Shown in pieces: positions 1 to 64,000 of a stretch of 64,000 nt of DNA. The notes under the pieces were generated by a model, which saw nothing but the letters and a program-made list of their open reading frames with translations, did not search any database and was not told the origin of the DNA. The translations under genes were made by a program, and so were the position numbers. The stretch's first letter is position 1, and every line of letters starts with the position of its first letter. The stretch lies in contig JABFRU010000002.1 in assembly GCA_013140985.1 (NCBI GenBank), positions 248,001 through 312,000 on the forward strand. Reading direction: 5' to 3'. Source of the DNA: Chitinophagaceae bacterium (GTDB lineage: Bacteria > Bacteroidota > Bacteroidia > Chitinophagales > Chitinophagaceae).

Positions 1-1341
1 TTCTCCAAAAGTGAAAATGATATCATTGATCCAGTCGGCATTCAGGCTGAATAATTCAGTGTATGTCTTTGCAGATTCATCAAAACTTTTATCCCGCATG
101 CTGAGGTAAGCATAGGTGGAGAACGGTTGAGTTGATTCCCTGAAATTTTTTGTTGCCTTTACCTGTTGCATTAATGGTTTAAAAAGTTCAGGATATTTTG
201 GGCTGCCCAAAAAACCAAGCTGCACCGCTTTCATGTAATTCACACTGATATCGGCATAATCTTTATAGCTGTTATAATGATCTTCTGTTTCTTTAATAAA
301 GAAAGAAGCAGGCTTTGGTAATTTATTGAACTTACCTCTCCTGATAAGATAGACAGGGTACATTGAAATAGGAGAGTACTGGTTGTTGGGATACGTTTTA
401 TTATGACAGTTCACCCAGATATAATTTACCGAGTCACGGCTCTTCCATAATTTTTCTGCGGCATCATACTCTTTCAACATTTCTTTTGCATAAGCAGAGT
501 TAGTGAACCGGATGCCGGGATAAGGATCACAAGGATTATCATTGTTCTTATGCCACAGCACAGATAAGTAATCTACATTTTCAACTGCAGCTTTTGAGTA
601 AGATTGATAATCGCCGATATTAAGATAGTAGATGACCTTTGAGCCCATCGCTTCTGACTTATATGAGTCACGGAACATTGCATCACCTGTTTGGGATAGC
701 AATTCCATTTTGCGGATATACTCATCAGCTTTTAAATAATCACCGGACCTGGAAAGAAAGTTTGCATAGAACATATAAGAACGATATGCATTTTTATCAG
801 CCGGCTCCATTGACATAGACATTTCATAATATCTTTTGGCCTGCAGAAAATTTCCACTCCTTTCAAAAGCATAAGCTATATAATAATAAGTGTCCGGCGT
901 TTTGAAAGAAGGGTTTTTCTCAATGAAATCAATTGCTTTGTTGGCGATTTCCGGATCCTTATTAGAGAACAAACCCGGATAGATAACATAATACCATTGG
1001 TTGAAAGGATTGGTAGCCGTATCGCCGGGTGTTGGGGTAGAAATACCGACCAGTGCATTCATGGCCTTATCCGCTTTTTCGCCACAGGTTTTTGCCAGGG
1101 CTGTATCGGGAGCCTGGTTCTCAAAAATTGTTTTTAATAAATAATAATTGGTATAGGTCTGCAGATCTTTTTTCTTTTCGACGATATTATATAATTCCTT
1201 TGCAATGGTCAATGCTTTCTTTTTATCAGCCGCATTGGTATATACGTCGGAAAGTTTGGAATTGAAATCTTCCTGGGTTTGAGCAATGATGTTATTGGCA
1301 ACAAAAAGAAACAAGCAGGTAAAGAGAAAAGGTCGTAACAT
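1..1341 (-). CDS. Secreted TPR-like repeat protein, C-terminus cut by window edge
   Basis: The reading frame opens at an ATG at 1341 and stays open to base 1, so 447 codons are visible and the C-terminus lies outside the window. Residues 1-21 (MLRPFLFTCLF..., ending in ...IIAQ) look like a Sec signal peptide, so the protein is probably periplasmic or outer-membrane associated. From about residue 140 the sequence has paired amphipathic helices of tetratricopeptide type (YYIAYAFERSGNFLQAKRYYE is followed by a second, similar unit), interspersed with many Tyr and Asn residues. No catalytic motif is visible. It lies downstream of metG on the same strand, separated by a 108-base inverted repeat, so co-transcription is uncertain. 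The role is unknown; TPR scaffolds usually bind proteins. The gene call is firm and the function is not. Confidence 0.8.
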   Translation of the reverse strand, partial: MLRPFLFTCLFLFVANNIIAQTQEDFNSKLSDVYTNAADKKKALTIAKELYNIVEKKKDLQTYTNYYLLKTIFENQAPDTALAKTCGEKADKAMNALVGISTPTPGDTATNPFNQWYYVIYPGLFSNKDPEIANKAIDFIEKNPSFKTPDTYYYIAYAFERSGNFLQAKRYYEMSMSMEPADKNAYRSYMFYANFLSRSGDYLKADEYIRKMELLSQTGDAMFRDSYKSEAMGSKVIYYLNIGDYQSYSKAAVENVDYLSVLWHKNNDNPCDPYPGIRFTNSAYAKEMLKEYDAAEKLWKSRDSVNYIWVNCHNKTYPNNQYSPISMYPVYLIRRGKFNKLPKPASFFIKETEDHYNSYKDYADISVNYMKAVQLGFLGSPKYPELFKPLMQQVKATKNFRESTQPFSTYAYLSMRDKSFDESAKTYTELFSLNADWINDIIFTFGE

Positions 1342-1387
1342 AATATTCGATCAATTAATTGAAGAATAAGTTACTGAAAAAGAGGAA

Positions 1388-1495
1388 AGCCACGAAATCA
1401 CACAAACCGGCACGAAAAATATCTGTGCTGATCTGTGTTATCTGTGTTTATCTGTGGCTAAACTGTTTCGTGTTATTTAGTGTGTTTCCGTGGCT
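1388..1495. repeat. Long imperfect inverted repeat with ATCTGTG tandem core
   Basis: The left arm (1388-1417, starting AGCCACGAAATCACAC) and right arm (1466-1495, ending GTGTTTCCGTGGCT) are imperfect reverse complements. The core between them carries four degenerate copies of ATCTGTG. The right arm ends four bases from the metG stop codon. It may act as a transcription terminator, but there is no clear U-run. The layout resembles the inverted repeats at 7885, 20843, 21411 and 22803. Confidence 0.7.
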
Positions 1496-1498
1496 ATC

Positions 1499-3631
1499 CT
1501 AACTCACATTCGAACCCGGAGCAACGGGATTCTCCGGCTTAAGCAATTGTAATTTTCCATCGCTGTCTTCTGCTGTCAATATCATTCCCTGGCTTTCGAT
1601 GCCCTTCATTTTTCTTGGTGACAGATTGGTTACAACGATCACCTGTTTACCAACGACATCTTCAGGTTTATAATGTAACGCTATGCCGGATACAATCGTT
1701 CTTTTTTCTGTGCCGAGATCGATCTCGAGTTTCAATAACTTGTCTGCTTTCTCCACTTTTTCGCAGGACAATACAGTGCCTGCTTTTAATTCAAGCTTTG
1801 CAAAATCATCGTATTGAATAGTTGACTTGTTAACAGGTTGATTGGTTGACGGGGATTTCTCTTCCATTTTGACAGCTTTATTTTTTTCAGCATTTGATTT
1901 TACTAAACCGCTTTTCAATTTTTCAATTTGATAAGCTATTTCTTCGTCTTCGATTTTTCTAAAAAGTAATTGTGGTTCTCTTAAACTATAGCCAACACTC
2001 AGCAGTTTCAATTTACCTGCATTCTCCCAATCCAGCATTTTATCCACCACCTTCATCATGTGCAGCATTTTCTTTGCTGTATTGGGTAAGAAGGGATTGA
2101 TCAATACGGAAAGATTAGCGCATAGCTGCAAACAAATATGCAGGCAGTTGTCAATACTCTTTTGCGCACCGGGATTCTCAGCTAATTGTTTGGCAACGAT
2201 CCAGGGCTCTTTTTTCTGCATATATTGATTGCCTTTTCTTGCTATGTCTATGATCTCAAACAAAGCCTCCCTGAACCTGAACTCTTCTATTGAATATTGA
2301 ACAGTGAGTGCTGTACGCTGCAAATGCTCAAATAATCTTCTGTCCTCATCATCCAGAATATCTTCATGTAGTTTGGGTACTTTTCCTCCGCATAGTTTAT
2401 GCATCAACACAAAGGTCCTGTTCACATAATTTCCAAAGATGGCTACCAATTCACTGTTCACCGCATCCTGGAAACCTTTCCAGGTAAATTCACTGTCTTT
2501 TGTTTCCGGGGCAATTTGTGTAAGATAATAGCGAAGCATATCCACACATTGACCGCCGCCATTTTCTTTTTTTACAAAATCATTGATATAATCTCTTTGA
2601 TCCAGTTTCCAGTTGCGGCTGGTACTCATCTTATCACCTTCGAGGTTCAGGAATTCATTGGCCGGAACATTATCCGGTAAAATATTTCCATGCAGCTTCA
2701 GCATCAACGGAAAAATGATACAATGGAAAACGATATTATCCTTTCCTACAAAATGCACTAACCTGGTATCCTTGTCCTCCCAATAAGGCCGCCAGTCTTT
2801 TTTATTATCAAGGGCCCATTGTTTTGTCGCAGACACATATCCAATCGGCGCATCGAACCATACATACAAAACCTTTCCTTCCGCTTCTTTCAATGGAACT
2901 TTCACTCCCCAATCAAGATCTCTCGTTACAGCTCTTGACTGCAAACCTCCATCTATCCAGCTCCTGCATTGGCCCACAACTGTATTCCGCCAATCGTCTT
3001 TATGTTGTTCCAGTATCCAGTCCCGGAAGAATTGTTCATGTTTCCCCAATGGCAAGTACCAGTGAGTAGTTTTTTTCCTGACAGGAGTTTTACCACTTAA
3101 TGTACTGACAGGATCGATCAATTCATCAGGACTTAATGTTCTTCCACAATTCTCGCATTGGTCTCCATAAGCCCTGTCGCTGCTGCAATTGGGACAAATA
3201 CCTTTGATAAAACGATCAGCTAAAAAAGTTTTTGCTTCTTCGTCGTAGAATTGTTCGCTTTCTTTTATCTCTAATTCACCCGCATCATTCAGTTTGGTAA
3301 AAAACTCCTGTGCCGTTTCATGATGTATGGGCGCCGATGTACGATGATAGATATCAAAAGAAATATCAAGATCAGCAAAGTCTTCTTTCATGGCCACATG
3401 ATATTTATCAATGATAGCCTGCGATGTTGTTCCTTCTTTGATTGCCTGCATGGGAATAGCAGTGCCATGCTCATCACTGCCGCAAACAAATACCACATCT
3501 CTTTTTTGTGCCCGCAGGTAACGGACATAGATATCAGCCGGTATATATGCACCCGCCAAATGGCCCACATGTTTCAACCCATTGGCATAAGGAAGGGCAG
3601 AAGTGATTAAGTAACGTTTAGGGGTCGTCAT
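1499..3631 (-). CDS. metG: Methionyl-tRNA synthetase with C-terminal tRNA-binding domain
   Basis: This enzyme charges tRNA-Met with methionine using ATP in the cytoplasm. The class I signatures are clear: HVGH at residues 21-24 (the HIGH motif) and KMSTS at about 333-337. A four-cysteine zinc knuckle (CPNC...CENC) lies at about 144-161 in the connective peptide. The last 110 or so residues form the EMAPII/OB-fold tRNA-binding domain (LELKAGTVLSCEKVEKADKL...), joined by a Lys/Glu-rich linker. The total of 710 residues fits the long, dimeric MetG form. ATG at 3631 (MTTPKRYLIT) is preferred over an upstream TTG at 3643 because the conserved N-terminus starts there and a TAnnTTTG box lies about 27 bases upstream. 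Confidence 0.97.
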   Translation of the reverse strand: MTTPKRYLITSALPYANGLKHVGHLAGAYIPADIYVRYLRAQKRDVVFVCGSDEHGTAIPMQAIKEGTTSQAIIDKYHVAMKEDFADLDISFDIYHRTSAPIHHETAQEFFTKLNDAGELEIKESEQFYDEEAKTFLADRFIKGICPNCSSDRAYGDQCENCGRTLSPDELIDPVSTLSGKTPVRKKTTHWYLPLGKHEQFFRDWILEQHKDDWRNTVVGQCRSWIDGGLQSRAVTRDLDWGVKVPLKEAEGKVLYVWFDAPIGYVSATKQWALDNKKDWRPYWEDKDTRLVHFVGKDNIVFHCIIFPLMLKLHGNILPDNVPANEFLNLEGDKMSTSRNWKLDQRDYINDFVKKENGGGQCVDMLRYYLTQIAPETKDSEFTWKGFQDAVNSELVAIFGNYVNRTFVLMHKLCGGKVPKLHEDILDDEDRRLFEHLQRTALTVQYSIEEFRFREALFEIIDIARKGNQYMQKKEPWIVAKQLAENPGAQKSIDNCLHICLQLCANLSVLINPFLPNTAKKMLHMMKVVDKMLDWENAGKLKLLSVGYSLREPQLLFRKIEDEEIAYQIEKLKSGLVKSNAEKNKAVKMEEKSPSTNQPVNKSTIQYDDFAKLELKAGTVLSCEKVEKADKLLKLEIDLGTEKRTIVSGIALHYKPEDVVGKQVIVVTNLSPRKMKGIESQGMILTAEDSDGKLQLLKPENPVAPGSNVS

Positions 3632-3657
3632 GAATAATTTCAATCTTTATTAGCCTG

Positions 3658-3665
3658 CAAAAATA
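3658..3665 (-). promoter_or_regulatory. Predicted -7 element for metG
   Basis: On the minus strand this reads TATTTTTG, an exact match to the Bacteroidota -7 consensus TAnnTTTG. It sits 27 bases before the metG ATG. No upstream TTG is at ideal distance, so only the -7 box is claimed. Confidence 0.5.
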
Positions 3666-3713
3666 CCGGAATACAGCCAATCTCATTATTTTAGCTTGCT
3701 ATTATATCAAGCT

Positions 3714-4820
3714 ATGAAGTACTTCAAATTATCTATCCTGCTGTTATTGGGAGGTTCCTTACAGGCCAACGATGGTGTTTTTTACGCCATGGGCAATACA
3801 TTGGTGCCTTTAAAAGAAACAACGATCCAACTAAAAAAAGAAATACTGAACCTGCAACGAAAGGGTGACTGGATGCAGGTAGATATTTATTTCGAGTTCT
3901 ACAATCCCGGGACGGAAAAAGAGTTGACGGTTGGTTTTGTAACACCTCCCGGCAGCGGCGATGTTTTGGATGAAGAAGCAAAACATCCTTTTGTAAAAGA
4001 TTTTATGGTAATGGCTGGCGATCGCATATTGCCATATAAGATCGCAAAGATGAATGAGACCGGTTTTAAAGTGAGTTCGAAAATCGCCCAGGGTCATGAT
4101 TTCGTTTACCATTTCACTATAAAGTTCCTCAAAGGCATTACTGTTATCCGTCATAGTTATCTCTATAAAGGAGGCGGTTCTGTAGAAGCACATAGAGACT
4201 TTGATTATCGCCTCACCACCGGCACCACCTGGGCTAATAATGGTATTGATGACTTTGAACTTAACATCAATATGGGAGATGACAGTTATTTTTCTATTCC
4301 ATCTGCATTTGGCACAGCGCCGGCAGCATGGCAGTTATCAGGTATTGGAAGGATCACTAAACATAATTTTTCCATTCCCTTTTATGCTGATGGAAAACCG
4401 GTTTTGAAAATGGCTTACCTGCGAAAAGGAGCGTTGCAGCTAAGAGCAGCAAATTTTAAACCCACAGAAGACCTTTCTATTACTTTCTGGAACATACATA
4501 ACGAAGTGAACCTGTGGTGCGAGCCAACTGCGAAGAATGATTTTGCTGGTTTCATGGAACTGATGTGGAGTGATTCGACAGAAGCTGTTTCCAAATTATC
4601 GGATGTGGAGCTTAGGCTTTACCGCAATCTCAATTATGCCCGTGCCGGTTATGATTTTAAAGATGAATTGCTGAAGAAAGCATTCTCAAAATACAATTGG
4701 TATATCCCGGACCCGGCTATAAAGCCGGAAAATATTCCGGAGTATTATGTAACAAAAGATATGATGCGACTGATAACAAACGAAGAGAAGAAACGAAAAG
4801 AAAAATCAACTACGCAATGA
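3714..4820 (+). CDS. Secreted protein of unknown function (DUF4424-like)
   Basis: A 368-residue protein with a signal peptide (MKYFKLSILLLLGGSLQA, followed by NDGVFYAMGN). The mature start and the following beta-rich stretch (LKKEILNLQRKGDWMQVDIYFEFYN) resemble DUF4424-type secreted proteins, which carry short strands with alternating hydrophobic residues. This family assignment is from memory and tentative. No enzyme motif is visible. ATG at 3714 is chosen because the signal peptide begins there; an in-frame TTG at 3696 would add six residues with no signal-like character. The stop overlaps the start of the LD-carboxypeptidase gene (ATGA), so the two are probably translationally coupled, suggesting a cell-envelope role. 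It is divergent from metG. Confidence 0.75.
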   Translation: MKYFKLSILLLLGGSLQANDGVFYAMGNTLVPLKETTIQLKKEILNLQRKGDWMQVDIYFEFYNPGTEKELTVGFVTPPGSGDVLDEEAKHPFVKDFMVMAGDRILPYKIAKMNETGFKVSSKIAQGHDFVYHFTIKFLKGITVIRHSYLYKGGGSVEAHRDFDYRLTTGTTWANNGIDDFELNINMGDDSYFSIPSAFGTAPAAWQLSGIGRITKHNFSIPFYADGKPVLKMAYLRKGALQLRAANFKPTEDLSITFWNIHNEVNLWCEPTAKNDFAGFMELMWSDSTEAVSKLSDVELRLYRNLNYARAGYDFKDELLKKAFSKYNWYIPDPAIKPENIPEYYVTKDMMRLITNEEKKRKEKSTTQ

Positions 4821-5725
4821 TCAAAATCCCTCCTTACTTACAAAAAGGCGATACGATCGGTATTGTTTGTCCCTCTGGCGCCATGCCGGTTGAAAAAGTT
4901 TCTGAATGTATCCGGGTATTGAATGAAGATTGGGGCTTTACTACCAAAGTAGGCAAGACGGTTGGGAATGCCTTCAATTATTTTTCCGGAACAGATGAAG
5001 AACGTTTAGCTGACCTGCAGGAAATGCTGGATGATGATACGGTGAAAGCAGTGCTTTGTGCAAGAGGCGGCTATGGTATGACCCGCATTATTGATAAACT
5101 TGATTTCAAAAAATTCAGGAAGCAACCAAAATGGATCATCGGCTATAGCGATATAACTGTTTTACATTCTCATTTATACTCCCAGTATTATATTTCTTCT
5201 CTTCATTCACCAATGGCCGGTGCATTTAATGAGGATGGCTATAAAAATGAATTTGTGCAATCGTTGAAAAATGCACTGGAAGGAAAGAAAATAAAATACC
5301 AATGTCCGCCGCATGAATTTAATCGTAAAGGTGAAGCAGTGGGAGAGTTGGTGGGCGGTAACCTGGCTCTGCTGGCTCATTTGGTTGGAACAGATTCTGA
5401 TAGTAAAACAAGAGGAAGGATCTTATTTATTGAAGACATCAGTGAGTACCTGTATAATATTGACCGTATGCTGCGGCAATTAAAACGAAGCGGCAAATTA
5501 TCTAAGCTGGCCGGATTAATTGTTGGTGGTTTTACTGATACAAAAGATACAGAACGTCCATTCGGGCAAACAGCTTATGAGATAATAAGAGATGTTGTAA
5601 AAGAATATGATTACCCGGTTTGTTTTGATTTTCCTGTTAGCCATACCGACAGGAATTATGCATTAAAGATCGGAGTGGGGTATAAGCTAAAGATCACAAA
5701 AAATAAAGTGATTCTCGAGGAATAA
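4817..5725 (+). CDS. ldcA: LD-carboxypeptidase (peptidase family S66)
   Basis: This probably cleaves the L,D bond of murein tetrapeptides during peptidoglycan recycling, acting in the cytoplasm. The S66 triad is visible: nucleophile Ser111 in GYSDIT, Glu206 in FIEDISEY and His276 in PVSHTDR. The N-terminal GDTIGIVCPSG and ARGGYGMTRII segments are also typical of the family. At 302 residues the length is normal and there is no signal peptide. The start at 4817 is supported by the ATGA overlap with the preceding gene; a longer in-frame extension upstream lies inside that gene and lacks family similarity. A distant relative of the same fold, such as microcin C immunity protein MccF, is the main alternative. 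Confidence 0.9.
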   Translation: MIKIPPYLQKGDTIGIVCPSGAMPVEKVSECIRVLNEDWGFTTKVGKTVGNAFNYFSGTDEERLADLQEMLDDDTVKAVLCARGGYGMTRIIDKLDFKKFRKQPKWIIGYSDITVLHSHLYSQYYISSLHSPMAGAFNEDGYKNEFVQSLKNALEGKKIKYQCPPHEFNRKGEAVGELVGGNLALLAHLVGTDSDSKTRGRILFIEDISEYLYNIDRMLRQLKRSGKLSKLAGLIVGGFTDTKDTERPFGQTAYEIIRDVVKEYDYPVCFDFPVSHTDRNYALKIGVGYKLKITKNKVILEE

Positions 5726-5737
5726 AAAATAAGAAAG

Positions 5738-6547
5738 TTAAAGCCTCAGCAAAGAATCCAGTTTCCCTGCTACCTCTTTATACTTGAAAAGATTATTGTG
5801 ACCGGCTCCTTTTACAGTAATAAATTCATCTCCTGTTTTCAATAGTGGTTTTAATCTTTTCGCATTCTTATAAGTGACGATCCGGTCTTTTGTTCCCTGG
5901 AAGATGGTGATCGGCGCTGAAACATTCTTTAGATAAATATTGGTGGGCAAATAATAATGCAGCATCCATTTCACAGGATAGATTGGAAGATAATGGCTGA
6001 TGACTGATGGAAAATCATAGTAAGGAGTTTCCAATATTACTCTTTTGCAATCTCTTATTGATGCAAGTTGTGCTGCGATGCCTGTCCCCATGCTTTTACC
6101 ATAAATGATAATACTGTCGGCGCTGAAGCGGGTATGGGCCATCTTATATGCTTCCAATGCCCAGTCATATAGTTTTTGCTCGGTCAATTTGCCGGTGCTT
6201 TTACCATAACCGGGATAATCTATCATTAGCACCTCGTAGCCATGTTTGGTAAAGTATGGAATGTAATTTGCATACCAGGAAATATTTCTCTTATTGCCAT
6301 GAAAATAGAGGACCACTCCTTTTGTTATTGTATCGGTTGATGAAAAATCAACCAGGTTCATCGTATCTTTTTTATTGATGGGAATGCTGATATCCTTATG
6401 CGGCTCAGAAAAATTGTAATTGTGGTCTCTTTTCAATCGTACCGGGTGAAAAAGGATCCTATCCTGCAAAAAGTATAATGCTACGCCACCAATAATATAA
6501 ATAAAAAAGGCGATCCAGAGCCATTTGAATATTTTTTTCTTTTTCAT
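5738..6547 (-). CDS. Membrane-anchored alpha/beta hydrolase (BEM46/ABHD13-like)
   Basis: A 269-residue serine hydrolase of unknown substrate. It has one N-terminal transmembrane anchor (about residues 8-28, WLWIAFFIYIIGGVALYFL), then an alpha/beta hydrolase domain with oxyanion HGN in LYFHGNKRN, nucleophile Ser152 in GKSMGTG, an acid in the GTKDRIV segment and His250 in GAGHNN. The domain probably faces the periplasm. ATG at 6547 is preferred over ATG at 6586 because the latter lies inside the hairpin of the upstream gene's terminator. It is a clear paralogue of the hydrolase at 7971-8759, and the two flank a lipoprotein gene on the same strand. It converges with the LD-carboxypeptidase gene, with only 12 bases between stops. 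Confidence 0.85.
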   Translation of the reverse strand: MKKKKIFKWLWIAFFIYIIGGVALYFLQDRILFHPVRLKRDHNYNFSEPHKDISIPINKKDTMNLVDFSSTDTITKGVVLYFHGNKRNISWYANYIPYFTKHGYEVLMIDYPGYGKSTGKLTEQKLYDWALEAYKMAHTRFSADSIIIYGKSMGTGIAAQLASIRDCKRVILETPYYDFPSVISHYLPIYPVKWMLHYYLPTNIYLKNVSAPITIFQGTKDRIVTYKNAKRLKPLLKTGDEFITVKGAGHNNLFKYKEVAGKLDSLLRL

Positions 6548-6565
6548 GCTCAGCAAAGATGAAAA

Positions 6566-6597
6566 GAAAAAGGACAGGTAGTTCATCCTGTCCTTTT
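6566..6597 (-). terminator. Rho-independent terminator after the lipoprotein gene
   Basis: On the minus strand an 11-bp perfect stem (AAAAGGACAGG / CCTGTCCTTTT) encloses an 8-base loop and runs into a T-rich tract. It follows the lipoprotein gene and precedes the hydrolase ATG at 6547. Confidence 0.75.
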
Positions 6598-6622
6598 CTG
6601 TCGGGTAAGATCCGGCCAGCTT

Positions 6623-6655
6623 CCTCTCCGCAAGGAGAGGATTGTGGTGAGGCTA
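6623..6655. repeat. CTCTCC-gcaa-GGAGAG hairpin repeat, copy 1
   Basis: A hairpin CCTCTCC-gcaa-GGAGAGG (6623-6640) is followed by GTGGTGAGGCTA. The final CTA is the TAG stop codon of the lipoprotein gene on the minus strand. A second copy at 17112-17145 has the same arrangement. Confidence 0.75.
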
Positions 6656-7798
6656 CCGGATAAAATAGTTCCTGATACGGTAGGATGCATTATTGTTTAT
6701 CTCGTCCATCAGGCACCTGATCACTTCCTGTTCATTTGGAGCTTGCTCCTGCCTGCGATCAATAAGTTGTTTATCGCTTTCACTTAATGCCCGGGCATCG
6801 CCGGTATAGGTTGCAAATTCAGTTGTCCAGCTATGATTGGCGGAAAAATTATCACTCCACAACCAGCCGCCATCAGCGTCACGAACATTTACCTGCATGA
6901 GAGCATCTGAATGCATAGTTCTCCTGGTAGTAGTAATGGTCGCATATACTTTCCCATATTCTCTCACAATGGAATCAGGGCGATAGACAATTTCCTTTAT
7001 CACTACTTCTTTTGATACTTTTCTTGTACTGCGGTCATCATAGTAGTGGCCAACATTCAATGTTGCCAAACGCATATCCACAACCTGGTCAACTCTTATT
7101 TCTCTATTTCTTGCATCCCGGTCAGAAAAGAATTTTACAAATTCATTGCCGGCGTTGTATTGAAGGTCCCTGAGTAATTTATCATCAAGACTTTCATAGC
7201 TGCTGGCATATGAACTGAACCGGAACCCATTATTTTCTTCAAGTGGAAGGATAACAACATTGGTGACAGCATATTCATACGCTTCGTTCATTTTTAAAAC
7301 AATATCCCTGTTGCCGGGCTTGAAACGTTCAGCCACCTGGAATTCACGGTAAGCGTTTTGGTAACTCTTTTTATTATACCCCTGCATAAATGACAATCCC
7401 CTGTCAAAACGAACATCACCTGCTTTTTCACCATAAGTGATCATATAGGTAGAATAATCTGTTGGATGAATCAATTCAAATATTGCAGGAACTTTCCGGA
7501 TGGCATCATACATTTTTTGCAGTGCTGCATATTCATTGTACATCCATTCCCATTTCAGTTCATTGCTGCTTTCTGAATTATTGCGTATGCGGCTTTCATG
7601 ATCTTCCACTGCATATTTGTAGGAGCTTTCAATGATGTTCCTGAGTTTGGAATCGTTCGGATCTTTTTGCAACTTTTTGGCTGCCAGCTCAACTGCTTCA
7701 TCGTAGTTTCCTTTTTCGTATAACTTACTTGCAGTTTTGCAAGAGATGAAGAGGATCGTTGCTGTAATAAAAGATAAAAAGTAAAGTTTTGATTTCAT
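6653..7798 (-). CDS. Lipoprotein with N-terminal TPR-like segment, function unknown
   Basis: A 381-residue protein with a lipoprotein signal: a hydrophobic stretch ending in LFISC, with Cys20 as the lipidation site. It is therefore predicted to be anchored to the inner or outer membrane. The following sequence (ASKLYEKGNYDEAVELAAKKLQK) reads as a TPR-like helical hairpin. A second such unit is near residue 160 (YQNAYREFQVAERFKPGN), and the C-terminal half is beta-rich and unassigned. ATG at 7798 is chosen over ATG at 7816 because AAGGAG lies seven bases upstream of it, an unusually good ribosome binding site for this genome. Its stop codon is contributed by a dispersed hairpin repeat. It lies between two paralogous hydrolases, which hints at a shared envelope process. 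Confidence 0.8.
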   Translation of the reverse strand: MKSKLYFLSFITATILFISCKTASKLYEKGNYDEAVELAAKKLQKDPNDSKLRNIIESSYKYAVEDHESRIRNNSESSNELKWEWMYNEYAALQKMYDAIRKVPAIFELIHPTDYSTYMITYGEKAGDVRFDRGLSFMQGYNKKSYQNAYREFQVAERFKPGNRDIVLKMNEAYEYAVTNVVILPLEENNGFRFSSYASSYESLDDKLLRDLQYNAGNEFVKFFSDRDARNREIRVDQVVDMRLATLNVGHYYDDRSTRKVSKEVVIKEIVYRPDSIVREYGKVYATITTTRRTMHSDALMQVNVRDADGGWLWSDNFSANHSWTTEFATYTGDARALSESDKQLIDRRQEQAPNEQEVIRCLMDEINNNASYRIRNYFIR

Positions 7799-7884
7799 GG
7801 TGGTCTCCTTTTTCATAGTGGACGTTCAAATAGTATTCCGGTTAGCCGGAGCCCCGGTCAATTAGACAATTCTTAACAAGAAAG

Positions 7885-7969
7885 GGTAGTGGGAAATAAC
7901 GAGTGGCTAGTGGGATTTGGCGTGTAAAGTAGATTTTCTTCCTACTAGCTACTCGTTATTTCCCACTCC
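7885..7969. repeat. Long imperfect inverted repeat
   Basis: The left arm (7885-7915, containing AGTGGGAAATAACGAGT) and right arm (7940-7969, containing ACTCGTTATTTCCCACT) are near-perfect reverse complements over about 30 bases, around a 24-base loop. It ends one base from the stop codon of the hydrolase at 7971. It could form a strong hairpin in RNA, but no U-run follows on the minus strand. Confidence 0.8.
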
Positions 7970-7970
7970 C

Positions 7971-8759
7971 TTAGTATTTAAGGATATCCCGCACAAAATT
8001 GTGATACTCATCAAAGGAGGGAAGATTGTTGTGGCGGCCGCCATGAATGCGGATGAGTGTAATTTTACCCGGATTGATCTTTTGCAACGCCTCACTATGG
8101 CGGATCGGTATCAGCCAATCCCTGGTACCGTGAATAATGTAAGTATGGCAATTCACACCTGTTATCCATTTATCGGTGCGGAGATGAAATCGCAATACCA
8201 CTCTTACAGGAAGAATGGGAAGGAACCTCTCTATCACTCTTAGAAAATTAAAATAAGGTGCATCCAAAATAAGATAGCGGGGATTATTATCACAGGCAAG
8301 TTTGGTAGCAAAGCCGCTGCCCATGCTCCGGCCATAAACGATCAGGTGATCCTCTGAATATTTTTCTTTGAGTTTATCATAGATATACTGCATATCACCC
8401 AGCATTTCTTTTTCACTTCGCTTGCCGGTACTTTTGCCAAAGCCACGATAATCCAGGAGCACTACATCATAATCGTAGCGATAAAAATCCTTTGCATACC
8501 GGGCCCATCCTTTTATGCTTCTTGTATTACCATGAAAATAAAGTATCAGCCCTTTTGGATTGTCCCGGTAAAAGTGAAGGCCATTGATGCGGACACCGGG
8601 TTCTATGTCGAAAAAATATTCTCTGAAAGGAACTTCGTATTTGAATTCAAAATCCTGTTTTAGCTTTTCCGGTTTAAAAATCAGCCGTTCCTGCAGAAAA
8701 TATGCGAGGATGGAAAGTACAGCAATACCAATGATGATATACCAAATGAATACGGGCAA
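7971..8759 (-). CDS. Membrane-anchored alpha/beta hydrolase, paralogue of 5738-6547
   Basis: A 262-residue serine hydrolase of unknown substrate. An N-terminal membrane anchor (FIWYIIIGIAVLSILAYFL) precedes the catalytic domain, with LYFHGNTRS for the oxyanion hole, Ser145 in GRSMGSG as nucleophile, the GTRDWLIP acid segment and a GGRHNN histidine. The same motif layout and anchor occur in the gene at 5738-6547, so the two arose by duplication. The start is a TTG at 8759: no ATG is available before the anchor and an in-frame stop lies close upstream. The gene is bracketed by inverted repeats on both sides. Relatives in other organisms are annotated as BEM46/ABHD13-type, without a known reaction. 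Confidence 0.83.
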   Translation of the reverse strand: MPVFIWYIIIGIAVLSILAYFLQERLIFKPEKLKQDFEFKYEVPFREYFFDIEPGVRINGLHFYRDNPKGLILYFHGNTRSIKGWARYAKDFYRYDYDVVLLDYRGFGKSTGKRSEKEMLGDMQYIYDKLKEKYSEDHLIVYGRSMGSGFATKLACDNNPRYLILDAPYFNFLRVIERFLPILPVRVVLRFHLRTDKWITGVNCHTYIIHGTRDWLIPIRHSEALQKINPGKITLIRIHGGRHNNLPSFDEYHNFVRDILKY

Positions 8760-8762
8760 AGC

Positions 8763-8862
8763 AGATAATAGTTAAAAGATAAAAACTAAAAGTTCTTCAA
8801 GACTTCAGTCACTCTAAAATAAGTAAGTAAAGTCAAAGGGCACGAGCAACTATTATCTTTTA
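8763..8862. repeat. Weak inverted repeat between kup and hydrolase genes
   Basis: AGATAATAGTT (8763-8773) is the reverse complement of AACTATTATCT (8848-8858), with further imperfect pairing of AAAAGAT-type units on each side. It spans the whole gap between the kup stop and the hydrolase start. It resembles the other long inverted repeats here but pairs less well. Confidence 0.5.
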
Positions 8863-8863
8863 T

Positions 8864-10951
8864 CTAATCTTCGATCCTTTTCAGTTTCAGATTTGTGACA
8901 GGCGCCACGATCAGCGGGAACTTTTCAATAGTAACATTGGCAGCATCTAAACCAAAACCTTTTTCTTCAGACAAGCTGTGTTCCTTCAGCCAAAAATGGA
9001 ATTTCATGATCACCCTTTCGATAAATGGAAGCTCATTATCCTGGCTCAGGTATTTTTCCATAACGATGAACTGGAAGTCGCCGACTGTGTTGCTGCTCGC
9101 CAGGCTTTCATAGCGGCTTATGATGTTCACTTCTTTATTGGCCACAAGATCTTCCACTACTTTACGGAACATAAGATTGATGCGTGGTTCCATTCTAAAA
9201 CCCAGCCTGAAATCAACCCGGATAATATCATTGGGAATGATATGATCCACTTTGTATTCACAAGTATAAGGGTCATCCACAGTCTCTACATGTACAAACC
9301 AATAAATGTCGGCCCGTTTTGGTTTTTTATTCAGGATTGAATAAATGACCTTATGTTCTATCTCTTTTGGATTATTGGCACTGGTAAGATAAACGACATG
9401 GGTCGCATATTTGGGAACGGATTTATCATTACTCAGTTCCTGTATCTTGGAAACATAATGTTCCATCCGCACAAATTCAACATAGCGGTTCTTGATCTTT
9501 CTTGCCCGATGCCAGATATACATAATAAGGAACATCAGCATACCGATGATCAATGTAATATAACCGCCATGGGTGAACTTTACCAGTAGTGCAACAAGGA
9601 AGCCTAATTCTACAACCAGGTAAACAATCAGTAAAAGATATATCCATCCTGATTTTACCCTTTGAAGTACCAAATAATTTGAAAGCAGAATGGTCGTCAT
9701 CAGCATGGTAACAATGATGGCAAGGCCATAAGCAGCTTCCATGTTGGAAGATTTTTGGAAATACAAAACAACACCAACACAACCAAGGAACATCAGCATA
9801 TTGATGGCGGGTATAAAAAGCTGTCCTTTTTCTTCTGACGGATACCTGATCTTAACCTTTGGCCATAGGTTAAGCCGCATAGCTTCACTTATTAAAGTAA
9901 AAGCGCCGGAAACCATGGCCTGGCTGGCAATGACGGCCGCAGATGTAGCTATGATAACACCAGCAATAATGAACCACTGCGGCATAAGATCATAAAAAGC
10001 ATTGATGCCAATTTGCTCTTTGAACTGTGAGGTTATTGTATGTCCTCTGTGATTGGCCAATAAATAAGCGCCTTGTCCAAAATAATTAATAAGGAGGCAG
10101 GTTTTTACAAAGATCCAAGAGGTTCGGATATTATCCCTTCCGCAATGCCCAAGATCACTATATAGTGCTTCTGCACCAGTGGTACACAAGAACACCGCCC
10201 CCAATAACCAGAACCCCCCTGGGTAATCTTTTAAAAATTGGATAGCATAATGAGGGCTTAACGCTTTGAAAATAGAAGGATCGTCAGTTAAATGAATAGC
10301 GCCTAGTATAGCCAGCATGGAAAACCAGATAAACATTACTGGCCCAAACATCTTTCCGATTGAGGCTGTGCCAAATTGCTGAAGAAAAAAGAAAATTGCG
10401 AGAATGGAAAGAACAATTATTACAATGGTTTGTGTTTCCATCCCTTTTAAAACAGGCAGCTCCTGAAGTCCTTCAACAGCAGATGTAATAGAAATGGGTG
10501 GTGTGATAATGCCATCAGCAAGCAAGGCTGCCCCACCAATCATGGCAGGAATGACCAGCCATTTTTTTCTTCTTCGCACCAAAGCATATAAAGCGAATGT
10601 GCCGCCCTCGCCCCGGTTGTCCGCTCTTAATACCAGCACAACATATTTTATAGTTGTTTGAAGTGTAAGTGTCCAGATGATGCAGGACAGTGAGCCTATG
10701 ATCAGTGTGTCATTTATTTGGCGGTCGCCAATAATAGCATTGAAAACATAGAGAGGTGATGTACCAATATCTCCGTAAATGATCCCCAGGGCAATAATTA
10801 ATCCGGCAGCGGTGACTCTATTGGTCGGTATTTTCACTTTCTGATGTTGTGGTTTCGATCCCGGTACAGATTGTTTAATTCTGCAAGAGGCTGTTGGCAA
10901 AGGTATAGGCAAAAATGAAATACAACGAACAAACACTGAAAACTTTGCCAT
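8864..10951 (-). CDS. kup: Kup-type potassium uptake permease
   Basis: A K+ transporter of the KUP/HAK/KT family in the inner membrane, thought to run as a K+/H+ symporter. The family signature GIIYGDIGTSPLYV is near the N-terminus, followed by RADNRGEGGTFAL and GGAALLADGIITPPISITSAVEGL. About twelve hydrophobic segments follow, then a C-terminal cytoplasmic domain of roughly 200 residues. The predicted 695 residues include about 45 N-terminal residues (MAKFSVFVRC...) not typical of the family, so the true start may lie further in, for example at the GTG coding the Val of QKVKIPTN. The gene stands alone and is divergent from the secreted-protein gene at 11112. Confidence 0.93.
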   Translation of the reverse strand: MAKFSVFVRCISFLPIPLPTASCRIKQSVPGSKPQHQKVKIPTNRVTAAGLIIALGIIYGDIGTSPLYVFNAIIGDRQINDTLIIGSLSCIIWTLTLQTTIKYVVLVLRADNRGEGGTFALYALVRRRKKWLVIPAMIGGAALLADGIITPPISITSAVEGLQELPVLKGMETQTIVIIVLSILAIFFFLQQFGTASIGKMFGPVMFIWFSMLAILGAIHLTDDPSIFKALSPHYAIQFLKDYPGGFWLLGAVFLCTTGAEALYSDLGHCGRDNIRTSWIFVKTCLLINYFGQGAYLLANHRGHTITSQFKEQIGINAFYDLMPQWFIIAGVIIATSAAVIASQAMVSGAFTLISEAMRLNLWPKVKIRYPSEEKGQLFIPAINMLMFLGCVGVVLYFQKSSNMEAAYGLAIIVTMLMTTILLSNYLVLQRVKSGWIYLLLIVYLVVELGFLVALLVKFTHGGYITLIIGMLMFLIMYIWHRARKIKNRYVEFVRMEHYVSKIQELSNDKSVPKYATHVVYLTSANNPKEIEHKVIYSILNKKPKRADIYWFVHVETVDDPYTCEYKVDHIIPNDIIRVDFRLGFRMEPRINLMFRKVVEDLVANKEVNIISRYESLASSNTVGDFQFIVMEKYLSQDNELPFIERVIMKFHFWLKEHSLSEEKGFGLDAANVTIEKFPLIVAPVTNLKLKRIED

Positions 10952-11111
10952 TCATCCCTTTTTTTATGGGGATAAATTGTGCCGGGATGCATCCCGCCAA
11001 CTTTTTATGAGGTCATTAATGTAAAGTCAATTTTAAACGCATCACGGTAAAATATTAGGAACGATTTTGGCTTTCAAATGGTAACTTTATTAAGCAGAAA
11101 AAATAATAATT

Positions 11112-12635
11112 ATGTTTCGTAAGAAATGGATGCCGGCCCTGCTCATCATTGCTGCAACTTTACCTGTTTCGGCTCAGCGAATTGTATATTCCGAAGCCGG
11201 TAAAGACGATACCCGCAGCATGAGTTTTGAAATAGCCGGAAAAGTGGGAGGCAATTTTCTTATCTATAAAAACAACCGGGGCAAAAGCTGGATCACCGTA
11301 TTGGATAATGATATGAAAGATATCGGCCGGTCTGATCTTGACTTTGTGCCTAATAATGACAGGATGATCAACGTTGACTTTTTCCCTTACAATGATCTTT
11401 GCTACATGATCTACCAGTACCAGAAAAAAAATATTGTGTACTGTATGGCGGCTAAACTGGATGCAAGTGGAAATAAAGTGGGTGATGTTATAGATATGGA
11501 TACTACGCAGCTTGGATTTGCGGCCAACAATAAAATATATACAGTTTTGACCAACGAAGATAAAAGCAGGATATCTGTTTTTAAGATCAACAGTAAGAAC
11601 AGGAGACTATATGTAATAAGCACCTCCCTGTTTGATGATAAGCTGGTTCTTTTGAAAAAAAGCCGTCTCACCCTGCCAATGGAAGACCGCAATGAGTATC
11701 TGGGCGATTTTCAATTGGATAATGAAGGGGACCTGGTATTTTCAAAATTTTACCGCAACAGTAATGACAATATCACCAGTGCATCCCTGATGATAAAAAA
11801 TGCAATGGCCGACTCGATCATGACCAGGGAATTAAACATTGAAAAAACATGGCTGGATGAGTTGCATATTAAAATTGATAACTATAATAAAAGATATTTC
11901 CTTACTTCATTTTATTACAAAGAAAGGCGGGGCAATATTGATGGTTATTTCTTTTATGTGTGGGATAAAATATCGGGCAATACCATATTGCAGGACACAA
12001 CTACTTTCTCTGATGAATTAAGAAGAGAGGCCAGGGGAGATGCAGGGGTACGATCTGCTTTTAATGATTATTTTATCCGCAATATAGTTTTGCGGAGAGA
12101 TGGCGGTTTCGTATTGGGCAGCGAATCATATTATACCACTTCCCGCTTCAATAACTGGAATCGCTGGGATTACCTGTACGGAAGTCCTTTTTATAGTAAT
12201 TCTTATAATGATTACTACTATACTAATAATTACAGGCTTTTTGGTAGCAGCAGCAGGTTCAGCAACCAGGCTGTTCGCTATCATGCCGATAACATTACCG
12301 TGATGTCATTTGATAGCAAAGGCAACCAGGAATGGAATAATGTGATGGGAAAAAGCCAGTTTGACGACCAGTCAGATGACATGCTTTCTTATCAAATGAT
12401 GAATACCGGCGGCCAGCTTCATTTCCTGTTTAATTTCCAGGAAAGAAGAAATAATCTGCTGACAGATTTCAGCATAGGAACAGATGGGCAATTGAATCGT
12501 AATCCTACGCTGAAAAACCTCGATAAGGGGTATGATTTTATGCCGAAATATGCGAAGCAGGTGGGTGCAAGACAAATGATCATTCCATGTGGTTATCGTA
12601 ACTATCTTTGTTTTGCTAAATTAGAGTATAACTAA
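11112..12635 (+). CDS. Secreted protein of unknown function, beta-rich
   Basis: A 507-residue protein with a signal peptide (MFRKKWMPALLIIAATLPVSAQ, cut before RIVYSEAG). The rest alternates short beta-strand-like stretches with polar turns (SWITVLDNDMKDIGRSDLDF, DGYFFYVWDKISGNTI), which would suit a beta-propeller, but I do not recognise a family. A low-complexity insert rich in Tyr, Asn and Ser lies at about residues 345-385. There is no lipobox and no T9SS sorting domain at the C-terminus, so it is probably periplasmic. It is followed after 21 bases by the membrane protein at 12657, likely in the same transcript. The gene is secure and the function unknown. Confidence 0.75.
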   Translation: MFRKKWMPALLIIAATLPVSAQRIVYSEAGKDDTRSMSFEIAGKVGGNFLIYKNNRGKSWITVLDNDMKDIGRSDLDFVPNNDRMINVDFFPYNDLCYMIYQYQKKNIVYCMAAKLDASGNKVGDVIDMDTTQLGFAANNKIYTVLTNEDKSRISVFKINSKNRRLYVISTSLFDDKLVLLKKSRLTLPMEDRNEYLGDFQLDNEGDLVFSKFYRNSNDNITSASLMIKNAMADSIMTRELNIEKTWLDELHIKIDNYNKRYFLTSFYYKERRGNIDGYFFYVWDKISGNTILQDTTTFSDELRREARGDAGVRSAFNDYFIRNIVLRRDGGFVLGSESYYTTSRFNNWNRWDYLYGSPFYSNSYNDYYYTNNYRLFGSSSRFSNQAVRYHADNITVMSFDSKGNQEWNNVMGKSQFDDQSDDMLSYQMMNTGGQLHFLFNFQERRNNLLTDFSIGTDGQLNRNPTLKNLDKGYDFMPKYAKQVGARQMIIPCGYRNYLCFAKLEYN

Positions 12636-12656
12636 TCCTAATTCTGTCCATTATCC

Positions 12657-13655
12657 GTGATTGGAATCTTTAAACAAAAAACCCCGGCAAATCTTTTTTT
12701 ATTGCTGGCATTCGGTGTATTGATCAAGCTCCCCATGTTCATGCATCCACATGCAGTAGCAATACGGGAAGAAGACAGTACCCTCTTCAAAGCTATTCTT
12801 GATCTCATTGAACCAACCGGCCGGGCAAATCCTGTTATTTATCCGCTACTTGCATTTGCTCTTTTGTTTATCCAGGCAGCGTCATTCAACCGGTTCATGA
12901 ATACACAACGGATGATGAACCGGCCGGGTTATTTGTCAGGTATGGCTTATTTACTGATCACATCGCTTTTCCCGGAATGGAATTATTTTTCAGCTCCTCT
13001 TATCGTTAATACAATTTTGATCTTTGTGCTTTCAGGACTATTCAATGTATATCATCAGCAAAATGCCAGGGGTTCTATTTTTAATATTGGCCTTGCTATG
13101 GGAGTCGCATCGTTTCTTTTTTTTCCGGCAATCACTTTTATTGTCTGGATATTGTTTGCCCTGGCTGTTATGCGGCCGTTCCGGATAAATGAATGGCTGC
13201 TTTGCATTTTAGGACTTACCACTCCTTTTTATTTTTATGCACTATACCTTTTTATCAGTGATCAATGGAACTGGCAGGCATTATGGCCGCATTTTTTTGT
13301 AAGTATGCCGGCGGTAAAACAGTCAGCATGGCTTGCCGGCAGCGCATTTTTGCTTGTAGTTCCCTTTCTCGCAGGGGGCTATTATGTGCAGATCAACCTT
13401 CGGCGGATGCTGATACAGGTAAGAAAAGGATGGAGCCTGCTTTTATTATACCTGCTTGGTGCTGTATTTATTCCTTTTGTCAATGGTAACAACGGTTTCG
13501 AGAATTGGGTAATATCGGCCATCCCTTTTGCAGCCTTTCATGCCTGTACCTATTTATATTCAACTTTCCGGATATTCCCGGTACTACTTTTTTGGCTTGG
13601 AGTAGCTTTTGTTTTGGCATACCAGTATTATGGCCCGGGTTGGCAATTGGTGTAA
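12657..13655 (+). CDS. Polytopic membrane protein, DUF6427-like
   Basis: A 332-residue inner-membrane protein with about nine hydrophobic segments. Its opening ([20 protein letters not shown]) and the [22 protein letters not shown] segment resemble the Bacteroidota family DUF6427; this is recognised from memory and not checked. No function is established for that family. The start is GTG at 12657, as no ATG precedes the first hydrophobic segment. It follows the secreted protein gene by 21 bases and precedes purQ, which appears to have its own promoter overlapping the end of this gene. A link to purine synthesis is not implied by sequence. Confidence 0.75.
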
Positions 13656-13675
13656 AACAGTTGCTGTTCTTGTTT

Positions 13676-13683
13676 TATCTTTG
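13676..13683 (+). promoter_or_regulatory. Predicted -7 element for purQ
   Basis: TATCTTTG matches TAnnTTTG exactly and lies 25 bases before the purQ ATG, just after the preceding stop codon. No TTG at the favoured 17-23 base spacing is seen. Confidence 0.5.
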
Positions 13684-13708
13684 TGCTTCCTCACCTGAAA
13701 ATTTGATT

Positions 13709-14383
13709 ATGAAATTTGGCGTTGTTGTTTTTCCCGGTTCCAATTGCGACAGGGATATGTATGATGCGTTGAAATATGATCTTGGCCAGGATGTAATAAT
13801 GCTTTGGCACAAGGACAGTGATCTCAGCAAATTTAATACAGAAGATTGTATCATTTTACCCGGTGGTTTTTCTTATGGCGATTACCTGCGTTGCGGAGCC
13901 ATTGCCCGTTTCAGCCCGATGATGCAAAGTGTGATCGAATTTGCCAATGCAGGCGGAAAAGTGTTTGGAGTTTGTAATGGGTTTCAAATATTGTGCGAAT
14001 CGCATTTATTACCCGGCGCTTTATTACGAAACGGGCATCAGCAATTTGTTTGTAAAAATGTTTTTATAACAAATGAAACAAAAAGGATCTATAAGATACC
14101 GGTGGCACATGGTGAAGGAAGATACCATGCTGATGAAAAAACATTAAATGAACTGGAGGCTAACGGGCAAGTGATATTTTATTATTGTGATGAGGAAGGA
14201 AATATGACCGGTGAAGCAAACCCGAACGGAGCCATACGCAACATTGCGGGTATTTGTAATGCAAATCGCAATGTTTTCGGTATGATGCCACACCCGGAAA
14301 GGGCCTGTTCGACTGTTTTGGGTAATACCGATGGACGGGAGATCATTAAAACCATGCTGATGGCGGAGCAACTAGTTTGCTAA
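13709..14383 (+). CDS. purQ: Phosphoribosylformylglycinamidine synthase, glutaminase subunit
   Basis: This subunit releases ammonia from glutamine and passes it to PurL in the fourth step of purine synthesis. It is a class I glutamine amidotransferase with nucleophile Cys89 in GVCNGFQ and the His195/Glu197 pair in MMPHPERA. The opening [16 protein letters not shown] is characteristic of PurQ. At 224 residues it matches the stand-alone subunit, so the organism uses the split PurQ/PurL form rather than the fused enzyme; purL and purS are not in the window. ATG at 13709 is chosen because the family N-terminus starts there; a longer frame upstream is antisense-like noise inside the previous gene. 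Confidence 0.96.
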
Positions 14384-14451
14384 AACCGTCATCTTACCAC
14401 TGTTTTAACAGCTTTTGTCATTTTCCTTATAAAAGCTTGGTCCGGCAGATT

Positions 14452-14459
14452 TAAATTTG
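14452..14459 (+). promoter_or_regulatory. Predicted -7 element for the DsbD-N domain gene
   Basis: TAAATTTG matches TAnnTTTG exactly, 23 bases before the ATG at 14483. No well-spaced TTG box is present. Confidence 0.5.
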
Positions 14460-14482
14460 CAAATAGTATAAAGAAAGAAATA

Positions 14483-14926
14483 ATGAAGAGGTTAGTATTA
14501 TCAGCGATCGTCATTTTTGCAGCAGTAGCGGCCAAAGCCCAGCTGAATCCTGTTACCTGGAGTTTCAGCGCCACTAAGATTGATGACAAGAAGTATGAGA
14601 TCCACATGAAAGCTACGATCCAAACAAACTGGCATTTGTATTCACAGGTTCAGCCGGAGAATGCCATCGCACAGCCTACTGCTTTTACCATCAACAAAAA
14701 TCCATTGTTTGTATTGGATGGAAAAATAAAAGAAGTAGGTAAAATGGAAGCGGTAAGTGGCGAATATCCGGCTAATCAATATTCAAACAGTGTTGATTTT
14801 GTGCAGGCAATAAAACTGAAATCAACAGCCAAAACAAATTTTACCGGTAGTGTAGAATACCAGACCTGCGATGATAAAAAATGCCTGCCTCCGAAAACTG
14901 TTACAATCAGTATTGCAATAAAATAA
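14483..14926 (+). CDS. Periplasmic DsbD N-terminal-like domain protein
   Basis: A 147-residue secreted protein (signal peptide MKRLVLSAIVIFAAVAAKAQ) consisting of one immunoglobulin-like domain of the DsbD alpha type. The redox pair is in YQTCDDKKCLPP near the C-terminus, matching the position of the N-terminal DsbD cysteines. In the DsbD family this domain passes electrons from the membrane domain to periplasmic thiol partners. The next gene encodes full-length DsbD whose own N-terminal domain shows no such CxxxxC pair, so this free-standing protein could serve as its missing or extra alpha domain. A weak hairpin with a T-run (14955-14985) lies between them, which may lower read-through. Confidence 0.85.
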   Translation: MKRLVLSAIVIFAAVAAKAQLNPVTWSFSATKIDDKKYEIHMKATIQTNWHLYSQVQPENAIAQPTAFTINKNPLFVLDGKIKEVGKMEAVSGEYPANQYSNSVDFVQAIKLKSTAKTNFTGSVEYQTCDDKKCLPPKTVTISIAIK

Positions 14927-14998
14927 AATTGATACCATAAATTGAATCATATAGCGAGTTCTTCAACAGGACTCGTTTGTTTTTTATAAAGGAAGGAC

Positions 14999-16951
14999 AT
15001 GTTCAGATCAAAAAAACTAATTGCATTTTTTGTTTTACTGGTTACAGCTTCATTCTCTGCACGGGGCCAGGATACTGCCATTCAAAATTGGAAGTTTGAA
15101 AGTAAAAAGACCGGCGAAGGAAAATTTGAACTTAGTTTTTCAGGAACTATATCCGGCGGCTGGCAGGTATATGCTCCCAATCAAATTGTCGGAGATGTAA
15201 AAACAACCGAACTTCAATTTCCTGATTCTTCCATTATACAGGAAGGTGATTTTATTGTTGAAGGGACTCCTGATAAAATAAACAGCGTCATTTTCGAGAA
15301 TACTGAAGTAGATGTTTTTGAGAATACTGTAAAATGGAAAGCCATTATTATCATCAAAGGAACAGTCCCGGCGAAATTGCAGGGAACACTTTTATATACA
15401 TTCGGTCGTAATAGTGACAGTTCGTATTATCCATCCACCATCGTCCCTTTTGTTATTCTACTTGAGGGAGGAGCACAGGCTGCAAGCATCAAAATACCCT
15501 CTATTGATGTTGAGAACCCGGTAAATCCCTGCGGAGATGACTCTACAAAAGGGAAAAGTCTTATCACTATTTTTTTATTAGGGATTTTGTATGGCTTAAT
15601 TGCATTATTGACTCCCTGCGTTTTTCCGATGATACCGGTAACGGTGACTTTTTTCACCAAAAAATCAACCGATAGAACAAGCGGTGTTCGTAATGCCGCT
15701 TTGTATGGATTGTTCATCTTTTTGATCTACATACTGATCACTGTCCCTTTTCATGTAGCGAGCAAAAGTATCAGCCCGCAGATATTTAATAAGATATCAA
15801 CCGACGCCACTGTGAACCTGGTGTTCTTTGGGGTCTTCGTGGTATTTGCACTTTCATTCTTTGGATTATTTGAGATCACACTCCCGTCACGGTTTGCAAA
15901 TAAAATGGATTCAAAGTCGGGACTAGGCAATATCGGGGGAATATTTTTTATGGCCGCCACACTAACCATTGTTTCGTTTTCCTGCACTGGTCCATTACTT
16001 GGGACTTTATTAGTAGATGTAGTAGATCAGGGTGCATGGCCGCTTACTGTGGGAGCCGCAGGATTTGGTATTGCTTTAGGCTTGCCTTTTGCTTTATTTG
16101 CTATGTTCCCTAATTGGCTGCAATCATTACCCAAGTCTGGTGGATGGATGACCGATGTAAAAGTGGTATTAGGCTTTCTTGAACTGGCATTAGCGATAAA
16201 ATTTTTCTCCAATGCAGATCTTGTAAAACAATGGGGATTGTTGAAAAGAGAATTGTTTATAGGCCTGTGGATATTAATCAGTTTGCTGATAGTGCTTTAT
16301 TTACTCGGTAAACTTCGTTTCAAGCATAGCTCATTGGTAAAAAAGTTTTCATTCGTTCGGATTTGCTTTATAATACTATTTGCCTCTGTAACTCTTTATC
16401 TTCTTCCGGGTCTTACAAATACCAAATGGGCCGATCTTAAACTGATCAGCGGTTTTCCTCCACCACGGAGTTATAGTTTTTATAAGCAGGATAAAACAGA
16501 TCTGTTCCAACCGATGCATAACGATTATGCGGGTGCTCTTGCAAAAGCAAAAGCGGAGAATAAACCTTTGCTCATTGATTTTACAGGTTGGGCATGTGTG
16601 AATTGCCGAAGAATGGAAGACAAGGTTTGGCCTAATAAGACAGTAGATAGCCTGATGAGAAATGAATTCATTGTTGTTTCATTGTATGTTGATGAAAAAG
16701 GGAAACTGCCGCTGGCTGAACAAACTGTTGAGACCTTATCCAATGGTGCAGAACGTTCTATTGTATCAGTAGGAGATAAATGGTCTGTTTTCCAGGAAGA
16801 GAATTTTGGAGCTACTTCTCAACCGCAATATGCTATTCTCAGCCCGGATGAAATAGCGCTGACCAAGACAAAGTACTATACTCCTAACGATGGTAAATTC
16901 ATCAAGTGGTTGGAATGCGGCTTAGATGCATTTAAGAAAACAAGAAAATAA
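14999..16951 (+). CDS. dsbD: Thiol:disulfide interchange protein DsbD
   Basis: DsbD carries reducing power from cytoplasmic thioredoxin across the inner membrane. After a signal peptide (to about residue 25), residues 25-165 form a DsbD-N-like domain without an obvious cysteine pair. The membrane domain follows, with the paired reactive cysteines in TPCVFPMIP (about residue 206) and SFSCTGPLLG (about 329) and eight hydrophobic segments. The C-terminal thioredoxin-like domain has WACVNCRR at about residue 530. The 650 residues are slightly longer than the E. coli protein. GGAAGG-type purines lie four bases before the ATG. The preceding gene encodes a separate DsbD-N domain that retains its cysteines. 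Confidence 0.93.
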   Translation: MFRSKKLIAFFVLLVTASFSARGQDTAIQNWKFESKKTGEGKFELSFSGTISGGWQVYAPNQIVGDVKTTELQFPDSSIIQEGDFIVEGTPDKINSVIFENTEVDVFENTVKWKAIIIIKGTVPAKLQGTLLYTFGRNSDSSYYPSTIVPFVILLEGGAQAASIKIPSIDVENPVNPCGDDSTKGKSLITIFLLGILYGLIALLTPCVFPMIPVTVTFFTKKSTDRTSGVRNAALYGLFIFLIYILITVPFHVASKSISPQIFNKISTDATVNLVFFGVFVVFALSFFGLFEITLPSRFANKMDSKSGLGNIGGIFFMAATLTIVSFSCTGPLLGTLLVDVVDQGAWPLTVGAAGFGIALGLPFALFAMFPNWLQSLPKSGGWMTDVKVVLGFLELALAIKFFSNADLVKQWGLLKRELFIGLWILISLLIVLYLLGKLRFKHSSLVKKFSFVRICFIILFASVTLYLLPGLTNTKWADLKLISGFPPPRSYSFYKQDKTDLFQPMHNDYAGALAKAKAENKPLLIDFTGWACVNCRRMEDKVWPNKTVDSLMRNEFIVVSLYVDEKGKLPLAEQTVETLSNGAERSIVSVGDKWSVFQEENFGATSQPQYAILSPDEIALTKTKYYTPNDGKFIKWLECGLDAFKKTRK

Positions 16952-16973
16952 TTCCTGGCAAAAATATAAAAAG

Positions 16974-17003
16974 AAAAATCCTCCCGGTTATGAGAGGATT
17001 TTT
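16974..17003 (+). terminator. Rho-independent terminator after dsbD
   Basis: A 10-bp perfect stem AAAAATCCTC / GAGGATTTTT with a 10-base loop, 22 bases after the dsbD stop. The T-rich 3' arm serves as the U-tract. It is symmetric enough to work in both directions. Confidence 0.8.
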
Positions 17004-17010
17004 AATTAGG

Positions 17011-17102
17011 TGTCATTCTGTACCAGCCTTCCGATGGCAAGCAAAAGAGAGATTCCTTTTCATCAGAATTCTTTTTTCTCCGGATGGAGATACAGAATGA
17101 CA
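17011..17102. repeat. TGTCATTCTG...CAGAATGACA inverted-repeat element
   Basis: TGTCATTCTGTA (17011-17022) and TACAGAATGACA (17091-17102) are perfect 12-bp terminal inverted repeats around a 68-base core. Inner parts (CCTTCCGAT / CCGGATGG) also pair partly. The ends resemble dispersed GTCATTCTG-type intergenic elements known from many bacteria. It lies between the convergent dsbD and sigma-factor genes. Confidence 0.7.
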
Positions 17103-17111
17103 AGAACTTCA

Positions 17112-17145
17112 CCCTCTCCGCAAGGAGAGGGAAGGGGTGAGGCTA
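17112..17145. repeat. CTCTCC-gcaa-GGAGAG hairpin repeat, copy 2
   Basis: CCCTCTCC-gcaa-GGAGAGGG (17112-17131) is followed by AAGGGGTGAGGCTA, whose last three bases are the TAG stop codon of the minus-strand sigma factor gene. It has the same design as the copy at 6623-6655. Confidence 0.75.
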
Positions 17146-17724
17146 GAGTGCAATTTGTTTTTGGGTCATCAGCTTACGCAAATTAATCAATCCGTATCTC
17201 ATACGGCCCAATGCTGTGTTAATACTGCAATTGGTGGCTGCTGCAATTTCCTTAAAACTCATATCTGCATAATGACGCAATATAATTACTTCCCGCTGAT
17301 CATCGGGTAATCTTTGCAACATGTCCCTTACACGGTCATGGCTTTGTCTTCTTACCATTACCGTTTCGGCACAATCTTCCGAAAAGTTCAGCACTTCAAA
17401 AATATCTTTATCCTCGCCATTACGAATAGTGGGTGTACGTTTTACTTTTCTGAAATGATCCACGCAAAGATTGTGGGCAATACGCATAGCCCAGGGAAGG
17501 AACTTTCCTTCTTCTGTATAACGGCCGCCACGCATCGTATCAATGATGCGAATGAAAACATCCTGGAAGATGTCTTCAGCAAGGTATTTGTCTTTTACGA
17601 GGAACAAAATTGAGGTGTAGAGTTTGTCCTTATGCCGCAGCACCAGGGTTTCAAGCGCCTCAGAATTTCCATCTGTGAATAGATGGATCAGTTCATGGTC
17701 AGTTTTTTTCAATAAAGCTTTCAT
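17143..17724 (-). CDS. ECF-type RNA polymerase sigma factor
   Basis: A 193-residue sigma-70 family protein. Region 2 spans about residues 22-95, with the core-binding and -10 recognition helices (AEDIFQDVFIRII, FLPWAMRIAHNLCVDHFR). Region 4 spans about 130-185, with a helix-turn-helix (DMSFKEIAAATNCSINTALGRMRYGL). Region 3 and region 1.1 are absent, which defines the extracytoplasmic-function group. No anti-sigma factor gene is next to it, so its control is unclear. It is divergent from uvrA across a 277-base gap. The stop codon comes from a dispersed hairpin repeat, so the last residues may have been altered by its insertion. Confidence 0.92.
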   Translation of the reverse strand: MKALLKKTDHELIHLFTDGNSEALETLVLRHKDKLYTSILFLVKDKYLAEDIFQDVFIRIIDTMRGGRYTEEGKFLPWAMRIAHNLCVDHFRKVKRTPTIRNGEDKDIFEVLNFSEDCAETVMVRRQSHDRVRDMLQRLPDDQREVIILRHYADMSFKEIAAATNCSINTALGRMRYGLINLRKLMTQKQIAL

Positions 17725-18001
17725 ACTCCTACAGGTTTAGGTTGCTTCCGGTTGACACGCAATCGGAATAGTCAATAGATATTGGTTCCTTAAATGATCG
17801 GTTAAAAAGAAAAAGTAGAAGTATGTGCTATAGGCTCGGTAGATTTAGGTTTTTCATGTTTTGGATATATTGGAAACTAAAAATAGAATTTTTCAGGAAA
17901 AAACCAAACATTTGTCTGTCAGCATTGTAATTTTAGTAGCTAAAGAAATGTTAATGATTTGCCCGGTACTATGTGGACGGCAAGGTGTTGTACAGGATTG
18001 A

Positions 18002-20842
18002 ATGATTATGGAAACAATAATTAAAGGGAAAAACCCCTCCAAAAAGAAGACCGTAAATTCCGCAGAAAATATCCTTATTAAGGGGGCAAGGGTCCACAAT
18101 CTCAAGAATGTAACTGTTGAGATCCCACGGAATAAACTAATTGTGGTCACGGGTGTGTCCGGTTCAGGCAAATCCTCCCTTACAATTGATACACTTTATG
18201 CAGAAGGTCAGCGGCGTTATGCTGAAAGCCTCAGCGCCTATGCCCGCCAGTTCCTCAACCGGATGAACAAACCCGATGTGGATTATATTAAAGGGTTATG
18301 CCCTGCGATCGCTATCGAACAAAAAGTGATCACAAGAACTCCCCGCAGTACGGTAGGAAGCATGACCGAGATATATGATTACCTGCGATTGCTTTTTGCC
18401 AGGGTTGGGAAAACAATTTCTCCTGTTTCAGGCAAAGAAGTAAAAAAAGATGATGTCACCGATGTGCTGGATGCGATCACAAAGTTGAAAGAAGACGATA
18501 AAGTTTATATCCTCGCAACTTTTAAGCAACATAAAAACAGGGACATAAAAGAAGAGCTGAATATTCTGGTGCAAAAAGGATTTAGCCGAGTCTATAGCCG
18601 GGAGCCGGGAGTCAAAAGTCAGAAAGCCGGAGTTACTTACAGAATTGAAGAATTAGTAGAGCTGAATGATAAAGAACTCAAATCAAAGAAGGTCACACAT
18701 ATTCTTGTTGACAGGATCGTTGTAAAAGAATTTGATGAAGATGATAAACATCGTTTGGCAGACTCGATCGGTACAGCATTTTATGAAGGCGAAGGAGATG
18801 TTTATTTAGATGTGAACGAAGAAAAACTTTTGCATTTCAACAATCGCTTTGAGTTGGATGGAATGCAATTTGAAGAACCGCAACCCAATCTTTTTTCTTT
18901 TAATAACCCTTTTGGCGCTTGTCCAACCTGCGAAGGATTCTCGCAGGTTTTAGGTATTGATGCTGATCTCGTAATCCCTGACAGGAGATTAAGTGTATAT
19001 GATGGTGCGGTGGCGCCATGGAAAGGAGAAAAGCTGGATTGGTGGCGGCAGAATTTTGTGAAGGGAGCAAAGAAATTTGATTTCCCTGTTCATAAAGCCA
19101 TTGCTGATCTTTCTGATAAACAGTATAAGCAATTATGGGAAGGAAGTAATGGCGTATATGGCATCAGTGATTTTTTTAAAGATGTGGAATCACAATTATA
19201 CAAAGTGCAGTACAGGGTTTTACTGAGCCGTTATCGTGGCAGAACAGAATGCCCGGATTGCAATGGCTATCGTTTAAGAAAAGATGCCTTGTATGTAAAA
19301 CTGGGAGACAAGCATATCGGGGAACTGAGTACGATGCCGGTAAAGGATCTGAAACTATGGTTTGATGAACTTAAGGTCAATCAGCATGATAAAGAAATTG
19401 GAAAAAGAATTTTGCTTGAGCTGCATAATCGTTTGGATACATTGATAAAAGTCGGCCTGGGATATTTAACACTGAGCCGTTTGGCCAATTCATTAAGCGG
19501 TGGTGAAAGCCAGCGGATACAACTCACAAGAAGTTTGGGGAGCAATCTGACCAACTCATTATATATTTTGGATGAACCTTCTATCGGGCTTCATTCAAGA
19601 GATACAGCGAATCTAATTAAAGTATTAAAAGAGTTAAGAGATCTCGGGAATACAGTAGTAGTAGTAGAGCATGATGAAATGATGATGCGGGAAGCCGATC
19701 ATATCATTGATATGGGTCCACTGGCATCGCACCTGGGTGGCGAAGTAGTGGCAGAAGGCGATTATGATGAGATCACTTCAAATCCTCTTAGTCTTACCGG
19801 CAAATATTTAAATCATGAATTAACAATCGATGCGCCAAAGCAAGTCCGCAAATGGAACTGCAGCCTGAAGGTGGAAGGAGCAAAGCATAATAATCTTCAA
19901 AATATAACGGTTGAATTTCCCTTGAATGTGCTTTGCGTGGTGAGTGGTGTAAGTGGCAGCGGTAAAACAACATTGGTCAAACAAATTCTTTACCCGGCAT
20001 TGAGGAAGATAAAAGGAGAATTTGGAGAGAAGATCGGGTTTCATAAACAGATCAGCGGCGATATTGACACCATCGGGCAAATTGAAATGGTAGATCAAAA
20101 CCCAATTGGTAAATCATCAAGAAGTAATCCCGTTACCTATATAAAGGCTTATGATGAGATAAGAGACCTCTATGCAAAGCAACCGTTGAGTAAAATGAGG
20201 GGCTTTCAACCCAAGCATTTTTCTTTTAATGTGGATGGTGGCCGCTGTGATACCTGTAAAGGTGAAGGCGAACAGATCGTTGAAATGCAGTTCCTCGCTG
20301 ATGTGCACCTTATTTGTGAATCATGCGGCGGAAAAAAATTCAAAGAAGAAGTGCTGGAAGTAAGATATAAAGACAAGAATATCTATGATGTGCTGGAGAT
20401 GAGTGTGGATGAAGCGATCAATTTCTTTTATGATGAGAAAAATCTTTCCAAAGCTATTCAACCGCTTAGTGATGTGGGATTAGGTTATGTAAAACTGGGG
20501 CAATCATCCGGGACATTGTCAGGTGGTGAAGCGCAAAGAGTAAAGCTGGCTTCTTTCCTGGGAAAAAGCAGGAACTCAGAGAGGATACTTTTCATTTTTG
20601 ATGAGCCGACCACAGGACTTCATTTTCATGACATAAAAAAATTGCTGACCTCTTTTAATGCATTGATCGAACAAGGTCATTCTATCATCGTTATTGAGCA
20701 TAATAGCGATGTGATCCGCTCAGCCGATTGGGTGATTGATCTGGGACCTGAAGCAGGCGATGGTGGTGGTGAAATAGTTTTTACCGGTAAACCTGCCGAT
20801 CTGAAAAAAGCAAAAGGAAGTTATACGGCAAAGTATGTTTAA
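18002..20842 (+). CDS. uvrA: Excinuclease ABC subunit A
   Basis: UvrA is the damage-sensing ATPase of nucleotide excision repair and loads UvrB. Both ABC modules are intact: Walker [10 protein letters not shown] at about residue 50 and GVSGSGKTT at about 648, with signature motifs LSGGESQR (about 497) and LSGGEAQR (about 839). Zinc-binding cysteine pairs are visible in [18 protein letters not shown] and CDTCKGEG...CESCGG. At 946 residues it is the size of UvrA1, including the UvrB-binding insertion, rather than the shorter UvrA2. A short Lys-rich N-terminal extension precedes the first conserved block. No SOS-type operator is evident. Confidence 0.97.
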
Positions 20843-20950
20843 GAAGTTCAAAAAGTTCAAGAGGTTTGTGAGTTTTCGAAATTGTAAAATGTCTTGCAGT
20901 AGCACGATAACCTTTTAAACCTCTTGAACTCCTGAAACCTTTGGAACTTT
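20843..20950. repeat. Long imperfect inverted repeat between convergent genes
   Basis: The left arm (20843-20867) contains AGTTCAAGAGGTTT and the right arm (20917-20950) contains its reverse complement AAACCTCTTGAACT. The right arm carries one extra degenerate unit of the GTTCAAGAG / GGTTTCAGG kind. The element begins at the base after the uvrA stop and touches the stop of the DUF4293 gene, so it may end transcription of both. Confidence 0.75.
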
Positions 20951-21372
20951 TATCGCAGCTTATCCAATGTCTTGATCAGCTTCTCATCTTTCCGGATAAG
21001 CCGGAATGCCATAAAATAACCTGCTACAATTAAAAAAGGAAAAATACTCCATAAGGCAAGTGTTGGCTTTATCAGTTTACCTGTTTGACTAACATACATA
21101 ATAACAAGCAGCACAGAGATAAACAATCCTACAAGGCAAAGTATCATTTGCTGTTTCCGGTTTTTAAAAAGAAATATTGTAACCGTTGAGAGGCAAAGTG
21201 TGGCGCCTGTAAGTATCATTAAAAGAAACCGGCTTCCGGCATCCAGTTCAAAAACCACAGGAACAGCAGCGTTACCAACTTTTTCCCCACCCACAGCGAA
21301 TGGGAAAAGAAAACTAAGAAGGGCAGCCAGTGTTGCCAATAAAAGCCAAAGAGTTTGCTGACGCTGGATCAT
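20950..21372 (-). CDS. DUF4293 family membrane protein
   Basis: A 140-residue inner-membrane protein with four hydrophobic segments. It opens with MIQRQQTLWLLLATLAALLS and ends in a charged tail (RLIRKDEKLIKTLDKLR). This start and topology match the Bacteroidota family DUF4293 as I remember it; no biochemical role is known. The ATG at 21372 begins the family's conserved MIQR motif. It lies between uvrA (convergent) and glyA (upstream on the same strand), with long inverted repeats filling both gaps. Confidence 0.85.
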   Translation of the reverse strand: MIQRQQTLWLLLATLAALLSFLFPFAVGGEKVGNAAVPVVFELDAGSRFLLMILTGATLCLSTVTIFLFKNRKQQMILCLVGLFISVLLVIMYVSQTGKLIKPTLALWSIFPFLIVAGYFMAFRLIRKDEKLIKTLDKLR

Positions 21373-21410
21373 AACGGGTTTGGTTGTCTAAATATCGGAA
21401 AAAAACTTTT

Positions 21411-21517
21411 AAAGTTTCAAGTTCCGGGTTTCTGGTTTCATGTTAGGTCGTTCAAACCCGGAAAGACATTAAATAATCATGACAACCTGGAACAAGAAAC
21501 TTGAAACCTGAAACATT
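21411..21517. repeat. Long imperfect inverted repeat with nested hairpin
   Basis: The left arm (21411-21444) and right arm (21484-21517) pair imperfectly through GTTTCAAGTT-type units. Within the element CCGGGTTT (21424-21431) and AAACCCGG (21454-21461) form a smaller perfect hairpin. It fills the gap between the glyA stop and the start of the DUF4293 gene. Confidence 0.7.
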
Positions 21518-21524
21518 CAGTTAA

Positions 21525-22799
21525 TTATCCCAATTCAGGATAAAGCGGAAATTGTTTCATAAATTCCCTGACTTCTCCGCTCACAGATACAATTACTTTT
21601 TCATCATCAGCATTCATTAGTACTTTGTCTATCATGCTGACCACTGTTTCCATATCCGGTTCTTTAGCACCTCTTGTGGTGATAGCCGGCACACCTACAC
21701 GGATACCGGATGTAACAAAAGGTGACTTATCATCAAAAGGCACTGCATTTTTGTTTAAAGTGATATGTGCTTTGTCCAATGTTTCCTGTGCTTTTTTACC
21801 AGTCAGGTTTTTATTGCGGAGATCGATCAGCATTAAGTGATTGTCCGTTCCATTGCTGATCAAATTATAACCACGGCTCACAAATGCTTTTGCCATCGCC
21901 TGTGCATTACCAATGATCTGTTGTCCGTAGGATTTAAAATCATTGGATAGAATTTCTCCGAATGCAACTGCTTTGGCAGCGATCACATGTTCTAATGGCC
22001 CGCCCTGCGAACCCGGAAACACAGCCAGGTCAAGCAAGGAACTCATCATCCTTAAATTTCCTTTGGGATCTTTTATTCCCCAGGGATTTTCAAAATCATG
22101 ACGGAGCATGATGATGCCGCCTCTCGGTCCCCTCAATGTTTTATGTGTAGTAGAAGAAACAATATGGCAATGATCAAAAGGATCGTTCAATAATCCCGAT
22201 GCGATCAAACCGGCAGGATGTGCAATATCTGCAAAAACAACAGCGCCGACTTCATCGGCAATGGCACGGATACGTTTATAATCCCAGTCACGGCTGTAAG
22301 CAGAAGCGCCGCAGATGATCATCTTTGGTTTTTCCTTTCTTGCCTTTGTTTCTAATTGTTCATAATCTACAATACCATCTTTGGTAACACCATAATGAAT
22401 GGCAGAATAAATCTTGCCGCTGAAATTAGCCGGACTTCCATGTGTAAGATGACCGCCCATACTAAGATCAAGACCTAAAAATTTTTCGCCGGGTTTCATC
22501 ACAGCCAAAAAAACGGCGGCATTGGCGGATGCGCCGCTGTGTGGCTGCACATTGGCCCAGGAACAATTGAAAACTTTTTTTAAACGTTCGATAGCCAATG
22601 TTTCGATCTCGTCCACCACTTCGCAACCGCCATAATATCTTTTGCCAGGATAACCTTCTGCATATTTATTGGTAGGCACTGTGCCCATGGCCTGCAATAC
22701 CTGAAAGGAAGTAAAATTTTCAGAAGCGATCAATTCAATACCATTGCGCTGGCGTTCCAGTTCTTTTCTTATAAGATCGAAAACAATTTTATCAGTCAT
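21525..22799 (-). CDS. glyA: Serine hydroxymethyltransferase
   Basis: This pyridoxal-phosphate enzyme interconverts serine and glycine while loading one-carbon units onto tetrahydrofolate. The PLP-binding lysine is Lys220 in [13 protein letters not shown], and other family blocks are clear ([38 protein letters not shown]). The 424 residues match the usual length. ATG at 22799 begins a frame that aligns with the family almost at once. A long inverted repeat sits directly upstream of the start codon, in the likely 5' leader or promoter region, which could affect expression. Confidence 0.97.
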
Positions 22800-22802
22800 G
22801 TT

Positions 22803-22883
22803 GAGGTTTAAAACGTTTAAGAGGTTTAAGAGGTTGAGGATTCAAACATCTGGAACTTTTGAACCTCTTGAACCTTTAAACCC
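22803..22883. repeat. Long imperfect inverted repeat upstream of glyA
   Basis: The left arm (22803-22839) has GGTTTAAA, then GTTTAAGAGG units. The right arm (22857-22883) has the matching CCTCTTGAAC and TTTAAACC. It lies between two divergent genes rather than after a stop codon, so terminator function for a coding gene does not explain it. Confidence 0.75.
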
Positions 22884-23002
22884 GAAGTTGCAAAAGTAGG
22901 CCAGCGATAAATCTCTTTGCCTTTCAGGGGCTTGTTTTTGTTTATTCCAAATGTCTTACTTTCGTTGGCTTTTGATTTCTTATTAAACAACATAGCTAAT
23001 AG

Positions 23003-23992
23003 ATGAAAGCTATTATTCCCGTTGCAGGAGCAGGTTCTAAGCTCAGACCACAGAGTTATTCGCAGCCGAAAGCCCTTATACCATTGGCCGGCAAGAATGT
23101 TCTCAGTATTATTATTGACCAACTGAAAGGTGTTGGTATTACTGAATTTGTTTTTATTGTAGGATACCTGGGCGATAAGATCGAGGATTATGTAAAAAAT
23201 AAATATCCCGGTTTGAAGGTACATTATGTGCACCAGGTGGACAGGCAGGGAGTGGGTCATGCCATTCGCCTGACCCGTGAAATAGTGAACAAGGATGAAG
23301 TGGTGGTGGTGCTGGGCGATACGATCTGCGAGTATGATGTGCAGGAAATGATGGATAACCCTTATTCAATGATCGGGGTAAGAAAAGTGGATGACCCGAG
23401 AGATTTTGGTGTGGCAGAAATTGAAGAAGATGGTTTTATCAGCCATGTGGTGGAGAAGCCGCATATTCCCAAATCCAATATGGCAATGGTGGGAGTGTAT
23501 AAGATCAAAGAGAGTGAGCAGATGTTCCAATGCCTGGAAAATAATATCCGGCAGGGGCTTCGCAGTCATGGTGAATATAGTTTGACCGATGCGCTGGATT
23601 GCATGATACAGATGGGGGCTAAATTCAAGTCATTTAAAGTGGAGAACTGGTTCGATTGTGGTAAAAAGGAAACCATGCTCGAGTCAAATGCGGTGCTTTT
23701 AAAAAAATTCGCTACGCAAACAACCCCCGATCAGTTTGAGAATACAGTTATTATTCCGCCGGTTTCTATTGGCAAGGGATGTAATATCAAAAACTCTATT
23801 ATTGGTCCGAATGTATCTATTGGTGAAGAAACCAATATTGATTATTCCATTGTAAAGAATTCTATCATCGGTTCTTTTTCCAAATTATTTGATATAGTGC
23901 TGGACGATTCTATCATTGGCAGCGATACCAACCTGATAGGAGAGACCCGGTCGCTGAATATCGGTGATAATGCAAGTATTGACCTCGGATAG
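23003..23992 (+). CDS. Sugar nucleotidyltransferase with hexapeptide tail
   Basis: A 329-residue protein of the glucose-1-phosphate thymidylyl/uridylyltransferase family, which makes NDP-sugars from sugar phosphates and NTPs in the cytoplasm. The nucleotide-binding signature is MKAIIPVAGAGSKLRPQSYS, with KALIPLAGK supplying the catalytic lysine region. GDTICEYD carries the metal-binding Asp and VVEKPHIP is a further family block. From about residue 245 a left-handed beta-helix follows, with hexapeptide repeats such as ISIGKGCNIKNSIIGPNVSI. The sugar and base are not predictable; RmlA- and GlmU-like enzymes are both possible. It is 19 kb from the polysaccharide locus and stands alone. Confidence 0.88.
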   Translation: MKAIIPVAGAGSKLRPQSYSQPKALIPLAGKNVLSIIIDQLKGVGITEFVFIVGYLGDKIEDYVKNKYPGLKVHYVHQVDRQGVGHAIRLTREIVNKDEVVVVLGDTICEYDVQEMMDNPYSMIGVRKVDDPRDFGVAEIEEDGFISHVVEKPHIPKSNMAMVGVYKIKESEQMFQCLENNIRQGLRSHGEYSLTDALDCMIQMGAKFKSFKVENWFDCGKKETMLESNAVLLKKFATQTTPDQFENTVIIPPVSIGKGCNIKNSIIGPNVSIGEETNIDYSIVKNSIIGSFSKLFDIVLDDSIIGSDTNLIGETRSLNIGDNASIDLG

Positions 23993-24034
23993 GTGTAACG
24001 AAAGCGATTTTTCCCTCTTCGGGTTTGATTTTGA

Positions 24035-24934
24035 TCAGGCATTCCATTGCAAATTGATCTCAGTTTGCAAAAATTCAATAAAATGGATAAAATAGTCAGG
24101 ATAGGTTTTATTATTCATCACTGCGATATAATGTTTTCTTTTAAGGCCATTCTTTCCAATTTTGATGGCTTTTATTGAATTATGTTTTAGATAAGGTTGT
24201 AAAGCCCATTTTGCCATTGCCATAATTCCCATATCAGCTTTTACCATTTCTAATGATGCTTCGGTAAGGGGCAGGGGTGTTATTTTTTTAGGTGAAATAT
24301 TTGCCGGCGCCAATAAGAATTGATGGATCGTTACCGTTTCCAATGGCAGTGAATGTATGAGCAAATGTTCATTAATAAAATCTTCGGCAACAACATATCT
24401 TTTATTCGCCCAGGAATGATTTTCAGAGACTACCATCACCATTTCGTCCTGGAAAAGCTCAATATACCTGATGTTTTCGTCTTTCAGCGGGTCGCTTACA
24501 ATGGCAATATCCAGTACGTTTGCTAATAACTTCTGTAATGGGTAATGCGTGGCTTCCATTATAATTTTTAGCTCAATGTTTGGATATAATAGTTGAAATT
24601 GTTTCATTACAGATGGCAACCAATGATAACTTGAATAACATTCAGTACTGATCCTTATCTCACCAATTTCGCCAAATATCATTTGTTTTATTTCTCTTTC
24701 TGTATCTGATAGTTTGCCTACAATTTCCTTAGCCGTCTCATAAAGTCTTTCTCCTGCTTTGGTTAAGACTAGTTTTTTATTTTGCCGTAAAAAAATTTTT
24801 GTACCCAACTGGTACTCTGCCTCTTTCAATTGATGACTCAATGCAGATTGGGTTAAATGCAGTTTATCAATGGCCTTTGTGATGCTACCTTCCTCTACGA
24901 TTGCCTTTACAAGCCTTAAATGCCTTATTTCCAT
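24035..24934 (-). CDS. LysR family transcriptional regulator
   Basis: A 299-residue regulator with an N-terminal winged helix-turn-helix (residues 1-60; GSITKAIDKLHLTQSALSHQLKEAE) and a periplasmic-binding-protein-like effector domain (residues 90-295). The HTH, with SALSHQLKEAE, is close to the MetR type. It is divergent from the rhodanese-led operon that starts at 25074, the classic arrangement in which a LysR protein controls the neighbouring operon and its own gene through a shared intergenic region. The effector is unknown; a sulfur-containing or methionine-related ligand would fit MetR-like regulators and a rhodanese target, but that is inference. Confidence 0.93.
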   Translation of the reverse strand: MEIRHLRLVKAIVEEGSITKAIDKLHLTQSALSHQLKEAEYQLGTKIFLRQNKKLVLTKAGERLYETAKEIVGKLSDTEREIKQMIFGEIGEIRISTECYSSYHWLPSVMKQFQLLYPNIELKIIMEATHYPLQKLLANVLDIAIVSDPLKDENIRYIELFQDEMVMVVSENHSWANKRYVVAEDFINEHLLIHSLPLETVTIHQFLLAPANISPKKITPLPLTEASLEMVKADMGIMAMAKWALQPYLKHNSIKAIKIGKNGLKRKHYIAVMNNKTYPDYFIHFIEFLQTEINLQWNA

Positions 24935-24972
24935 TTTTCGTTTAGTATATTATAAACAAAGTAACAAAATTT

Positions 24973-25054
24973 GGCCAGCCGGTTTGTATGAAAATAATGA
25001 ATGATTGTTATGAATTCATTTCGTATTTATTGAATGACCGGCCTTGTAGCTTTG
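24973..25054. promoter_or_regulatory. Shared LysR control region and -7 element for the operon
   Basis: TAGCTTTG (25047-25054) is an exact TAnnTTTG box 20 bases before the rhodanese ATG. Upstream are a perfect 10-bp palindrome ATGAATTCAT (25010-25019), two TGAATGA direct repeats, and GCCGGT / ACCGGC (24978-24983 and 25037-25042), any of which could hold the LysR T-N11-A site. Confidence 0.5.
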
Positions 25055-25073
25055 TGGTATAAAATTTATAAAA

Positions 25074-25469
25074 ATGGATTTACAAATTAAACATTACGAA
25101 AATAAATTGGCGTTTGAAACAGATCCGTCAGATCTGTTTGAAGCTTTAAATAATGGCGGGAAAATCATCCCACTGGATGCAAGAAGATCTTTTGCATTTG
25201 AAACTGAACATATACCAACTGCGATCAATATCCCTCACCGGCAAATGAATGAGGAAAGCACAAAGCATTTGGACAAGGGCGTTGTGTATGTTATTTATTG
25301 CGATGGCATTGGTTGCAATGCCTCAACTAAAGGGGCTTTGAATATGTCGAGACTTGGCTTTAAAGTTAAAGAACTTATGGGCGGCATTGAATGGTGGAAG
25401 TTTGATGGATATGCAACTGAGGGGTCAAAGGCTATAACCAATGGTGTGAAAATTAACTGTTCCTGCTAA
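25074..25469 (+). CDS. Rhodanese-like domain protein
   Basis: A 131-residue cytoplasmic single-domain rhodanese, the first gene of the LysR-divergent operon. The conserved CDARR-like block is present as LDARRSFAFETEHIPTAINIP, and the active-site loop is YVIYCDGIGCNAST, with Cys76 at the usual catalytic position and a second cysteine at 81. The C-terminus KINCSC adds two more cysteines. Rhodaneses carry sulfur as a persulfide; the donor and acceptor here are unknown. It is followed by a GNAT acetyltransferase and a small transporter, a combination that could belong to detoxification or sulfur handling. Confidence 0.9.
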   Translation: MDLQIKHYENKLAFETDPSDLFEALNNGGKIIPLDARRSFAFETEHIPTAINIPHRQMNEESTKHLDKGVVYVIYCDGIGCNASTKGALNMSRLGFKVKELMGGIEWWKFDGYATEGSKAITNGVKINCSC

Positions 25470-25479
25470 ATCAATCCCC

Positions 25480-25998
25480 ATGGAGTTAGCAATCAAAAAA
25501 GCATCGGTGAATGATGCCACAACACTTGCCTTATTGGCCCAAATCACTTTTAAAGAGGCTTTTGGGCATATTTGGGATAAAGAGGTTTTAAGAAACTACC
25601 TTAAACATACTTTTTCGGTCCAAAAAATGAAAGGCAGTATCGAAAAAAGCAATAATGTTTTTTGGCTTGCCTATGCTGATGAATTGCCTGTGGGATATGC
25701 AAAATTAAAAATATGCAGTCCATATGACCGGCTTGCAGATCCTAAGCCAGCCCAACTTCAAAAAATATATGTATTGAACGATTATATTGGAAATAAAATA
25801 GGCCAGCGATTGCAGGAAGCACTATTTGAACAAGTGAAAACAGAAGGCGTGAAAACACTTTGGCTGGCAGTTTGGGATGGAAATGAGAAAGCGATTCAAT
25901 TTTATGAAAGGCACGGGTTTAAAAAGGAAACAACATATCGCTATGACTTTGAAAGCATGAGTTTTGATTATGAAGTGATGGTTAAACCATTTGGCTAA
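25480..25998 (+). CDS. GNAT family N-acetyltransferase
   Basis: A 172-residue acetyltransferase of the GNAT fold using acetyl-CoA. The core strands and the pyrophosphate-binding loop are visible around residues 85-110 (LQKIYVLNDYIGNKIGQRLQEA), followed by LWLAVWDGNEKAIQFYERHGF, the standard C-terminal GNAT block. The substrate cannot be told; small amines, antibiotics and protein N-termini are all used by relatives. It starts 10 bases after the rhodanese gene. Its stop codon shares a base with the ATG of the next gene (TAATG), which implies translational coupling with the transporter. Confidence 0.92.
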   Translation: MELAIKKASVNDATTLALLAQITFKEAFGHIWDKEVLRNYLKHTFSVQKMKGSIEKSNNVFWLAYADELPVGYAKLKICSPYDRLADPKPAQLQKIYVLNDYIGNKIGQRLQEALFEQVKTEGVKTLWLAVWDGNEKAIQFYERHGFKKETTYRYDFESMSFDYEVMVKPFG

Positions 25999-26447
25999 TG
26001 AAACTTCAACAAATACTTGCTCCTTTTCTGCTTGCTTTTGCAGCAAGTATTGGAAATGCAATGGTAACCATTGGGCAAAAAAAAGCAACTACATACTCTA
26101 ATCCATTTTTCTTTGGGGCCTTTTCATTGCTATTTGCTTCTGCAACACTTTTTGTTGTTGCTATGTTCTTTACCACAAAAGGAGTAAGCAACTATTTCTA
26201 TGTTAATGCTAAATGGTTTGCAACCACTGGTGCCGGACTTGTGTTGTTGAACATTTTTTTGTATTTCTTATATCGCAATCACGGAGCTGCATACTATACA
26301 TTGTATTCCATTCTGGCTATTGTCACTACTTCGATTTTCGTTGCGCTATATGTTTTTAATGAAAAAATGAATATGTATTACTGGATTTCGCTGGCATTTG
26401 CTTTACTTACGATAGTTTTTTTTATGAAAGGAAAATCAAACTTATGA
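25998..26447 (+). CDS. Small four-helix DMT/EamA-like transporter
   Basis: A 149-residue inner-membrane protein with about four transmembrane segments, the size of a half-transporter of the drug/metabolite superfamily (EamA or SMR type), which would act as a dimer. The last segment pair (YTLYSILAIVTTSIFVALYVFNEKM...) resembles EamA repeats. The SMR-typical early Glu is not evident, so export of cationic drugs by the EmrE mechanism is less likely. Coupling by TAATG to the GNAT gene and by ATGA to the following hydrolase gene suggests an export function linked to the operon's chemistry. Confidence 0.75.
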   Translation: MKLQQILAPFLLAFAASIGNAMVTIGQKKATTYSNPFFFGAFSLLFASATLFVVAMFFTTKGVSNYFYVNAKWFATTGAGLVLLNIFLYFLYRNHGAAYYTLYSILAIVTTSIFVALYVFNEKMNMYYWISLAFALLTIVFFMKGKSNL

Positions 26448-27382
26448 AACTAATAATGGCCGCCTGCATTTTGATTTGCAGTATTTCTGTTTATTGCCAA
26501 AATAGTGAAATTATATACCTGTCAAAGAATGACTCTGCTCAAAATTATTACATGGCATTAAGGCCTGATTCTTCTTCAAAGGGATTATTGATAATACTTG
26601 GTGGATTTTGCACTACTCCAGTTGAAATACTGGAAGAGACAGAACTGCCTGATAAAGCATGTAAAGCCGGTTATACTGTTGTAATGCCTTATTTTTTGAA
26701 TGACTGTGATAGTATTGACAGGGAAAACATCTATATTAAACGATTGACAGGGTTACTTCCTGGTCTTATTGAAAAGTATAAAATTCCCGAACAAAAGTTT
26801 ATCATTGGCGGACATTCGATAGGCGGGTTAAGGGCATTGCATTATGCCGAGATGGCCTGCAAGAATAATACTGATTCATATTTGAGACCTAATCTTGTTT
26901 TTGGTGTTGATCCTCCGCTGGATCTAAAACGACTTTGGAATAGTTTTGAATACGGGTTGAAGATTAGCTTCTCAAAAGCAAGCTCCGGGGAAAGCCAGGA
27001 ACAACTCCGAAGATTTAAGATTATGTATGGCGGTTCGCCGGAACAGGTTCCCGGGAAATATGAAGAAATGTCCGCCTATTATGCTGATGCAAAAGATGGC
27101 GGTAATATTAAATACCTGGAAAAAATTCCGGTAAGGTTGTATTGCGACCCCGATATTAGATGGTGGATAGACAACAGAAGAGCCAGGTTAGAGTATCTTA
27201 ATATTACTGACCTTGTCGGCGCAATATCTCAGTTATTATTATTAGGAAACAAAAATGCGGAATTGATTACTGCTTTGGGCAAGGGATTTTGGAGCAATGG
27301 CCAGCGGCATCCGCATGCTTTTTCTATATTGGATGCGGATGAATTTATTGGTTGGATTAATTCTTTTTTAAACAAAAACTAA
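26444..27382 (+). CDS. Secreted alpha/beta hydrolase
   Basis: A 312-residue protein with a signal peptide (MKLIMAACILICSISVYCQ). The alpha/beta hydrolase nucleophile elbow is GGHSIGG with Ser125. The oxyanion segment is LLIILGGFCTTP and a late histidine is present in GQRHPHAFS. An acid in YCDPDIRWW may complete the triad. The protein is therefore an esterase- or acyltransferase-like enzyme acting outside the cytoplasm, substrate unknown. It overlaps the transporter gene by four bases (ATGA). It is not closely similar to the two anchored hydrolases near 6-9 kb. Confidence 0.82.
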   Translation: MKLIMAACILICSISVYCQNSEIIYLSKNDSAQNYYMALRPDSSSKGLLIILGGFCTTPVEILEETELPDKACKAGYTVVMPYFLNDCDSIDRENIYIKRLTGLLPGLIEKYKIPEQKFIIGGHSIGGLRALHYAEMACKNNTDSYLRPNLVFGVDPPLDLKRLWNSFEYGLKISFSKASSGESQEQLRRFKIMYGGSPEQVPGKYEEMSAYYADAKDGGNIKYLEKIPVRLYCDPDIRWWIDNRRARLEYLNITDLVGAISQLLLLGNKNAELITALGKGFWSNGQRHPHAFSILDADEFIGWINSFLNKN

Positions 27383-27388
27383 TACCAC

Positions 27389-28552
27389 TTGAAACGAAAA
27401 TTATCTTTCTTTTTTTATTTAATAACCTGTAGCCAGTTATTAACTGCACAAATAAACAAGGTGCGCCTTGATTCTTTGTTCACAGAAAGTCATAAACAAA
27501 ATTCTTTCAGCGGCACAGTATTGATTGCACAAAATGGTAAACCTGTTTTCGAAAAATCGTATGGCTATGCTGATTATAAAAGCCAAAACCTGTTTACAAT
27601 ACATACAACATTTCAAATAGCCTCTGTTTCCAAACAGTTTACTGCGTTTGGCATAATGTTGTTACAGGCAAAAGGTAAATTGAGTTTTGATGATAAGGCC
27701 GCTGACTACCTTCCTTTATTCCCCTATGATAATATTACTATCCGGCAATTATTGCAACATACTTCAGGTTTGCCGGAATTTTGGGAAAAGATCCGCCCTC
27801 AACTCAATCATAACATTTCCAATGGAAACAAGGAGTTGCTGGAATACCTTGTCGCCAATAAGCCGCCTCTTGAATTTCAACCCGGATCCCGATGGATGTA
27901 TGCAGATATTGGCTATGATTTGCTGGCAATGATTATTGAAAACGTTTCTGGCCTGAGTTACGAAAAGTTTATGAAGAAAAATGTATTTCGTCCGGCCCGC
28001 ATGAAGAATACCCGGGCGCTGATGGTAACGGATATAAGAAAAATTGACAATAGCAACCTGGCCTATGGCCATACCTGGTTAACTGACAGCAGCAGGTATG
28101 AATACTCCCACCTTTTACCCGGCAAGGATTTTGTTTTTTACTTGGGAAATTTTTATGGCGATGGCTCAGTAATTTCTTCGGCCAGGGATTTGTTGCAATG
28201 GGATAAAATAGTAAACTCAGGGAAACTTCTTGCAGATGATTACATGCAAAAGGCTTATGTGCCGGCACGGGATAAGAATGATTCTTTACTGATTGTAAAC
28301 AAAAGCAGCAACCTAAATCCCACCTATGGTTTTGGATGGGGTTTGGCGAAACATCCGGCTGTTGGCCGTATGTATTACCACAGTGGTGGTCACCCGGGGT
28401 TTACCACTTATTACCTTCGCTGCCCTGACAAAAAGCTAACGGTAATATTTCTTTGCAATCTTGAATCATCGGCTGCAATAGGAACAGTGAGAACAAAAAT
28501 GATGGAAATACTTTACCAGTCTTTTAATGAAAATACCCAGCCAAATAATTAG
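27389..28552 (+). CDS. Serine beta-lactamase-like hydrolase (class C / PBP4* type)
   Basis: A 387-residue secreted serine hydrolase. After the signal peptide (to about residue 21, ending LLTAQ) the catalytic motifs are SVSK at 79-82 (SxxK), YADIGY around 175 in place of the YxN element, and HSGG at 331-334 (the K/HTG motif). This group includes D-aminopeptidases, esterases and penicillin-binding proteins as well as class C beta-lactamases, so antibiotic resistance cannot be assumed. The only start that retains the signal peptide is a TTG at 27389, six bases after the previous stop. It is the last gene of the LysR-linked operon. Confidence 0.87.
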   Translation: MKRKLSFFFYLITCSQLLTAQINKVRLDSLFTESHKQNSFSGTVLIAQNGKPVFEKSYGYADYKSQNLFTIHTTFQIASVSKQFTAFGIMLLQAKGKLSFDDKAADYLPLFPYDNITIRQLLQHTSGLPEFWEKIRPQLNHNISNGNKELLEYLVANKPPLEFQPGSRWMYADIGYDLLAMIIENVSGLSYEKFMKKNVFRPARMKNTRALMVTDIRKIDNSNLAYGHTWLTDSSRYEYSHLLPGKDFVFYLGNFYGDGSVISSARDLLQWDKIVNSGKLLADDYMQKAYVPARDKNDSLLIVNKSSNLNPTYGFGWGLAKHPAVGRMYYHSGGHPGFTTYYLRCPDKKLTVIFLCNLESSAAIGTVRTKMMEILYQSFNENTQPNN

Positions 28553-28714
28553 CATGATAATAGACAGATCATTTTCAATTTGTTTTAGCTTACAGCTTCC
28601 TTTTGTATTCTCACCAGGCGTTTAGATAACTTCAGAAGCGAATTGTTTAGTTTTTGAGCTTTGGACAATTTCTTTCAGTATCTTTTCCGTACTTTTTGTA
28701 CGGTGGTTAGCACT

Positions 28715-28722
28715 TAATTTTG
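28715..28722 (+). promoter_or_regulatory. Possible -7 element before the nitronate monooxygenase gene
   Basis: TAATTTTG matches TAnnTTTG, with a TTTG at 28695-28698 separated by 16 bases. It is only 11 bases from the annotated ATG, so the leader would be very short. Nothing else is supportable in the 181-base gap from 28553. Confidence 0.4.
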
Positions 28723-28733
28723 GAAAAAATTAC

Positions 28734-29693
28734 ATGACTGATATTTTCGTTGGCAACAGGGTTACACAACTTTTCAATATCAAGTATCCCATCATCCAGG
28801 CAGGAATGATATGGGCCAGTGGCTGGAGGTTGGCAAGCGCTGTAAGTAATGCCGGCGGATTAGGAATGATCGGTAGCGGAAGCATGTATCCCGATGTGTT
28901 GCGGGAGCATCTTCAAAAATGCAAAGCCACAACAAGCAATCCTTTTGCTGTAAATGTTCCATTGCTTTATCCGGATATTGATAAGCATATTCGGATAATA
29001 ATTGAAGAAGATGTAAAGGTCGTATTTACATCAGCCGGCAATCCTAAAACATGGACCGGGATACTGAAAGAAAAAGGAATTACGGTTGTGCATGTGGTCA
29101 GCTCTTCAAAATTTGCAAAAAAGGCGGAAGAAGCAGGATGTGATGCGGTGGTGGCCGAAGGTTTTGAAGCCGGGGGACATAACGGCCGGGAAGAAACAAC
29201 CACGATGGTGTTAATTCCCGCCGTAGTTAATGCAGTTAAAATACCAGTGATTGCTGCTGGTGGTATTGGCACCGGAAGACAAATGCTGGCGGCCATGGTA
29301 CTGGGTGCAGAAGGAGTTCAGATTGGAAGTCGTTTTGTAGCCAGCCAGGAGGCTTCTTCGCATGTTAATTTTAAAAATTTGGTGATCAACTCTCAGGAAG
29401 GAGATACACAACTTACCCTGAAACAATTGACTCCTGTAAGGATGATGAAGAACCAATTCTTCAAAGATGTGCAGGATGCGGAAAAAAGAGGAGCAACGGA
29501 AGAAGAATTAAAGACGTTACTGGGAAGGGCAAGGGCCAAAAAAGGAATGTTTGAAGGGGATATGGAGCAGGGTGAACTGGAAATAGGGCAGGTTAGCGCC
29601 TTATTGGATGATATTTTGCCTGCTGCAGAAATTGTAAAAAAAGTGTGGAATGAATTTATGAACGGTTTGGCCGGGCCATTGAAAAAGCTTTAA
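28734..29693 (+). CDS. Nitronate monooxygenase-family flavoprotein
   Basis: A 319-residue FMN-dependent TIM-barrel enzyme of the nitronate monooxygenase / 2-nitropropane dioxygenase group, which also includes the enoyl reductase FabK. Family motifs are YPIIQAGMIWASG near the N-terminus, AVSNAGGLGMIGSG, the phosphate-binding AEGFEAGGHNGREET with the conserved His, and IAAGGIGTGRQM...GAEGVQIGSRF near residue 180-205. The reaction is either detoxification of propionate 3-nitronate or enoyl-ACP reduction; motifs alone do not decide it. It is apparently monocistronic. Confidence 0.88.
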   Translation: MTDIFVGNRVTQLFNIKYPIIQAGMIWASGWRLASAVSNAGGLGMIGSGSMYPDVLREHLQKCKATTSNPFAVNVPLLYPDIDKHIRIIIEEDVKVVFTSAGNPKTWTGILKEKGITVVHVVSSSKFAKKAEEAGCDAVVAEGFEAGGHNGREETTTMVLIPAVVNAVKIPVIAAGGIGTGRQMLAAMVLGAEGVQIGSRFVASQEASSHVNFKNLVINSQEGDTQLTLKQLTPVRMMKNQFFKDVQDAEKRGATEEELKTLLGRARAKKGMFEGDMEQGELEIGQVSALLDDILPAAEIVKKVWNEFMNGLAGPLKKL

Positions 29694-29756
29694 TTTTACT
29701 GCCTGTGAGTGATGAAAGGTGAAGTATTGGTCTTTAAAATCAACAAATAAGGTCAC

Positions 29757-30149
29757 ATGAAACAGAAATTACTTCTGCTGGCGATCACCCTGCTGGGGTT
29801 CGTAGTGGCTAAAGCCAACAATGGACCGGGTGATGGTAAAAAAGATGAACTGAATGGTCTTGTTATTCATTCAGAAACCAGGAAACCGATGAAAGACGTA
29901 AGCGTTACAGCTATCCTTTCATCTAAAAAAGAGAAGATCGTAGTTACTGATGATGCCGGTAATTTCAACTTTGACGAGTTGAAGCCCGGTACTTATAAAT
30001 TCATTTTTGAAAAAGCCGGTTATAAAAAGATCACTAAAGAAAAAGTGGTGATCAAAACCGATGAAGCTTTCCAGATGAATATCGAGATGATCGAGGCAAA
30101 TGATTTTGATATTGTTCCTTCGCCTTTCTCATTTGCGATGGCGAAATAA
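29757..30149 (+). CDS. Small secreted protein with carboxypeptidase-regulatory-like domain
   Basis: A 130-residue secreted protein with a signal peptide (to about residue 20, ending AKANN) and a single beta-sandwich of the CarboxypepD_reg-like family. The recognisable run is LNGLVIHSETRKPMKDVSV, then DDAGNFNFDELKPGTYKFIF and FEKAGYKKITKEKVVI. In Bacteroidota this domain caps TonB-dependent receptors, but here it stands alone with no barrel. The role is unknown; binding to carbohydrate or protein partners in the envelope is plausible. It is followed by a strong terminator and seems to be a single-gene transcript. Confidence 0.85.
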   Translation: MKQKLLLLAITLLGFVVAKANNGPGDGKKDELNGLVIHSETRKPMKDVSVTAILSSKKEKIVVTDDAGNFNFDELKPGTYKFIFEKAGYKKITKEKVVIKTDEAFQMNIEMIEANDFDIVPSPFSFAMAK

Positions 30150-30175
30150 GAATTTCAATAATAACTTATAACAGA

Positions 30176-30207
30176 ACAGCCCCGCTTTTGACGGGGCTGT
30201 CGTTTTT
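30176..30207 (+). terminator. Rho-independent terminator
   Basis: A 9-bp stem ACAGCCCCG / CGGGGCTGT with a 7-base loop, followed by CGTTTTT. It lies 26 bases after the stop of the small secreted protein gene. Confidence 0.9.
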
Positions 30208-30236
30208 CATGGCCGGCTTTGGCAAACACACTGTCT

Positions 30237-31028
30237 TTAGTCCATATCTATATCAAAATCATCCGCCTCTTTTTCTATGCTGAATTTTTTATGCTTCTCC
30301 AGGAAAGAACGGTATTTGTTGTAGGTCTGCTCAGTTGCTTTTTTTCCATTGATGAACAGTTCACCGTCCTTATGTTTTAATGTATAGTCTTTGTTTTTGT
30401 CAATAAGACCGTCTTTTTCCAGGCCATCTACAAATTCCTTGAATGCTTTTATTTCTTCTTTCGCTTTTTCGATCTCTTCTTTGGCGTTGGCTAATTCTTT
30501 TTCAAGCTTTGGGCCAAGGTCTTTCATTTCTTCTCTTACTTTTTCCATTTCTTCCTGCACTTTTTTCAGGTCTATCTCTTTTACTTTTTCCAATTCAGCT
30601 TTCATTTTATCCCAGTCTATCTTAGCCATTGACTCCTGTACTTCCTTTTGGATCTTGCCCATATCAATTTCCTTCATCGCATTGGCCATATCTTCTTTTA
30701 TTTTATTCCAATCAACTTTAGCCATTGACTCTTCTACTTCTTTCTGGATCTTGTTAAAGTCCACTTCTTTCATGGCTTCCGCCACTTCTTTCATCGCTTT
30801 ATCCATGGTCTCTTTCATATCCACAGCGTTCAGTTCATCCAGCACATCATCAAGGTCACGGATCTTTTTATCCCTGTCATTTGATTTTTTCTTTGGAACG
30901 GTATCGTTGATGACCTGGTCATAGCGGCTTGGCGATTGACGGGTGCCCCATGAAACAAGCCCGATGGTAAGTGCGGCAATAAGGATCACTAGTAATACCC
31001 GGCTGCGGGAGAAGGTTGTTGGTTTCAT
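30237..31028 (-). CDS. Membrane-anchored coiled-coil protein with internal repeats
   Basis: A 263-residue protein with one transmembrane segment near the N-terminus (about residues 10-28, LLVILIAALTIGLVSW) and a long, highly charged helical region. Residues about 75-150 contain two near-identical 32-residue units, each running from MKEVD or MKEID through KIQKEV and ESMAK to W-K, a pattern predicted to form coiled coil. The C-terminal 70 residues are Lys/Asp rich and probably globular (DYTLKHKDGELFINGKKATE). ATG at 31028 (MKPTTFSRS) is chosen over upstream in-frame codons because a good promoter lies just before it. It follows an ABC-2 exporter on the same strand but has its own palindrome-rich control region. 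Function unknown. Confidence 0.78.
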   Translation of the reverse strand: MKPTTFSRSRVLLVILIAALTIGLVSWGTRQSPSRYDQVINDTVPKKKSNDRDKKIRDLDDVLDELNAVDMKETMDKAMKEVAEAMKEVDFNKIQKEVEESMAKVDWNKIKEDMANAMKEIDMGKIQKEVQESMAKIDWDKMKAELEKVKEIDLKKVQEEMEKVREEMKDLGPKLEKELANAKEEIEKAKEEIKAFKEFVDGLEKDGLIDKNKDYTLKHKDGELFINGKKATEQTYNKYRSFLEKHKKFSIEKEADDFDIDMD

Positions 31029-31061
31029 ACTTGATGTTTTAAGTAGTTGTATTTGTTTTTC

Positions 31062-31110
31062 ACGAATAACTTCGTACCAAATATACGATTGACTTCGTAT
31101 TTTGTTACAA
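31062..31110 (-). promoter_or_regulatory. Promoter with two flanking palindromes (probable operator)
   Basis: On the minus strand TTG (31108-31110), 22 bases, then TATATTTG (31078-31085) form a full Bacteroidota-type promoter. Palindromes ATACGA-N6-TCGTAT (31083-31100) and ACGAA-N4-TTCGT (31062-31075) lie on either side of the -7 box and share the ACGAAGT half-site. Confidence 0.7.
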
Positions 31111-31151
31111 CTTTTTTCAGAAAAAGAAAATTTTAACAAAAGCCGACTTGT

Positions 31152-32426
31152 TTATTTTCTGAAGGCCCAGCGCAACATTTCTTTCCAGCTTGGCTTTTTA
31201 CCATACATCAGAATACCAGTACGATAGATCTTGCCGGCAAACCAGGTGGTAAAAATGAAACCTCCGATCAATATGGCCATGCTCAGTCCCAATTGCCACC
31301 AGGGTACAGTTTCCGGTGCACCGAAAGGAAGCCTTACCATCATATATATAGGAGAAGTGAAAGGGATCATACTGCCCCAGAATGCCAGTGGACCCGTAGG
31401 ATCTTTTAAAACAGCCGACATAGTGGCAATGGAAAAAATAATTGGCATCATCAATGGAAAACTTAATGATTGTGCTTCCCGCATATCTTCATTTACGGCA
31501 CTGCCTACTGCTGCAAATAAAGATGAATAAAAGAAAAAGCCGGCGAGCAGGTAGAAAATAAAGCAGGTAAGAATAAGCGGCATATTGGTGCTGGTAAATA
31601 CATCCTGAATTCCGCCAACCATTCCGCTCATCAGGTCGCCTTTTCCGGATGCGGCTGTAATATTATAGATAACAAAAATAAAAATGATCCACAGCAATAT
31701 TTGAGTTAAACAAACCAGTCCAATACCTAAAATTTTTCCGATCATTAATTGAAAAGGCTTTACAGAAGACACAATCACCTCTGCAATACGACTTGTTTTT
31801 TCCTCCATTACACCCATCATTACCTGTGAGCCATACAACATCAGAATGATGTAGATGAGTATCGCAGAAAATGTCCCGATAGCAGTGGCAACACCGGAAC
31901 TGGCCTTTACATCATTCATGTTCTGTGGAATAAGGATGATATCACTTTGTTCCAGTTTCTTTTTCTTGGCCTCGTCAATACCGAGTTTTTCGTTGACCAC
32001 CGACCTCCAGATATTATTCAACTTTGTTTGAACCGGCATCGATCCTTCCATACTCATGGTATGAGTGGTGATGAGAAAAAGCTTCGGCATTGTTGTATCC
32101 CGGGAAGCAGATGCAGGAATAATAAGATAGCCATCATAACCCAGGTTGCTCAACTTTCCTTTGATACTGTCAGCCGGTTGATCAACCAGCGTAAGTTTTG
32201 AACTTTTGTCAGCCGCATTTGCTTTAGCGATCCTTTCAGCAGAGAAATCGCCGGAAGAATCAATGATGGCCACATTCAGATTGCGGCCGCTTTTAGCGGT
32301 AATATATCCCGAGCCAACTATCAGCCCCAGGTATAATAAAGGGAATAAAACTGTACTAAGTATAAATGTTTTTTTTCTGACCCTTGTCAGGTATTCTCTT
32401 TGTATTATAAGACGGATCTTGTGCAT
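31152..32426 (-). CDS. ABC-2 type exporter permease
   Basis: A 424-residue inner-membrane permease of the ABC-2 / NatB type. One N-terminal transmembrane segment (residues 20-42) is followed by a periplasmic domain of about 150 residues, then five or six closely spaced hydrophobic segments, the standard NatB/YhaP layout. EEKTSRIAEVIVSSVKPFQLMIGKILG is the typical coupling-helix block of this group. The partner ATPase is the upstream gene, 21 bases away, so the pair forms one exporter. The substrate is unknown; Na+, lipids, peptides and antibiotics are all possible in this family. Confidence 0.9.
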   Translation of the reverse strand: MHKIRLIIQREYLTRVRKKTFILSTVLFPLLYLGLIVGSGYITAKSGRNLNVAIIDSSGDFSAERIAKANAADKSSKLTLVDQPADSIKGKLSNLGYDGYLIIPASASRDTTMPKLFLITTHTMSMEGSMPVQTKLNNIWRSVVNEKLGIDEAKKKKLEQSDIILIPQNMNDVKASSGVATAIGTFSAILIYIILMLYGSQVMMGVMEEKTSRIAEVIVSSVKPFQLMIGKILGIGLVCLTQILLWIIFIFVIYNITAASGKGDLMSGMVGGIQDVFTSTNMPLILTCFIFYLLAGFFFYSSLFAAVGSAVNEDMREAQSLSFPLMMPIIFSIATMSAVLKDPTGPLAFWGSMIPFTSPIYMMVRLPFGAPETVPWWQLGLSMAILIGGFIFTTWFAGKIYRTGILMYGKKPSWKEMLRWAFRK

Positions 32427-32447
32427 ACAACTATTTTTACTGTTGAA

Positions 32448-33383
32448 CTATGCTTTTATTTTTTGAAATTGTCTTGCAGTAGGAGTGCCCTCTACCAGTT
32501 TAATGAAAATGTCGCTCAGCGATGGCAATATTTCATTGAATGAATGAATATTTACTCCATGCTGCAACAAGTACTGTAATACATCATTGGGCCTGCTTCC
32601 TTCCTTGATACGAACTATGAATGAATCACTTTTTGAGCTGATCACTTCAAATGGAGAAGAACCATTCAATGAAGGCATTTGATCTGCTCCGACACTAAAA
32701 AAATTTTCTTTAAAATCCTGTTTTATCTGCTTCACTGTACCATCCAATATTTTCTTTCCTTTATTGACCAGGACAATATGATTGCATATCTCTTCCACTT
32801 GCTCCATTCTGTGTGTACTGAAGATGATCGTAGAACCATTTTGAGCCAGATTAAATATCTCGTCTTTGATCAGGTTGCTGTTCACCGGATCAAGGCCGCT
32901 AAAAGGTTCATCCAATATTACCAGTTTGGGTTCATGTAATACAGTTGTAACAAATTGTAGTTTCTGGCTCATCCCTTTTGAAAGATCTTCTACTTTTTTA
33001 TTCCACCATGTTTCCATTTCAAACCTGATGAACCATTCTTTGATCTTTTTTAATGCATCCTTACGGCTGAGGCCTTTTAACTGTGCGAGATACATAGCTT
33101 GTTCACCGATCTTCATTTTTTTATAAAGCCCTCTTTCTTCCGGCATATAACCGATATAAGCCACATCATTGATAGGATCGAATTTTTTGCCATCAAAGAT
33201 GATCTGGCCGTCATCGGGATAAAAAATACCGGTGATCATCCGGATCAGCGTAGTTTTTCCGGCGCCATTGGGACCGAGCAGTCCGAATATATTTCCTTTA
33301 TCTACCGTAAGGCTTATATCATCAACAGCTTTTTGAGTGGCAAAATATTTTTTGAGTTGTTGAAGCTCCAGTAATGCAGACAT
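32448..33383 (-). CDS. ABC transporter ATP-binding protein (NatA type)
   Basis: A 311-residue ATPase that powers the adjacent ABC-2 permease. The motifs are Walker A GPNGAGKTT at about residue 39, signature LSKGMSQKLQF at about 135, Walker B LVILDEP at about 155 and the switch His in FSTHRM at about 190. The last 80 residues form the extra C-terminal domain (DUF4162-like) common to NatA-like exporters. GMSQ in place of GGQQ in the signature is normal for this subgroup. The gene is first of a two-gene operon and divergent from the T9SS cargo gene. Confidence 0.93.
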   Translation of the reverse strand: MSALLELQQLKKYFATQKAVDDISLTVDKGNIFGLLGPNGAGKTTLIRMITGIFYPDDGQIIFDGKKFDPINDVAYIGYMPEERGLYKKMKIGEQAMYLAQLKGLSRKDALKKIKEWFIRFEMETWWNKKVEDLSKGMSQKLQFVTTVLHEPKLVILDEPFSGLDPVNSNLIKDEIFNLAQNGSTIIFSTHRMEQVEEICNHIVLVNKGKKILDGTVKQIKQDFKENFFSVGADQMPSLNGSSPFEVISSKSDSFIVRIKEGSRPNDVLQYLLQHGVNIHSFNEILPSLSDIFIKLVEGTPTARQFQKIKA

Positions 33384-33611
33384 AAAAGTGATTTAAAGGA
33401 TAAAATTACCCCTCCGCCAGAAATAATAAGCTTTAATCGGTCAACTGTATAATACAGGGAGTGAACTGCTCCTGGCCGTACTGTAAGTGTTTTTACGATA
33501 CGGGAATATCAATTTCAATTTATTGATAAAAAGTGCTCTGGATTGTGTGCAACAGTTGAAAAAAAAATCTATTTTGGTAAATTTACTATTTCAACTGCAA
33601 TTTTTACGTAT

Positions 33612-33619
33612 TACGTTTG
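33612..33619 (+). promoter_or_regulatory. Predicted -7 element for the T9SS cargo gene
   Basis: TACGTTTG is an exact TAnnTTTG match, 21 bases before the ATG at 33640. No correctly spaced TTG box is seen. The rest of the 256-base gap (33384-33639) shows nothing else I can support. Confidence 0.5.
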
Positions 33620-33639
33620 CAGTAGAAAATCTGTACCAA

Positions 33640-35172
33640 ATGAAGAATTACTCCGTAATAGGCCTATGCCTATGTGTAATAATTTCCCTTAATTATTCGG
33701 CGGCTCAAACGCCTGTCAACACATTTAATACAGTTTCTAATATTGTAGTATCCGGCGGAACTTCTACTCAGACCATCCGATCACATGGTAATAGCGTAAA
33801 TGGCGTACTTGCTAATACAAACTATTCTGTCAAATATAATAACACAGGAAATGTTTCAATTGTTGATTTTACCATCTCCAGCAAGACCTATGTTCAATTC
33901 GATAAATTCGATACAATAATAATAAGAAGAGTAGCTAACACCTGGATACCTTCTGCAGGTAATAAACAACATATCTATTGCCAGGGCAACGCTGTTATCG
34001 ATAATCTTACTTTCAATATGCCCTTCCCGGTCGCTTACCCTGTTGTTAGCAATCATGCTTATATGGAAAGAGTGATGAAGGATGGATATATCAACCGGGG
34101 AAGTGATAACGTTTTTACAAATGATTCTACATCTGACCTTACTCATAATAATATTGAAAGAGTGGATTTTGTTTTTTTGGCCGGTATGGCCACTACGGCT
34201 CCCTCTTCTGCAGGGTTCCTGATAGCAGAAAGAGGCGGAAATGATGCTTTTAAAATTGCGGCTATAAAAAGTATTGACGCTAATGGTAACCCTACATCTT
34301 TCGGTAACGTTGTTTCTGTATCTACCGCTTTCTACGGAGCTGCCTTGCTATCCGCTGCAACTTATGTAATGAGAAAAGATGTAGCAGATAATGCATTAAG
34401 ACCTTTTTCATTGGTTCCATTGCAATCGATAAGATCAGTCTTTATCAGGTTTAGCGACCTTGGAATTACTTCCATGCAAAATGTATACGGATATGCGTTG
34501 ATGGGAAGCGATGTTACGGCCACTACAAGTGCACAAGTATTGGCCTATACGAATAACACATACTTCCCGACAAATACCGGGGCAGGAACCGGAGGTATGG
34601 ACCTTGCCTCAGCTCCTGGAATTTATCATACTGATCTTGTACTGGAGTCAAAATTTATCAATGCAAGTACTTATAAAAAAAATGGAGAGCAGGTTATTCA
34701 ATGGAGTGATGACGATTTTCAGCAAGTGAAAGAATATCAACTTGAAAGATCATTTGACCGGGTAAGTTTTGAAACAATAGCAACGGTCGGAGCAGAAGTT
34801 TCAGCTATTGCTTCTTATTCTTATACGGATAGGTCATTTAATACTTCTTCTTATTACCGTGTCAAAGCAATATCAAATGAAGGCAGCTCTTACTATTCAT
34901 CTATCCTTTTTGCAAAATATGATCAATCGGGTGGGGTAACAATCTATCCTAATCCGGCTGTTGATAAACTGGCCATCAATTTTGATGGTGATACAAGACC
35001 CAACAGGATCTCTCTTTTTTCGGCAGACGGGAAAGAATGCGGGCAATGGATCGTTGCTAACAACACTCAAGCCATACAACTTGATATCAGGGCCCTGCCA
35101 AGGGGTCAGTATTTTGTAAAGCTTATGAATGAGGACGGATGGCAGAAAGCATACCCGGTAATGAAACAGTAA
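33640..35172 (+). CDS. Secreted protein with T9SS type A sorting domain
   Basis: A 510-residue exported protein. Residues 1-24 are a Sec signal peptide (ending NYSAAQ). The last 78 residues (from about 433, VTIYPNPAVDKLAI, to the end) are a type A C-terminal sorting domain of the type IX secretion system, so the mature protein is released from or attached to the cell surface. Just before it (about 350-430) lies a fibronectin-III-like stretch (YQLERSFDRVSFETIATVG...SYYRVKAIS). The N-terminal 330 residues are beta-rich, without a recognised enzyme motif. ATG at 33640 begins the signal peptide; frame upstream of it is not signal-like. It is a cargo of unknown activity. Confidence 0.87.
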   Translation: MKNYSVIGLCLCVIISLNYSAAQTPVNTFNTVSNIVVSGGTSTQTIRSHGNSVNGVLANTNYSVKYNNTGNVSIVDFTISSKTYVQFDKFDTIIIRRVANTWIPSAGNKQHIYCQGNAVIDNLTFNMPFPVAYPVVSNHAYMERVMKDGYINRGSDNVFTNDSTSDLTHNNIERVDFVFLAGMATTAPSSAGFLIAERGGNDAFKIAAIKSIDANGNPTSFGNVVSVSTAFYGAALLSAATYVMRKDVADNALRPFSLVPLQSIRSVFIRFSDLGITSMQNVYGYALMGSDVTATTSAQVLAYTNNTYFPTNTGAGTGGMDLASAPGIYHTDLVLESKFINASTYKKNGEQVIQWSDDDFQQVKEYQLERSFDRVSFETIATVGAEVSAIASYSYTDRSFNTSSYYRVKAISNEGSSYYSSILFAKYDQSGGVTIYPNPAVDKLAINFDGDTRPNRISLFSADGKECGQWIVANNTQAIQLDIRALPRGQYFVKLMNEDGWQKAYPVMKQ

Positions 35173-35184
35173 TTGCTCTGATGC

Positions 35185-36981
35185 TTACCATTTTAAAAGG
35201 AGTTTTTGCATGGTAGGTTGAGTGCTATTACCCGGTTGCCGGGTTCTTGCAAAAACATAAAGCCGGTTATTTGCAACCAACCGCAATCCCATCACTTCCA
35301 TTTTAGGACCATAGCTTCCCTGAAACGACCTTTCATAGAGTAAATAGCTTTCACTGCTCTTTTCGGATATTTTCAATAGAGAAATAGCCGAATTCACCGG
35401 ATTCCAGAAGCATAAGAGGATGGTTTTATTTTTCTCATCGAGGTATAGTGTTGGGTAACGCATATTGAAATACCCTTTCTCAGTATTTTTTCCCTGCCAA
35501 ATAGGAGGGTCTGGCAATAAACTGCTTGTTTCCAGCGGATATATGCTGATGACCTGCTCATGGTTTTTTGTTAACTCATTACTGATCATAACCGGCATAC
35601 CATTATTAACACCTGCCATAAATAATTCCTGCTCTTCCATATTGGCATTTCGATACATAGAGTCGGCTATGACGGACCTACGCAGGTAATATGTATTATT
35701 ATCGTTCAGAAGGTTGATCACCCGGTAACGCATACTGGTACTGTCTAATTCAAGATCAGAAAAAGTGCCCTCATGTTCACGAACCAGGTAATAACAATTT
35801 GAATCATTTTTAAAAGTGGAAAGAATATCAACACTGCTGCTGACTGACCGGCCATCTGATAATTGACCTGGCATTGAATCGATATAAACAAAATCATTTG
35901 AATTAATATAGTTACTGCTTGTTCTTTTGTTGTTGATCAACCTGAAAAAAGAATAGTTGTTGGCGTCAATCGTATCTTCTTCATTCATCCTTGTTTCTTT
36001 AATGAATGATTCATAAATCTCTCCTTTATAATCAAAACAATAACTAATATCTGTCAGGTATTGGGGATGGAAATAATTCCCGGTTAAGGTTTTTTGCAGA
36101 TTAATAAAATAAAGAAGCCTGCTTGCATTTTTGAACTCTTGTTTATGAATGATCGTATAGCGTAAAGGTTTTGCAACAGCTATTCCTGTGTAACGGTTAT
36201 AAAAATCGAAAAAATTCTTTTGCAGAAAGACTGTTAATGATCCATCTTTATAATTAACAAGAGCTTCTTCCATCATCCTGAATTGTGCATACCCGTATAG
36301 CCGGAGAAATCGGGTTGTATCAGATTCGAAATAATCAAAAAAATTCTTCATTGGATCGGCAGCACACCATTGCTCCATGGGAGTATAGAAATGTGTCTTA
36401 TTTGAATCAGGAATATTAGCCGCTGTCTGATTTGACAACTCAATAAATAATTGCTGATGCTTATCCAGGTTTTTGTTGCCGTCAAAAGCATGAGCAAAAG
36501 CTGCCAGGCAACGGTTGGCTACCACCTCTTCGCAGCTATAATCATCAGCAAAATCGTAAAAATGATTATAGCTCATATAATGGCCCACTTCATGGGCATA
36601 GATCAATGTAATGGAATAGTTCGCAGCCAGCCAGGCAAGAGAATCATTTTTGTAGAGGTTCTTATAATTCCATTTACCGGCTGTAAACTGCCGGGAATAA
36701 TTTGTCCAGAATTCCCGGGTCTGGTCGAAACGGATCAGTGATGTTGCCTCGATCCGCTGTGTAGCATTACTGTAGAAACTGATCAGTTGTTTAATGCCTC
36801 TTGGTTTAAAATGAAGAAAAGGGTCTTTTGTGGAAGAAGCCCCGAACATATTTCTTACAAATTCGAAAGCCCTCGCACTGTTGCCAGAACGCATTATTGC
36901 TTCAAATTCTGCCGCATGGTTTTGCCCCGAACTAATAAAGGAATGATATAGTAAAACCAGCAGGCATATCACTTTTTTCAT
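35185..36981 (-). CDS. Secreted protein with HEVGH metalloprotease-like motif
   Basis: A 598-residue protein with a signal peptide (MKKVICLLVLLYHSFISSGQ). A zinc-protease-like motif IYAHEVGHYMSY places His130, Glu131 and His134, and DDYSCEEVVANRC, 17 residues on, offers Glu151 or Glu152 as third ligand, as in gluzincin-type peptidases. The remaining 400 residues are beta-rich, perhaps a propeller-like or adhesive region, and match no family I know. There is no T9SS sorting domain. It lies 21 bases after the FAD-dependent oxidoreductase gene on the same strand. Proteolytic activity is inferred only from the motif and should be treated as a hypothesis. Confidence 0.72.
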   Translation of the reverse strand: MKKVICLLVLLYHSFISSGQNHAAEFEAIMRSGNSARAFEFVRNMFGASSTKDPFLHFKPRGIKQLISFYSNATQRIEATSLIRFDQTREFWTNYSRQFTAGKWNYKNLYKNDSLAWLAANYSITLIYAHEVGHYMSYNHFYDFADDYSCEEVVANRCLAAFAHAFDGNKNLDKHQQLFIELSNQTAANIPDSNKTHFYTPMEQWCAADPMKNFFDYFESDTTRFLRLYGYAQFRMMEEALVNYKDGSLTVFLQKNFFDFYNRYTGIAVAKPLRYTIIHKQEFKNASRLLYFINLQKTLTGNYFHPQYLTDISYCFDYKGEIYESFIKETRMNEEDTIDANNYSFFRLINNKRTSSNYINSNDFVYIDSMPGQLSDGRSVSSSVDILSTFKNDSNCYYLVREHEGTFSDLELDSTSMRYRVINLLNDNNTYYLRRSVIADSMYRNANMEEQELFMAGVNNGMPVMISNELTKNHEQVISIYPLETSSLLPDPPIWQGKNTEKGYFNMRYPTLYLDEKNKTILLCFWNPVNSAISLLKISEKSSESYLLYERSFQGSYGPKMEVMGLRLVANNRLYVFARTRQPGNSTQPTMQKLLLKW

Positions 36982-37002
36982 TCTTCAATATTATTAAAAC
37001 AA

Positions 37003-38568
37003 TTAACTACAGGCAAAACTTGCAGCTATTTGTTTTGCTACCCGCTCTCCGTCCATTGCCGCACTTACAATACCACCGGCATAACCTGCACCCTCACCAC
37101 AGGGGTATAAATTTTCTATTTGCAGATGCTGTAATGTTGCTGGATTCCTCGGTATTCGCACAGGCGATGATGTTCTTGATTCAGTCGCTACCACTATCGC
37201 ATCATTGGTCAGGTATCCTTTCATCCTTTTACCATATTCTTTAAATGCCTGCTGAAGACTTTGATGAATAAAACCCGGTAAAACATTTTTTAATAAAGAA
37301 GAATGGATGCCCGGCAAATAGGAACAACCGGGCAATGAAGAAGAAAGTTTATTATTGGTAAAATCGACCAACCGCTGTGCAGGTGCTACAAATTTTCCTC
37401 CACCTGCTCCAAATGCTTTTTCTTCTATCGATCGCTGGAAATGCATTGCTGCCAATGGCCCATACTTTTTGAATGGCTGCATATCTTTCTCCTCTACAGT
37501 TACCACTATACCACTGTTAGCAAAAGGATTATTTCGTTTGGAAGGACTCCATCCATTTACGACCAATTCTCCCGGCGAAGTTGCGGCCGGCGCAATGATA
37601 CCTCCCGGGCACATACAAAATGAAAAAACTCCCTTACCATCCACTTGTTGCACCCAATTATAAGAAGCCGGAGGTAAGAATTCACTTCTAACGGCACAGT
37701 GATACTGCACATTATCAATTAAAGATTGCGGATGCTCAACTCTTACGCCTAAGGCAAATGGTTTGGACTCTATCAGTATCTTTTTTGCATTCAGTAATTG
37801 GAAAATATCCCTGGCAGAATGTCCTGTGGCAAGAATAACAGCATTTGCGTTGAATGCAGAGCCATCGGCTGTCACCACTTCAACTATTTTGTCATTGTCC
37901 TTTACAAGGTCAACGACTTTTTTCTCAAAATGAAATTCAGCGCCACAATCAATGATCGTCTTTCGCATGGCAGTGATGATCTGCGGCAGCTTGTTGGTGC
38001 CGATATGCGGATGAGCTTCATATAATATATTCTCTTCTGCTCCAAAATGGACAAAAAGATTCAGGATGCGGTTGATATCACCCCGCTTGGTGCTGCGGGT
38101 ATATAATTTACCATCACTATACGTACCGGCGCCACCTTCGCCAAAGCAATAATTGCTCTCGGGATTCACTTCTCCTTCCTTATTAAGCAAAGCAAGATCC
38201 CTGCGCCGGGCTCTTACATCTTTACCCCTTTCAAGAATGATAGGTTTAATCCCTTTTTCTATTAAATAAAGGGATGCAAATAAGCCGGCCGGCCCCGCAC
38301 CGACAATGATCACCCTTTTATTGGCATTCTTTACATCTTTAAAATTGAATTTCATCAGTTCCCGTTGCCGGAAGGGTTCATTGATGAATGCAGTTACCGA
38401 AAGATTGATCCAAACCTGTTTCCCTCTCGCATCAATCGATTGTTTTTGGATAATTATGCCGGTTATTGCGGATAGAGATACCGCTTCGGCACTGGCGATA
38501 TATTGCTTTACGAGATTTTCGTTGGCTGCCTCTGATGGCAGCACCTTCAGGGAGATATTCTTTTGCAT
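37003..38568 (-). CDS. FAD-dependent oxidoreductase (COG2509-like)
   Basis: A 521-residue cytoplasmic flavoprotein. The dinucleotide-binding motif VIIVGAGPAGLFASLYLIEKG lies at about residue 88, followed by the acidic strand end IILERG and the family-specific NYCFGEGGAGTYSDGKLYTR. The C-terminal GEGAGYAGGIVSAAMDG forms the second FAD contact. An N-terminal domain of about 80 residues precedes the Rossmann fold, as in COG2509 dehydrogenases. The substrate is unknown in this group. It is the first gene of a likely two-gene transcript with the HEVGH protein and divergent from the 5'-nucleotidase pair. Confidence 0.9.
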   Translation of the reverse strand: MQKNISLKVLPSEAANENLVKQYIASAEAVSLSAITGIIIQKQSIDARGKQVWINLSVTAFINEPFRQRELMKFNFKDVKNANKRVIIVGAGPAGLFASLYLIEKGIKPIILERGKDVRARRRDLALLNKEGEVNPESNYCFGEGGAGTYSDGKLYTRSTKRGDINRILNLFVHFGAEENILYEAHPHIGTNKLPQIITAMRKTIIDCGAEFHFEKKVVDLVKDNDKIVEVVTADGSAFNANAVILATGHSARDIFQLLNAKKILIESKPFALGVRVEHPQSLIDNVQYHCAVRSEFLPPASYNWVQQVDGKGVFSFCMCPGGIIAPAATSPGELVVNGWSPSKRNNPFANSGIVVTVEEKDMQPFKKYGPLAAMHFQRSIEEKAFGAGGGKFVAPAQRLVDFTNNKLSSSLPGCSYLPGIHSSLLKNVLPGFIHQSLQQAFKEYGKRMKGYLTNDAIVVATESRTSSPVRIPRNPATLQHLQIENLYPCGEGAGYAGGIVSAAMDGERVAKQIAASFACS

Positions 38569-38699
38569 ACAGTCAGGTTTTTATCCTGAAATGGTATGTA
38601 AAGATGCAACAATAATTCCTTTAAAAGATTTTTAATAATAAATGACAAATGCTTTGCAGCCACTACGAAATCTTATACCTTCAAAGGAGTACAATTTTT

Positions 38700-39452
38700 A
38701 TGAAAAGGATTTTTTTACACCCGTTAGTTTTCTCTCTCTTTTTTTTCATCGCTTTATCCTGCAATACCTCTTATCAAAGCCAGTCGCTGCAATACAAAAC
38801 ATACCGGGTTGGCAGCACCGGTCAACAGGATGCTGAACTTTTAAGTATTATAAAGCCCTATAGCGACAGTGTCAATAAAAGTATGAATGATATCGTAGGT
38901 GTTGTTGATAAAACACTGGAAAAAAGAATGCCTGAAGGAACCCTTGGCAACTTTATGGTAGATGCATTTTTTGTCATGGCAAAAGAAAAATACAATACAC
39001 ATGTTGACGCAGCTTTTTTGAATCATGGTGGTATTCGATTGAATCAATTGCCAGCAGGTATTGTAACGAGAGGAAAGATCTTTGAGCTAATGCCGTTTGA
39101 TAATTTATTAATACTTCAAAAATTAAAAGGCGATGTATTACAGCAGTTGCTTGATCACTTTGCAGCACAAGGTGGTTGGCCGGTAGCGGGCATTACTATG
39201 CAGATAAAAGATAAAAAAGCAGTGAATGTAATGATCGGTGGCAAGCCGATTGATATGAATGCGACATATATAACTGTCAATTCGGATTTTATGGCTAATG
39301 GCGGTGATAATGCAAATATGCTCCGGCCCATACCACAAATAGCGAATGGTTATTTGATGCGGGACGCCATTTTTGATTACATAAGAATGTTGAAGAGCCA
39401 GGGTAAGAATATTTCAGCCAGTGAAGAAAACCGGGTTACCCATGTACAGTAG
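38700..39452 (+). CDS. Lipoprotein, 5'-nucleotidase C-terminal domain only
   Basis: A 250-residue lipoprotein (lipobox LFFFIALSC, Cys near residue 21) that consists of the substrate-binding C-terminal domain of UshA-type 5'-nucleotidases. Recognisable blocks are GTLGNFMVDAF, AAFLNHGGIRLNQLPAGIVTRG, FELMPFDN and the late FMANGGDNANML. In UshA this domain supplies the nucleotide-stacking pocket, while the metal centre sits in the N-terminal domain, here encoded by the next gene. AAAGGAG 11 bases before ATG at 38700 is one of the few clear Shine-Dalgarno sequences in the window. Together the pair would dephosphorylate nucleotides outside the cytoplasm. Confidence 0.88.
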   Translation: MKRIFLHPLVFSLFFFIALSCNTSYQSQSLQYKTYRVGSTGQQDAELLSIIKPYSDSVNKSMNDIVGVVDKTLEKRMPEGTLGNFMVDAFFVMAKEKYNTHVDAAFLNHGGIRLNQLPAGIVTRGKIFELMPFDNLLILQKLKGDVLQQLLDHFAAQGGWPVAGITMQIKDKKAVNVMIGGKPIDMNATYITVNSDFMANGGDNANMLRPIPQIANGYLMRDAIFDYIRMLKSQGKNISASEENRVTHVQ

Positions 39453-40380
39453 AAAAAAGTTCATACAAAAAGGGGCTTTTGCCGCCGGAGCTTTGCTCGT
39501 TGGGCCATCTATTTCAAGGGCGGCGGACTATTTTTCTCCCTTGAAACTGACCATTTTGCACACAAATGACACTCACAGTCGCATCGAACCTTTTCCGATG
39601 GATGGAGGCCGCAACCAGGGGCTGGGAGGAGTAGCAGCAAGGGCTCAAATAATTGAAAAAATCAGGCAAGAGGAAGAGCATGTTTTACTGCTTGATGCAG
39701 GGGACATTTTCCAGGGCACACCTTATTTTAATTTATATAAAGGTGAGCCGGAAATAAAAGCAATGGCAGCGATGAATTATGATGCATGTACCATCGGCAA
39801 TCATGATTTTGATGCAGGCATGGAAAATTTAGCGACACAATTAACCAGTCATGCAAACTTTTCGATGCTTATCTGCAATTATGACTTTACATCAACACCT
39901 ATGGAACAAAAAACACAACCGTATAAGATTTTTAAAAAAGGGAAATTAAAAATTGGAGTGTTTGGTATAGGTATTGAAGGTCGTGGATTGATACCGGATA
40001 ATTTGTTTGGAGAAACAAAATACCTGGACCCGTTACAAAAAGCAAATGAAGTTGCTGATCAATTAAAAAAAGATGAAAGCTGCGATATGATCATTTGTTT
40101 ATCGCATCTCGGTTATCAATACAAAGAAAGTGATAAGCCAAGTGATGAAACGATCGCAAAAGGATCAGAGAATATCGATGTCATTATTGGTGGTCACACC
40201 CATACTTTTTTAGATGTTCCAACCGTCTATAAGAACATAAAAGGAGATGATGTGATAGTGAACCAGGTTGGTTGGGCAGGCATAGTTTTAGGCAGACTAG
40301 ATTTTGAATTTACCAAATTTTCGGGCAAAAAATTGGCAAATTCTCATAGTATTTCTGTTTCACAAAAAACAGGGGATTAA
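39442..40380 (+). CDS. Metallophosphoesterase, 5'-nucleotidase N-terminal domain
   Basis: A 312-residue protein carrying the two-metal catalytic domain of UshA-type 5'-nucleotidases: LTILHTNDTHSRIEP, LLLDAGDIFQGTPY, TIGNHDFDAG and VIIGGHTHTFLDVP supply the metal-binding Asp, His and Asn residues. The N-terminus MYSRKKFIQKGAFAAGALLVG looks like a twin-arginine signal with RK in place of RR. ATG at 39442 is preferred over GTG at 39421; it overlaps the previous gene by 11 bases. With that gene it reconstitutes a full 5'-nucleotidase, but with the domain order reversed along the DNA. Confidence 0.9.
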   Translation: MYSRKKFIQKGAFAAGALLVGPSISRAADYFSPLKLTILHTNDTHSRIEPFPMDGGRNQGLGGVAARAQIIEKIRQEEEHVLLLDAGDIFQGTPYFNLYKGEPEIKAMAAMNYDACTIGNHDFDAGMENLATQLTSHANFSMLICNYDFTSTPMEQKTQPYKIFKKGKLKIGVFGIGIEGRGLIPDNLFGETKYLDPLQKANEVADQLKKDESCDMIICLSHLGYQYKESDKPSDETIAKGSENIDVIIGGHTHTFLDVPTVYKNIKGDDVIVNQVGWAGIVLGRLDFEFTKFSGKKLANSHSISVSQKTGD

Positions 40381-40515
40381 AAATTTTTTTTTAGAAAAGA
40401 AATATTGATATTCGCCTCCCTGTCCAACTTTTTTTAATGATATTGCGAGTAGGAAATCCGGACACCTTATTTTGAACGACTATAGTTAACCCGATATAAA
40501 CTGCTTACTAATCTG

Positions 40516-41949
40516 ATGGAGAAGAATGCTGAAAAAGTTTGGACGAATTGTTTGAAGATCATCAATGACATTGTTGAAAGGCAGCATTACAAAACCTGGT
40601 TTGAACCCATCAAACCGGTTTCCCTAAAAAATAATGTACTCGTCATCCAGGTACCAAGCCAATTCTTTTTTGAGTACCTCGAAGAACATTACGTAAATTT
40701 ATTGGCAAAGACGTTGAAGAGAGAGTTGGGTAAAGATGCAAGATTGGAATATCGCATCATGGTGGATAGTGGTAACAGTAAGAACAAGCCTGTTACTATG
40801 GATGTAAGCGGACAAGGATTTAAAACATTTTCAAATAACGAAATGGATTTTCCATTAGTCATAAATAATCCTGTAAAGAATCCTTTTGTTATACCGGGGT
40901 TGAAGAAGATGCAGATTGACCCGCAGCTTAATCACATTTATACTTTTGAAGCATTTATTGAAGGCGATTGCAACAGGGTGGCCCGCCGGGCAGGAAAAAC
41001 GGTAGCTGAAAAGCCAGGCGCCAATTCCTTTAACCCTCTTGTTATATATGGAGGGGTTGGCCTGGGAAAGACACACCTGGCTCAAGCCATTGGCAATGAG
41101 GTGAAAAGGTCTAATCCCAATAAGGTGGTCCTTTATGTGAGTTCTGAAAAGTTCATCAACCAGTTCATGGATCATAGCCGCAATAATGCGATCAATGATT
41201 TTATCCATTTTTACCAACTTATCGATGTATTAATTATAGATGATGTTCAGTTCTTCGCCAAAGCGGAGAAATCACAGGATGCATTCTTTGCAATATTCAA
41301 TCACCTGCATCAATCAGGCAAACAACTGATATTAACTTCTGATAAACCACCGAAAGACCTCGAAGGGGTACAGGAAAGATTATTGAGTCGTTTCCGCTGG
41401 GGCTTAAGTGCCGACCTGCAGGTACCGGATTATGATACCCGTATCGATATACTGGAAAGGAAAATGAAGAATGATGGCCTGGAGATGCCCAAAGAAGTGG
41501 TGAAGTATATCGCATATAATATCAGTAACAATGTAAGAGAACTGGAAGGAGCTTTAATATCACTGTTGGCACAATCTTCGCTGAACAGGAGAGAGATCGA
41601 CCTCGATCTTGCTAAAAAAGTGCTACGCAATTTTGTAAAATCGTCCAGTAAAGAGATCACTATCGAAACCATTCAGCGAATGGTTTGCGAATACTTCGAT
41701 GTGCCTTACGATAAACTCCTGCAAAAGACCCGCAAGAGAGAGATCGTTCAGGCAAGACAAATTACTATGTATCTCGCCAAAGCATTTACCAAAAATTCAT
41801 TGAAAACGATCGGCGAACATTTCGGTGGCCGGGATCATACTACTGTTATTCATTCCTGTCAAACGGTAAAAGATCTGATGGATACCGATGGAGTGTTCAG
41901 AGAAAATGTACTTGAATTGCAACAGAAGGTTCAGTTAGCGGCGATGTAA
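40516..41949 (+). CDS. dnaA: Chromosomal replication initiator DnaA
   Basis: DnaA binds and melts the replication origin and loads the helicase. Domain I is at residues 1-85 (VWTNCLKIINDIVERQHYKTWF), followed by a variable linker. The AAA+ domain has Walker A GGVGLGKTH at about 178 and Walker B LIIDDVQFF at about 238, with arginine finger LLSRFRWGL. Domain IV ends in the DNA-binding helix-turn-helix (GGRDHTTVIHSC at about 436). The 477 residues are typical. No cluster of DnaA boxes is visible around the gene and dnaN does not follow, so this is not the usual dnaA-oriC-dnaN arrangement. A strong terminator lies right after the stop. Confidence 0.98.
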   Translation: MEKNAEKVWTNCLKIINDIVERQHYKTWFEPIKPVSLKNNVLVIQVPSQFFFEYLEEHYVNLLAKTLKRELGKDARLEYRIMVDSGNSKNKPVTMDVSGQGFKTFSNNEMDFPLVINNPVKNPFVIPGLKKMQIDPQLNHIYTFEAFIEGDCNRVARRAGKTVAEKPGANSFNPLVIYGGVGLGKTHLAQAIGNEVKRSNPNKVVLYVSSEKFINQFMDHSRNNAINDFIHFYQLIDVLIIDDVQFFAKAEKSQDAFFAIFNHLHQSGKQLILTSDKPPKDLEGVQERLLSRFRWGLSADLQVPDYDTRIDILERKMKNDGLEMPKEVVKYIAYNISNNVRELEGALISLLAQSSLNRREIDLDLAKKVLRNFVKSSSKEITIETIQRMVCEYFDVPYDKLLQKTRKREIVQARQITMYLAKAFTKNSLKTIGEHFGGRDHTTVIHSCQTVKDLMDTDGVFRENVLELQQKVQLAAM

Positions 41950-41972
41950 CAATTGGGCATTTATAATATTCG

Positions 41973-42019
41973 ATCCCAAATTCCAGGCGAAGTGGCTGGA
42001 ATTTGGGATTTGTTTTTTT
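41973..42019 (+). terminator. Strong rho-independent terminator after dnaA
   Basis: A 14-bp perfect stem ATCCCAAATTCCAG / CTGGAATTTGGGAT with a 9-base loop, followed by a run of T broken by one G. It lies 23 bases after the dnaA stop. Confidence 0.92.
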
Positions 42020-42040
42020 AGATTTCTAGCGAGTATTCTT

Positions 42041-42048
42041 TATTTTTG
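42041..42048 (+). promoter_or_regulatory. Predicted -7 element for tRNA-Ser
   Basis: TATTTTTG, an exact TAnnTTTG match, ends 9 bases before the tRNA-Ser gene. No well-spaced TTG box is present. Confidence 0.5.
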
Positions 42049-42057
42049 TCCCCCTTC

Positions 42058-42148
42058 GGAGAGGTGCCTGAGTGGCCGAAAGGGCCGGTTTGCTAAACCG
42101 TTGTACGAGCTTAAACTTGTACCGAGGGTTCGAATCCCTCCCTCTCCG
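42058..42148 (+). tRNA. tRNA-Ser(GCT)
   Basis: The 7-bp acceptor stem GGAGAGG / CCTCTCC, an anticodon loop TTGCTAA giving anticodon GCT (reads AGC and AGT), a long variable arm and a T-loop GGTTCGAATCC make a type II tRNA of 91 bases. CCA is not encoded. The terminator follows five bases later. Confidence 0.95.
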
Positions 42149-42152
42149 CTTC

Positions 42153-42200
42153 ACCCGCCATAGTCCCGCTACAAACGGGACGAAGGTGGGTTTTGTTTTT
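42153..42200 (+). terminator. Terminator of tRNA-Ser, containing a nested TAGTCCCG hairpin
   Basis: An outer stem CCCGCC (42154-42159) / GGTGGG (42185-42190) encloses an inner stem GTCCCG / CGGGAC (42163-42181), followed by TTTTGTTTTT. The inner hairpin resembles the GTCCCGCT / AGCGGGAC hairpins found in the tRNA-Pro-like sequences downstream. Confidence 0.75.
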
Positions 42201-42219
42201 ATACTATAGAGTAAGATAG

Positions 42220-42252
42220 TTGCGATAAATAGGGTAATAGCCGCTATATTTG
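42220..42252 (+). promoter_or_regulatory. Promoter for the tRNA-Pro region
   Basis: TTG (42220-42222), 22 bases, then TATATTTG (42245-42252) is a full match to the Bacteroidota promoter pattern. The expected transcription start falls just before the truncated tRNA-Pro-like copy at 42268, and the true tRNA-Pro begins 55 bases after the box. Confidence 0.65.
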
Positions 42253-42267
42253 CACTCCCAAAATGTT

Positions 42268-42303
42268 CGGGAAGTAGTCCCGCTGTTAGCGGGACATCTG
42301 ATT
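42268..42303 (+). pseudogene. Truncated tRNA-Pro-like 5' piece with hairpin D-arm
   Basis: CGGGAAGTA (42268-42276) repeats the first nine bases of the true tRNA-Pro, and TGTTCGGGAAGTAG (42264-42277) is a perfect 14-base repeat of 42303-42316. In place of the D-arm is a perfect 8-bp hairpin GTCCCGCT-gtt-AGCGGGAC (42277-42295), followed by ATCTGATTG, which resembles a degraded start of the anticodon arm. The rest of the tRNA is missing. Confidence 0.7.
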
Positions 42304-42306
42304 GTT

Positions 42307-42380
42307 CGGGAAGTAGCGCAGGCCGGTAGCGCACCTGGTTTGGGACCAGGGGGTCGCAGGTTCGAATCCTGTCTTCCCGA
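42307..42380 (+). tRNA. tRNA-Pro(TGG)
   Basis: A complete 74-base cloverleaf. Acceptor CGGGAAG / CTTCCCG, D-arm GCGC-aggccggta-GCGC, anticodon stem CCTGG / CCAGG with loop TTTGGGA (anticodon TGG), T-arm GCAGG-TTCGAAT-CCTGT, discriminator A. CCA is not encoded. Its last 50 bases (from 42331) and the next base are repeated exactly at 42683-42733. Confidence 0.97.
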
Positions 42381-42381
42381 C
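42331..42381 (+). repeat. 51-bp direct repeat, copy 1 (3' part of tRNA-Pro)
   Basis: From the last two bases of the D-stem through the discriminator base plus one, identical at every position to 42683-42733. The two copies bracket the GIY-YIG gene and the terminator before it. Confidence 0.95.
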
Positions 42382-42389
42382 TTAAGTTA

Positions 42390-42417
42390 AGTGACTCTGT
42401 AAAGAGTCACTTTTTTT
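42390..42417 (+). terminator. Terminator of tRNA-Pro, abutting the GIY-YIG ATG
   Basis: A 9-bp perfect stem AGTGACTCT / AGAGTCACT with a 4-base loop and a run of seven T. The T-run ends at 42417 and the nuclease start codon is 42418-42420. Confidence 0.92.
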
Positions 42418-42666
42418 ATGGCATATTATGTTTACATATTAAGAAGTAAAAAGGATAACAAGTATTATATCGGAAGTACATCTGATGTTCATGCCCGCTT
42501 GAATTTCCATAATGCAGGGTTACAACGATCGACTAAGAGTCGAGTTCCCTTTGAATTAGTATTAATTGAAGAATGGGATACAAAAGAAGAAGCTCTAAAA
42601 AGGGAAAAGCAAATTAAGAATTGGAAAGGTGGGGAAGCATTTCGAAAATTGATTGAAGGGAAGTAG
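42418..42666 (+). CDS. Small GIY-YIG family nuclease
   Basis: An 82-residue single-domain nuclease of the GIY-YIG superfamily (YhbQ/UPF0213-like size). The catalytic features are present: YVYILRS and YYIGST form the GIY and YIG elements, Arg27 in HARLNFHN, and a Glu in the EEALKREKQIKNW helix. Such domains cut DNA with a single metal ion. No DNA-binding extension is attached. The gene sits between a true tRNA-Pro and a tRNA-Pro-like copy; its last three codons GGG AAG TAG are the 5' end of that copy, so the stop codon is tRNA-derived. A terminator ends exactly at its ATG and no promoter is evident, so it may depend on read-through from the tRNA promoter. Confidence 0.92.
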   Translation: MAYYVYILRSKKDNKYYIGSTSDVHARLNFHNAGLQRSTKSRVPFELVLIEEWDTKEEALKREKQIKNWKGGEAFRKLIEGK

Positions 42667-42732
42667 CCCCGCCATCGGCGGGGCACCTGGTTTGGGACCA
42701 GGGGGTCGCAGGTTCGAATCCTGTCTTCCCGA
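42657..42732 (+). pseudogene. Full-length tRNA-Pro-like copy with D-arm replaced by a GC hairpin
   Basis: A 76-base tRNA-shaped sequence. GGGAAGTAGC (42658-42667) matches the 5' end of the true tRNA-Pro, and everything from 42683 on is identical to it, including anticodon TGG and the T-arm. The first acceptor pair is A-G instead of C-G. The D-arm is replaced by GCCCCGCC-atc-GGCGGGGC (42666-42684), a perfect 8-bp stem with a 3-base loop. Lacking the D-loop GG, it should not fold as a normal tRNA; it is probably non-functional or a mimic. Confidence 0.85.
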
Positions 42733-42733
42733 C
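42683..42733 (+). repeat. 51-bp direct repeat, copy 2
   Basis: Identical to 42331-42381, with no mismatch. It extends to one base past the tRNA discriminator; sequences diverge immediately on both sides (C versus G upstream, T versus A downstream). Confidence 0.95.
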
Positions 42734-42764
42734 AAAAGAGTCAAACAAATCGTCTGGCTCTTTT
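42734..42764 (+). terminator. Terminator after the tRNA-Pro-like copy
   Basis: AAAAGAG (42734-42740) pairs with CTCTTTT (42758-42764) around a 17-base loop, followed by CTATTT. It directly follows the tRNA-like copy. Confidence 0.65.
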
Positions 42765-42784
42765 CTATTTGAGGTCTTGCAAAC

Positions 42785-42816
42785 AAAAAAGCCAAACAAT
42801 AATGTTTGACTTTTTT
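42785..42816. terminator. Bidirectional terminator before the polysaccharide locus
   Basis: AAAAAAG-c-CAAAC pairs with GTTTG-a-CTTTTTT around a short loop, with A-tract and T-tract on the two sides. It can terminate both the tRNA side and the minus-strand sugar transferase gene ending at 42847. Confidence 0.85.
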
Positions 42817-42846
42817 CACTGTTCGAAGGCAAGAAAAAAAGCATGT

Positions 42847-43590
42847 TTATTCGGAAAGTTCAGGCCTTTGTGTTTCTGTAATTTTTTTAGATCGACCAGT
42901 GAACAATGTTTTAATGTTCTGCAGCATTTGTAATATAGTGACACCAGTAATACGCAGGTCCAACCAGAGGTTAGCTTTTCGAACATATTGTGCATCCCAA
43001 TAATAGCGAAGACTGATGCTTTCATAATCGGAAGTGGGGCCATGAAATCCATTTACCTGTGCCCACCCGGTTATACCCGGTCTCATCAGGCTGCGGAACT
43101 GGTACGAATGAATCACAAAAGAAAAACGGATGCAATCAGCCAGCATATGCGGCCTCGGACCTACCACACTCATCTGTCCTGCAAATACATTTAAGAATTG
43201 AGGCAATTCATCAATATTGATCCGGCGAAGTATTTTTCCTGTTTTAGTGATCCTGTCATCATTTACTTCAGCAGGCCGTTCATCTGCTTCCTTATTTTGG
43301 ATCATTGTCCGGAATTTGATACACATAAATGATCTCCCATTTCTGCCGATCCTTTTTTGACGAAAAAAAACAGGTCCGCGGGAATCTAATTTAATAGCCA
43401 GTGCCACCAATGGTAGCAGCCAGCTCATCAGCAACAAAATAACAAGCGATGAAAAGAAAACATCAAAGCAGCGCTTAAAGAAAAGATACTTTTTCCGGCT
43501 GGCAACGAAGCTGCGGATAATGCCGTTTTGGGTAATAACATGCCAGCTGGTTTCGGGAGACGTTTGTAAGTTGGTATGACGACTGGTCAT
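42847..43590 (-). CDS. Undecaprenyl-phosphate sugar-1-phosphate transferase
   Basis: A 247-residue member of the bacterial sugar transferase family (PF02397), which starts polysaccharide synthesis by transferring a sugar-1-phosphate to undecaprenyl phosphate. KRCFDVFFSSLVILLLM is the opening membrane helix, followed by GPVFFRQKRIGRNGRSF, CIKFRTM, the catalytic RRINIDELPQFLNVFAGQMSVVGPRP region split across the sequence, and the late RPGITGWAQVNG. The short form has only the catalytic domain and one membrane helix. ATG at 43590 is chosen over GTG at 43596. It is the first visible gene of the locus and divergent from the nucleotidyltransferase gene. Confidence 0.93.
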   Translation of the reverse strand: MTSRHTNLQTSPETSWHVITQNGIIRSFVASRKKYLFFKRCFDVFFSSLVILLLMSWLLPLVALAIKLDSRGPVFFRQKRIGRNGRSFMCIKFRTMIQNKEADERPAEVNDDRITKTGKILRRINIDELPQFLNVFAGQMSVVGPRPHMLADCIRFSFVIHSYQFRSLMRPGITGWAQVNGFHGPTSDYESISLRYYWDAQYVRKANLWLDLRITGVTILQMLQNIKTLFTGRSKKITETQRPELSE

Positions 43591-43654
43591 ATTCACAGTT
43601 TAGATCAAAACTTAAAATGTAATCGGCCGAATTCCCTGAAGGGTTGCTTTAAAA

Positions 43655-44644
43655 ATGAGGACATCTTTACTAAATAAAGCCAATGGTCTTTTGACTCCTG
43701 CATTTGAAGACCATACTGCCCGCAAAGAAAGCATTTTCAGGGCCCTGGCTTATTTTGATATTTTCCGTTACCCTCTTTCCAAAGAAGAAATAGTGGAATT
43801 CATGAATCAGCCTGCCGATAACCGCAGCATTGAACAATGTTTGTCTGAGTTGCTGAATGAAGGAGCTGTTTTTTCACACCAGGGGTTTTACTGCTTGCAG
43901 GATAATCCGCTGATCATGCATCGCAGAAATGAAGGACAACAAAGGGCAGAAAAGTTATTGAAAAAGGCAGGGAAGATCGGACGTTTTTTATATCAATTCC
44001 CTTTCGTAAGCGGAGTGGCTGTTTCCGGATCATTATCAAAAAATTTTGCTGAGGAGAATGCAGATATAGATTTTTTCATTATCACTAAGACTAACAGGCT
44101 GTGGCTGGCAAGGACTTTTATGCACCTGTTCAAGAAGCTTACTTTTCTTACAGGCCGCCAGCATTACTATTGCATGAACTATTATATAGATGAAGAAGCA
44201 TTGTTGCTGGAAGAAAAAAATATTTTTTCCGCTATTGAATTGAAAACGGTTTTGCCTGTTAGCGGAGAAAAAATAATGCAGCATTTTTTTACTGTCAATC
44301 AATGGGCTAACGAATGGCTTCCTAATTGTACATATAAAAAGCAACTGCAAAAAGATCCACGGAGAACTGTTTTAAAAAAGATCATTGAGTGGCTGCTCGA
44401 CAACAAAGCAGGCAATGCTTTAGACAAGTTTCTTTTTAGGATCATTTCCCGGCGCTGGAAGAACAAAACAGAAAAGCAAAAGACAAATTACAAAGGTGTT
44501 ATGATGGGAATGATCACCGGTCGTCATTTTGCAAAATCAAACCCAGGCAATTTCCAGGCAAAAGTATTGCAACAGTATGAAGAAAAAATAGTAAAGATAT
44601 CAGGCATATCCTATCCTCCGCTTACAGTTTCTTCTGTAAAGTAA
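43655..44644 (+). CDS. Nucleotidyltransferase-fold protein with winged-helix N-terminus
   Basis: A 329-residue protein. Residues 25-90 look like a winged helix (FDIFRYPLSKEEIVEFM, then EGAVFSHQGFYCLQ). A polymerase-beta-type nucleotidyltransferase core follows, with GS at 125-126 and the DID metal ligands at 137-139 (GSLSKNFAEENADIDFFII). The C-terminal half is helical and unassigned. Such proteins add nucleotides to proteins, RNA or small molecules; the substrate here is unknown. It overlaps the convergent methyltransferase gene by 23 bases and sits next to the radical-SAM operon, so it may act on the same product. Confidence 0.78.
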   Translation: MRTSLLNKANGLLTPAFEDHTARKESIFRALAYFDIFRYPLSKEEIVEFMNQPADNRSIEQCLSELLNEGAVFSHQGFYCLQDNPLIMHRRNEGQQRAEKLLKKAGKIGRFLYQFPFVSGVAVSGSLSKNFAEENADIDFFIITKTNRLWLARTFMHLFKKLTFLTGRQHYYCMNYYIDEEALLLEEKNIFSAIELKTVLPVSGEKIMQHFFTVNQWANEWLPNCTYKKQLQKDPRRTVLKKIIEWLLDNKAGNALDKFLFRIISRRWKNKTEKQKTNYKGVMMGMITGRHFAKSNPGNFQAKVLQQYEEKIVKISGISYPPLTVSSVK

Positions 44645-45446
44645 TGATGTAATAATCTCCCATTACTCTCCATGGCCATTTGGCTTTCCATTTGTTTTCC
44701 TTTCTTTCAAGAAAACGATAGAACGTAGGACGTTTAGCCGCAAAGTTTTCAATGTATGACGGAGGAACGATTGTACATAAACCTTCCAGGCTTACTTTCT
44801 TAAAAGAGTCTGCTAAATGCCTGCGGATATATGATGGATTATAATACCAGCATCGGAAATATTCTCCTTCAATATGTGCCCGGGCTCCTTTGCGGCCGGC
44901 AAAGCGACGGAAAGCAGTTTTAAATTTTCCTTTGAATAATAACAAAAATTCCCAGAGACAAAACTTAGGAAGAATGACGAGTGTGATATAGCCGCCGGGC
45001 TTCAGGAGCCAGTTAAATGAGCCTAATACTTTATCCAAACGGCCCGTACAATTGAGCCCAGCAAAATTGGAAAAGATATGATCATAAGGGCCTTGTTGCT
45101 GCAGGCTTTCCAATTCAGTAAATGAGCAAAGCTCATAACTGATATTTGATTGCAGGTGTTGGTCATTTACTTTTTTCAATAATATTTCTTTCATGCCTTC
45201 AGCAATATCAGTAGCATGAACATGATGGGCTTGTTTTGCAAAATAGAGAGCATCTTCTCCTGTACCGGCATTTAACTCGAGGATATGAGAATGGGGTTGT
45301 AAAAATCGTTCAACATGTTCCCTGACTCTTTTTCTTTTGTATTGAATAATCGTATCGGCACCGTACAATTTATCAAACACGGGAGCTTGTTTGCTGAATG
45401 CCGAAGCAGCAGCTTGTTCTGTTATGTGTGTTTGCGGATCGTTCAT
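44622..45446 (-). CDS. SAM-dependent methyltransferase
   Basis: A 274-residue class I methyltransferase. The SAM-binding loop is ILELNAGTGEDALYFA, followed by VHATDIAEGMKEILL for the ribose-binding acid, and KPGGYITLVIL ends the Rossmann fold. A C-terminal extension of about 100 residues rich in aromatic and basic amino acids suggests a membrane-near or lipid-linked substrate. It is the last gene of a set of six on the minus strand, overlapping the upstream radical-SAM gene by four bases (ATGA). The substrate is unknown; sugars, lipids or peptides are possible. Confidence 0.87.
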   Translation of the reverse strand: MNDPQTHITEQAAASAFSKQAPVFDKLYGADTIIQYKRKRVREHVERFLQPHSHILELNAGTGEDALYFAKQAHHVHATDIAEGMKEILLKKVNDQHLQSNISYELCSFTELESLQQQGPYDHIFSNFAGLNCTGRLDKVLGSFNWLLKPGGYITLVILPKFCLWEFLLLFKGKFKTAFRRFAGRKGARAHIEGEYFRCWYYNPSYIRRHLADSFKKVSLEGLCTIVPPSYIENFAAKRPTFYRFLERKENKWKAKWPWRVMGDYYIITLQKKL

Positions 45447-46909
45447 GAAACAGGTGATTCCAGTCGCTGTAATTTTTGCCTTGCTATCCAGGCAGACGGT
45501 GAATAATATAATAAAGATATTGCCTTCTTTATATTGCTGAAACGAAGCGAAGACGGTTTAACAAATAATGAACGGATAGCCTGCATGGCTAAATGCTTGC
45601 GATAGCTTTTGTGTACATAGCGATGCAGTTGTTTATAAAAAGTGGAGCCATATGTATTACGAAACATCAACGCCAGTTCATCCGAATCGGTCCAGTTTGT
45701 TTTTTCTATTAATTCCGATTTTACCTTCTCATAAAAAACCGTACCCGGCAATGGATAGGAGATGGAGATACCAATTTCATATGGCAATAAATGATTGATC
45801 ATCCCGATCGTCCTGATGATATCTTCCTTTGTTTCACCGGGATAACCAAATTGGATAAAGAAGGATGGATGAATATTATTTTTTCTTAAAAGTCTTGTTG
45901 CTTCATTGATCTGTTCGATCGTAGTTCCTTTGTCCATTGCATCCAGAATCTTTTGTGAACCGCTTTCCGCACCCATCCAGATATTCTCACAACCAGCTCT
46001 TGCCAGGTCTTTTATATAATTTTCCTGCACCAGCAGATCGGCCCTTGCCTGTATCTTGAATTTGAAAGAAAGTTTTTCTTTTTCAACGAGGTCAGCGAAT
46101 TCATGAACCCAGCCGGGCTTTAATCCGAAAATATCATCGCAGAACCAGATATGATCGAAAGAGAAGTTGTCTTTCAACATCTTCAGTTCGGTTACCACAT
46201 TTTGCGGCGAACGGGAATTATAACGGCTGCCATAAATAGGCTTGGCACACCAGTTACATTTAAAAGGGCAACCTCTTGTCGTGGCAATATTCAATGAGAA
46301 ATATCCTTTGTGTTTCAGCCATGTTCTTCGATAGGCTTCCATGTTCACCAAATCCCATGCAGGAAAAGGGAGTTCATCCAGCTCTTTCATCACATTTCTG
46401 TGAACTGTTTTCACTACTGCTTCTTTTTCTTTAAAGGCCAAACCCTGAATAGAAAAAAAATCAGTCTTGTTATTATCAAGTGCGGTTATTACTTCCAGCA
46501 AGGTTTGTTCTGCTTCACCCAATATAACAAAATCAGCGCCTTCCTGCAGGTATTGTTCAAAATGATCGGTTGCATCAGAACTTGATACGATTACTTTGCA
46601 TCCTGTCTGCCGGGCAAACTTCATCATTTCAAATGCAGCTTCCCGCATATTGGTCAGGCACATTTTGGTGAGATAGTTAAAACCATCATCATAAAGAATA
46701 AAATATTTTGGCTGATTTTTTTGCAGTGGTATGATCACTTCCTCGGGACCATAAGCGAACATGGTGTCAAGGAATGAAACTTCATGTCCATGTTTACGCA
46801 TCAGCGAAGCGGCATATAAAGTTCCGATAGGCGGATAAGGCTGACCGGTGGCCCATTGCTTCGGGTCAAACCGCATAAAATAGGAATGGGAAAAAAGTAT
46901 TTTACTCAT
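45443..46909 (-). CDS. B12-binding-domain radical SAM protein
   Basis: A 488-residue protein with an N-terminal cobalamin-binding-like Rossmann domain (about residues 1-165, with PPIGTLYAASLMRKHGHEVSFLD and FVILGEAEQTLLEVI) and a radical-SAM barrel whose 4Fe-4S cluster ligands are Cys214, Cys218 and Cys221 in TTRGCPFKCNWCAKP. This is the layout of class B radical-SAM methylases and of BchE- and HpnJ-type enzymes, which methylate unactivated carbons or rearrange rings. The His of the base-on cobalamin motif is not seen, as is common in this group. The substrate is unknown. Four-base overlap couples it to the downstream methyltransferase. Confidence 0.9.
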   Translation of the reverse strand: MSKILFSHSYFMRFDPKQWATGQPYPPIGTLYAASLMRKHGHEVSFLDTMFAYGPEEVIIPLQKNQPKYFILYDDGFNYLTKMCLTNMREAAFEMMKFARQTGCKVIVSSSDATDHFEQYLQEGADFVILGEAEQTLLEVITALDNNKTDFFSIQGLAFKEKEAVVKTVHRNVMKELDELPFPAWDLVNMEAYRRTWLKHKGYFSLNIATTRGCPFKCNWCAKPIYGSRYNSRSPQNVVTELKMLKDNFSFDHIWFCDDIFGLKPGWVHEFADLVEKEKLSFKFKIQARADLLVQENYIKDLARAGCENIWMGAESGSQKILDAMDKGTTIEQINEATRLLRKNNIHPSFFIQFGYPGETKEDIIRTIGMINHLLPYEIGISISYPLPGTVFYEKVKSELIEKTNWTDSDELALMFRNTYGSTFYKQLHRYVHKSYRKHLAMQAIRSLFVKPSSLRFSNIKKAISLLYYSPSAWIARQKLQRLESPVS

Positions 46910-46915
46910 AGTTCA

Positions 46916-47968
46916 TCAGCTCAATTTTGTTCCCGGTGAAAGATTCAGGTAGCAAACACATTTTACACAAGTACTGTCCTTATTCATATCGAGTTCTTTG
47001 CGGAAACGGATGCTTGCTTCACTGTTCAATATTGTTTCAAGACTTTCTTCCCTGATATTTCCCATCGGTGCATGAAAAAAGCAAGGTCTCACTGTTCCAT
47101 CGGCTTCAATAACTGCAGAGACCCAGGGTGCATTGCATTTTTTATAAGGAAATGGATTGTGTCTGTAAAATGCGGCATAATAATCATAGATATTCCGCAG
47201 CCTGGCCGGGGATTCAGCAATAAAGCCAGACTTAAAATCTTCTTTATTTGTTTCGATCAGTTTCTCAAGAATTATTTTCAATTCCTGCAATTCATTTTCG
47301 CCAGGCAAGATCTCATGTTGTCGTTGATCGCTCCACAATACTTCCCTGTTAAATGCATGGCTGCTGACATCGGCAGGCAAAAAACTAATTTGATCCAATC
47401 TCATCTCTTTGGCAGTATCAATGATGGCAGGCCAGTGTTTAAAATTTAAACGATGAATGACTGTTCTTGCAGTTACTTTATAAGCCGGGTCTGTTTTTTT
47501 CAAACTTTTTATACCATTACTTAATTTTTTAAAAGCATCGGTGATATTCCGGATGAAATTGTGTGTTGCTTCATCACCATCTAGGGATACGATCACATCA
47601 TTGACATATTCTACGATCTGTTCAGTATGTTTTTCCAATGTGATGCCGGTAGAAAGTAAAGTGACCTTGATATTTTGTCCTTTCAGTATGCGGCAGAAAG
47701 AAAAAAAGTTTGGATTTAACAAGGCTTCTCCGCCAGACATCAGCACTTGTTGTGTACCCAATTTTTTCAGCGATACCAAGAGGCCGGAAATATCTTTTTC
47801 TGTAAGCTGTTTGAGATTCTTATTGTCTTTCCAGATATCACACATCACACAACGGCAGTTGCAGGCACTATGCGGCATCAGGATAACAATAGGCAACGCA
47901 GAGATCCTATCCGTCTTCAAAGTGCGGTATCGCCGGTAAGTGTGGTATAGTGATTGAGTTATCGTCAT
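46916..47968 (-). CDS. Radical SAM protein with SPASM-like C-terminus
   Basis: A 350-residue enzyme. The radical-SAM cluster is bound by Cys36, Cys40 and Cys43 in SACNCRCVMCDIWK. Typical barrel motifs follow (VLMSGGEALLNPNF, VIVSLDGDEATHN). The C-terminus carries further cysteines in KKCNAPW, VRPCFF and CVKCVCYLN, which fit a SPASM/twitch auxiliary cluster. Such enzymes modify peptides, sugars or lipids. Gene spacing is 6 bases from the downstream radical-SAM gene and a 4-base overlap with the upstream methyltransferase, so all are made together. Confidence 0.88.
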   Translation of the reverse strand: MTITQSLYHTYRRYRTLKTDRISALPIVILMPHSACNCRCVMCDIWKDNKNLKQLTEKDISGLLVSLKKLGTQQVLMSGGEALLNPNFFSFCRILKGQNIKVTLLSTGITLEKHTEQIVEYVNDVIVSLDGDEATHNFIRNITDAFKKLSNGIKSLKKTDPAYKVTARTVIHRLNFKHWPAIIDTAKEMRLDQISFLPADVSSHAFNREVLWSDQRQHEILPGENELQELKIILEKLIETNKEDFKSGFIAESPARLRNIYDYYAAFYRHNPFPYKKCNAPWVSAVIEADGTVRPCFFHAPMGNIREESLETILNSEASIRFRKELDMNKDSTCVKCVCYLNLSPGTKLS

Positions 47969-48690
47969 GCGTTTTTAATGCAGATCCACGGAAATGGGTT
48001 TTTGTTATTATTAAATTGTCTTTGAAAAAAAGAAGGCTGATAAATAATTTCATGTTTGAAAGAACTTAGTTCATCCATGGTGTGATGAAAATAGAAAGAG
48101 GACATTTCAGGAAAACCGAGATTGGTAAAATGATCAACAGTTCTTGCTTTAGCAGCAGCGATCTCTCCCGGGTTGTAGAAATGTGTATCGAGTATATGAA
48201 TTTCACCCTGTGGTTTTAATTTTTGTATAGCGCTATCAAGGATCTCTTTTAATGAAGAAAAATATTGTATGCTGGCCGCAAAAATGATATGATCGGATTC
48301 GCCCGGTCCAATCATATCAATAGCTGTATTGATAAAATGTAAATTGGATATATGACTGAAAACTCTTTTTGCCTGGTGTAATTCAATACTATTTATATCA
48401 ATGCCTGTAATACAAGCCCCGGGTAAAAATGAAAGCCGGTGTGACAACCAACCGTTGCCACAACCGACTTCCAGTATTTTCACAGGAAAAACTCTTTTTG
48501 CCAAATAGTTTTTCAATCGCAGGTAAGACTTATTTCTTAGTTGCCATTCCGCAAAATGAGGATGATCTTTCTTAACATCCGGGAGATGCAATAACTGTTC
48601 ATCTGTATATATCCTTCCTTCTTTTTCCCTGAGAGAAAAATAGAGTTGTTCAAATTTTTGTTTGGCGATATGTATTGTTTCTTCTGTCAT
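47965..48690 (-). CDS. SAM-dependent methyltransferase
   Basis: A 241-residue class I methyltransferase with SAM-binding loop ILEVGCGNGWLSHRL, acidic strand end ITGIDINSIELHQAK and the motif HIIFAASIQYFSSL in the position of motif II. The C-terminal part has KPQGEIHILDTHFYNPGE. It overlaps both neighbours by four bases. No substrate-defining feature is visible. It differs in size and in its N-terminal helical segment (residues 1-65) from the other two methyltransferases in the operon, so they are not recent duplicates. Confidence 0.87.
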   Translation of the reverse strand: MTEETIHIAKQKFEQLYFSLREKEGRIYTDEQLLHLPDVKKDHPHFAEWQLRNKSYLRLKNYLAKRVFPVKILEVGCGNGWLSHRLSFLPGACITGIDINSIELHQAKRVFSHISNLHFINTAIDMIGPGESDHIIFAASIQYFSSLKEILDSAIQKLKPQGEIHILDTHFYNPGEIAAAKARTVDHFTNLGFPEMSSFYFHHTMDELSSFKHEIIYQPSFFQRQFNNNKNPFPWICIKNA

Positions 48691-49349
48691 TTCCTTCCGA
48701 TCTTGTAAATAAAATTCTTTTCCAGCAGGTATTGTTTTGTTTGCATCAGTTGAAAATTAAATCCATTCGTAGCGGCGGCCTTTTCTATCATTGCTATATC
48801 ACAACCATCGCAGAGTACCATGATAACGGCTGAACTCTCATGAACATATTCCGTCAATTGTTCAAATAATTTTGTAAAATATTCTCCATTCTCGCCACAA
48901 TACCAGGCATGATCCAATAAAGACTGCGGCTGCTTTTTGTAATAGGGGGGATTGATGGCGATGGTATCAAATTTTGTTGGAAGAATATTTTTGAAAAGAT
49001 CCGATTGGATCATTTCGATCTTTACTTTATTCCGGCTGCTATTCTTCCTGAGGTATTCAATTGCAACAGGGTTGATATCCGATGCAGTCACAACCGCATT
49101 CTTTTTTGCTGCATGTATGGCGATCAGCCCGCTGCCGGCACCTAATTCCAGGAATGTTTTTCCCTGTAAAGGAAATGTATCAATGTATCTCAGCAATAAT
49201 TGTGTACTTGAAAAAAAGCCGGGGTGAAAGACCTCCGGTGGAATCTCGAGTTCAATGTCTTTGTAGTTATATCTTCTTGTTTTGGAAAGATATTTTACCA
49301 GCATCGGCCGGTAAGTTCTTGCCACAATATGTTTTAATACTATTCTCAA
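48687..49349 (-). CDS. SAM-dependent methyltransferase with NPPYY motif
   Basis: A 220-residue class I methyltransferase. The SAM loop is FLELGAGSGLIAIHAAKK and the catalytic motif IAINPPYYKK is of the NPPY type, used by enzymes that methylate planar nitrogen (RNA bases, glutamine) rather than hydroxyl groups. This is unusual within a polysaccharide locus. The start is a TTG at 49349 that overlaps the upstream stop (TTGA); a later in-frame ATG would cut off conserved-looking N-terminal sequence. It resembles the MTS family (HemK/RsmC-like), but no additional RNA-binding domain is seen. Confidence 0.83.
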   Translation of the reverse strand: MRIVLKHIVARTYRPMLVKYLSKTRRYNYKDIELEIPPEVFHPGFFSSTQLLLRYIDTFPLQGKTFLELGAGSGLIAIHAAKKNAVVTASDINPVAIEYLRKNSSRNKVKIEMIQSDLFKNILPTKFDTIAINPPYYKKQPQSLLDHAWYCGENGEYFTKLFEQLTEYVHESSAVIMVLCDGCDIAMIEKAAATNGFNFQLMQTKQYLLEKNFIYKIGRK

Positions 49350-50845
49350 AATCCTTCAATTTCCGGTTGACGGTATTTCCACAATAGTTGTAAGGCTTTT
49401 AATTCATAAGGTTTCCAATACACTCCTGTTTTATAGCGCAGGAATGAAATGCTTCTCAGTATTTTTCTTTTGAAGCCTGATAATTTTACATCCGAGACAG
49501 TAGGATAGTAGCCATTTAATACTGTTTCAAAATCTTTGATCTTATTGATCATCTCCGGAGTGAGCCAGGGTGTCAAGGGGTTCTTGCGCAGGTCAAAGTT
49601 TTCCCAATGCGGACTTATCCAGTCTTCCAGTTTTTCAGGAAAACGAAAACCCGATTGTAATACCTGGTTGTACATATCAGATCCTTCAGTCGGTACCGGG
49701 CTATAGACATAGATGACGATCTCTGTTTTCGGATTGATATGTTTTATTTCTTTGATGAAAGCAATATCCTGGTCAATTTGTTTCATCACCTGTTCAGCTG
49801 TATCAGCAGGAGTGCCCAGCACAAATGAGTATTCGGGAATGATATCAAACTTTGCCATTCTTGCGGCAAATTTTCTCATGCCTTCGGCAGTTTGTGTCCC
49901 GCCTTTATCCATTTTTTTCAGCAGTTCATCATTTCCCGTTTCAGCGCCAAAGAAGATCATGCGGCAACCGCTTTGTCGCATCGTTGTCAATGATTCATCA
50001 GAATATTTATCAATGGTATCAATACGACCTTCACCCCACCAGATCATATTTTCCGGCTCTATGAATTTAGAAAATTCAACCGTTCTTTTTTCCGATACAA
50101 AAAAGTTATTGTCGTGAAATTCGATGGCATTCCCGCCAAAATTCTCTTTCAGGTATTTGATATCATTGTAAATAAGCTGTGCTGATCTTCCTTTCCATCT
50201 TGCATTGTAAATAGGAACGACGGCACAGAAGGAACATTTAAAGGGACAGCCATAGCTGGAATGATAAGCGATCGTTTTGCTGCCAAGATATGTTTTGCCA
50301 AGGTATTTGCGGATAGGATAAAAGCTGTTCAGTTTTTCATAAGGTAAAAACGGAAGCTCATCAGGTTCATACAATTCATCTTTATTTGTTTTGATGATCG
50401 TATCGCCTGATTTGTAAATGAGATTATGGATCAGTTCATAGGGCTTATTGTTCTCCAATGCATCGAGCAAAGAGGGAAATGCTTTTTCGCCGGGGCCATT
50501 TATTGCAAAATCAATGTAACCGGAATTTAAAACCACGTTGGATTGATTGGATGCAAAATAGCCACCCCAGATAATAATGGTTCCGGGAAAAAGCTCTTTG
50601 ATCTTTTTTGAAATGGGAATGGCTTGTTTTAATTGTGGCCCGGGCATACAAGTGATCCCGACATATTTGATATTTTCTTCTTTGAGATACTGATGAATTT
50701 TATCCCATGGATCAATTTCAAGGTTACCATCCACCATTACATAATCAAGCATTCCTTCAATAGATGATGCGATACTGAGAATGGAATTTGGTATCCTCGG
50801 TTTGTACCTGGCGCTGCGGGGATTGAATAAGAGTACCCTGTTCAT
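49346..50845 (-). CDS. B12-binding-domain radical SAM protein
   Basis: A 499-residue protein with the same two-part plan as the gene at 45443: an N-terminal cobalamin-binding-like domain (about 1-160, VDGNLEIDPWDKIHQYL, then YVGITCMPGPQLKQAI) and a radical-SAM domain with Cys200, Cys204 and Cys207 in SYGCPFKCSFCAVV. The C-terminal 130 residues are specific to this protein. The two B12-type enzymes are diverged paralogues, so they probably catalyse different steps. It overlaps the downstream methyltransferase by four bases and follows the unrecognised gene at 50871 by 25 bases. The substrate is unknown. Confidence 0.9.
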   Translation of the reverse strand: MNRVLLFNPRSARYKPRIPNSILSIASSIEGMLDYVMVDGNLEIDPWDKIHQYLKEENIKYVGITCMPGPQLKQAIPISKKIKELFPGTIIIWGGYFASNQSNVVLNSGYIDFAINGPGEKAFPSLLDALENNKPYELIHNLIYKSGDTIIKTNKDELYEPDELPFLPYEKLNSFYPIRKYLGKTYLGSKTIAYHSSYGCPFKCSFCAVVPIYNARWKGRSAQLIYNDIKYLKENFGGNAIEFHDNNFFVSEKRTVEFSKFIEPENMIWWGEGRIDTIDKYSDESLTTMRQSGCRMIFFGAETGNDELLKKMDKGGTQTAEGMRKFAARMAKFDIIPEYSFVLGTPADTAEQVMKQIDQDIAFIKEIKHINPKTEIVIYVYSPVPTEGSDMYNQVLQSGFRFPEKLEDWISPHWENFDLRKNPLTPWLTPEMINKIKDFETVLNGYYPTVSDVKLSGFKRKILRSISFLRYKTGVYWKPYELKALQLLWKYRQPEIEGF

Positions 50846-50870
50846 GATAAAACTTCATTCCCAAATCGTA

Positions 50871-51845
50871 TTATCGCATTAAATAGTTGCCCTTCAAACG
50901 ATTAATATGCCGCCAGCTGGCATATGCGTTGTGGATATGGGCCAGGGTGGAAGCACGGGGCTGAAGCTCTTGCTGGTAAAGGGTTTTAAAGAGCATGACC
51001 CTATGGATACCATGGGTAAAATGATCTTTTAGTTCAAGTTCCCGGCATATAACGGAGGATAGGGGAATGGGCAATTGCAAATGGGAAGACAGTTGTTCAG
51101 TCAAAGGAAATTTTTCTTTTTCTTTGAGATCCTGCATGTGATTTTTTCCAAGAGAATAAACAGTTTTGTAGAGATCGCTGTGAACTTGTGAAACAAGAAT
51201 GTTCTTCACATTCATGACCTGGGCGCAGGCCTTGCCTTCATGCCGCAAAGAAATTATATAATAGTTTTCATCAACAGGGCCATGCAGGTCGGTAGGAAAA
51301 AGATTGTACTTGCCATCCTGCCTTAGAGTGATCAATGAAATATTCCGTGGAATTGAATAAGCAATTTGTACTTGTTTATAGAGATTGCCGGGAAGAAAAA
51401 CATTGCCTGGTCTTTTTTGATAAAGGCGGTTTTGCAATTGATTGATGAATTGATGGAAACGGGATAAAAACTGGTGCCGGCCATTCATTCCTTCAAAGTA
51501 GAAAATCGGTTTATCGCCTGTAGTTTGCTCTTTTATTTTTTTCATGATAAGCAAAGCCACAGCATCCTTTTTAATAAATCTTTCGTTCAGAGGGAGTGCT
51601 TTGGCAGAAAATGCAAGGGTGATCTGTTCTGTTTGATGAGATAAGTTGGGTGAAGATGATAAAGCAAAGATCAATGGACTATAGCCAACAAAGTTGTGAT
51701 GGTTTGTAATATCTTCAACTATTAGTCCATTAATGATGAGATAGACAGAAAGAGGTTGCTCAAAAGATCCTTCGGAAAGGCAGAGATATTCCTGCGGGTA
51801 ATAAAGGCCATTCAATCTGCCAAGTATCTTTTTGATCAACTTCAT
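50871..51845 (-). CDS. Protein of unknown function, possible FMN split-barrel domain
   Basis: A 324-residue protein I do not recognise. The middle (about 165-240, ISLITLRQDGKYNLFPTDL, then YYIISLRHEGKACAQV) recalls the flavin-reductase-like split barrel that binds FMN, but the match is weak. The N-terminal 150 residues hold a segment LYYPQEYLCLSEGSFEQPLS with no clear family. There is no signal peptide or membrane segment. It is the first gene of the minus-strand radical-SAM set. If it is a flavin reductase it could supply electrons to the radical-SAM enzymes, but that is a guess. Its start is only 34 bases from the divergent glycosyltransferase gene. Confidence 0.7.
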   Translation of the reverse strand: MKLIKKILGRLNGLYYPQEYLCLSEGSFEQPLSVYLIINGLIVEDITNHHNFVGYSPLIFALSSSPNLSHQTEQITLAFSAKALPLNERFIKKDAVALLIMKKIKEQTTGDKPIFYFEGMNGRHQFLSRFHQFINQLQNRLYQKRPGNVFLPGNLYKQVQIAYSIPRNISLITLRQDGKYNLFPTDLHGPVDENYYIISLRHEGKACAQVMNVKNILVSQVHSDLYKTVYSLGKNHMQDLKEKEKFPLTEQLSSHLQLPIPLSSVICRELELKDHFTHGIHRVMLFKTLYQQELQPRASTLAHIHNAYASWRHINRLKGNYLMR

Positions 51846-51879
51846 CTTTTAAAACTAAAGAAAATATTTTCCATTTCGG

Positions 51880-52968
51880 ATGAGAATAGTAAGTACCAGT
51901 TATAGCAAAACAGATGAGTTTACACATCCACAAAAGTGGCTGGAAAGAATTTCCTTTTATACCGGGTTATTAGAAGAGTTGGGAAAGGAGCATGAAGTAA
52001 TAAGCATTGAACGGATCAATTACGAAGGTGAGCTGGAACAAAACAGGGTTCATTATCATTTTATCAAACTTAAAAATAAAGTGACCCGTTTCCCTTTTAA
52101 AATGCATCGCTTCATAAAAAAAATGAAACCGGATGTGGTTTTTGTAAATGGATTTATTTTTCCATTGCAAATAATACAACTGAGGTGGAAATTGGGAAAG
52201 AAAACCAGGATCATTGTACTTCACCGTTCTGAAAAACCATCTAAAGAGCTAAATAAATGGCTACAAAAGATAGCGGATAAAAAAGTGGATGCCTATTTGT
52301 TCAGTTCAAACGAGTTTGCCAAAGATTGGAGAGACATCATTGATGAACAAAAAATGCATGAGGTGATCCAGGCATCGTCTTCTTTTCAACCGGGGGATAA
52401 GAATATCGCAAGGGAAAGTTTATCAATAAAAGGCTCGACTGTTTTATTATGGGTGGGAAGGCTGGATCAGAATAAAGACCCTCTTACTTTGATCAAAGCG
52501 TTTAAACAATTTCAGCAGGATCAACCACAGGCGGTTTTGTATATCATTTATCAGTCAGACGAATTGATAAACGAATGCAGGGAACTGATCGGCGCCAATG
52601 AAAATATACGACTGGTTGGCAAGGTTGAACATGATCAATTGGAGAATTGGTATGGCGCTGCCGATTTTTTTATTTCAAGTTCACATTACGAGGGAAATGG
52701 AATAGCTGCCTTAGAAGCAATGTCATGCGGGTGCGTTCCTGTTTTAAGCAGTATCAATTCTTTCAGGAGAATGACTGGCCCTGGTAAATGTGGTTTGTTG
52801 TTTGAACCGGGAAATGTTAGCGGGCTTTTACAGGCTTTAAAAAAAGCAAATGAATTGGATCGGGAAGCAGAAAAAGAAAAAGTGTTGCAACAGTTCCGGG
52901 AGGAACTTTCTTTTGAAGCGGTAGCCCGAAAGATAAACAGGGTCATAACAATAGTAAAGAATGGCTGA
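51880..52968 (+). CDS. Glycosyltransferase family 4
   Basis: A 362-residue GT-B fold glycosyltransferase, adding a sugar from an NDP-sugar with retention of configuration. The C-terminal nucleotide-binding half is clear: LLWVGRLDQNKDPLTLIKAF, the FISSSHYEGNGIAALEAMSCGC block with the GT4 E-x7-E motif, and GLLFEPGNV. The N-terminal acceptor-binding half starts MRIVSTSYSKTDEF. Acceptor and donor are unknown. It is divergent from the radical-SAM gene set and overlaps the following GT2 gene by eight bases, so the two act together. Confidence 0.9.
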   Translation: MRIVSTSYSKTDEFTHPQKWLERISFYTGLLEELGKEHEVISIERINYEGELEQNRVHYHFIKLKNKVTRFPFKMHRFIKKMKPDVVFVNGFIFPLQIIQLRWKLGKKTRIIVLHRSEKPSKELNKWLQKIADKKVDAYLFSSNEFAKDWRDIIDEQKMHEVIQASSSFQPGDKNIARESLSIKGSTVLLWVGRLDQNKDPLTLIKAFKQFQQDQPQAVLYIIYQSDELINECRELIGANENIRLVGKVEHDQLENWYGAADFFISSSHYEGNGIAALEAMSCGCVPVLSSINSFRRMTGPGKCGLLFEPGNVSGLLQALKKANELDREAEKEKVLQQFREELSFEAVARKINRVITIVKNG

Positions 52969-53869
52969 CAGAAATATACACCCTAAAGTAAGTATCATTA
53001 TATCTAGTTATAATGGCGCAAAATATATTGCCGAAACAATAGAAAGTGTGAGCCACCAGACCTATCAAAATTGGGAATTGATAATAGTAGATGATGGTTC
53101 AATTGATCATACCTGTGAAATCGTTGCAGGAATTAAAGATGAAAGGATTCGCTTATACGAGGCAGGAAGAGTTGGCATTAATGGCAAAATAAAGAATATA
53201 GGTCTGGATAAAGCTACAGGAGAACTCATTGCATTTATAGATCATGATGATCTCTGGCATCCTTCAAAACTGGAAAAACAAATAGCTGCTTTACAGAAAT
53301 ACCCCGAAGCGGGATTTTGTCTTACGGGGGGATATAATTTCAAAACAAAAGGAGAGCCAATTGAATATTATTATAAGCAAAGAGAAGGGATCCGGTTTGA
53401 TAACATTTTTCTTTCCATCTTCCGGTCTGAAATAGGAGTTTGGACGCAGGCATTGCTTGTACGAAAACAGTGTATTGAAGCGACTGGCCCATTTAGTGAA
53501 ACCAGTCTTTTTGCTGACCCGGAATTTATATATCGCCTCTCGTATAACTTTAAAGCAGTGCTGCTTTATGAACCATTAATGTATCGTCGGGTGCATGATA
53601 CAAATTATTCTTTAGTAAACTGGGAAGTAAGTCATAAAGAGGGAATTGATGTTTTCAAATCATATAGAGATAAAAAGATGCTGCCGCAAAAGTTGGCCAA
53701 AGAAGTGCTGTTCAGATCATATCTCAATTTTGGCGAAAAATACCTGAAGTATAAAAAGAGGAGAAAAGCTGCAAAAAATTTTGGGAAGGCATGGAGATAT
53801 AAGCCATTCAGTATTGTTCCGGCCAAAAAGATCGCCAAAGCATTTCTTTATTTTTTAAAGGGCAAATAA
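52961..53869 (+). CDS. Glycosyltransferase family 2
   Basis: A 302-residue GT-A fold inverting glycosyltransferase. VSIIISSYNGAKYIAETIESV opens the domain, followed by VDDGSIDHT with the NDP-binding Asp, and LIAFIDHDDLWHPSKL with the DxD metal site (DHD). The remaining sequence (FLSIFRSEIGVWTQALLVRK) is typical of family 2. It ends in a basic tail. The stop overlaps the convergent glycosyltransferase gene by 15 bases. Sugar and acceptor are unknown. Confidence 0.9.
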   Translation: MADRNIHPKVSIIISSYNGAKYIAETIESVSHQTYQNWELIIVDDGSIDHTCEIVAGIKDERIRLYEAGRVGINGKIKNIGLDKATGELIAFIDHDDLWHPSKLEKQIAALQKYPEAGFCLTGGYNFKTKGEPIEYYYKQREGIRFDNIFLSIFRSEIGVWTQALLVRKQCIEATGPFSETSLFADPEFIYRLSYNFKAVLLYEPLMYRRVHDTNYSLVNWEVSHKEGIDVFKSYRDKKMLPQKLAKEVLFRSYLNFGEKYLKYKKRRKAAKNFGKAWRYKPFSIVPAKKIAKAFLYFLKGK

Positions 53870-54952
53870 GTTTATCATCTTCTCTGCTGAAGCCTTTATT
53901 GTGAATGGGGTGATGCTGCTATGGTCAGCAGGGGGATCGCTTAGGATGATCAGTACTTTTTCAACCATATCGTTTATGTCAACTGCGATCTCCCAATGAG
54001 GGATTTCAGCTTTCATTGGTTTGGTAAAACTAATGACATGTGCACCGGCCTGCAATGCTTCAATACATACGATGCCAAACCCTTCAAAAGATGATGTATG
54101 CAAAAAAACTTTTGCTCTTTGCATTTGTTTCAGGAGTTCTGTATGTGAAAGCTCATTGCTAAGAGTAATATTATGTTGCAGGTCCGAAGCATGAATAAGC
54201 CTTTCTATTCTTTGTCTTTCGGGGCCATTGCCGATCAGCCTTGCTTTTATTCCGGGTATCTTTTTTTTGATCTCAGCAATAAGATCAATAAAAAGATCAT
54301 AACGCTTCAATGGAATCAAAGAGCCGGCAGCAATAATATCAATGTCTTTCTCTGCGGGCGGTGATGAATACAGATCGCTGTCAATACCAGGCGGAACAAC
54401 AGAAAAGGGCCTTACACTATGATTTTTTTCAAACTCATCCTGAAGAAAATCTGATAGAGTGACAAGTTCATTGGCTGATGGTTTTAGTTTCCGGGGATAT
54501 TTATTCATATTCCTTGCGTCCTGACCCCATACCCAGCAAAGATGTTTGATCCTGTGTTTGTCGCCGAAACGTTTACCGGCAATGCCGCATTCATTATACC
54601 AAAAACTTAAAATGGCGTCTATTTTATTTTCCCGGTGGATCGATCGTAATACTGAGTATATCTTCCGGAACAGAAAGAACTTTCTCAATCCTCCTTTATT
54701 TCGTCCATTGAATGGAATGACGGTCATGCTATGCCATTCATATTTATTGGCATGATATGGATATTGAAAAGCAAGAACGATAATATTGAGATGCGGATAG
54801 TTTTTTTTAATAGTCCGGAGAAAAGACTGTTGCATGGGGATACAGGTGCTGTCCTCTTCATCTTTTGCGAAGCCGGGAGTTAGAATGACCAGTGTTTTCT
54901 TTTCAGTCAATGGAAACAGTTTTATTACAGTAGGCAAGACTCTTTTTATCAT
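53855..54952 (-). CDS. Glycosyltransferase family 4
   Basis: A 365-residue GT-B glycosyltransferase. The donor half has DIDIIAAGSLIPLKRYDLFIDLI, RLIGNGPERQRIERL and VFLHTSSFEGFGIVCIEALQAG (the E-x7-E motif). The N-terminal half begins KKTLVILTPGFAKDEEDS. The annotated ATG overlaps the upstream ABC exporter gene by 50 bases. A TTG at about 54908 would give an 8-base overlap and start just before the conserved part, so the true start is uncertain. Donor and acceptor sugars are unknown. Confidence 0.87.
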   Translation of the reverse strand: MIKRVLPTVIKLFPLTEKKTLVILTPGFAKDEEDSTCIPMQQSFLRTIKKNYPHLNIIVLAFQYPYHANKYEWHSMTVIPFNGRNKGGLRKFFLFRKIYSVLRSIHRENKIDAILSFWYNECGIAGKRFGDKHRIKHLCWVWGQDARNMNKYPRKLKPSANELVTLSDFLQDEFEKNHSVRPFSVVPPGIDSDLYSSPPAEKDIDIIAAGSLIPLKRYDLFIDLIAEIKKKIPGIKARLIGNGPERQRIERLIHASDLQHNITLSNELSHTELLKQMQRAKVFLHTSSFEGFGIVCIEALQAGAHVISFTKPMKAEIPHWEIAVDINDMVEKVLIILSDPPADHSSITPFTIKASAEKMINLFAL

Positions 54953-56561
54953 GTGTGATCAGGATAATGATCTTGCCATTAACGGATAATTCTTTTAGTT
55001 GCTCAAGTACAGCAGCAGAAGATGTTTCATCGAGTTCATTAAGCGGCTCGTCCAGCAACAAAAGATCCGCATCTTTATAGATAGCTCTTGCAAGGCTTAT
55101 TCTTTGCTGTTGCCCGCCGCTGATATTCTTGCCATTTTCGGTGACGATCTTTTGCAAGCCTTCCGGAAATGCCGCAATGAGTTTATCAAGCCCCGATAAC
55201 TTTAATGCTTTAGCAAGCTTTGTTTCGTCGGATGCTTCTTCCTGCAGCGTAATATTTTTTTCTATTGTATCATAAATAAAAAACGATTGCTGTCTTACAT
55301 ACGAGATGGAGGGCCAGTATTGTTTTAATGTTTCGCAGTTTGCTGTAATATCATTGATCAATATTTCACCGGCATTTGGTTTTAAAAAGCCCAGCAAAAG
55401 ATTTATGACAGTTGTTTTCCCGATACCCGATTCGCCGTGAATCCCAATAAAATCTCCTTTCCCGGCAGAAAATGAAAGATCTTTCAACACGGGTTTGCCT
55501 GCATACTGAAAGCTGATATTCTTCAATACAACGGAAAGAATAACGGTATCATTTAAAGAACGATTTTTTTCATCGGAAGCTTTTTGACCCAGTTCTTCAG
55601 ACGAGAATTCATAAGCTTTTATCTGACCTGACAGGTTTATCAGCTTTACAAATCCCGGAATGATCTTATAAGCTGCTGCCATAAAAGCCCCAATAGTGAC
55701 CAATGAGTTGCTGTTGGTATTGCCTGTCCATTCAGCAATAAGCACCAATAGGAACAACCCGGCGATCGCAAATACCTCGATCATTCTTGCCGGCAGGTTT
55801 TGCAGGGATAATGAGTTAAACAGCGCTGAGCTGAATTTCTGGCGATACTTAATAAATCGTTCAAGGAAAAACTCCTTTCGCTGGTAAATATTGGCCTCTA
55901 CATACCCTTTCAGTGTATCTATTAAGTATTGATAAGATCGTTCATTGTTGTCGCGGATTCTTTTTTTAATGACCGAAAGGCGTTTGCGGATAAAAAAGAA
56001 TATGACAATCACAGGCGGAAGCAAAATGACCAGCAATAGCAGGAATAATTTTGCATTGAATAAAAGGATGGCAGTGATCGCAATGACTATAAGAATGAAT
56101 TGTGCAATGACCTGTTGAAATCCTGATAGCACCTGTTGGGCAAAGTCGAAAGGCTGCAAGGCGATCTTGCGTATCCATGCGGATGAATCGGTGGTGACAA
56201 ATTCAGGATACTCAGATCGCAGGTAACGGTCCATCATGTTTTTTGATATACGAACAGCCACAGCGCTGGTAAATTTATAATGTGTTCTCGTTACCAGGTA
56301 AGCAGCGATATTTTTTATTGCAAAAAGAACAACAAAAACAGAAATGAGTACTACTGGTTTTTGACCGGTGATCCAGGCCGGTAAAAAAGAAATATTCTTT
56401 AGAGTACCAGGTTGAATATAAAAGTTTATGATCCATAGCAAAGCAGCTAAAAAAATTATATCAGCAATACTGATCATAATATCCATGCATGTTTGAAGAA
56501 CAAATCTTCTTTTCTCTTTTTTATGAAGAATCGACCATGTATTGTTAAAAATGCTTTTCAT
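54903..56561 (-). CDS. ABC exporter, fused permease and ATPase (MsbA/PglK-like)
   Basis: A 552-residue half-transporter. About six transmembrane segments in the first 320 residues are followed by an ATPase domain with Walker A GIHGESGIGKTTVINLLLG, signature ISGGQQQRISLARAI, Walker B LLLLDEPLNELD and a switch His in LITHDKKS. It would work as a dimer to flip a lipid-linked oligosaccharide or lipid across the inner membrane, like MsbA or PglK. A Wzx-type flippase is also encoded in the locus (61332), so two flipping systems are present. The gene lies between glycosyltransferase genes on the same strand. Confidence 0.9.
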   Translation of the reverse strand: MKSIFNNTWSILHKKEKRRFVLQTCMDIMISIADIIFLAALLWIINFYIQPGTLKNISFLPAWITGQKPVVLISVFVVLFAIKNIAAYLVTRTHYKFTSAVAVRISKNMMDRYLRSEYPEFVTTDSSAWIRKIALQPFDFAQQVLSGFQQVIAQFILIVIAITAILLFNAKLFLLLLVILLPPVIVIFFFIRKRLSVIKKRIRDNNERSYQYLIDTLKGYVEANIYQRKEFFLERFIKYRQKFSSALFNSLSLQNLPARMIEVFAIAGLFLLVLIAEWTGNTNSNSLVTIGAFMAAAYKIIPGFVKLINLSGQIKAYEFSSEELGQKASDEKNRSLNDTVILSVVLKNISFQYAGKPVLKDLSFSAGKGDFIGIHGESGIGKTTVINLLLGFLKPNAGEILINDITANCETLKQYWPSISYVRQQSFFIYDTIEKNITLQEEASDETKLAKALKLSGLDKLIAAFPEGLQKIVTENGKNISGGQQQRISLARAIYKDADLLLLDEPLNELDETSSAAVLEQLKELSVNGKIIILITHDKKSLAYCNKTVSID

Positions 56562-56622
56562 GTATAGCGGCTTGCCAATTGAAAATTAAAGAAAGCGGGG
56601 TGTATTGCAAACGAAATGCCGG

Positions 56623-57447
56623 TTATCTTTCAATAACAACAGATCTTGATTCTGTTTCTATTGTTTTTACCGGCAGGTCATTGATATTTCTCCGGTTTGT
56701 TTTTTGTAGTCGGTACAATTTGCTGTACTTTAAAAATGACTGGTAGGAGGTACTGACAGAAATAGTGAACCCATCGGCACCATCCAGGAAACCTAATTTG
56801 CAGATATAGCCATAAAAAAAGGCCCAGGAAGGATGGAACAACATCTTAAACCATGAGCTGCGGCGACCATTTGCATACAGCGAAGCAGCGGCAATAGAGG
56901 TCATCCGGTTGTTTTGCCAAACAAGATCTTCAGGTTTTTCAAAGGAATAATGCAGGATATCTCCATTCAAATGTTTAATGCTGTATTTGTCTTGCAATAA
57001 TATTTTATCATGGGGGTTCAAACCACCCCAACTGGCAATACGACGATCGAACAACCGGACCTTTTTATCAGGATACCAAAGGCCATGACGGATAAAATGG
57101 CCGCAGTAATTGGTGCAACGGTTCATGCGGTAAGCCCTGAAATCGAAAGTTTTTTTGGCTTCGAGAATGGAAGCGACAAGTTTTTCATCGAGTGCTTCGT
57201 CAGCATCAAGGCTAAGTACATAGTTGTTGGAAGCGTATTTTATAGCAAGGTTCTTTTGACCGATATAGCCTCTGAATTTTTCCTGGTAAATAACAGCCCC
57301 CAAATGGCGGGCAATATCAGTCGTAGCATCAGTAGAAAAGGAATCCAATACGATCACTTCGTCGGCCACTTTTTTCACTGAATTGATACAACGGGCAATA
57401 TTGTGTTCTTCATTAAAAGTAATTATGACAACGGAAAGAGGATGCAT
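56623..57447 (-). CDS. Glycosyltransferase family 2 (WaaE/KdtX-like)
   Basis: A 274-residue GT-A enzyme resembling lipopolysaccharide core transferases of the WaaE group. Motifs are LSVVIITFNEEHNIARCINSV, VIVLDSFSTDAT, LSLDADEALDEKL (the DxD element DAD) and RHGLWYPDKKVRLFDRR, typical of this subgroup. The late IAAASLYANGRRSSWFKMLFHPSW precedes a membrane-associated C-terminus. It is 2 bases from the downstream polymerase-like gene. In E. coli-type bacteria the WaaE group adds a sugar to the LPS inner core; the acceptor here is unknown. Confidence 0.88.
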   Translation of the reverse strand: MHPLSVVIITFNEEHNIARCINSVKKVADEVIVLDSFSTDATTDIARHLGAVIYQEKFRGYIGQKNLAIKYASNNYVLSLDADEALDEKLVASILEAKKTFDFRAYRMNRCTNYCGHFIRHGLWYPDKKVRLFDRRIASWGGLNPHDKILLQDKYSIKHLNGDILHYSFEKPEDLVWQNNRMTSIAAASLYANGRRSSWFKMLFHPSWAFFYGYICKLGFLDGADGFTISVSTSYQSFLKYSKLYRLQKTNRRNINDLPVKTIETESRSVVIER

Positions 57448-57449
57448 TA

Positions 57450-58718
57450 TTAAGATTTTCCGGTTTTTAATCGGAACAAAGCACCAAAAGGTTTGCTGCT
57501 ATGAACAAAAAGGGAAAAGAAAAACGCATAAAAGAAGATACCCTTGTTCACATCGAGTATATTTTCAGAGAAAGACACAATGCTGATGATGATCATGAAT
57601 GCAGCAAAGACAATGTCCCGGCTTCGCCAAATGATCGCAAACCCATAGAAGAGTGTTAATAAGAAAATAAGTAGTCCAACAACTCCCGTTTTTAATGAGA
57701 TGCCCATGTATTGATTATGAGCATTCAATTCATTTAAGTACGAATTGTAAAGTTTGTTTTCAAAATATTTTTCTTTCAGTAATCTTTTTTCTGAACCACT
57801 TCCATGACCGATGACCGGAGCTTGCTTTATTAGCTGAAGAGCATAATGCCAACGCAGTATCCGTGGCTCTAATACTTCGTTATTAATGGAGGTCTGGGTC
57901 AGGTCATTTTTTAATTCACTTATATATCTTTTCTTGAATGAATCGATTTTTATTATTCCAAGTAAGGCCACCAATAGAACAACGACCGACACTATGATGA
58001 ATTTGAATCGTTGCACACCTGTAAATAATAATAAAGGAAAGCCAATGATGATGAAAATTATGGTGGCTAATAAGACCGAACGGGAGGCTAGTTGCAGCAA
58101 ACCCGCCAATAAGATTGAAATAGCAATAGCATATAACAAACGGTAATTATTTCTTTTTTCTTTTAAAAACAAATACGAAAAAACTGCTACTGATAGAGCA
58201 GCATACATGGACAAGTAAGTGGCATGCAGACCTATCGGTTCAGAAAAATTGTGATTAAGGAATGCCTGGGAAAATAAAGAATTTACAGGAAGTTTATTGT
58301 ATAAAAGTATGCGAAGGGCATCTGTATAGAGGTAAAGCAGGATGACCACACAAGTAAGGCCGAATAGTTTCAATATCCTGATCTTGTATAACTGCAGGTC
58401 AAGCCCGGCAATGGAAAATATAAAAGGAAATAACAAGATGGCTGACTGCCGTTGCAGATCTTTGAATGCTTCTGTTGTGTCAGATGTGTAAATAGCTCCG
58501 GCAAGTGTGAGTGTGAAAGCTGAACTCAATATCAAATTTTTTGTACTGAAAGCTGACCGAAGTTTTGTTCTGTTGATATGAATGAGAGTATGCAGCAACA
58601 GGCTTATTAGAACCAATTCGCTGTAGAACCTGTCAAAAGGAAGTAAAATGACAAATGCGGCAATATGATAATAAGTGATCTTGTTCTCCAGACTTTCTTT
58701 TTGAATCAGCTTTTCCAT
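57450..58718 (-). CDS. O-antigen ligase/polymerase-like membrane protein
   Basis: A 422-residue membrane protein with about eleven hydrophobic segments of the Wzy/WaaL family. The family's large periplasmic loop is recognisable from RILRWHYALQLIKQAPVIGHGSGS to NELNAHNQYMGISLKTGVVGL. Proteins of this type polymerise repeat units or ligate the glycan to lipid A. ATG at 58718 (MEKLIQK) is chosen, one base after the stop of the upstream GT2 gene; the in-frame extension upstream to 58787 lies inside that gene. The locus has a second such protein (59664), so one may be the polymerase and the other the ligase. Confidence 0.85.
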   Translation of the reverse strand: MEKLIQKESLENKITYYHIAAFVILLPFDRFYSELVLISLLLHTLIHINRTKLRSAFSTKNLILSSAFTLTLAGAIYTSDTTEAFKDLQRQSAILLFPFIFSIAGLDLQLYKIRILKLFGLTCVVILLYLYTDALRILLYNKLPVNSLFSQAFLNHNFSEPIGLHATYLSMYAALSVAVFSYLFLKEKRNNYRLLYAIAISILLAGLLQLASRSVLLATIIFIIIGFPLLLFTGVQRFKFIIVSVVVLLVALLGIIKIDSFKKRYISELKNDLTQTSINNEVLEPRILRWHYALQLIKQAPVIGHGSGSEKRLLKEKYFENKLYNSYLNELNAHNQYMGISLKTGVVGLLIFLLTLFYGFAIIWRSRDIVFAAFMIIISIVSFSENILDVNKGIFFYAFFFSLFVHSSKPFGALFRLKTGKS

Positions 58719-58719
58719 A

Positions 58720-59667
58720 TCAGTAACTGTTCGGCCTGTTTCGGTAAATAAAAAAAACGACATTCCGGGGAAGGAATGACATACCATACAGCAGATAAGG
58801 CATTGGCTTGACCGGATAATAGCCCATCCACTTCTTCAGGAAACGGCGGGACTTTTTAGGATTATAGTTATCCCACAAATATTTTTTAGCCATCAATGAA
58901 TAGTAGGATGCTTTTTTTATTTTATCCGTATTCTGTGTTCTGATGATATGACGGAATACTTCAGCTTCTGCAGCCGTTGCATTACCTTCCCTCAAACATT
59001 TATGTTTTAATTTTATCCATGTTTTTCCTCTCCATTTTTCATCAATAGTAAACGATTCGGGATTGAACCTCACTTTTACCAACGATTGCCTGATATTACA
59101 CACTTTTCCCATCGGGATCATATTCAACCATAGCAAATGATCTTCAAAAGTGGGGGAATGCATATTATAACCACCTGCTTTAATGACTTCCTCCTTTTTA
59201 TACATTATCGTTGTATGTGAAAAGGGGCATACAACAGGGCTAAGTTGTCGTATCTCTTCATCACTATATCCTTTGTAGGTATAAGTGAATATATGCTCGC
59301 CTTTCATATCTACATAATCGGCATCGGTGCCTGTTAAAATATATTCAGGATGGCTGATCATAAAGTCGTACTGAACCTTCAGGCGGTCGGGACAACAGAT
59401 ATCATCTGCATCGAAACGGGCAATATAATATCCTTTGGCTTCCCGGATACCCCTGTTCAATGTTGCAGCAAACCCTTCATGAGGAGCTTCGATCAACCTG
59501 ATGCGGTGATCGTTGAATTTGCGTATCTCGGCAACAGTATTATCAGTAGAACCATCATCTATGATCAGTAATTCATAATCAGTAAAAGTTTGAGCCAATA
59601 CTGACCGGATAGCTTCAGCAATATATGCTTCAACATTATAGGCAGGTATCAGTACTGTTAATTTCAT
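58720..59667 (-). CDS. Glycosyltransferase family 2
   Basis: A 315-residue GT-A fold enzyme. Motifs are LTVLIPAYNVEAYIAEAIRSV, LLIIDDGSTDNTVAEI, GYYIARFDADDICCPDRL (DxD) and a late FEDHLLWLNM, all standard for family 2. A C-terminal 60-residue extension, rich in Lys and aromatic residues (KKYLWDNYNPKKSRRFL), may bind the membrane. It overlaps the polymerase-like gene upstream by four bases (ATGA) and lies one base from the downstream one. Sugar specificity cannot be read from the sequence. Confidence 0.9.
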   Translation of the reverse strand: MKLTVLIPAYNVEAYIAEAIRSVLAQTFTDYELLIIDDGSTDNTVAEIRKFNDHRIRLIEAPHEGFAATLNRGIREAKGYYIARFDADDICCPDRLKVQYDFMISHPEYILTGTDADYVDMKGEHIFTYTYKGYSDEEIRQLSPVVCPFSHTTIMYKKEEVIKAGGYNMHSPTFEDHLLWLNMIPMGKVCNIRQSLVKVRFNPESFTIDEKWRGKTWIKLKHKCLREGNATAAEAEVFRHIIRTQNTDKIKKASYYSLMAKKYLWDNYNPKKSRRFLKKWMGYYPVKPMPYLLYGMSFLPRNVVFFIYRNRPNSY

Positions 59668-61325
59668 TGTACATCGTTTTGCTCTTTTATATTCAATAGC
59701 ATCAGCAGTTCAAAAAGTATTACAATTGATAATTGCTCATACCAATACTCAACTCCAAAACAGCCAAGTAATAACAATAATAGTGGGATACCATAGCTGA
59801 GTTTCTTCAGGTATTTTATATAAAATGCAAGGTATAGCAGGATGAAGGCAAGTATTCCTGCCAAACCATATTCTGCGATCAACTGATCATATACTGAATT
59901 AGGACTATTGACCAGTGAATGCAATTCGATATCCTTACTGAAATAGGTGAGATAAAGATTAAGATGGTTGTTCAAAAAATCATTGTGTATATATGCCATT
60001 CTTTTCGGATAGCTTCCCGCCATTTGCAGGGCTGTGGCACGGAAAGCAAGTTTGGAAGAAAAATTTCCCATACCAGTGCCGGTAATCATTTTCAGTGGAT
60101 GAACCTTGAGAAATTGAAAAGTTTGGCGCAAGGCAATGAACTTTCCGGGGATTTTCCGGGCCTTGGTCTGGCTGAGACTTGTATCAAAAGCCGGGATCGT
60201 TGTATGTGCGAATTCCATCAACCCTTTTTGATAAGCTGTTGTATCTCTTCTTCGCTGGTATGGTTCAGTATGGATATTGGCTTTGGGAATAGTTGGTTTT
60301 ATTCCTGAAGAGATACTGGCTGTTGTCGCCATTGTTGTTGGTAAGGAAGGGTCTTTATTAACCCGGACCTCTAACGTTTTTTTAGCAAGACTATCCAGGT
60401 AAAGCATAGCCGTTTTTTGTTTTTTTTCTTCAGCAGTAAGAAGGCTATCGGGTTTCTCTGTAACAGGAGCAACGATCTTTTGCTGGGCTATTGCTTTGAT
60501 CTTTTTATCAAAGAATTTGTTGTAAAAGCCAATAACATAATTGTCATTCTGCGGAGATATTTTGGTCATGAAGATCACCATCAATAAAGAACAAACCACA
60601 ATGATGCTTTTTTGACCCTTTGTACTTTGAAAAATAAAAAGATAAAAAAGCACAAACAGCAACAATACATTGGTAAAGTTGCTTGCCGTAAGCAATAGTA
60701 CCACCATGCAGAGCAATACAAGGAGCATTTTGTTTCGTTTCAAAAAATAAACGATCCCAAAGGAATTTAATATGGCATTTGTGGTAGAAACGTCCAGCGT
60801 AATGCCTGTCATGAAATCTCCCGTTCCAATAAAGTATTTCTGACGCATGCCCTGGTATATGTAAGGATTCAATGAACCTGCATCCAGCATGATCAAAATC
60901 AACTGGCCAATTGTTACAGCAATGTTCAAAATAAAAAAGAGGGTAATGGTAGCATGCAATTTATCCGTGTCGGTCTTTTTAACGAACCAGCTATTTAGCA
61001 ATGCTGCACCTATGCATAGCAGCCAGAAAAGAATACCGGTCAATGTTGTGAAAAGGTAAGGGACAGAGATGGAGGTGATATTGATAAGAAGATTGATCAC
61101 TCCTATTATGATCATACTGACATAGAACCAAATGAACTTTTGACGGTAAAAATCTTTCTCTAAAAAAAGGTTTCTGTTCAATAACAGGAAGAAAACAACA
61201 GCGGCGATCTTTACCGGCATTTTTACATTAAGAAAAAATACCAGGAAAAGCAATAGGATCCAGTTTATTTTACTGAGATAATTGTTCTTGAACCGGTCTA
61301 TAGCGTTTGTTAGTATTAACAGCAC
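59664..61325 (-). CDS. Second polymerase/ligase-like membrane protein with large periplasmic loop
   Basis: A 553-residue membrane protein with about eight hydrophobic segments in the first 250 residues and three at the end. Between them is an exceptionally large soluble loop (roughly residues 260-480), rich in Lys, Thr and Pro, that ends in GTGMGNFSSKLAFRA and LVNSPNSVYDQLIAEYGLAGI. The final block resembles the Wzy_C signature, but the usual NAHN is changed to NSPN, so ligase or polymerase activity is inferred only loosely. The start is a GTG at 61325, six bases after the stop of the flippase gene. Length well exceeds typical Wzy proteins. Confidence 0.75.
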   Translation of the reverse strand: MLLILTNAIDRFKNNYLSKINWILLLFLVFFLNVKMPVKIAAVVFFLLLNRNLFLEKDFYRQKFIWFYVSMIIIGVINLLINITSISVPYLFTTLTGILFWLLCIGAALLNSWFVKKTDTDKLHATITLFFILNIAVTIGQLILIMLDAGSLNPYIYQGMRQKYFIGTGDFMTGITLDVSTTNAILNSFGIVYFLKRNKMLLVLLCMVVLLLTASNFTNVLLLFVLFYLFIFQSTKGQKSIIVVCSLLMVIFMTKISPQNDNYVIGFYNKFFDKKIKAIAQQKIVAPVTEKPDSLLTAEEKKQKTAMLYLDSLAKKTLEVRVNKDPSLPTTMATTASISSGIKPTIPKANIHTEPYQRRRDTTAYQKGLMEFAHTTIPAFDTSLSQTKARKIPGKFIALRQTFQFLKVHPLKMITGTGMGNFSSKLAFRATALQMAGSYPKRMAYIHNDFLNNHLNLYLTYFSKDIELHSLVNSPNSVYDQLIAEYGLAGILAFILLYLAFYIKYLKKLSYGIPLLLLLLGCFGVEYWYEQLSIVILFELLMLLNIKEQNDVQ

Positions 61326-61331
61326 AGAAAT

Positions 61332-62774
61332 TTATCCAGGTTTTTTCTTTTTGATCGATCGGAGAATATAACCTATATCGTTTATTCTCAATTGCCTGGT
61401 TGCCAGCAATAAAAAAGAAAATACGGGTATGGCGAAGAGGAGGCGCAAAGCAACATCATCAAACAGGTAAAAGGCTCCCAGCCCGGTGCTGCCTGCAGCT
61501 ATCATGCAAATGATCAATGATTGCCATGTATCCCTGATCTTAGATAAGGAGGATGACCGCATGTAATTAATATATTCAACGATCATTGCTGAAAGATAGA
61601 CCAATGCTGCCCCTGTTACATTATACAGCGGGATGAAGATGAGATCACCAATCAGAATGATGCAAAATGTAACGAGAGTGATCCGTAAAATTAACTTTAA
61701 CCGGTTCTGCGCAAAATTGGCTGACCATATGATATTGCTGATATACTGAAAAGGAATGCAACAGGAGAGAATGAGAAATGTTTGTTGATTTACAGCGCCA
61801 TATTTATTGCCCGTTAATGAATCAATGAAAGGCGCCCAAATGATATTCAGGATAAGCGGCACTATGGAGGCTAATATCATCTCGCCCCGCACCAAAAGAC
61901 TAAGCCTTTCTTTTTGTTGTAATAGGGATTGCTCGGTATTGGCAGCAAAATACCTGGAAAAGCGGCTTAATAATACCGGTGCGATGATCAGCAGTGGGAG
62001 AGGGGATAATTCATAGACCCGGTAAGCAAAACTGTATTCTGCTGTAATAGCTGCGGTGGAAAAAAAACCAAGTAATATCCAGTCCATTCTTGATATACCG
62101 GCCATCAAAACAGCTACGCCAATCTGCGGCAACGATTCTTTTAATAAAAGAACATAATCGCTAAACCGAATATGAGCAGAAAGTTTTACCTGCATCCGGT
62201 TGGTGACCAGATAAAAACTAACCATTAATTCTATAAATGAAGTGGCAATAAATATGCCCAGCACCCATTGTATTGTGAGTTCAGAGAAAGCAATAATGAT
62301 GCATAAGCTGACTGTCCTGATCAGGTTGGCTGTTGATGACATAACGGCCAGGTAGATGAATTTTTCTTTGCCGTTTGCTACATTCTTAAATGGTAGTGCA
62401 AAAAAAGTAAGCAGCTGGCTTATGCCAAGTGCCAGCAAAAAACTATGCAATGTAAAAAATGCCGGGAAAATAAAACTCAGCACTAAAAGCAGGAGATAAA
62501 ATCCCAGGCCCGATAACAATACATGCACCATAAAAAGTGTCATGATGCCTGAAGTATCCTGGTCAACGGCTGCTCTTCTGACTACGATCTGTTCTAATCG
62601 CAGGCTTAAAATAGTAACGACGAACATCAGAACGGCATAGGACCAATTCAGTTCACCATAAACGTCTTTGGGTAAGTATAGGGAAGTGATCAGGAATACC
62701 GCAATGCCCAATACCTGGTTCATGATCACCTGGAATGTGCTGGCAGAAACATCGGTAAGCAGTTTACGGGTCAT
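61332..62774 (-). CDS. Wzx-type polysaccharide flippase
   Basis: A 480-residue inner-membrane protein with about fourteen hydrophobic segments of the polysaccharide-transport (PST/MOP) type, which flips undecaprenyl-linked repeat units to the periplasm. The opening VMNQVLGIAVFLITSLYLPKDVYGE resembles Wzx N-termini, with a conserved-looking late segment VTGAALVYLSAMIVEYINYM. Multidrug efflux MATE proteins share the fold, but the surrounding glycosyltransferase genes make the flippase role far more likely. ATG at 62774 is the first codon with family-like sequence. Only one Wzx is present. Confidence 0.88.
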   Translation of the reverse strand: MTRKLLTDVSASTFQVIMNQVLGIAVFLITSLYLPKDVYGELNWSYAVLMFVVTILSLRLEQIVVRRAAVDQDTSGIMTLFMVHVLLSGLGFYLLLLVLSFIFPAFFTLHSFLLALGISQLLTFFALPFKNVANGKEKFIYLAVMSSTANLIRTVSLCIIIAFSELTIQWVLGIFIATSFIELMVSFYLVTNRMQVKLSAHIRFSDYVLLLKESLPQIGVAVLMAGISRMDWILLGFFSTAAITAEYSFAYRVYELSPLPLLIIAPVLLSRFSRYFAANTEQSLLQQKERLSLLVRGEMILASIVPLILNIIWAPFIDSLTGNKYGAVNQQTFLILSCCIPFQYISNIIWSANFAQNRLKLILRITLVTFCIILIGDLIFIPLYNVTGAALVYLSAMIVEYINYMRSSSLSKIRDTWQSLIICMIAAGSTGLGAFYLFDDVALRLLFAIPVFSFLLLATRQLRINDIGYILRSIKKKKPG

Positions 62775-62838
62775 AGAAAATTCCGGTCAGGTGATTTTAT
62801 CATTTTCGTTGGGATGTTTTTGTAAGATAATATTTTTC

Positions 62839-63927
62839 TTATTGGCAGGCATGCAGGAGTAGCTCTTCATAAGCATTTACAATTTTTACAGGATCGTAAA
62901 TGTTCCGGATCTTTTCAATATTCCTTATCCTGTTCTGATCGTTTGTTGATCCAATTTTTGGTTTGTTGATGATCGCAGCAACTTCAGCAGCCGATGAAAA
63001 AAAATCAGCTTCTTGTTGCAATACTGCTTTATTAAAGATATTATTATGTGCAGCAACATTGCATCCGCAAGCCATTGCTTCTAATAAGGAAGGGTTGGTT
63101 CCCCCAACAGAATGGCCATGAAAATACAATGAAGAATAATGGCGGATATTATTCAATACAAGATCATCATAAACAGGTCCTGCGAAAATTATCTTAGTGT
63201 GTTTATACTTGCTGGTCAAATATCTCCCGGTTTTATTATCAGTGTTGCCAATTATGATTAATGGGTAATGATGACCTGATCCCAAATATCCAGTGATCAC
63301 CATCTCAATATTATTTTCCGGCTCCATCCGGGCTATCAGTAAAAGGTATTCGTATGGTGTGAGATTATATGAATTTAGTGTTGCAGGATCTGCTTCTATA
63401 AAGACAGCGGCGGGATAAGGAATGTAAACCGGTTTTATTTTATAGGTGGTGAAAAGATATTCCTGCATGGCTGGTGAATCCGCAATCATAATATGCGAAT
63501 GTTTGGCGGCTAATGATTCTGCCCGTTTCAGAAATTTTCTTGTTAGCCAATTGTATTTTGTTCTTTTCCATTCCAGGCCATCCATATTTACAATATTGAT
63601 GGTGTTTTTTGGCCAGCGCCGCCACCAAATAGAATCACTGGAATATCCGAAGTGCAACAGCACATCATAATTTTGTTGACGGGCATCTCTGTTGCAGTTC
63701 AGGTCATACAAAAACTGGCCAAATGTTCCCAGTTTATGTTCCGGGTCTTTGCAATGAATGATCTGTACGCCGTTCCATTCTTTTTGCTGGTAAGGATGAA
63801 GATGCGAGTTATAAACAAAAACCTGGTGTCCTTTTTTTACCAATGCCGGTGCAAGGAATTGAGTGAATTGTTCAAACCCTCCATAATGATTGGGTATTCC
63901 TCTCGTACCAAGAATGCCGATCTTCAT
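62839..63927 (-). CDS. Glycosyltransferase with DUF1972 N-terminal domain
   Basis: A 362-residue GT-B glycosyltransferase. The N-terminal domain begins MKIGILGTRGIPNHYGGFEQF and contains DVLLHFGYSSDSIWW and INIVNMDGLEWKRTKYN, the DUF1972 type found in rhamnosyltransferases such as WchF that act early in capsule assembly. The C-terminal half has LLIARMEPENNIEMVITGYL and YFHGHSVGGTNPSLLEAMACGC with the GT4-like E-motif. It would add a deoxysugar or hexose to the lipid-linked first sugar; the donor is inferred from family precedent only. Its ATG is two bases after the stop of the next gene. Confidence 0.9.
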   Translation of the reverse strand: MKIGILGTRGIPNHYGGFEQFTQFLAPALVKKGHQVFVYNSHLHPYQQKEWNGVQIIHCKDPEHKLGTFGQFLYDLNCNRDARQQNYDVLLHFGYSSDSIWWRRWPKNTINIVNMDGLEWKRTKYNWLTRKFLKRAESLAAKHSHIMIADSPAMQEYLFTTYKIKPVYIPYPAAVFIEADPATLNSYNLTPYEYLLLIARMEPENNIEMVITGYLGSGHHYPLIIIGNTDNKTGRYLTSKYKHTKIIFAGPVYDDLVLNNIRHYSSLYFHGHSVGGTNPSLLEAMACGCNVAAHNNIFNKAVLQQEADFFSSAAEVAAIINKPKIGSTNDQNRIRNIEKIRNIYDPVKIVNAYEELLLHACQ

Positions 63928-63929
63928 GA

Positions 63930-64000
63930 TCAGATAAATTTTTTATATACGTCAAGTGTTGCTGCTGCGGTATGTTGCCAGGTATATTGTTCCTGTATTT
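63930..64000 (-). CDS. C-terminal end of a probable glycosyltransferase, cut by window edge
   Basis: Only the last 22 residues and the stop codon (63930-63932) are visible on the minus strand. The tail YTWQHTAAATLDVYKKFI is similar to the C-terminal helix that ends many family 4 glycosyltransferases (the W-x-x-TA pattern). It lies two bases before the DUF1972 glycosyltransferase gene and so probably belongs to the same operon. The identification rests on this short stretch alone. Confidence 0.6.
   Translation of the reverse strand, partial: IQEQYTWQHTAAATLDVYKKFI

Follow-up and report, generated by a model that had tools for sequence, protein, structure and literature searches.

Between a tRNA-Pro gene and a second, altered tRNA-Pro in the 64,000-nucleotide stretch of Chitinophagaceae DNA analysed here (the window) lies a gene for a small GIY-YIG nuclease. 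This arrangement raises the question of whether the nuclease gene and the tRNA copies belong to a single mobile unit and, if so, how a unit without an integrase could come to inhabit a tRNA gene.

The tRNA-Pro locus and its nuclease

The locus lies on the + strand behind dnaA, where a tRNA-Ser gene (42058-42149) is followed by a tRNA-Pro remnant, an intact tRNA-Pro, a terminator, the nuclease gene and the second tRNA-Pro. The features of window positions 42264-42766 are as follows:

42264..42302, + strand: left mock-tRNA remnant, a truncated third tRNA-Pro copy (repeat comparison)
42307..42381, + strand: intact tRNA-Pro, anticodon TGG (ARAGORN; Rfam tRNA, 66.3 bits)
42389..42417, + strand: terminator of the intact tRNA-Pro, 10-bp stem and T-run (z -5.0)
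42418..42666, + strand: single-domain GIY-YIG nuclease gene, 82 aa (ORF; Pfam)
42657..42733, + strand: right mock tRNA, the second tRNA-Pro(tgg) copy with its D arm swapped for a hairpin (ARAGORN; Rfam tRNA, 50.6 bits)
42667..42683, + strand: 17-nt hairpin CCCCGCCATCGGCGGGG in place of the D arm of the right mock tRNA
42734..42766, + strand: second terminator, 3' of the right mock tRNA (z -4.5)

All the features from which the earlier note had started are present. A terminator and a complete GIY-YIG gene are bracketed by a 51-bp perfect direct repeat of the tRNA-Pro 3' part (42331-42381 and 42683-42733), itself nested in a longer 63-bp, 92% repeat with a spacing of 352 bp; the nuclease's ATG lies directly 3' of the T-run of the first terminator, and its stop codon is formed within the second tRNA copy, of which TAG (42664-42666) makes up nucleotides 8-10. 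The alteration that had been seen in this second copy turns out to be the replacement of the D arm by the 17-nt hairpin, despite which the predicted cloverleaf fold is retained (MFE -42.6 kcal/mol, z -4.0). In the left remnant, the tRNA-Pro 5' end CGGGAAGTAG (42268-42277) is followed by the hairpin TCCCGCTGTTAGCGGGA (42278-42294), which replaces the D arm, and then by a decayed 5' strand of the anticodon stem; its TGTTCGGGAAGTAG recurs at 42303-42316, and the remnant was not found in the leaders of the same-genus loci L064, L065 and L068. A hairpin pattern derived from the window matched it 4 times (two hairpins, on both strands each), compared to 0.00 times in 100 shuffles. Because an identical layout recurs at the genome's other two nuclease matches, the layout in the window is not due to chance. 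By analogy with the G130/G040 pair described below, the second terminator would represent the original downstream flank of the tRNA gene into which the unit inserted. The terminator region of the neighbouring tRNA-Ser (window 42150-42200) seems to hold a hairpin of the same type as those of the mock tRNAs, TCCCGCTACAAACGGGA, within an outer stem.

The nuclease matches the Pfam GIY-YIG domain (PF01541) with an E-value of 6.3e-20 over residues 3-71 of its 82 and is, judging from this alignment, little more than a catalytic domain. Residues Y6, Y17, G19, R27 and E63, whose catalytic role is known from I-TevI, are invariant in six relatives. Of the solved structures, UPF0213 BH0048 is closest to it in sequence (57 bits), and an AlphaFold2 model (pLDDT 83.7) has UPF0213 BH0048 and SLX1, followed by I-TevI, as nearest folds, so that both domain and predicted fold assign the protein to the GIY-YIG superfamily. 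Among 16 sequence pairs tried, 5 were saturated and 11 measurable; dN/dS was 0.07-0.22 in 9 of these 11, and 0.33 and 0.55 in two low-difference pairs, values that indicate purifying selection.

Between the two tRNA-Pro copies, the only + strand ORF of at least 60 aa is the nuclease itself, with no integrase, and an integrase-type element was ruled out on the grounds that neither this 352-bp spacing nor a 345-bp unit found in a relative has room for an integrase gene. The nuclease was also rejected as an intron-borne homing endonuclease, since Rfam returned no group I intron family for window positions 41900-42900 at E up to 1 and the NCBIfam group I intron endonuclease model scored 22.5 bits, below its cutoff of 56.05.

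Empty sites, filled sites and spread

The window's genome contains three matches to the nuclease at E up to 10, all at tRNA genes. The three copies follow tRNA-Pro, tRNA-Lys and tRNA-Arg, and tRNA sequence is repeated behind each nuclease; at the tRNA-Arg locus, the second copy has TCCCGCTTCTGGCGGGA where its anticodon arm should be, and upstream there is one more copy, which contains TCCCGTTTAATAGCGGGA. Elsewhere in the genome there are two tRNA-Pro matches, tRNA-Pro(cgg) and tRNA-Pro(ggg), and another full tRNA-Arg match with anticodon acg; there is no other full match to tRNA-Lys. Hairpins of the YCCC...GGGR type occur in this genome also away from called tRNAs.

What an unoccupied site looks like was established by comparison with relatives lacking the nuclease. 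At the tRNA-Arg(tct) of genome G130 (L135), two identical 345-bp units, each running from the tRNA 3' part through a terminator, the nuclease and AGAGCA to the hairpin TCCCGATCTGAATCGGGA, are followed by the displaced native tRNA 3' part. In the congeneric G040 (L338), which has no nuclease match, both flanks are contiguous (identity to G130 of 77% over 1102 columns and 84% over 978) and overlap by 42 nt, 31 of which belong to the tRNA 3' end. The restored tRNA-Arg of G130 and the native one of G040 are identical at every position, and at the level of sequence the two loci are a clean pair of empty and filled sites. These comparisons support the proposal made in the earlier note of a mobile unit at tRNA genes that duplicates part of the tRNA and carries a small nuclease and no integrase.

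Within the window's genus, occupancy is patchy. The nuclease is found at 2 of 30 fetched tRNA-Pro(TGG) loci (L063 and L072, the window's included) and at 2 of 30 tRNA-Lys loci (L307 and L326, the window genome's own included), where five of the tRNA-Pro and three of the tRNA-Lys loci are short and a few absences are unsure; a truncated nuclease copy and a remnant lie at L072 and L066. At tRNA-Lys, the window's genome carries a T-arm element and G160 (L326) an anticodon-arm element with a different nuclease. Among 30 same-genus glycosylase/tRNA-Arg loci, a full nuclease is present only in the window genome's own (L153), and an 18-codon nuclease match beside the glycosylase gene at a contig start (L165 16-69, G157:C4) may stem from a tRNA-Arg element of another congeneric genome, cut off by the contig end. 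At the window genome's tRNA-Arg, 18 of 23 relatives have a 5' flank closer to that of the left mock copy, in support of the insertion model set out below; the 3' flank, with 11 of 23 relatives, does not decide between the sides. In the G007/G107 pair, the 5' flank was matched at 79% to a nuclease-free tRNA-Arg in G107 and a match to the 3' flank was not found. G066/G146 gives no empty site, since G146 also has nuclease matches next to the matched flank.

A second clean pair, L162 (G149) and L163 (G172), shares the same tRNA-Arg(tct) and differs by an insertion of ~160 bp without nuclease. Similar nuclease-free insertions lie behind tRNA-Pro in L087 and L089, with similar motifs in L074, L075 and L081; they measure ~100-160 bp, sit between the tRNA and a duplicated tRNA 3' end, in some cases contain GCAAGCTTGC palindromes, and possibly represent a separate non-autonomous family. 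The mobile-element idea had been tied in the earlier note to two expectations, of which the first, that empty sites exist, stands. The second was that tRNA duplications would go with the nuclease, and the contrary case, which the note took as speaking against the idea, does occur: nuclease-free tRNA-end duplications or hairpin-swapped fragments occur in L071, L073, L162, L321, L323 and some other loci, which we tentatively read as decayed or non-autonomous relatives.

The nuclease is matched in 96 of 147 genomes of the host family at E up to 0.001; cultured carriers include Terrimonas ferruginea DSM 30193 (L220) and Flavisolibacter ginsengisoli DSM 18119 (L218). For 93 loci taken from the best-scoring listed matches, the rule applied was a same-strand ARAGORN tRNA within 300 nt; 79 passed, the tRNA standing before the nuclease in 65 (layout A) and after it in 14 (layout B), with the mock copy being the chosen tRNA in a few loci, such as L034. 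Two of these 93 loci were duplicates and another had come from a tRNA search; with all three left out, the figure is 76 of 90 distinct loci. The 14 family loci without a called tRNA consist of 9 with tRNA fragments, 3 from a separate GIY-YIG clade and 2 with neither. With another nuclease of the class as query, a phylum-wide search gave matches in 181 of 395 genomes (E up to 1e-5), and 22 of 30 loci passed the tRNA rule, one of the 30 repeating the window genome's tRNA-Lys locus. A genome-wide scan returned 446 relatives, and the tRNA rule (same strand, within 300 nt) was passed by 68 of the best 80; the tRNA-associated loci among these best 80 of 446 carry 22 NCBI phylum-rank names, many of them Patescibacteria candidate phyla, and include 20 of 26 from Bacteroidota, 5 of 5 from Omnitrophota, 5 of 5 from Chloroflexota and 3 of 3 from Fidelibacterota. 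The link between small GIY-YIG genes and nearby tRNAs, for which such a search had been suggested, was recovered in the family set and in the scan alike.

Control GIY-YIG proteins (L117, L132 and L144) form a clade apart from the tRNA-linked nucleases (support 100/99), and no tRNA was present in the fetched stretch at any of 9 distinct loci of this clade. We regard it as UPF0213-like; Pfam and NCBIfam gave the UPF0213 name to neither of the two control proteins tested (L117 and L144). Carriage by phages or plasmids was dropped, as tblastn of the window nuclease gave 8 phage and 22 plasmid records that were all below 60% identical and the five fetched plasmid-borne homologues had no tRNA within 1.5 kb (0/5).

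Hairpin-swapped tRNA copies and the nucleases beside them

Extra tRNA copies near the nuclease often have an arm exchanged for a hairpin or a loop invaded by one. From 48 loci, 78 inserts of 12-30 nt were collected in tRNA copies, other far-side copies being plain truncations. A stem of at least 5 bp is present in 51 of the 78 inserts, compared to 5.6 expected by shuffling, and 23 of 74 distinct locus-insert pairs start with YCCC and end with GGGR, compared to 0.02 expected. In the 17 loci with a break on both sides, the left and right tRNA positions coincide in 11 (shuffle mean 4.8) and differ in 6, an agreement of 11 being reached by 2 of 2000 shuffles. Of the 66 loci of the named set that could be laid out (32 in layout A, 34 in layout B), 54 have a tRNA fragment on the nuclease's far side, compared to 8 of 66 in a control stretch, and the nuclease stop is inside the downstream tRNA in 19 of the 34 layout-B loci of this set.

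At tRNA-Pro, tandem arrays of 45- or 47-nt units adjoin the tRNA in L069 (1570-1721) and L072 (1260-1500); each unit is a tRNA fragment with its T arm or D arm swapped for a hairpin and contains no nuclease. The array of L072 is upstream of its tRNA, and in L069 the contig breaks off 146 nt past the tRNA.

On a tree of 86 nucleases, 73 carrying an isotype label, the isotype changes 19 times, or 20 times with the tRNA-overlapping C-terminus trimmed, compared to a shuffle mean of 47.9 and a minimum of 41 in 500 shuffles. Arm labels, available for 64 rows and in one case set by hand, change 14 times (shuffle mean 26.5, minimum 21 of 500). The sequence tree thus shows that nuclease clade follows tRNA isotype and arm. 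A clade ending in KKLKNL...FIxKYS is found at the T arms of tRNA-Lys, -Leu, -Asp and -Val (six labelled rows), and this spread over several isotypes is what would be expected if the nuclease reads the near-universal T arm. Host genus leaves no signal on the tree (61 changes compared to a shuffle mean of 60.9, 72 rows), a weak sign of horizontal movement, as the test is confounded because same-genus rows are mostly at different tRNAs; vertical descent at one tRNA could be another cause of the grouping by isotype.

The tRNAs themselves vary unevenly. In 24 same-genus tRNA-Arg(TCT) genes, the anticodon stem varies at 8 of 10 positions (mean minor-allele share 0.22), the T stem at 4 of 10 (0.06) and the acceptor at 3 of 14 (0.03), with no variation in the D stem, anticodon loop or T loop. 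In 24 tRNA-Pro(TGG) genes, the D stem varies at 5 of 8 positions (0.17), mainly through one alternative allele, the acceptor at 2 of 14 and the D loop at 1 of 8, with no variation in the anticodon and T arms. The most variable arms, the Arg anticodon stem and the Pro D stem, are the arms hit by the elements of the window's genome, in a comparison of two cases without a neutral control (loci L063-L092 and L153-L182).

A candidate homing-type element and its alternatives

The anatomy, the filled and empty sites, both layouts, the hairpin-swapped arms and the dependence of nuclease clade on arm and isotype are all directly legible in the sequences. We consider it likely that they reflect a minimal mobile element of tRNA genes, of ~350 bp per unit, which spreads by a homing-type process in which a mock tRNA guides repair and the tRNA is regenerated. 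Its unit would consist of a stand-alone GIY-YIG endonuclease gene, a terminator and the mock tRNA, that is, tRNA sequence in which a short GC-rich hairpin takes the place of the D, anticodon or T arm. The nuclease would cut a chromosomal tRNA gene in or next to the matching arm; the element itself would stay uncut there because its mock tRNA is without that arm, and the tRNA parts beside the hairpin would match the broken ends, allowing recombination repair to insert the unit. A crossover in the 3' half would yield layout A (intact tRNA, nuclease, mock tRNA) and one in the 5' half layout B (mock tRNA, nuclease, intact tRNA). Either would regenerate a working tRNA, so that the element could inhabit tRNA genes lacking a second copy. 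As the regenerated target would permit repeated insertion, tandem arrays would follow.

Several findings speak against the homing model. The mock tRNA lacks the arm thought to be cut, but the restored tRNA retains it unchanged, and at the window's tRNA-Pro the genus's most frequent allele is present (15 of 30 loci), which leaves self-protection unexplained. Further points are the nuclease-free tRNA-end duplications, the undecided 3' flank at the window genome's tRNA-Arg, the 6 of 17 loci in which left and right breaks differ, and the restriction of inserts of 12-30 nt to 48 loci. Low expression by read-through of the tRNA terminator would be one possible way in which harm to the host is avoided. 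A 'cleave and rescue' scheme with a recoded rescue tRNA was considered and is not supported, since the restored tRNA equals the native one. REP/RAYT-like mobility through a GTAG foot by the hairpin was likewise dropped, because elsewhere the hairpin replaces anticodon or T arms without a GTAG foot.

The closest known system, by analogy, appears to be SegB, a GIY-YIG homing endonuclease of phage T6. As described in PMC13096335, SegB cuts inside tRNA genes, prefers the site RAWTSGAAC, co-localises with tRNAs in phages and drives tandem amplification of a tRNA segment with the aid of recombination genes. By our own reading, the complement of that site, GTTCSAWTY, resembles the T loop. According to PMC2988022, the genes of free-standing enzymes are intergenic and the sites that they cut lie at a distance from them; the phylogenomics of GIY-YIG proteins is the subject of PMC1564403. 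Like SegB and the free-standing GIY-YIG enzymes of T-even phages, the elements described here have a nuclease gene that comes without intron or integrase and stands beside tRNAs of many isotypes. Unlike SegB, they are chromosomal, encode a nuclease of ~80 aa, are fused into tRNA sequence and have a hairpin-swapped tRNA copy with the tRNA regenerated alongside; phage enzymes of the SegB type are larger than ~80 aa. Tyrosine-integrase elements (genomic islands and satellites) also insert at tRNA genes, duplicate one tRNA end and restore the tRNA, but the present units measure ~350 bp without an integrase, and their breakpoints are at the D, anticodon and T arms, often with hairpins. Group I introns that encode GIY-YIG homing endonucleases likewise tie such an enzyme to a tRNA gene, whereas no spliced intron interrupts the window's tRNA, which is present as an intact copy next to a displaced one. 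REP/RAYT, mitochondrial GC clusters and other mobile palindromes are short GC-rich hairpins, dispersed and tandemly repeated; here, in contrast, the hairpins replace tRNA arms or invade loops and come with a GIY-YIG gene rather than a Y1 transposase. A limited search of open-licence PMC papers found no description of a tRNA-nested layout with a hairpin-swapped mock tRNA. It is quite possible, and we put this more tentatively than the homing-type reading itself, that these are undescribed and widespread minimal elements of essential tRNA genes, found under more than 20 phylum-rank names, with an arm-matched nuclease and an uncuttable, regenerating mock tRNA that provides both homologies for repair, so that a single recombination rule would produce both layouts and the arrays. 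On this reading, repeated invasion may even drive rapid change in the targeted arms, such as the anticodon stem of tRNA-Arg and the D stem of tRNA-Pro.

The most serious alternative is local tandem duplication, in which unequal crossing over or break-induced amplification would carry the nuclease along and palindromes would later disable the spare tRNAs, with no homing between genomes. Tandem arrays are indeed frequent, with 2-4 nuclease matches per locus (e.g., L034, L062, L106, L108 and L139), and the small nuclease-free hairpin arrays of L072 and L069 and the YCCC...GGGR-type hairpins away from called tRNAs would fit such a process, as would the SegB-driven segmental amplification documented in PMC13096335. 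However, local duplication leaves unexplained how the nuclease arrived at so many different tRNAs, and it accounts neither for the match between nuclease clade and arm and the agreement of left and right breakpoints nor for the 22 phylum-rank names among the best 80 of 446 relatives; we hold it to be unlikely.

A toxin-antitoxin or regulatory pair, in which the nuclease would act on tRNA (or DNA), the mock tRNA would be a decoy or antitoxin RNA and the tRNA neighbourhood would serve as promoter, seems to us improbable. The stable cloverleaf predicted for the window's mock tRNA would suit it, and the nuclease start close behind the tRNA terminator (a run of at least 4 T within 12 nt of the nuclease ATG in 40 of 58 layout-A loci) makes expression by read-through plausible, but many mock tRNAs are truncated, they may precede or follow the nuclease, the arm that is swapped differs between them, and nuclease-free and repeated copies exist. 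To our knowledge, moreover, the characterised GIY-YIG enzymes act on DNA. A host housekeeping nuclease of SLX1/UPF0213 type, co-transcribed with tRNAs by chance and maintaining tRNA genes or replication forks, agrees with the nearest solved structures by sequence and fold, but it is very hard to reconcile with a gene that is patchy within one genus, is truncated or reduced to a remnant in L072 and L066 and occurs in tandem copies.

Should the homing-type reading be true, many bacterial genomes would harbour homing-type parasites of ~350 bp in their tRNA genes, taken for small GIY-YIG nuclease genes and peculiar additional tRNA copies, and these would be an example of a selfish element that needs neither intron nor integrase to live within an essential RNA gene. 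Such elements would provide a ready set of nucleases, each addressing a given tRNA arm, would explain tRNA pseudogenes and doubtful tRNA calls, and would make the influence of selfish nucleases on tRNA sequence evolution testable.

ARAGORN labels mock tRNAs as tRNA-Stop(tta) or tRNA-Glu(ttc) in L054 (1393-1466 and 2375-2449) and L073 (1787-1865), and elements of this kind may be a source of false or misassigned tRNA annotations. In L023 (G000:C51:152776), a TCCCGCC...GGCGGGA hairpin lies inside what appears to be another structured RNA gene.
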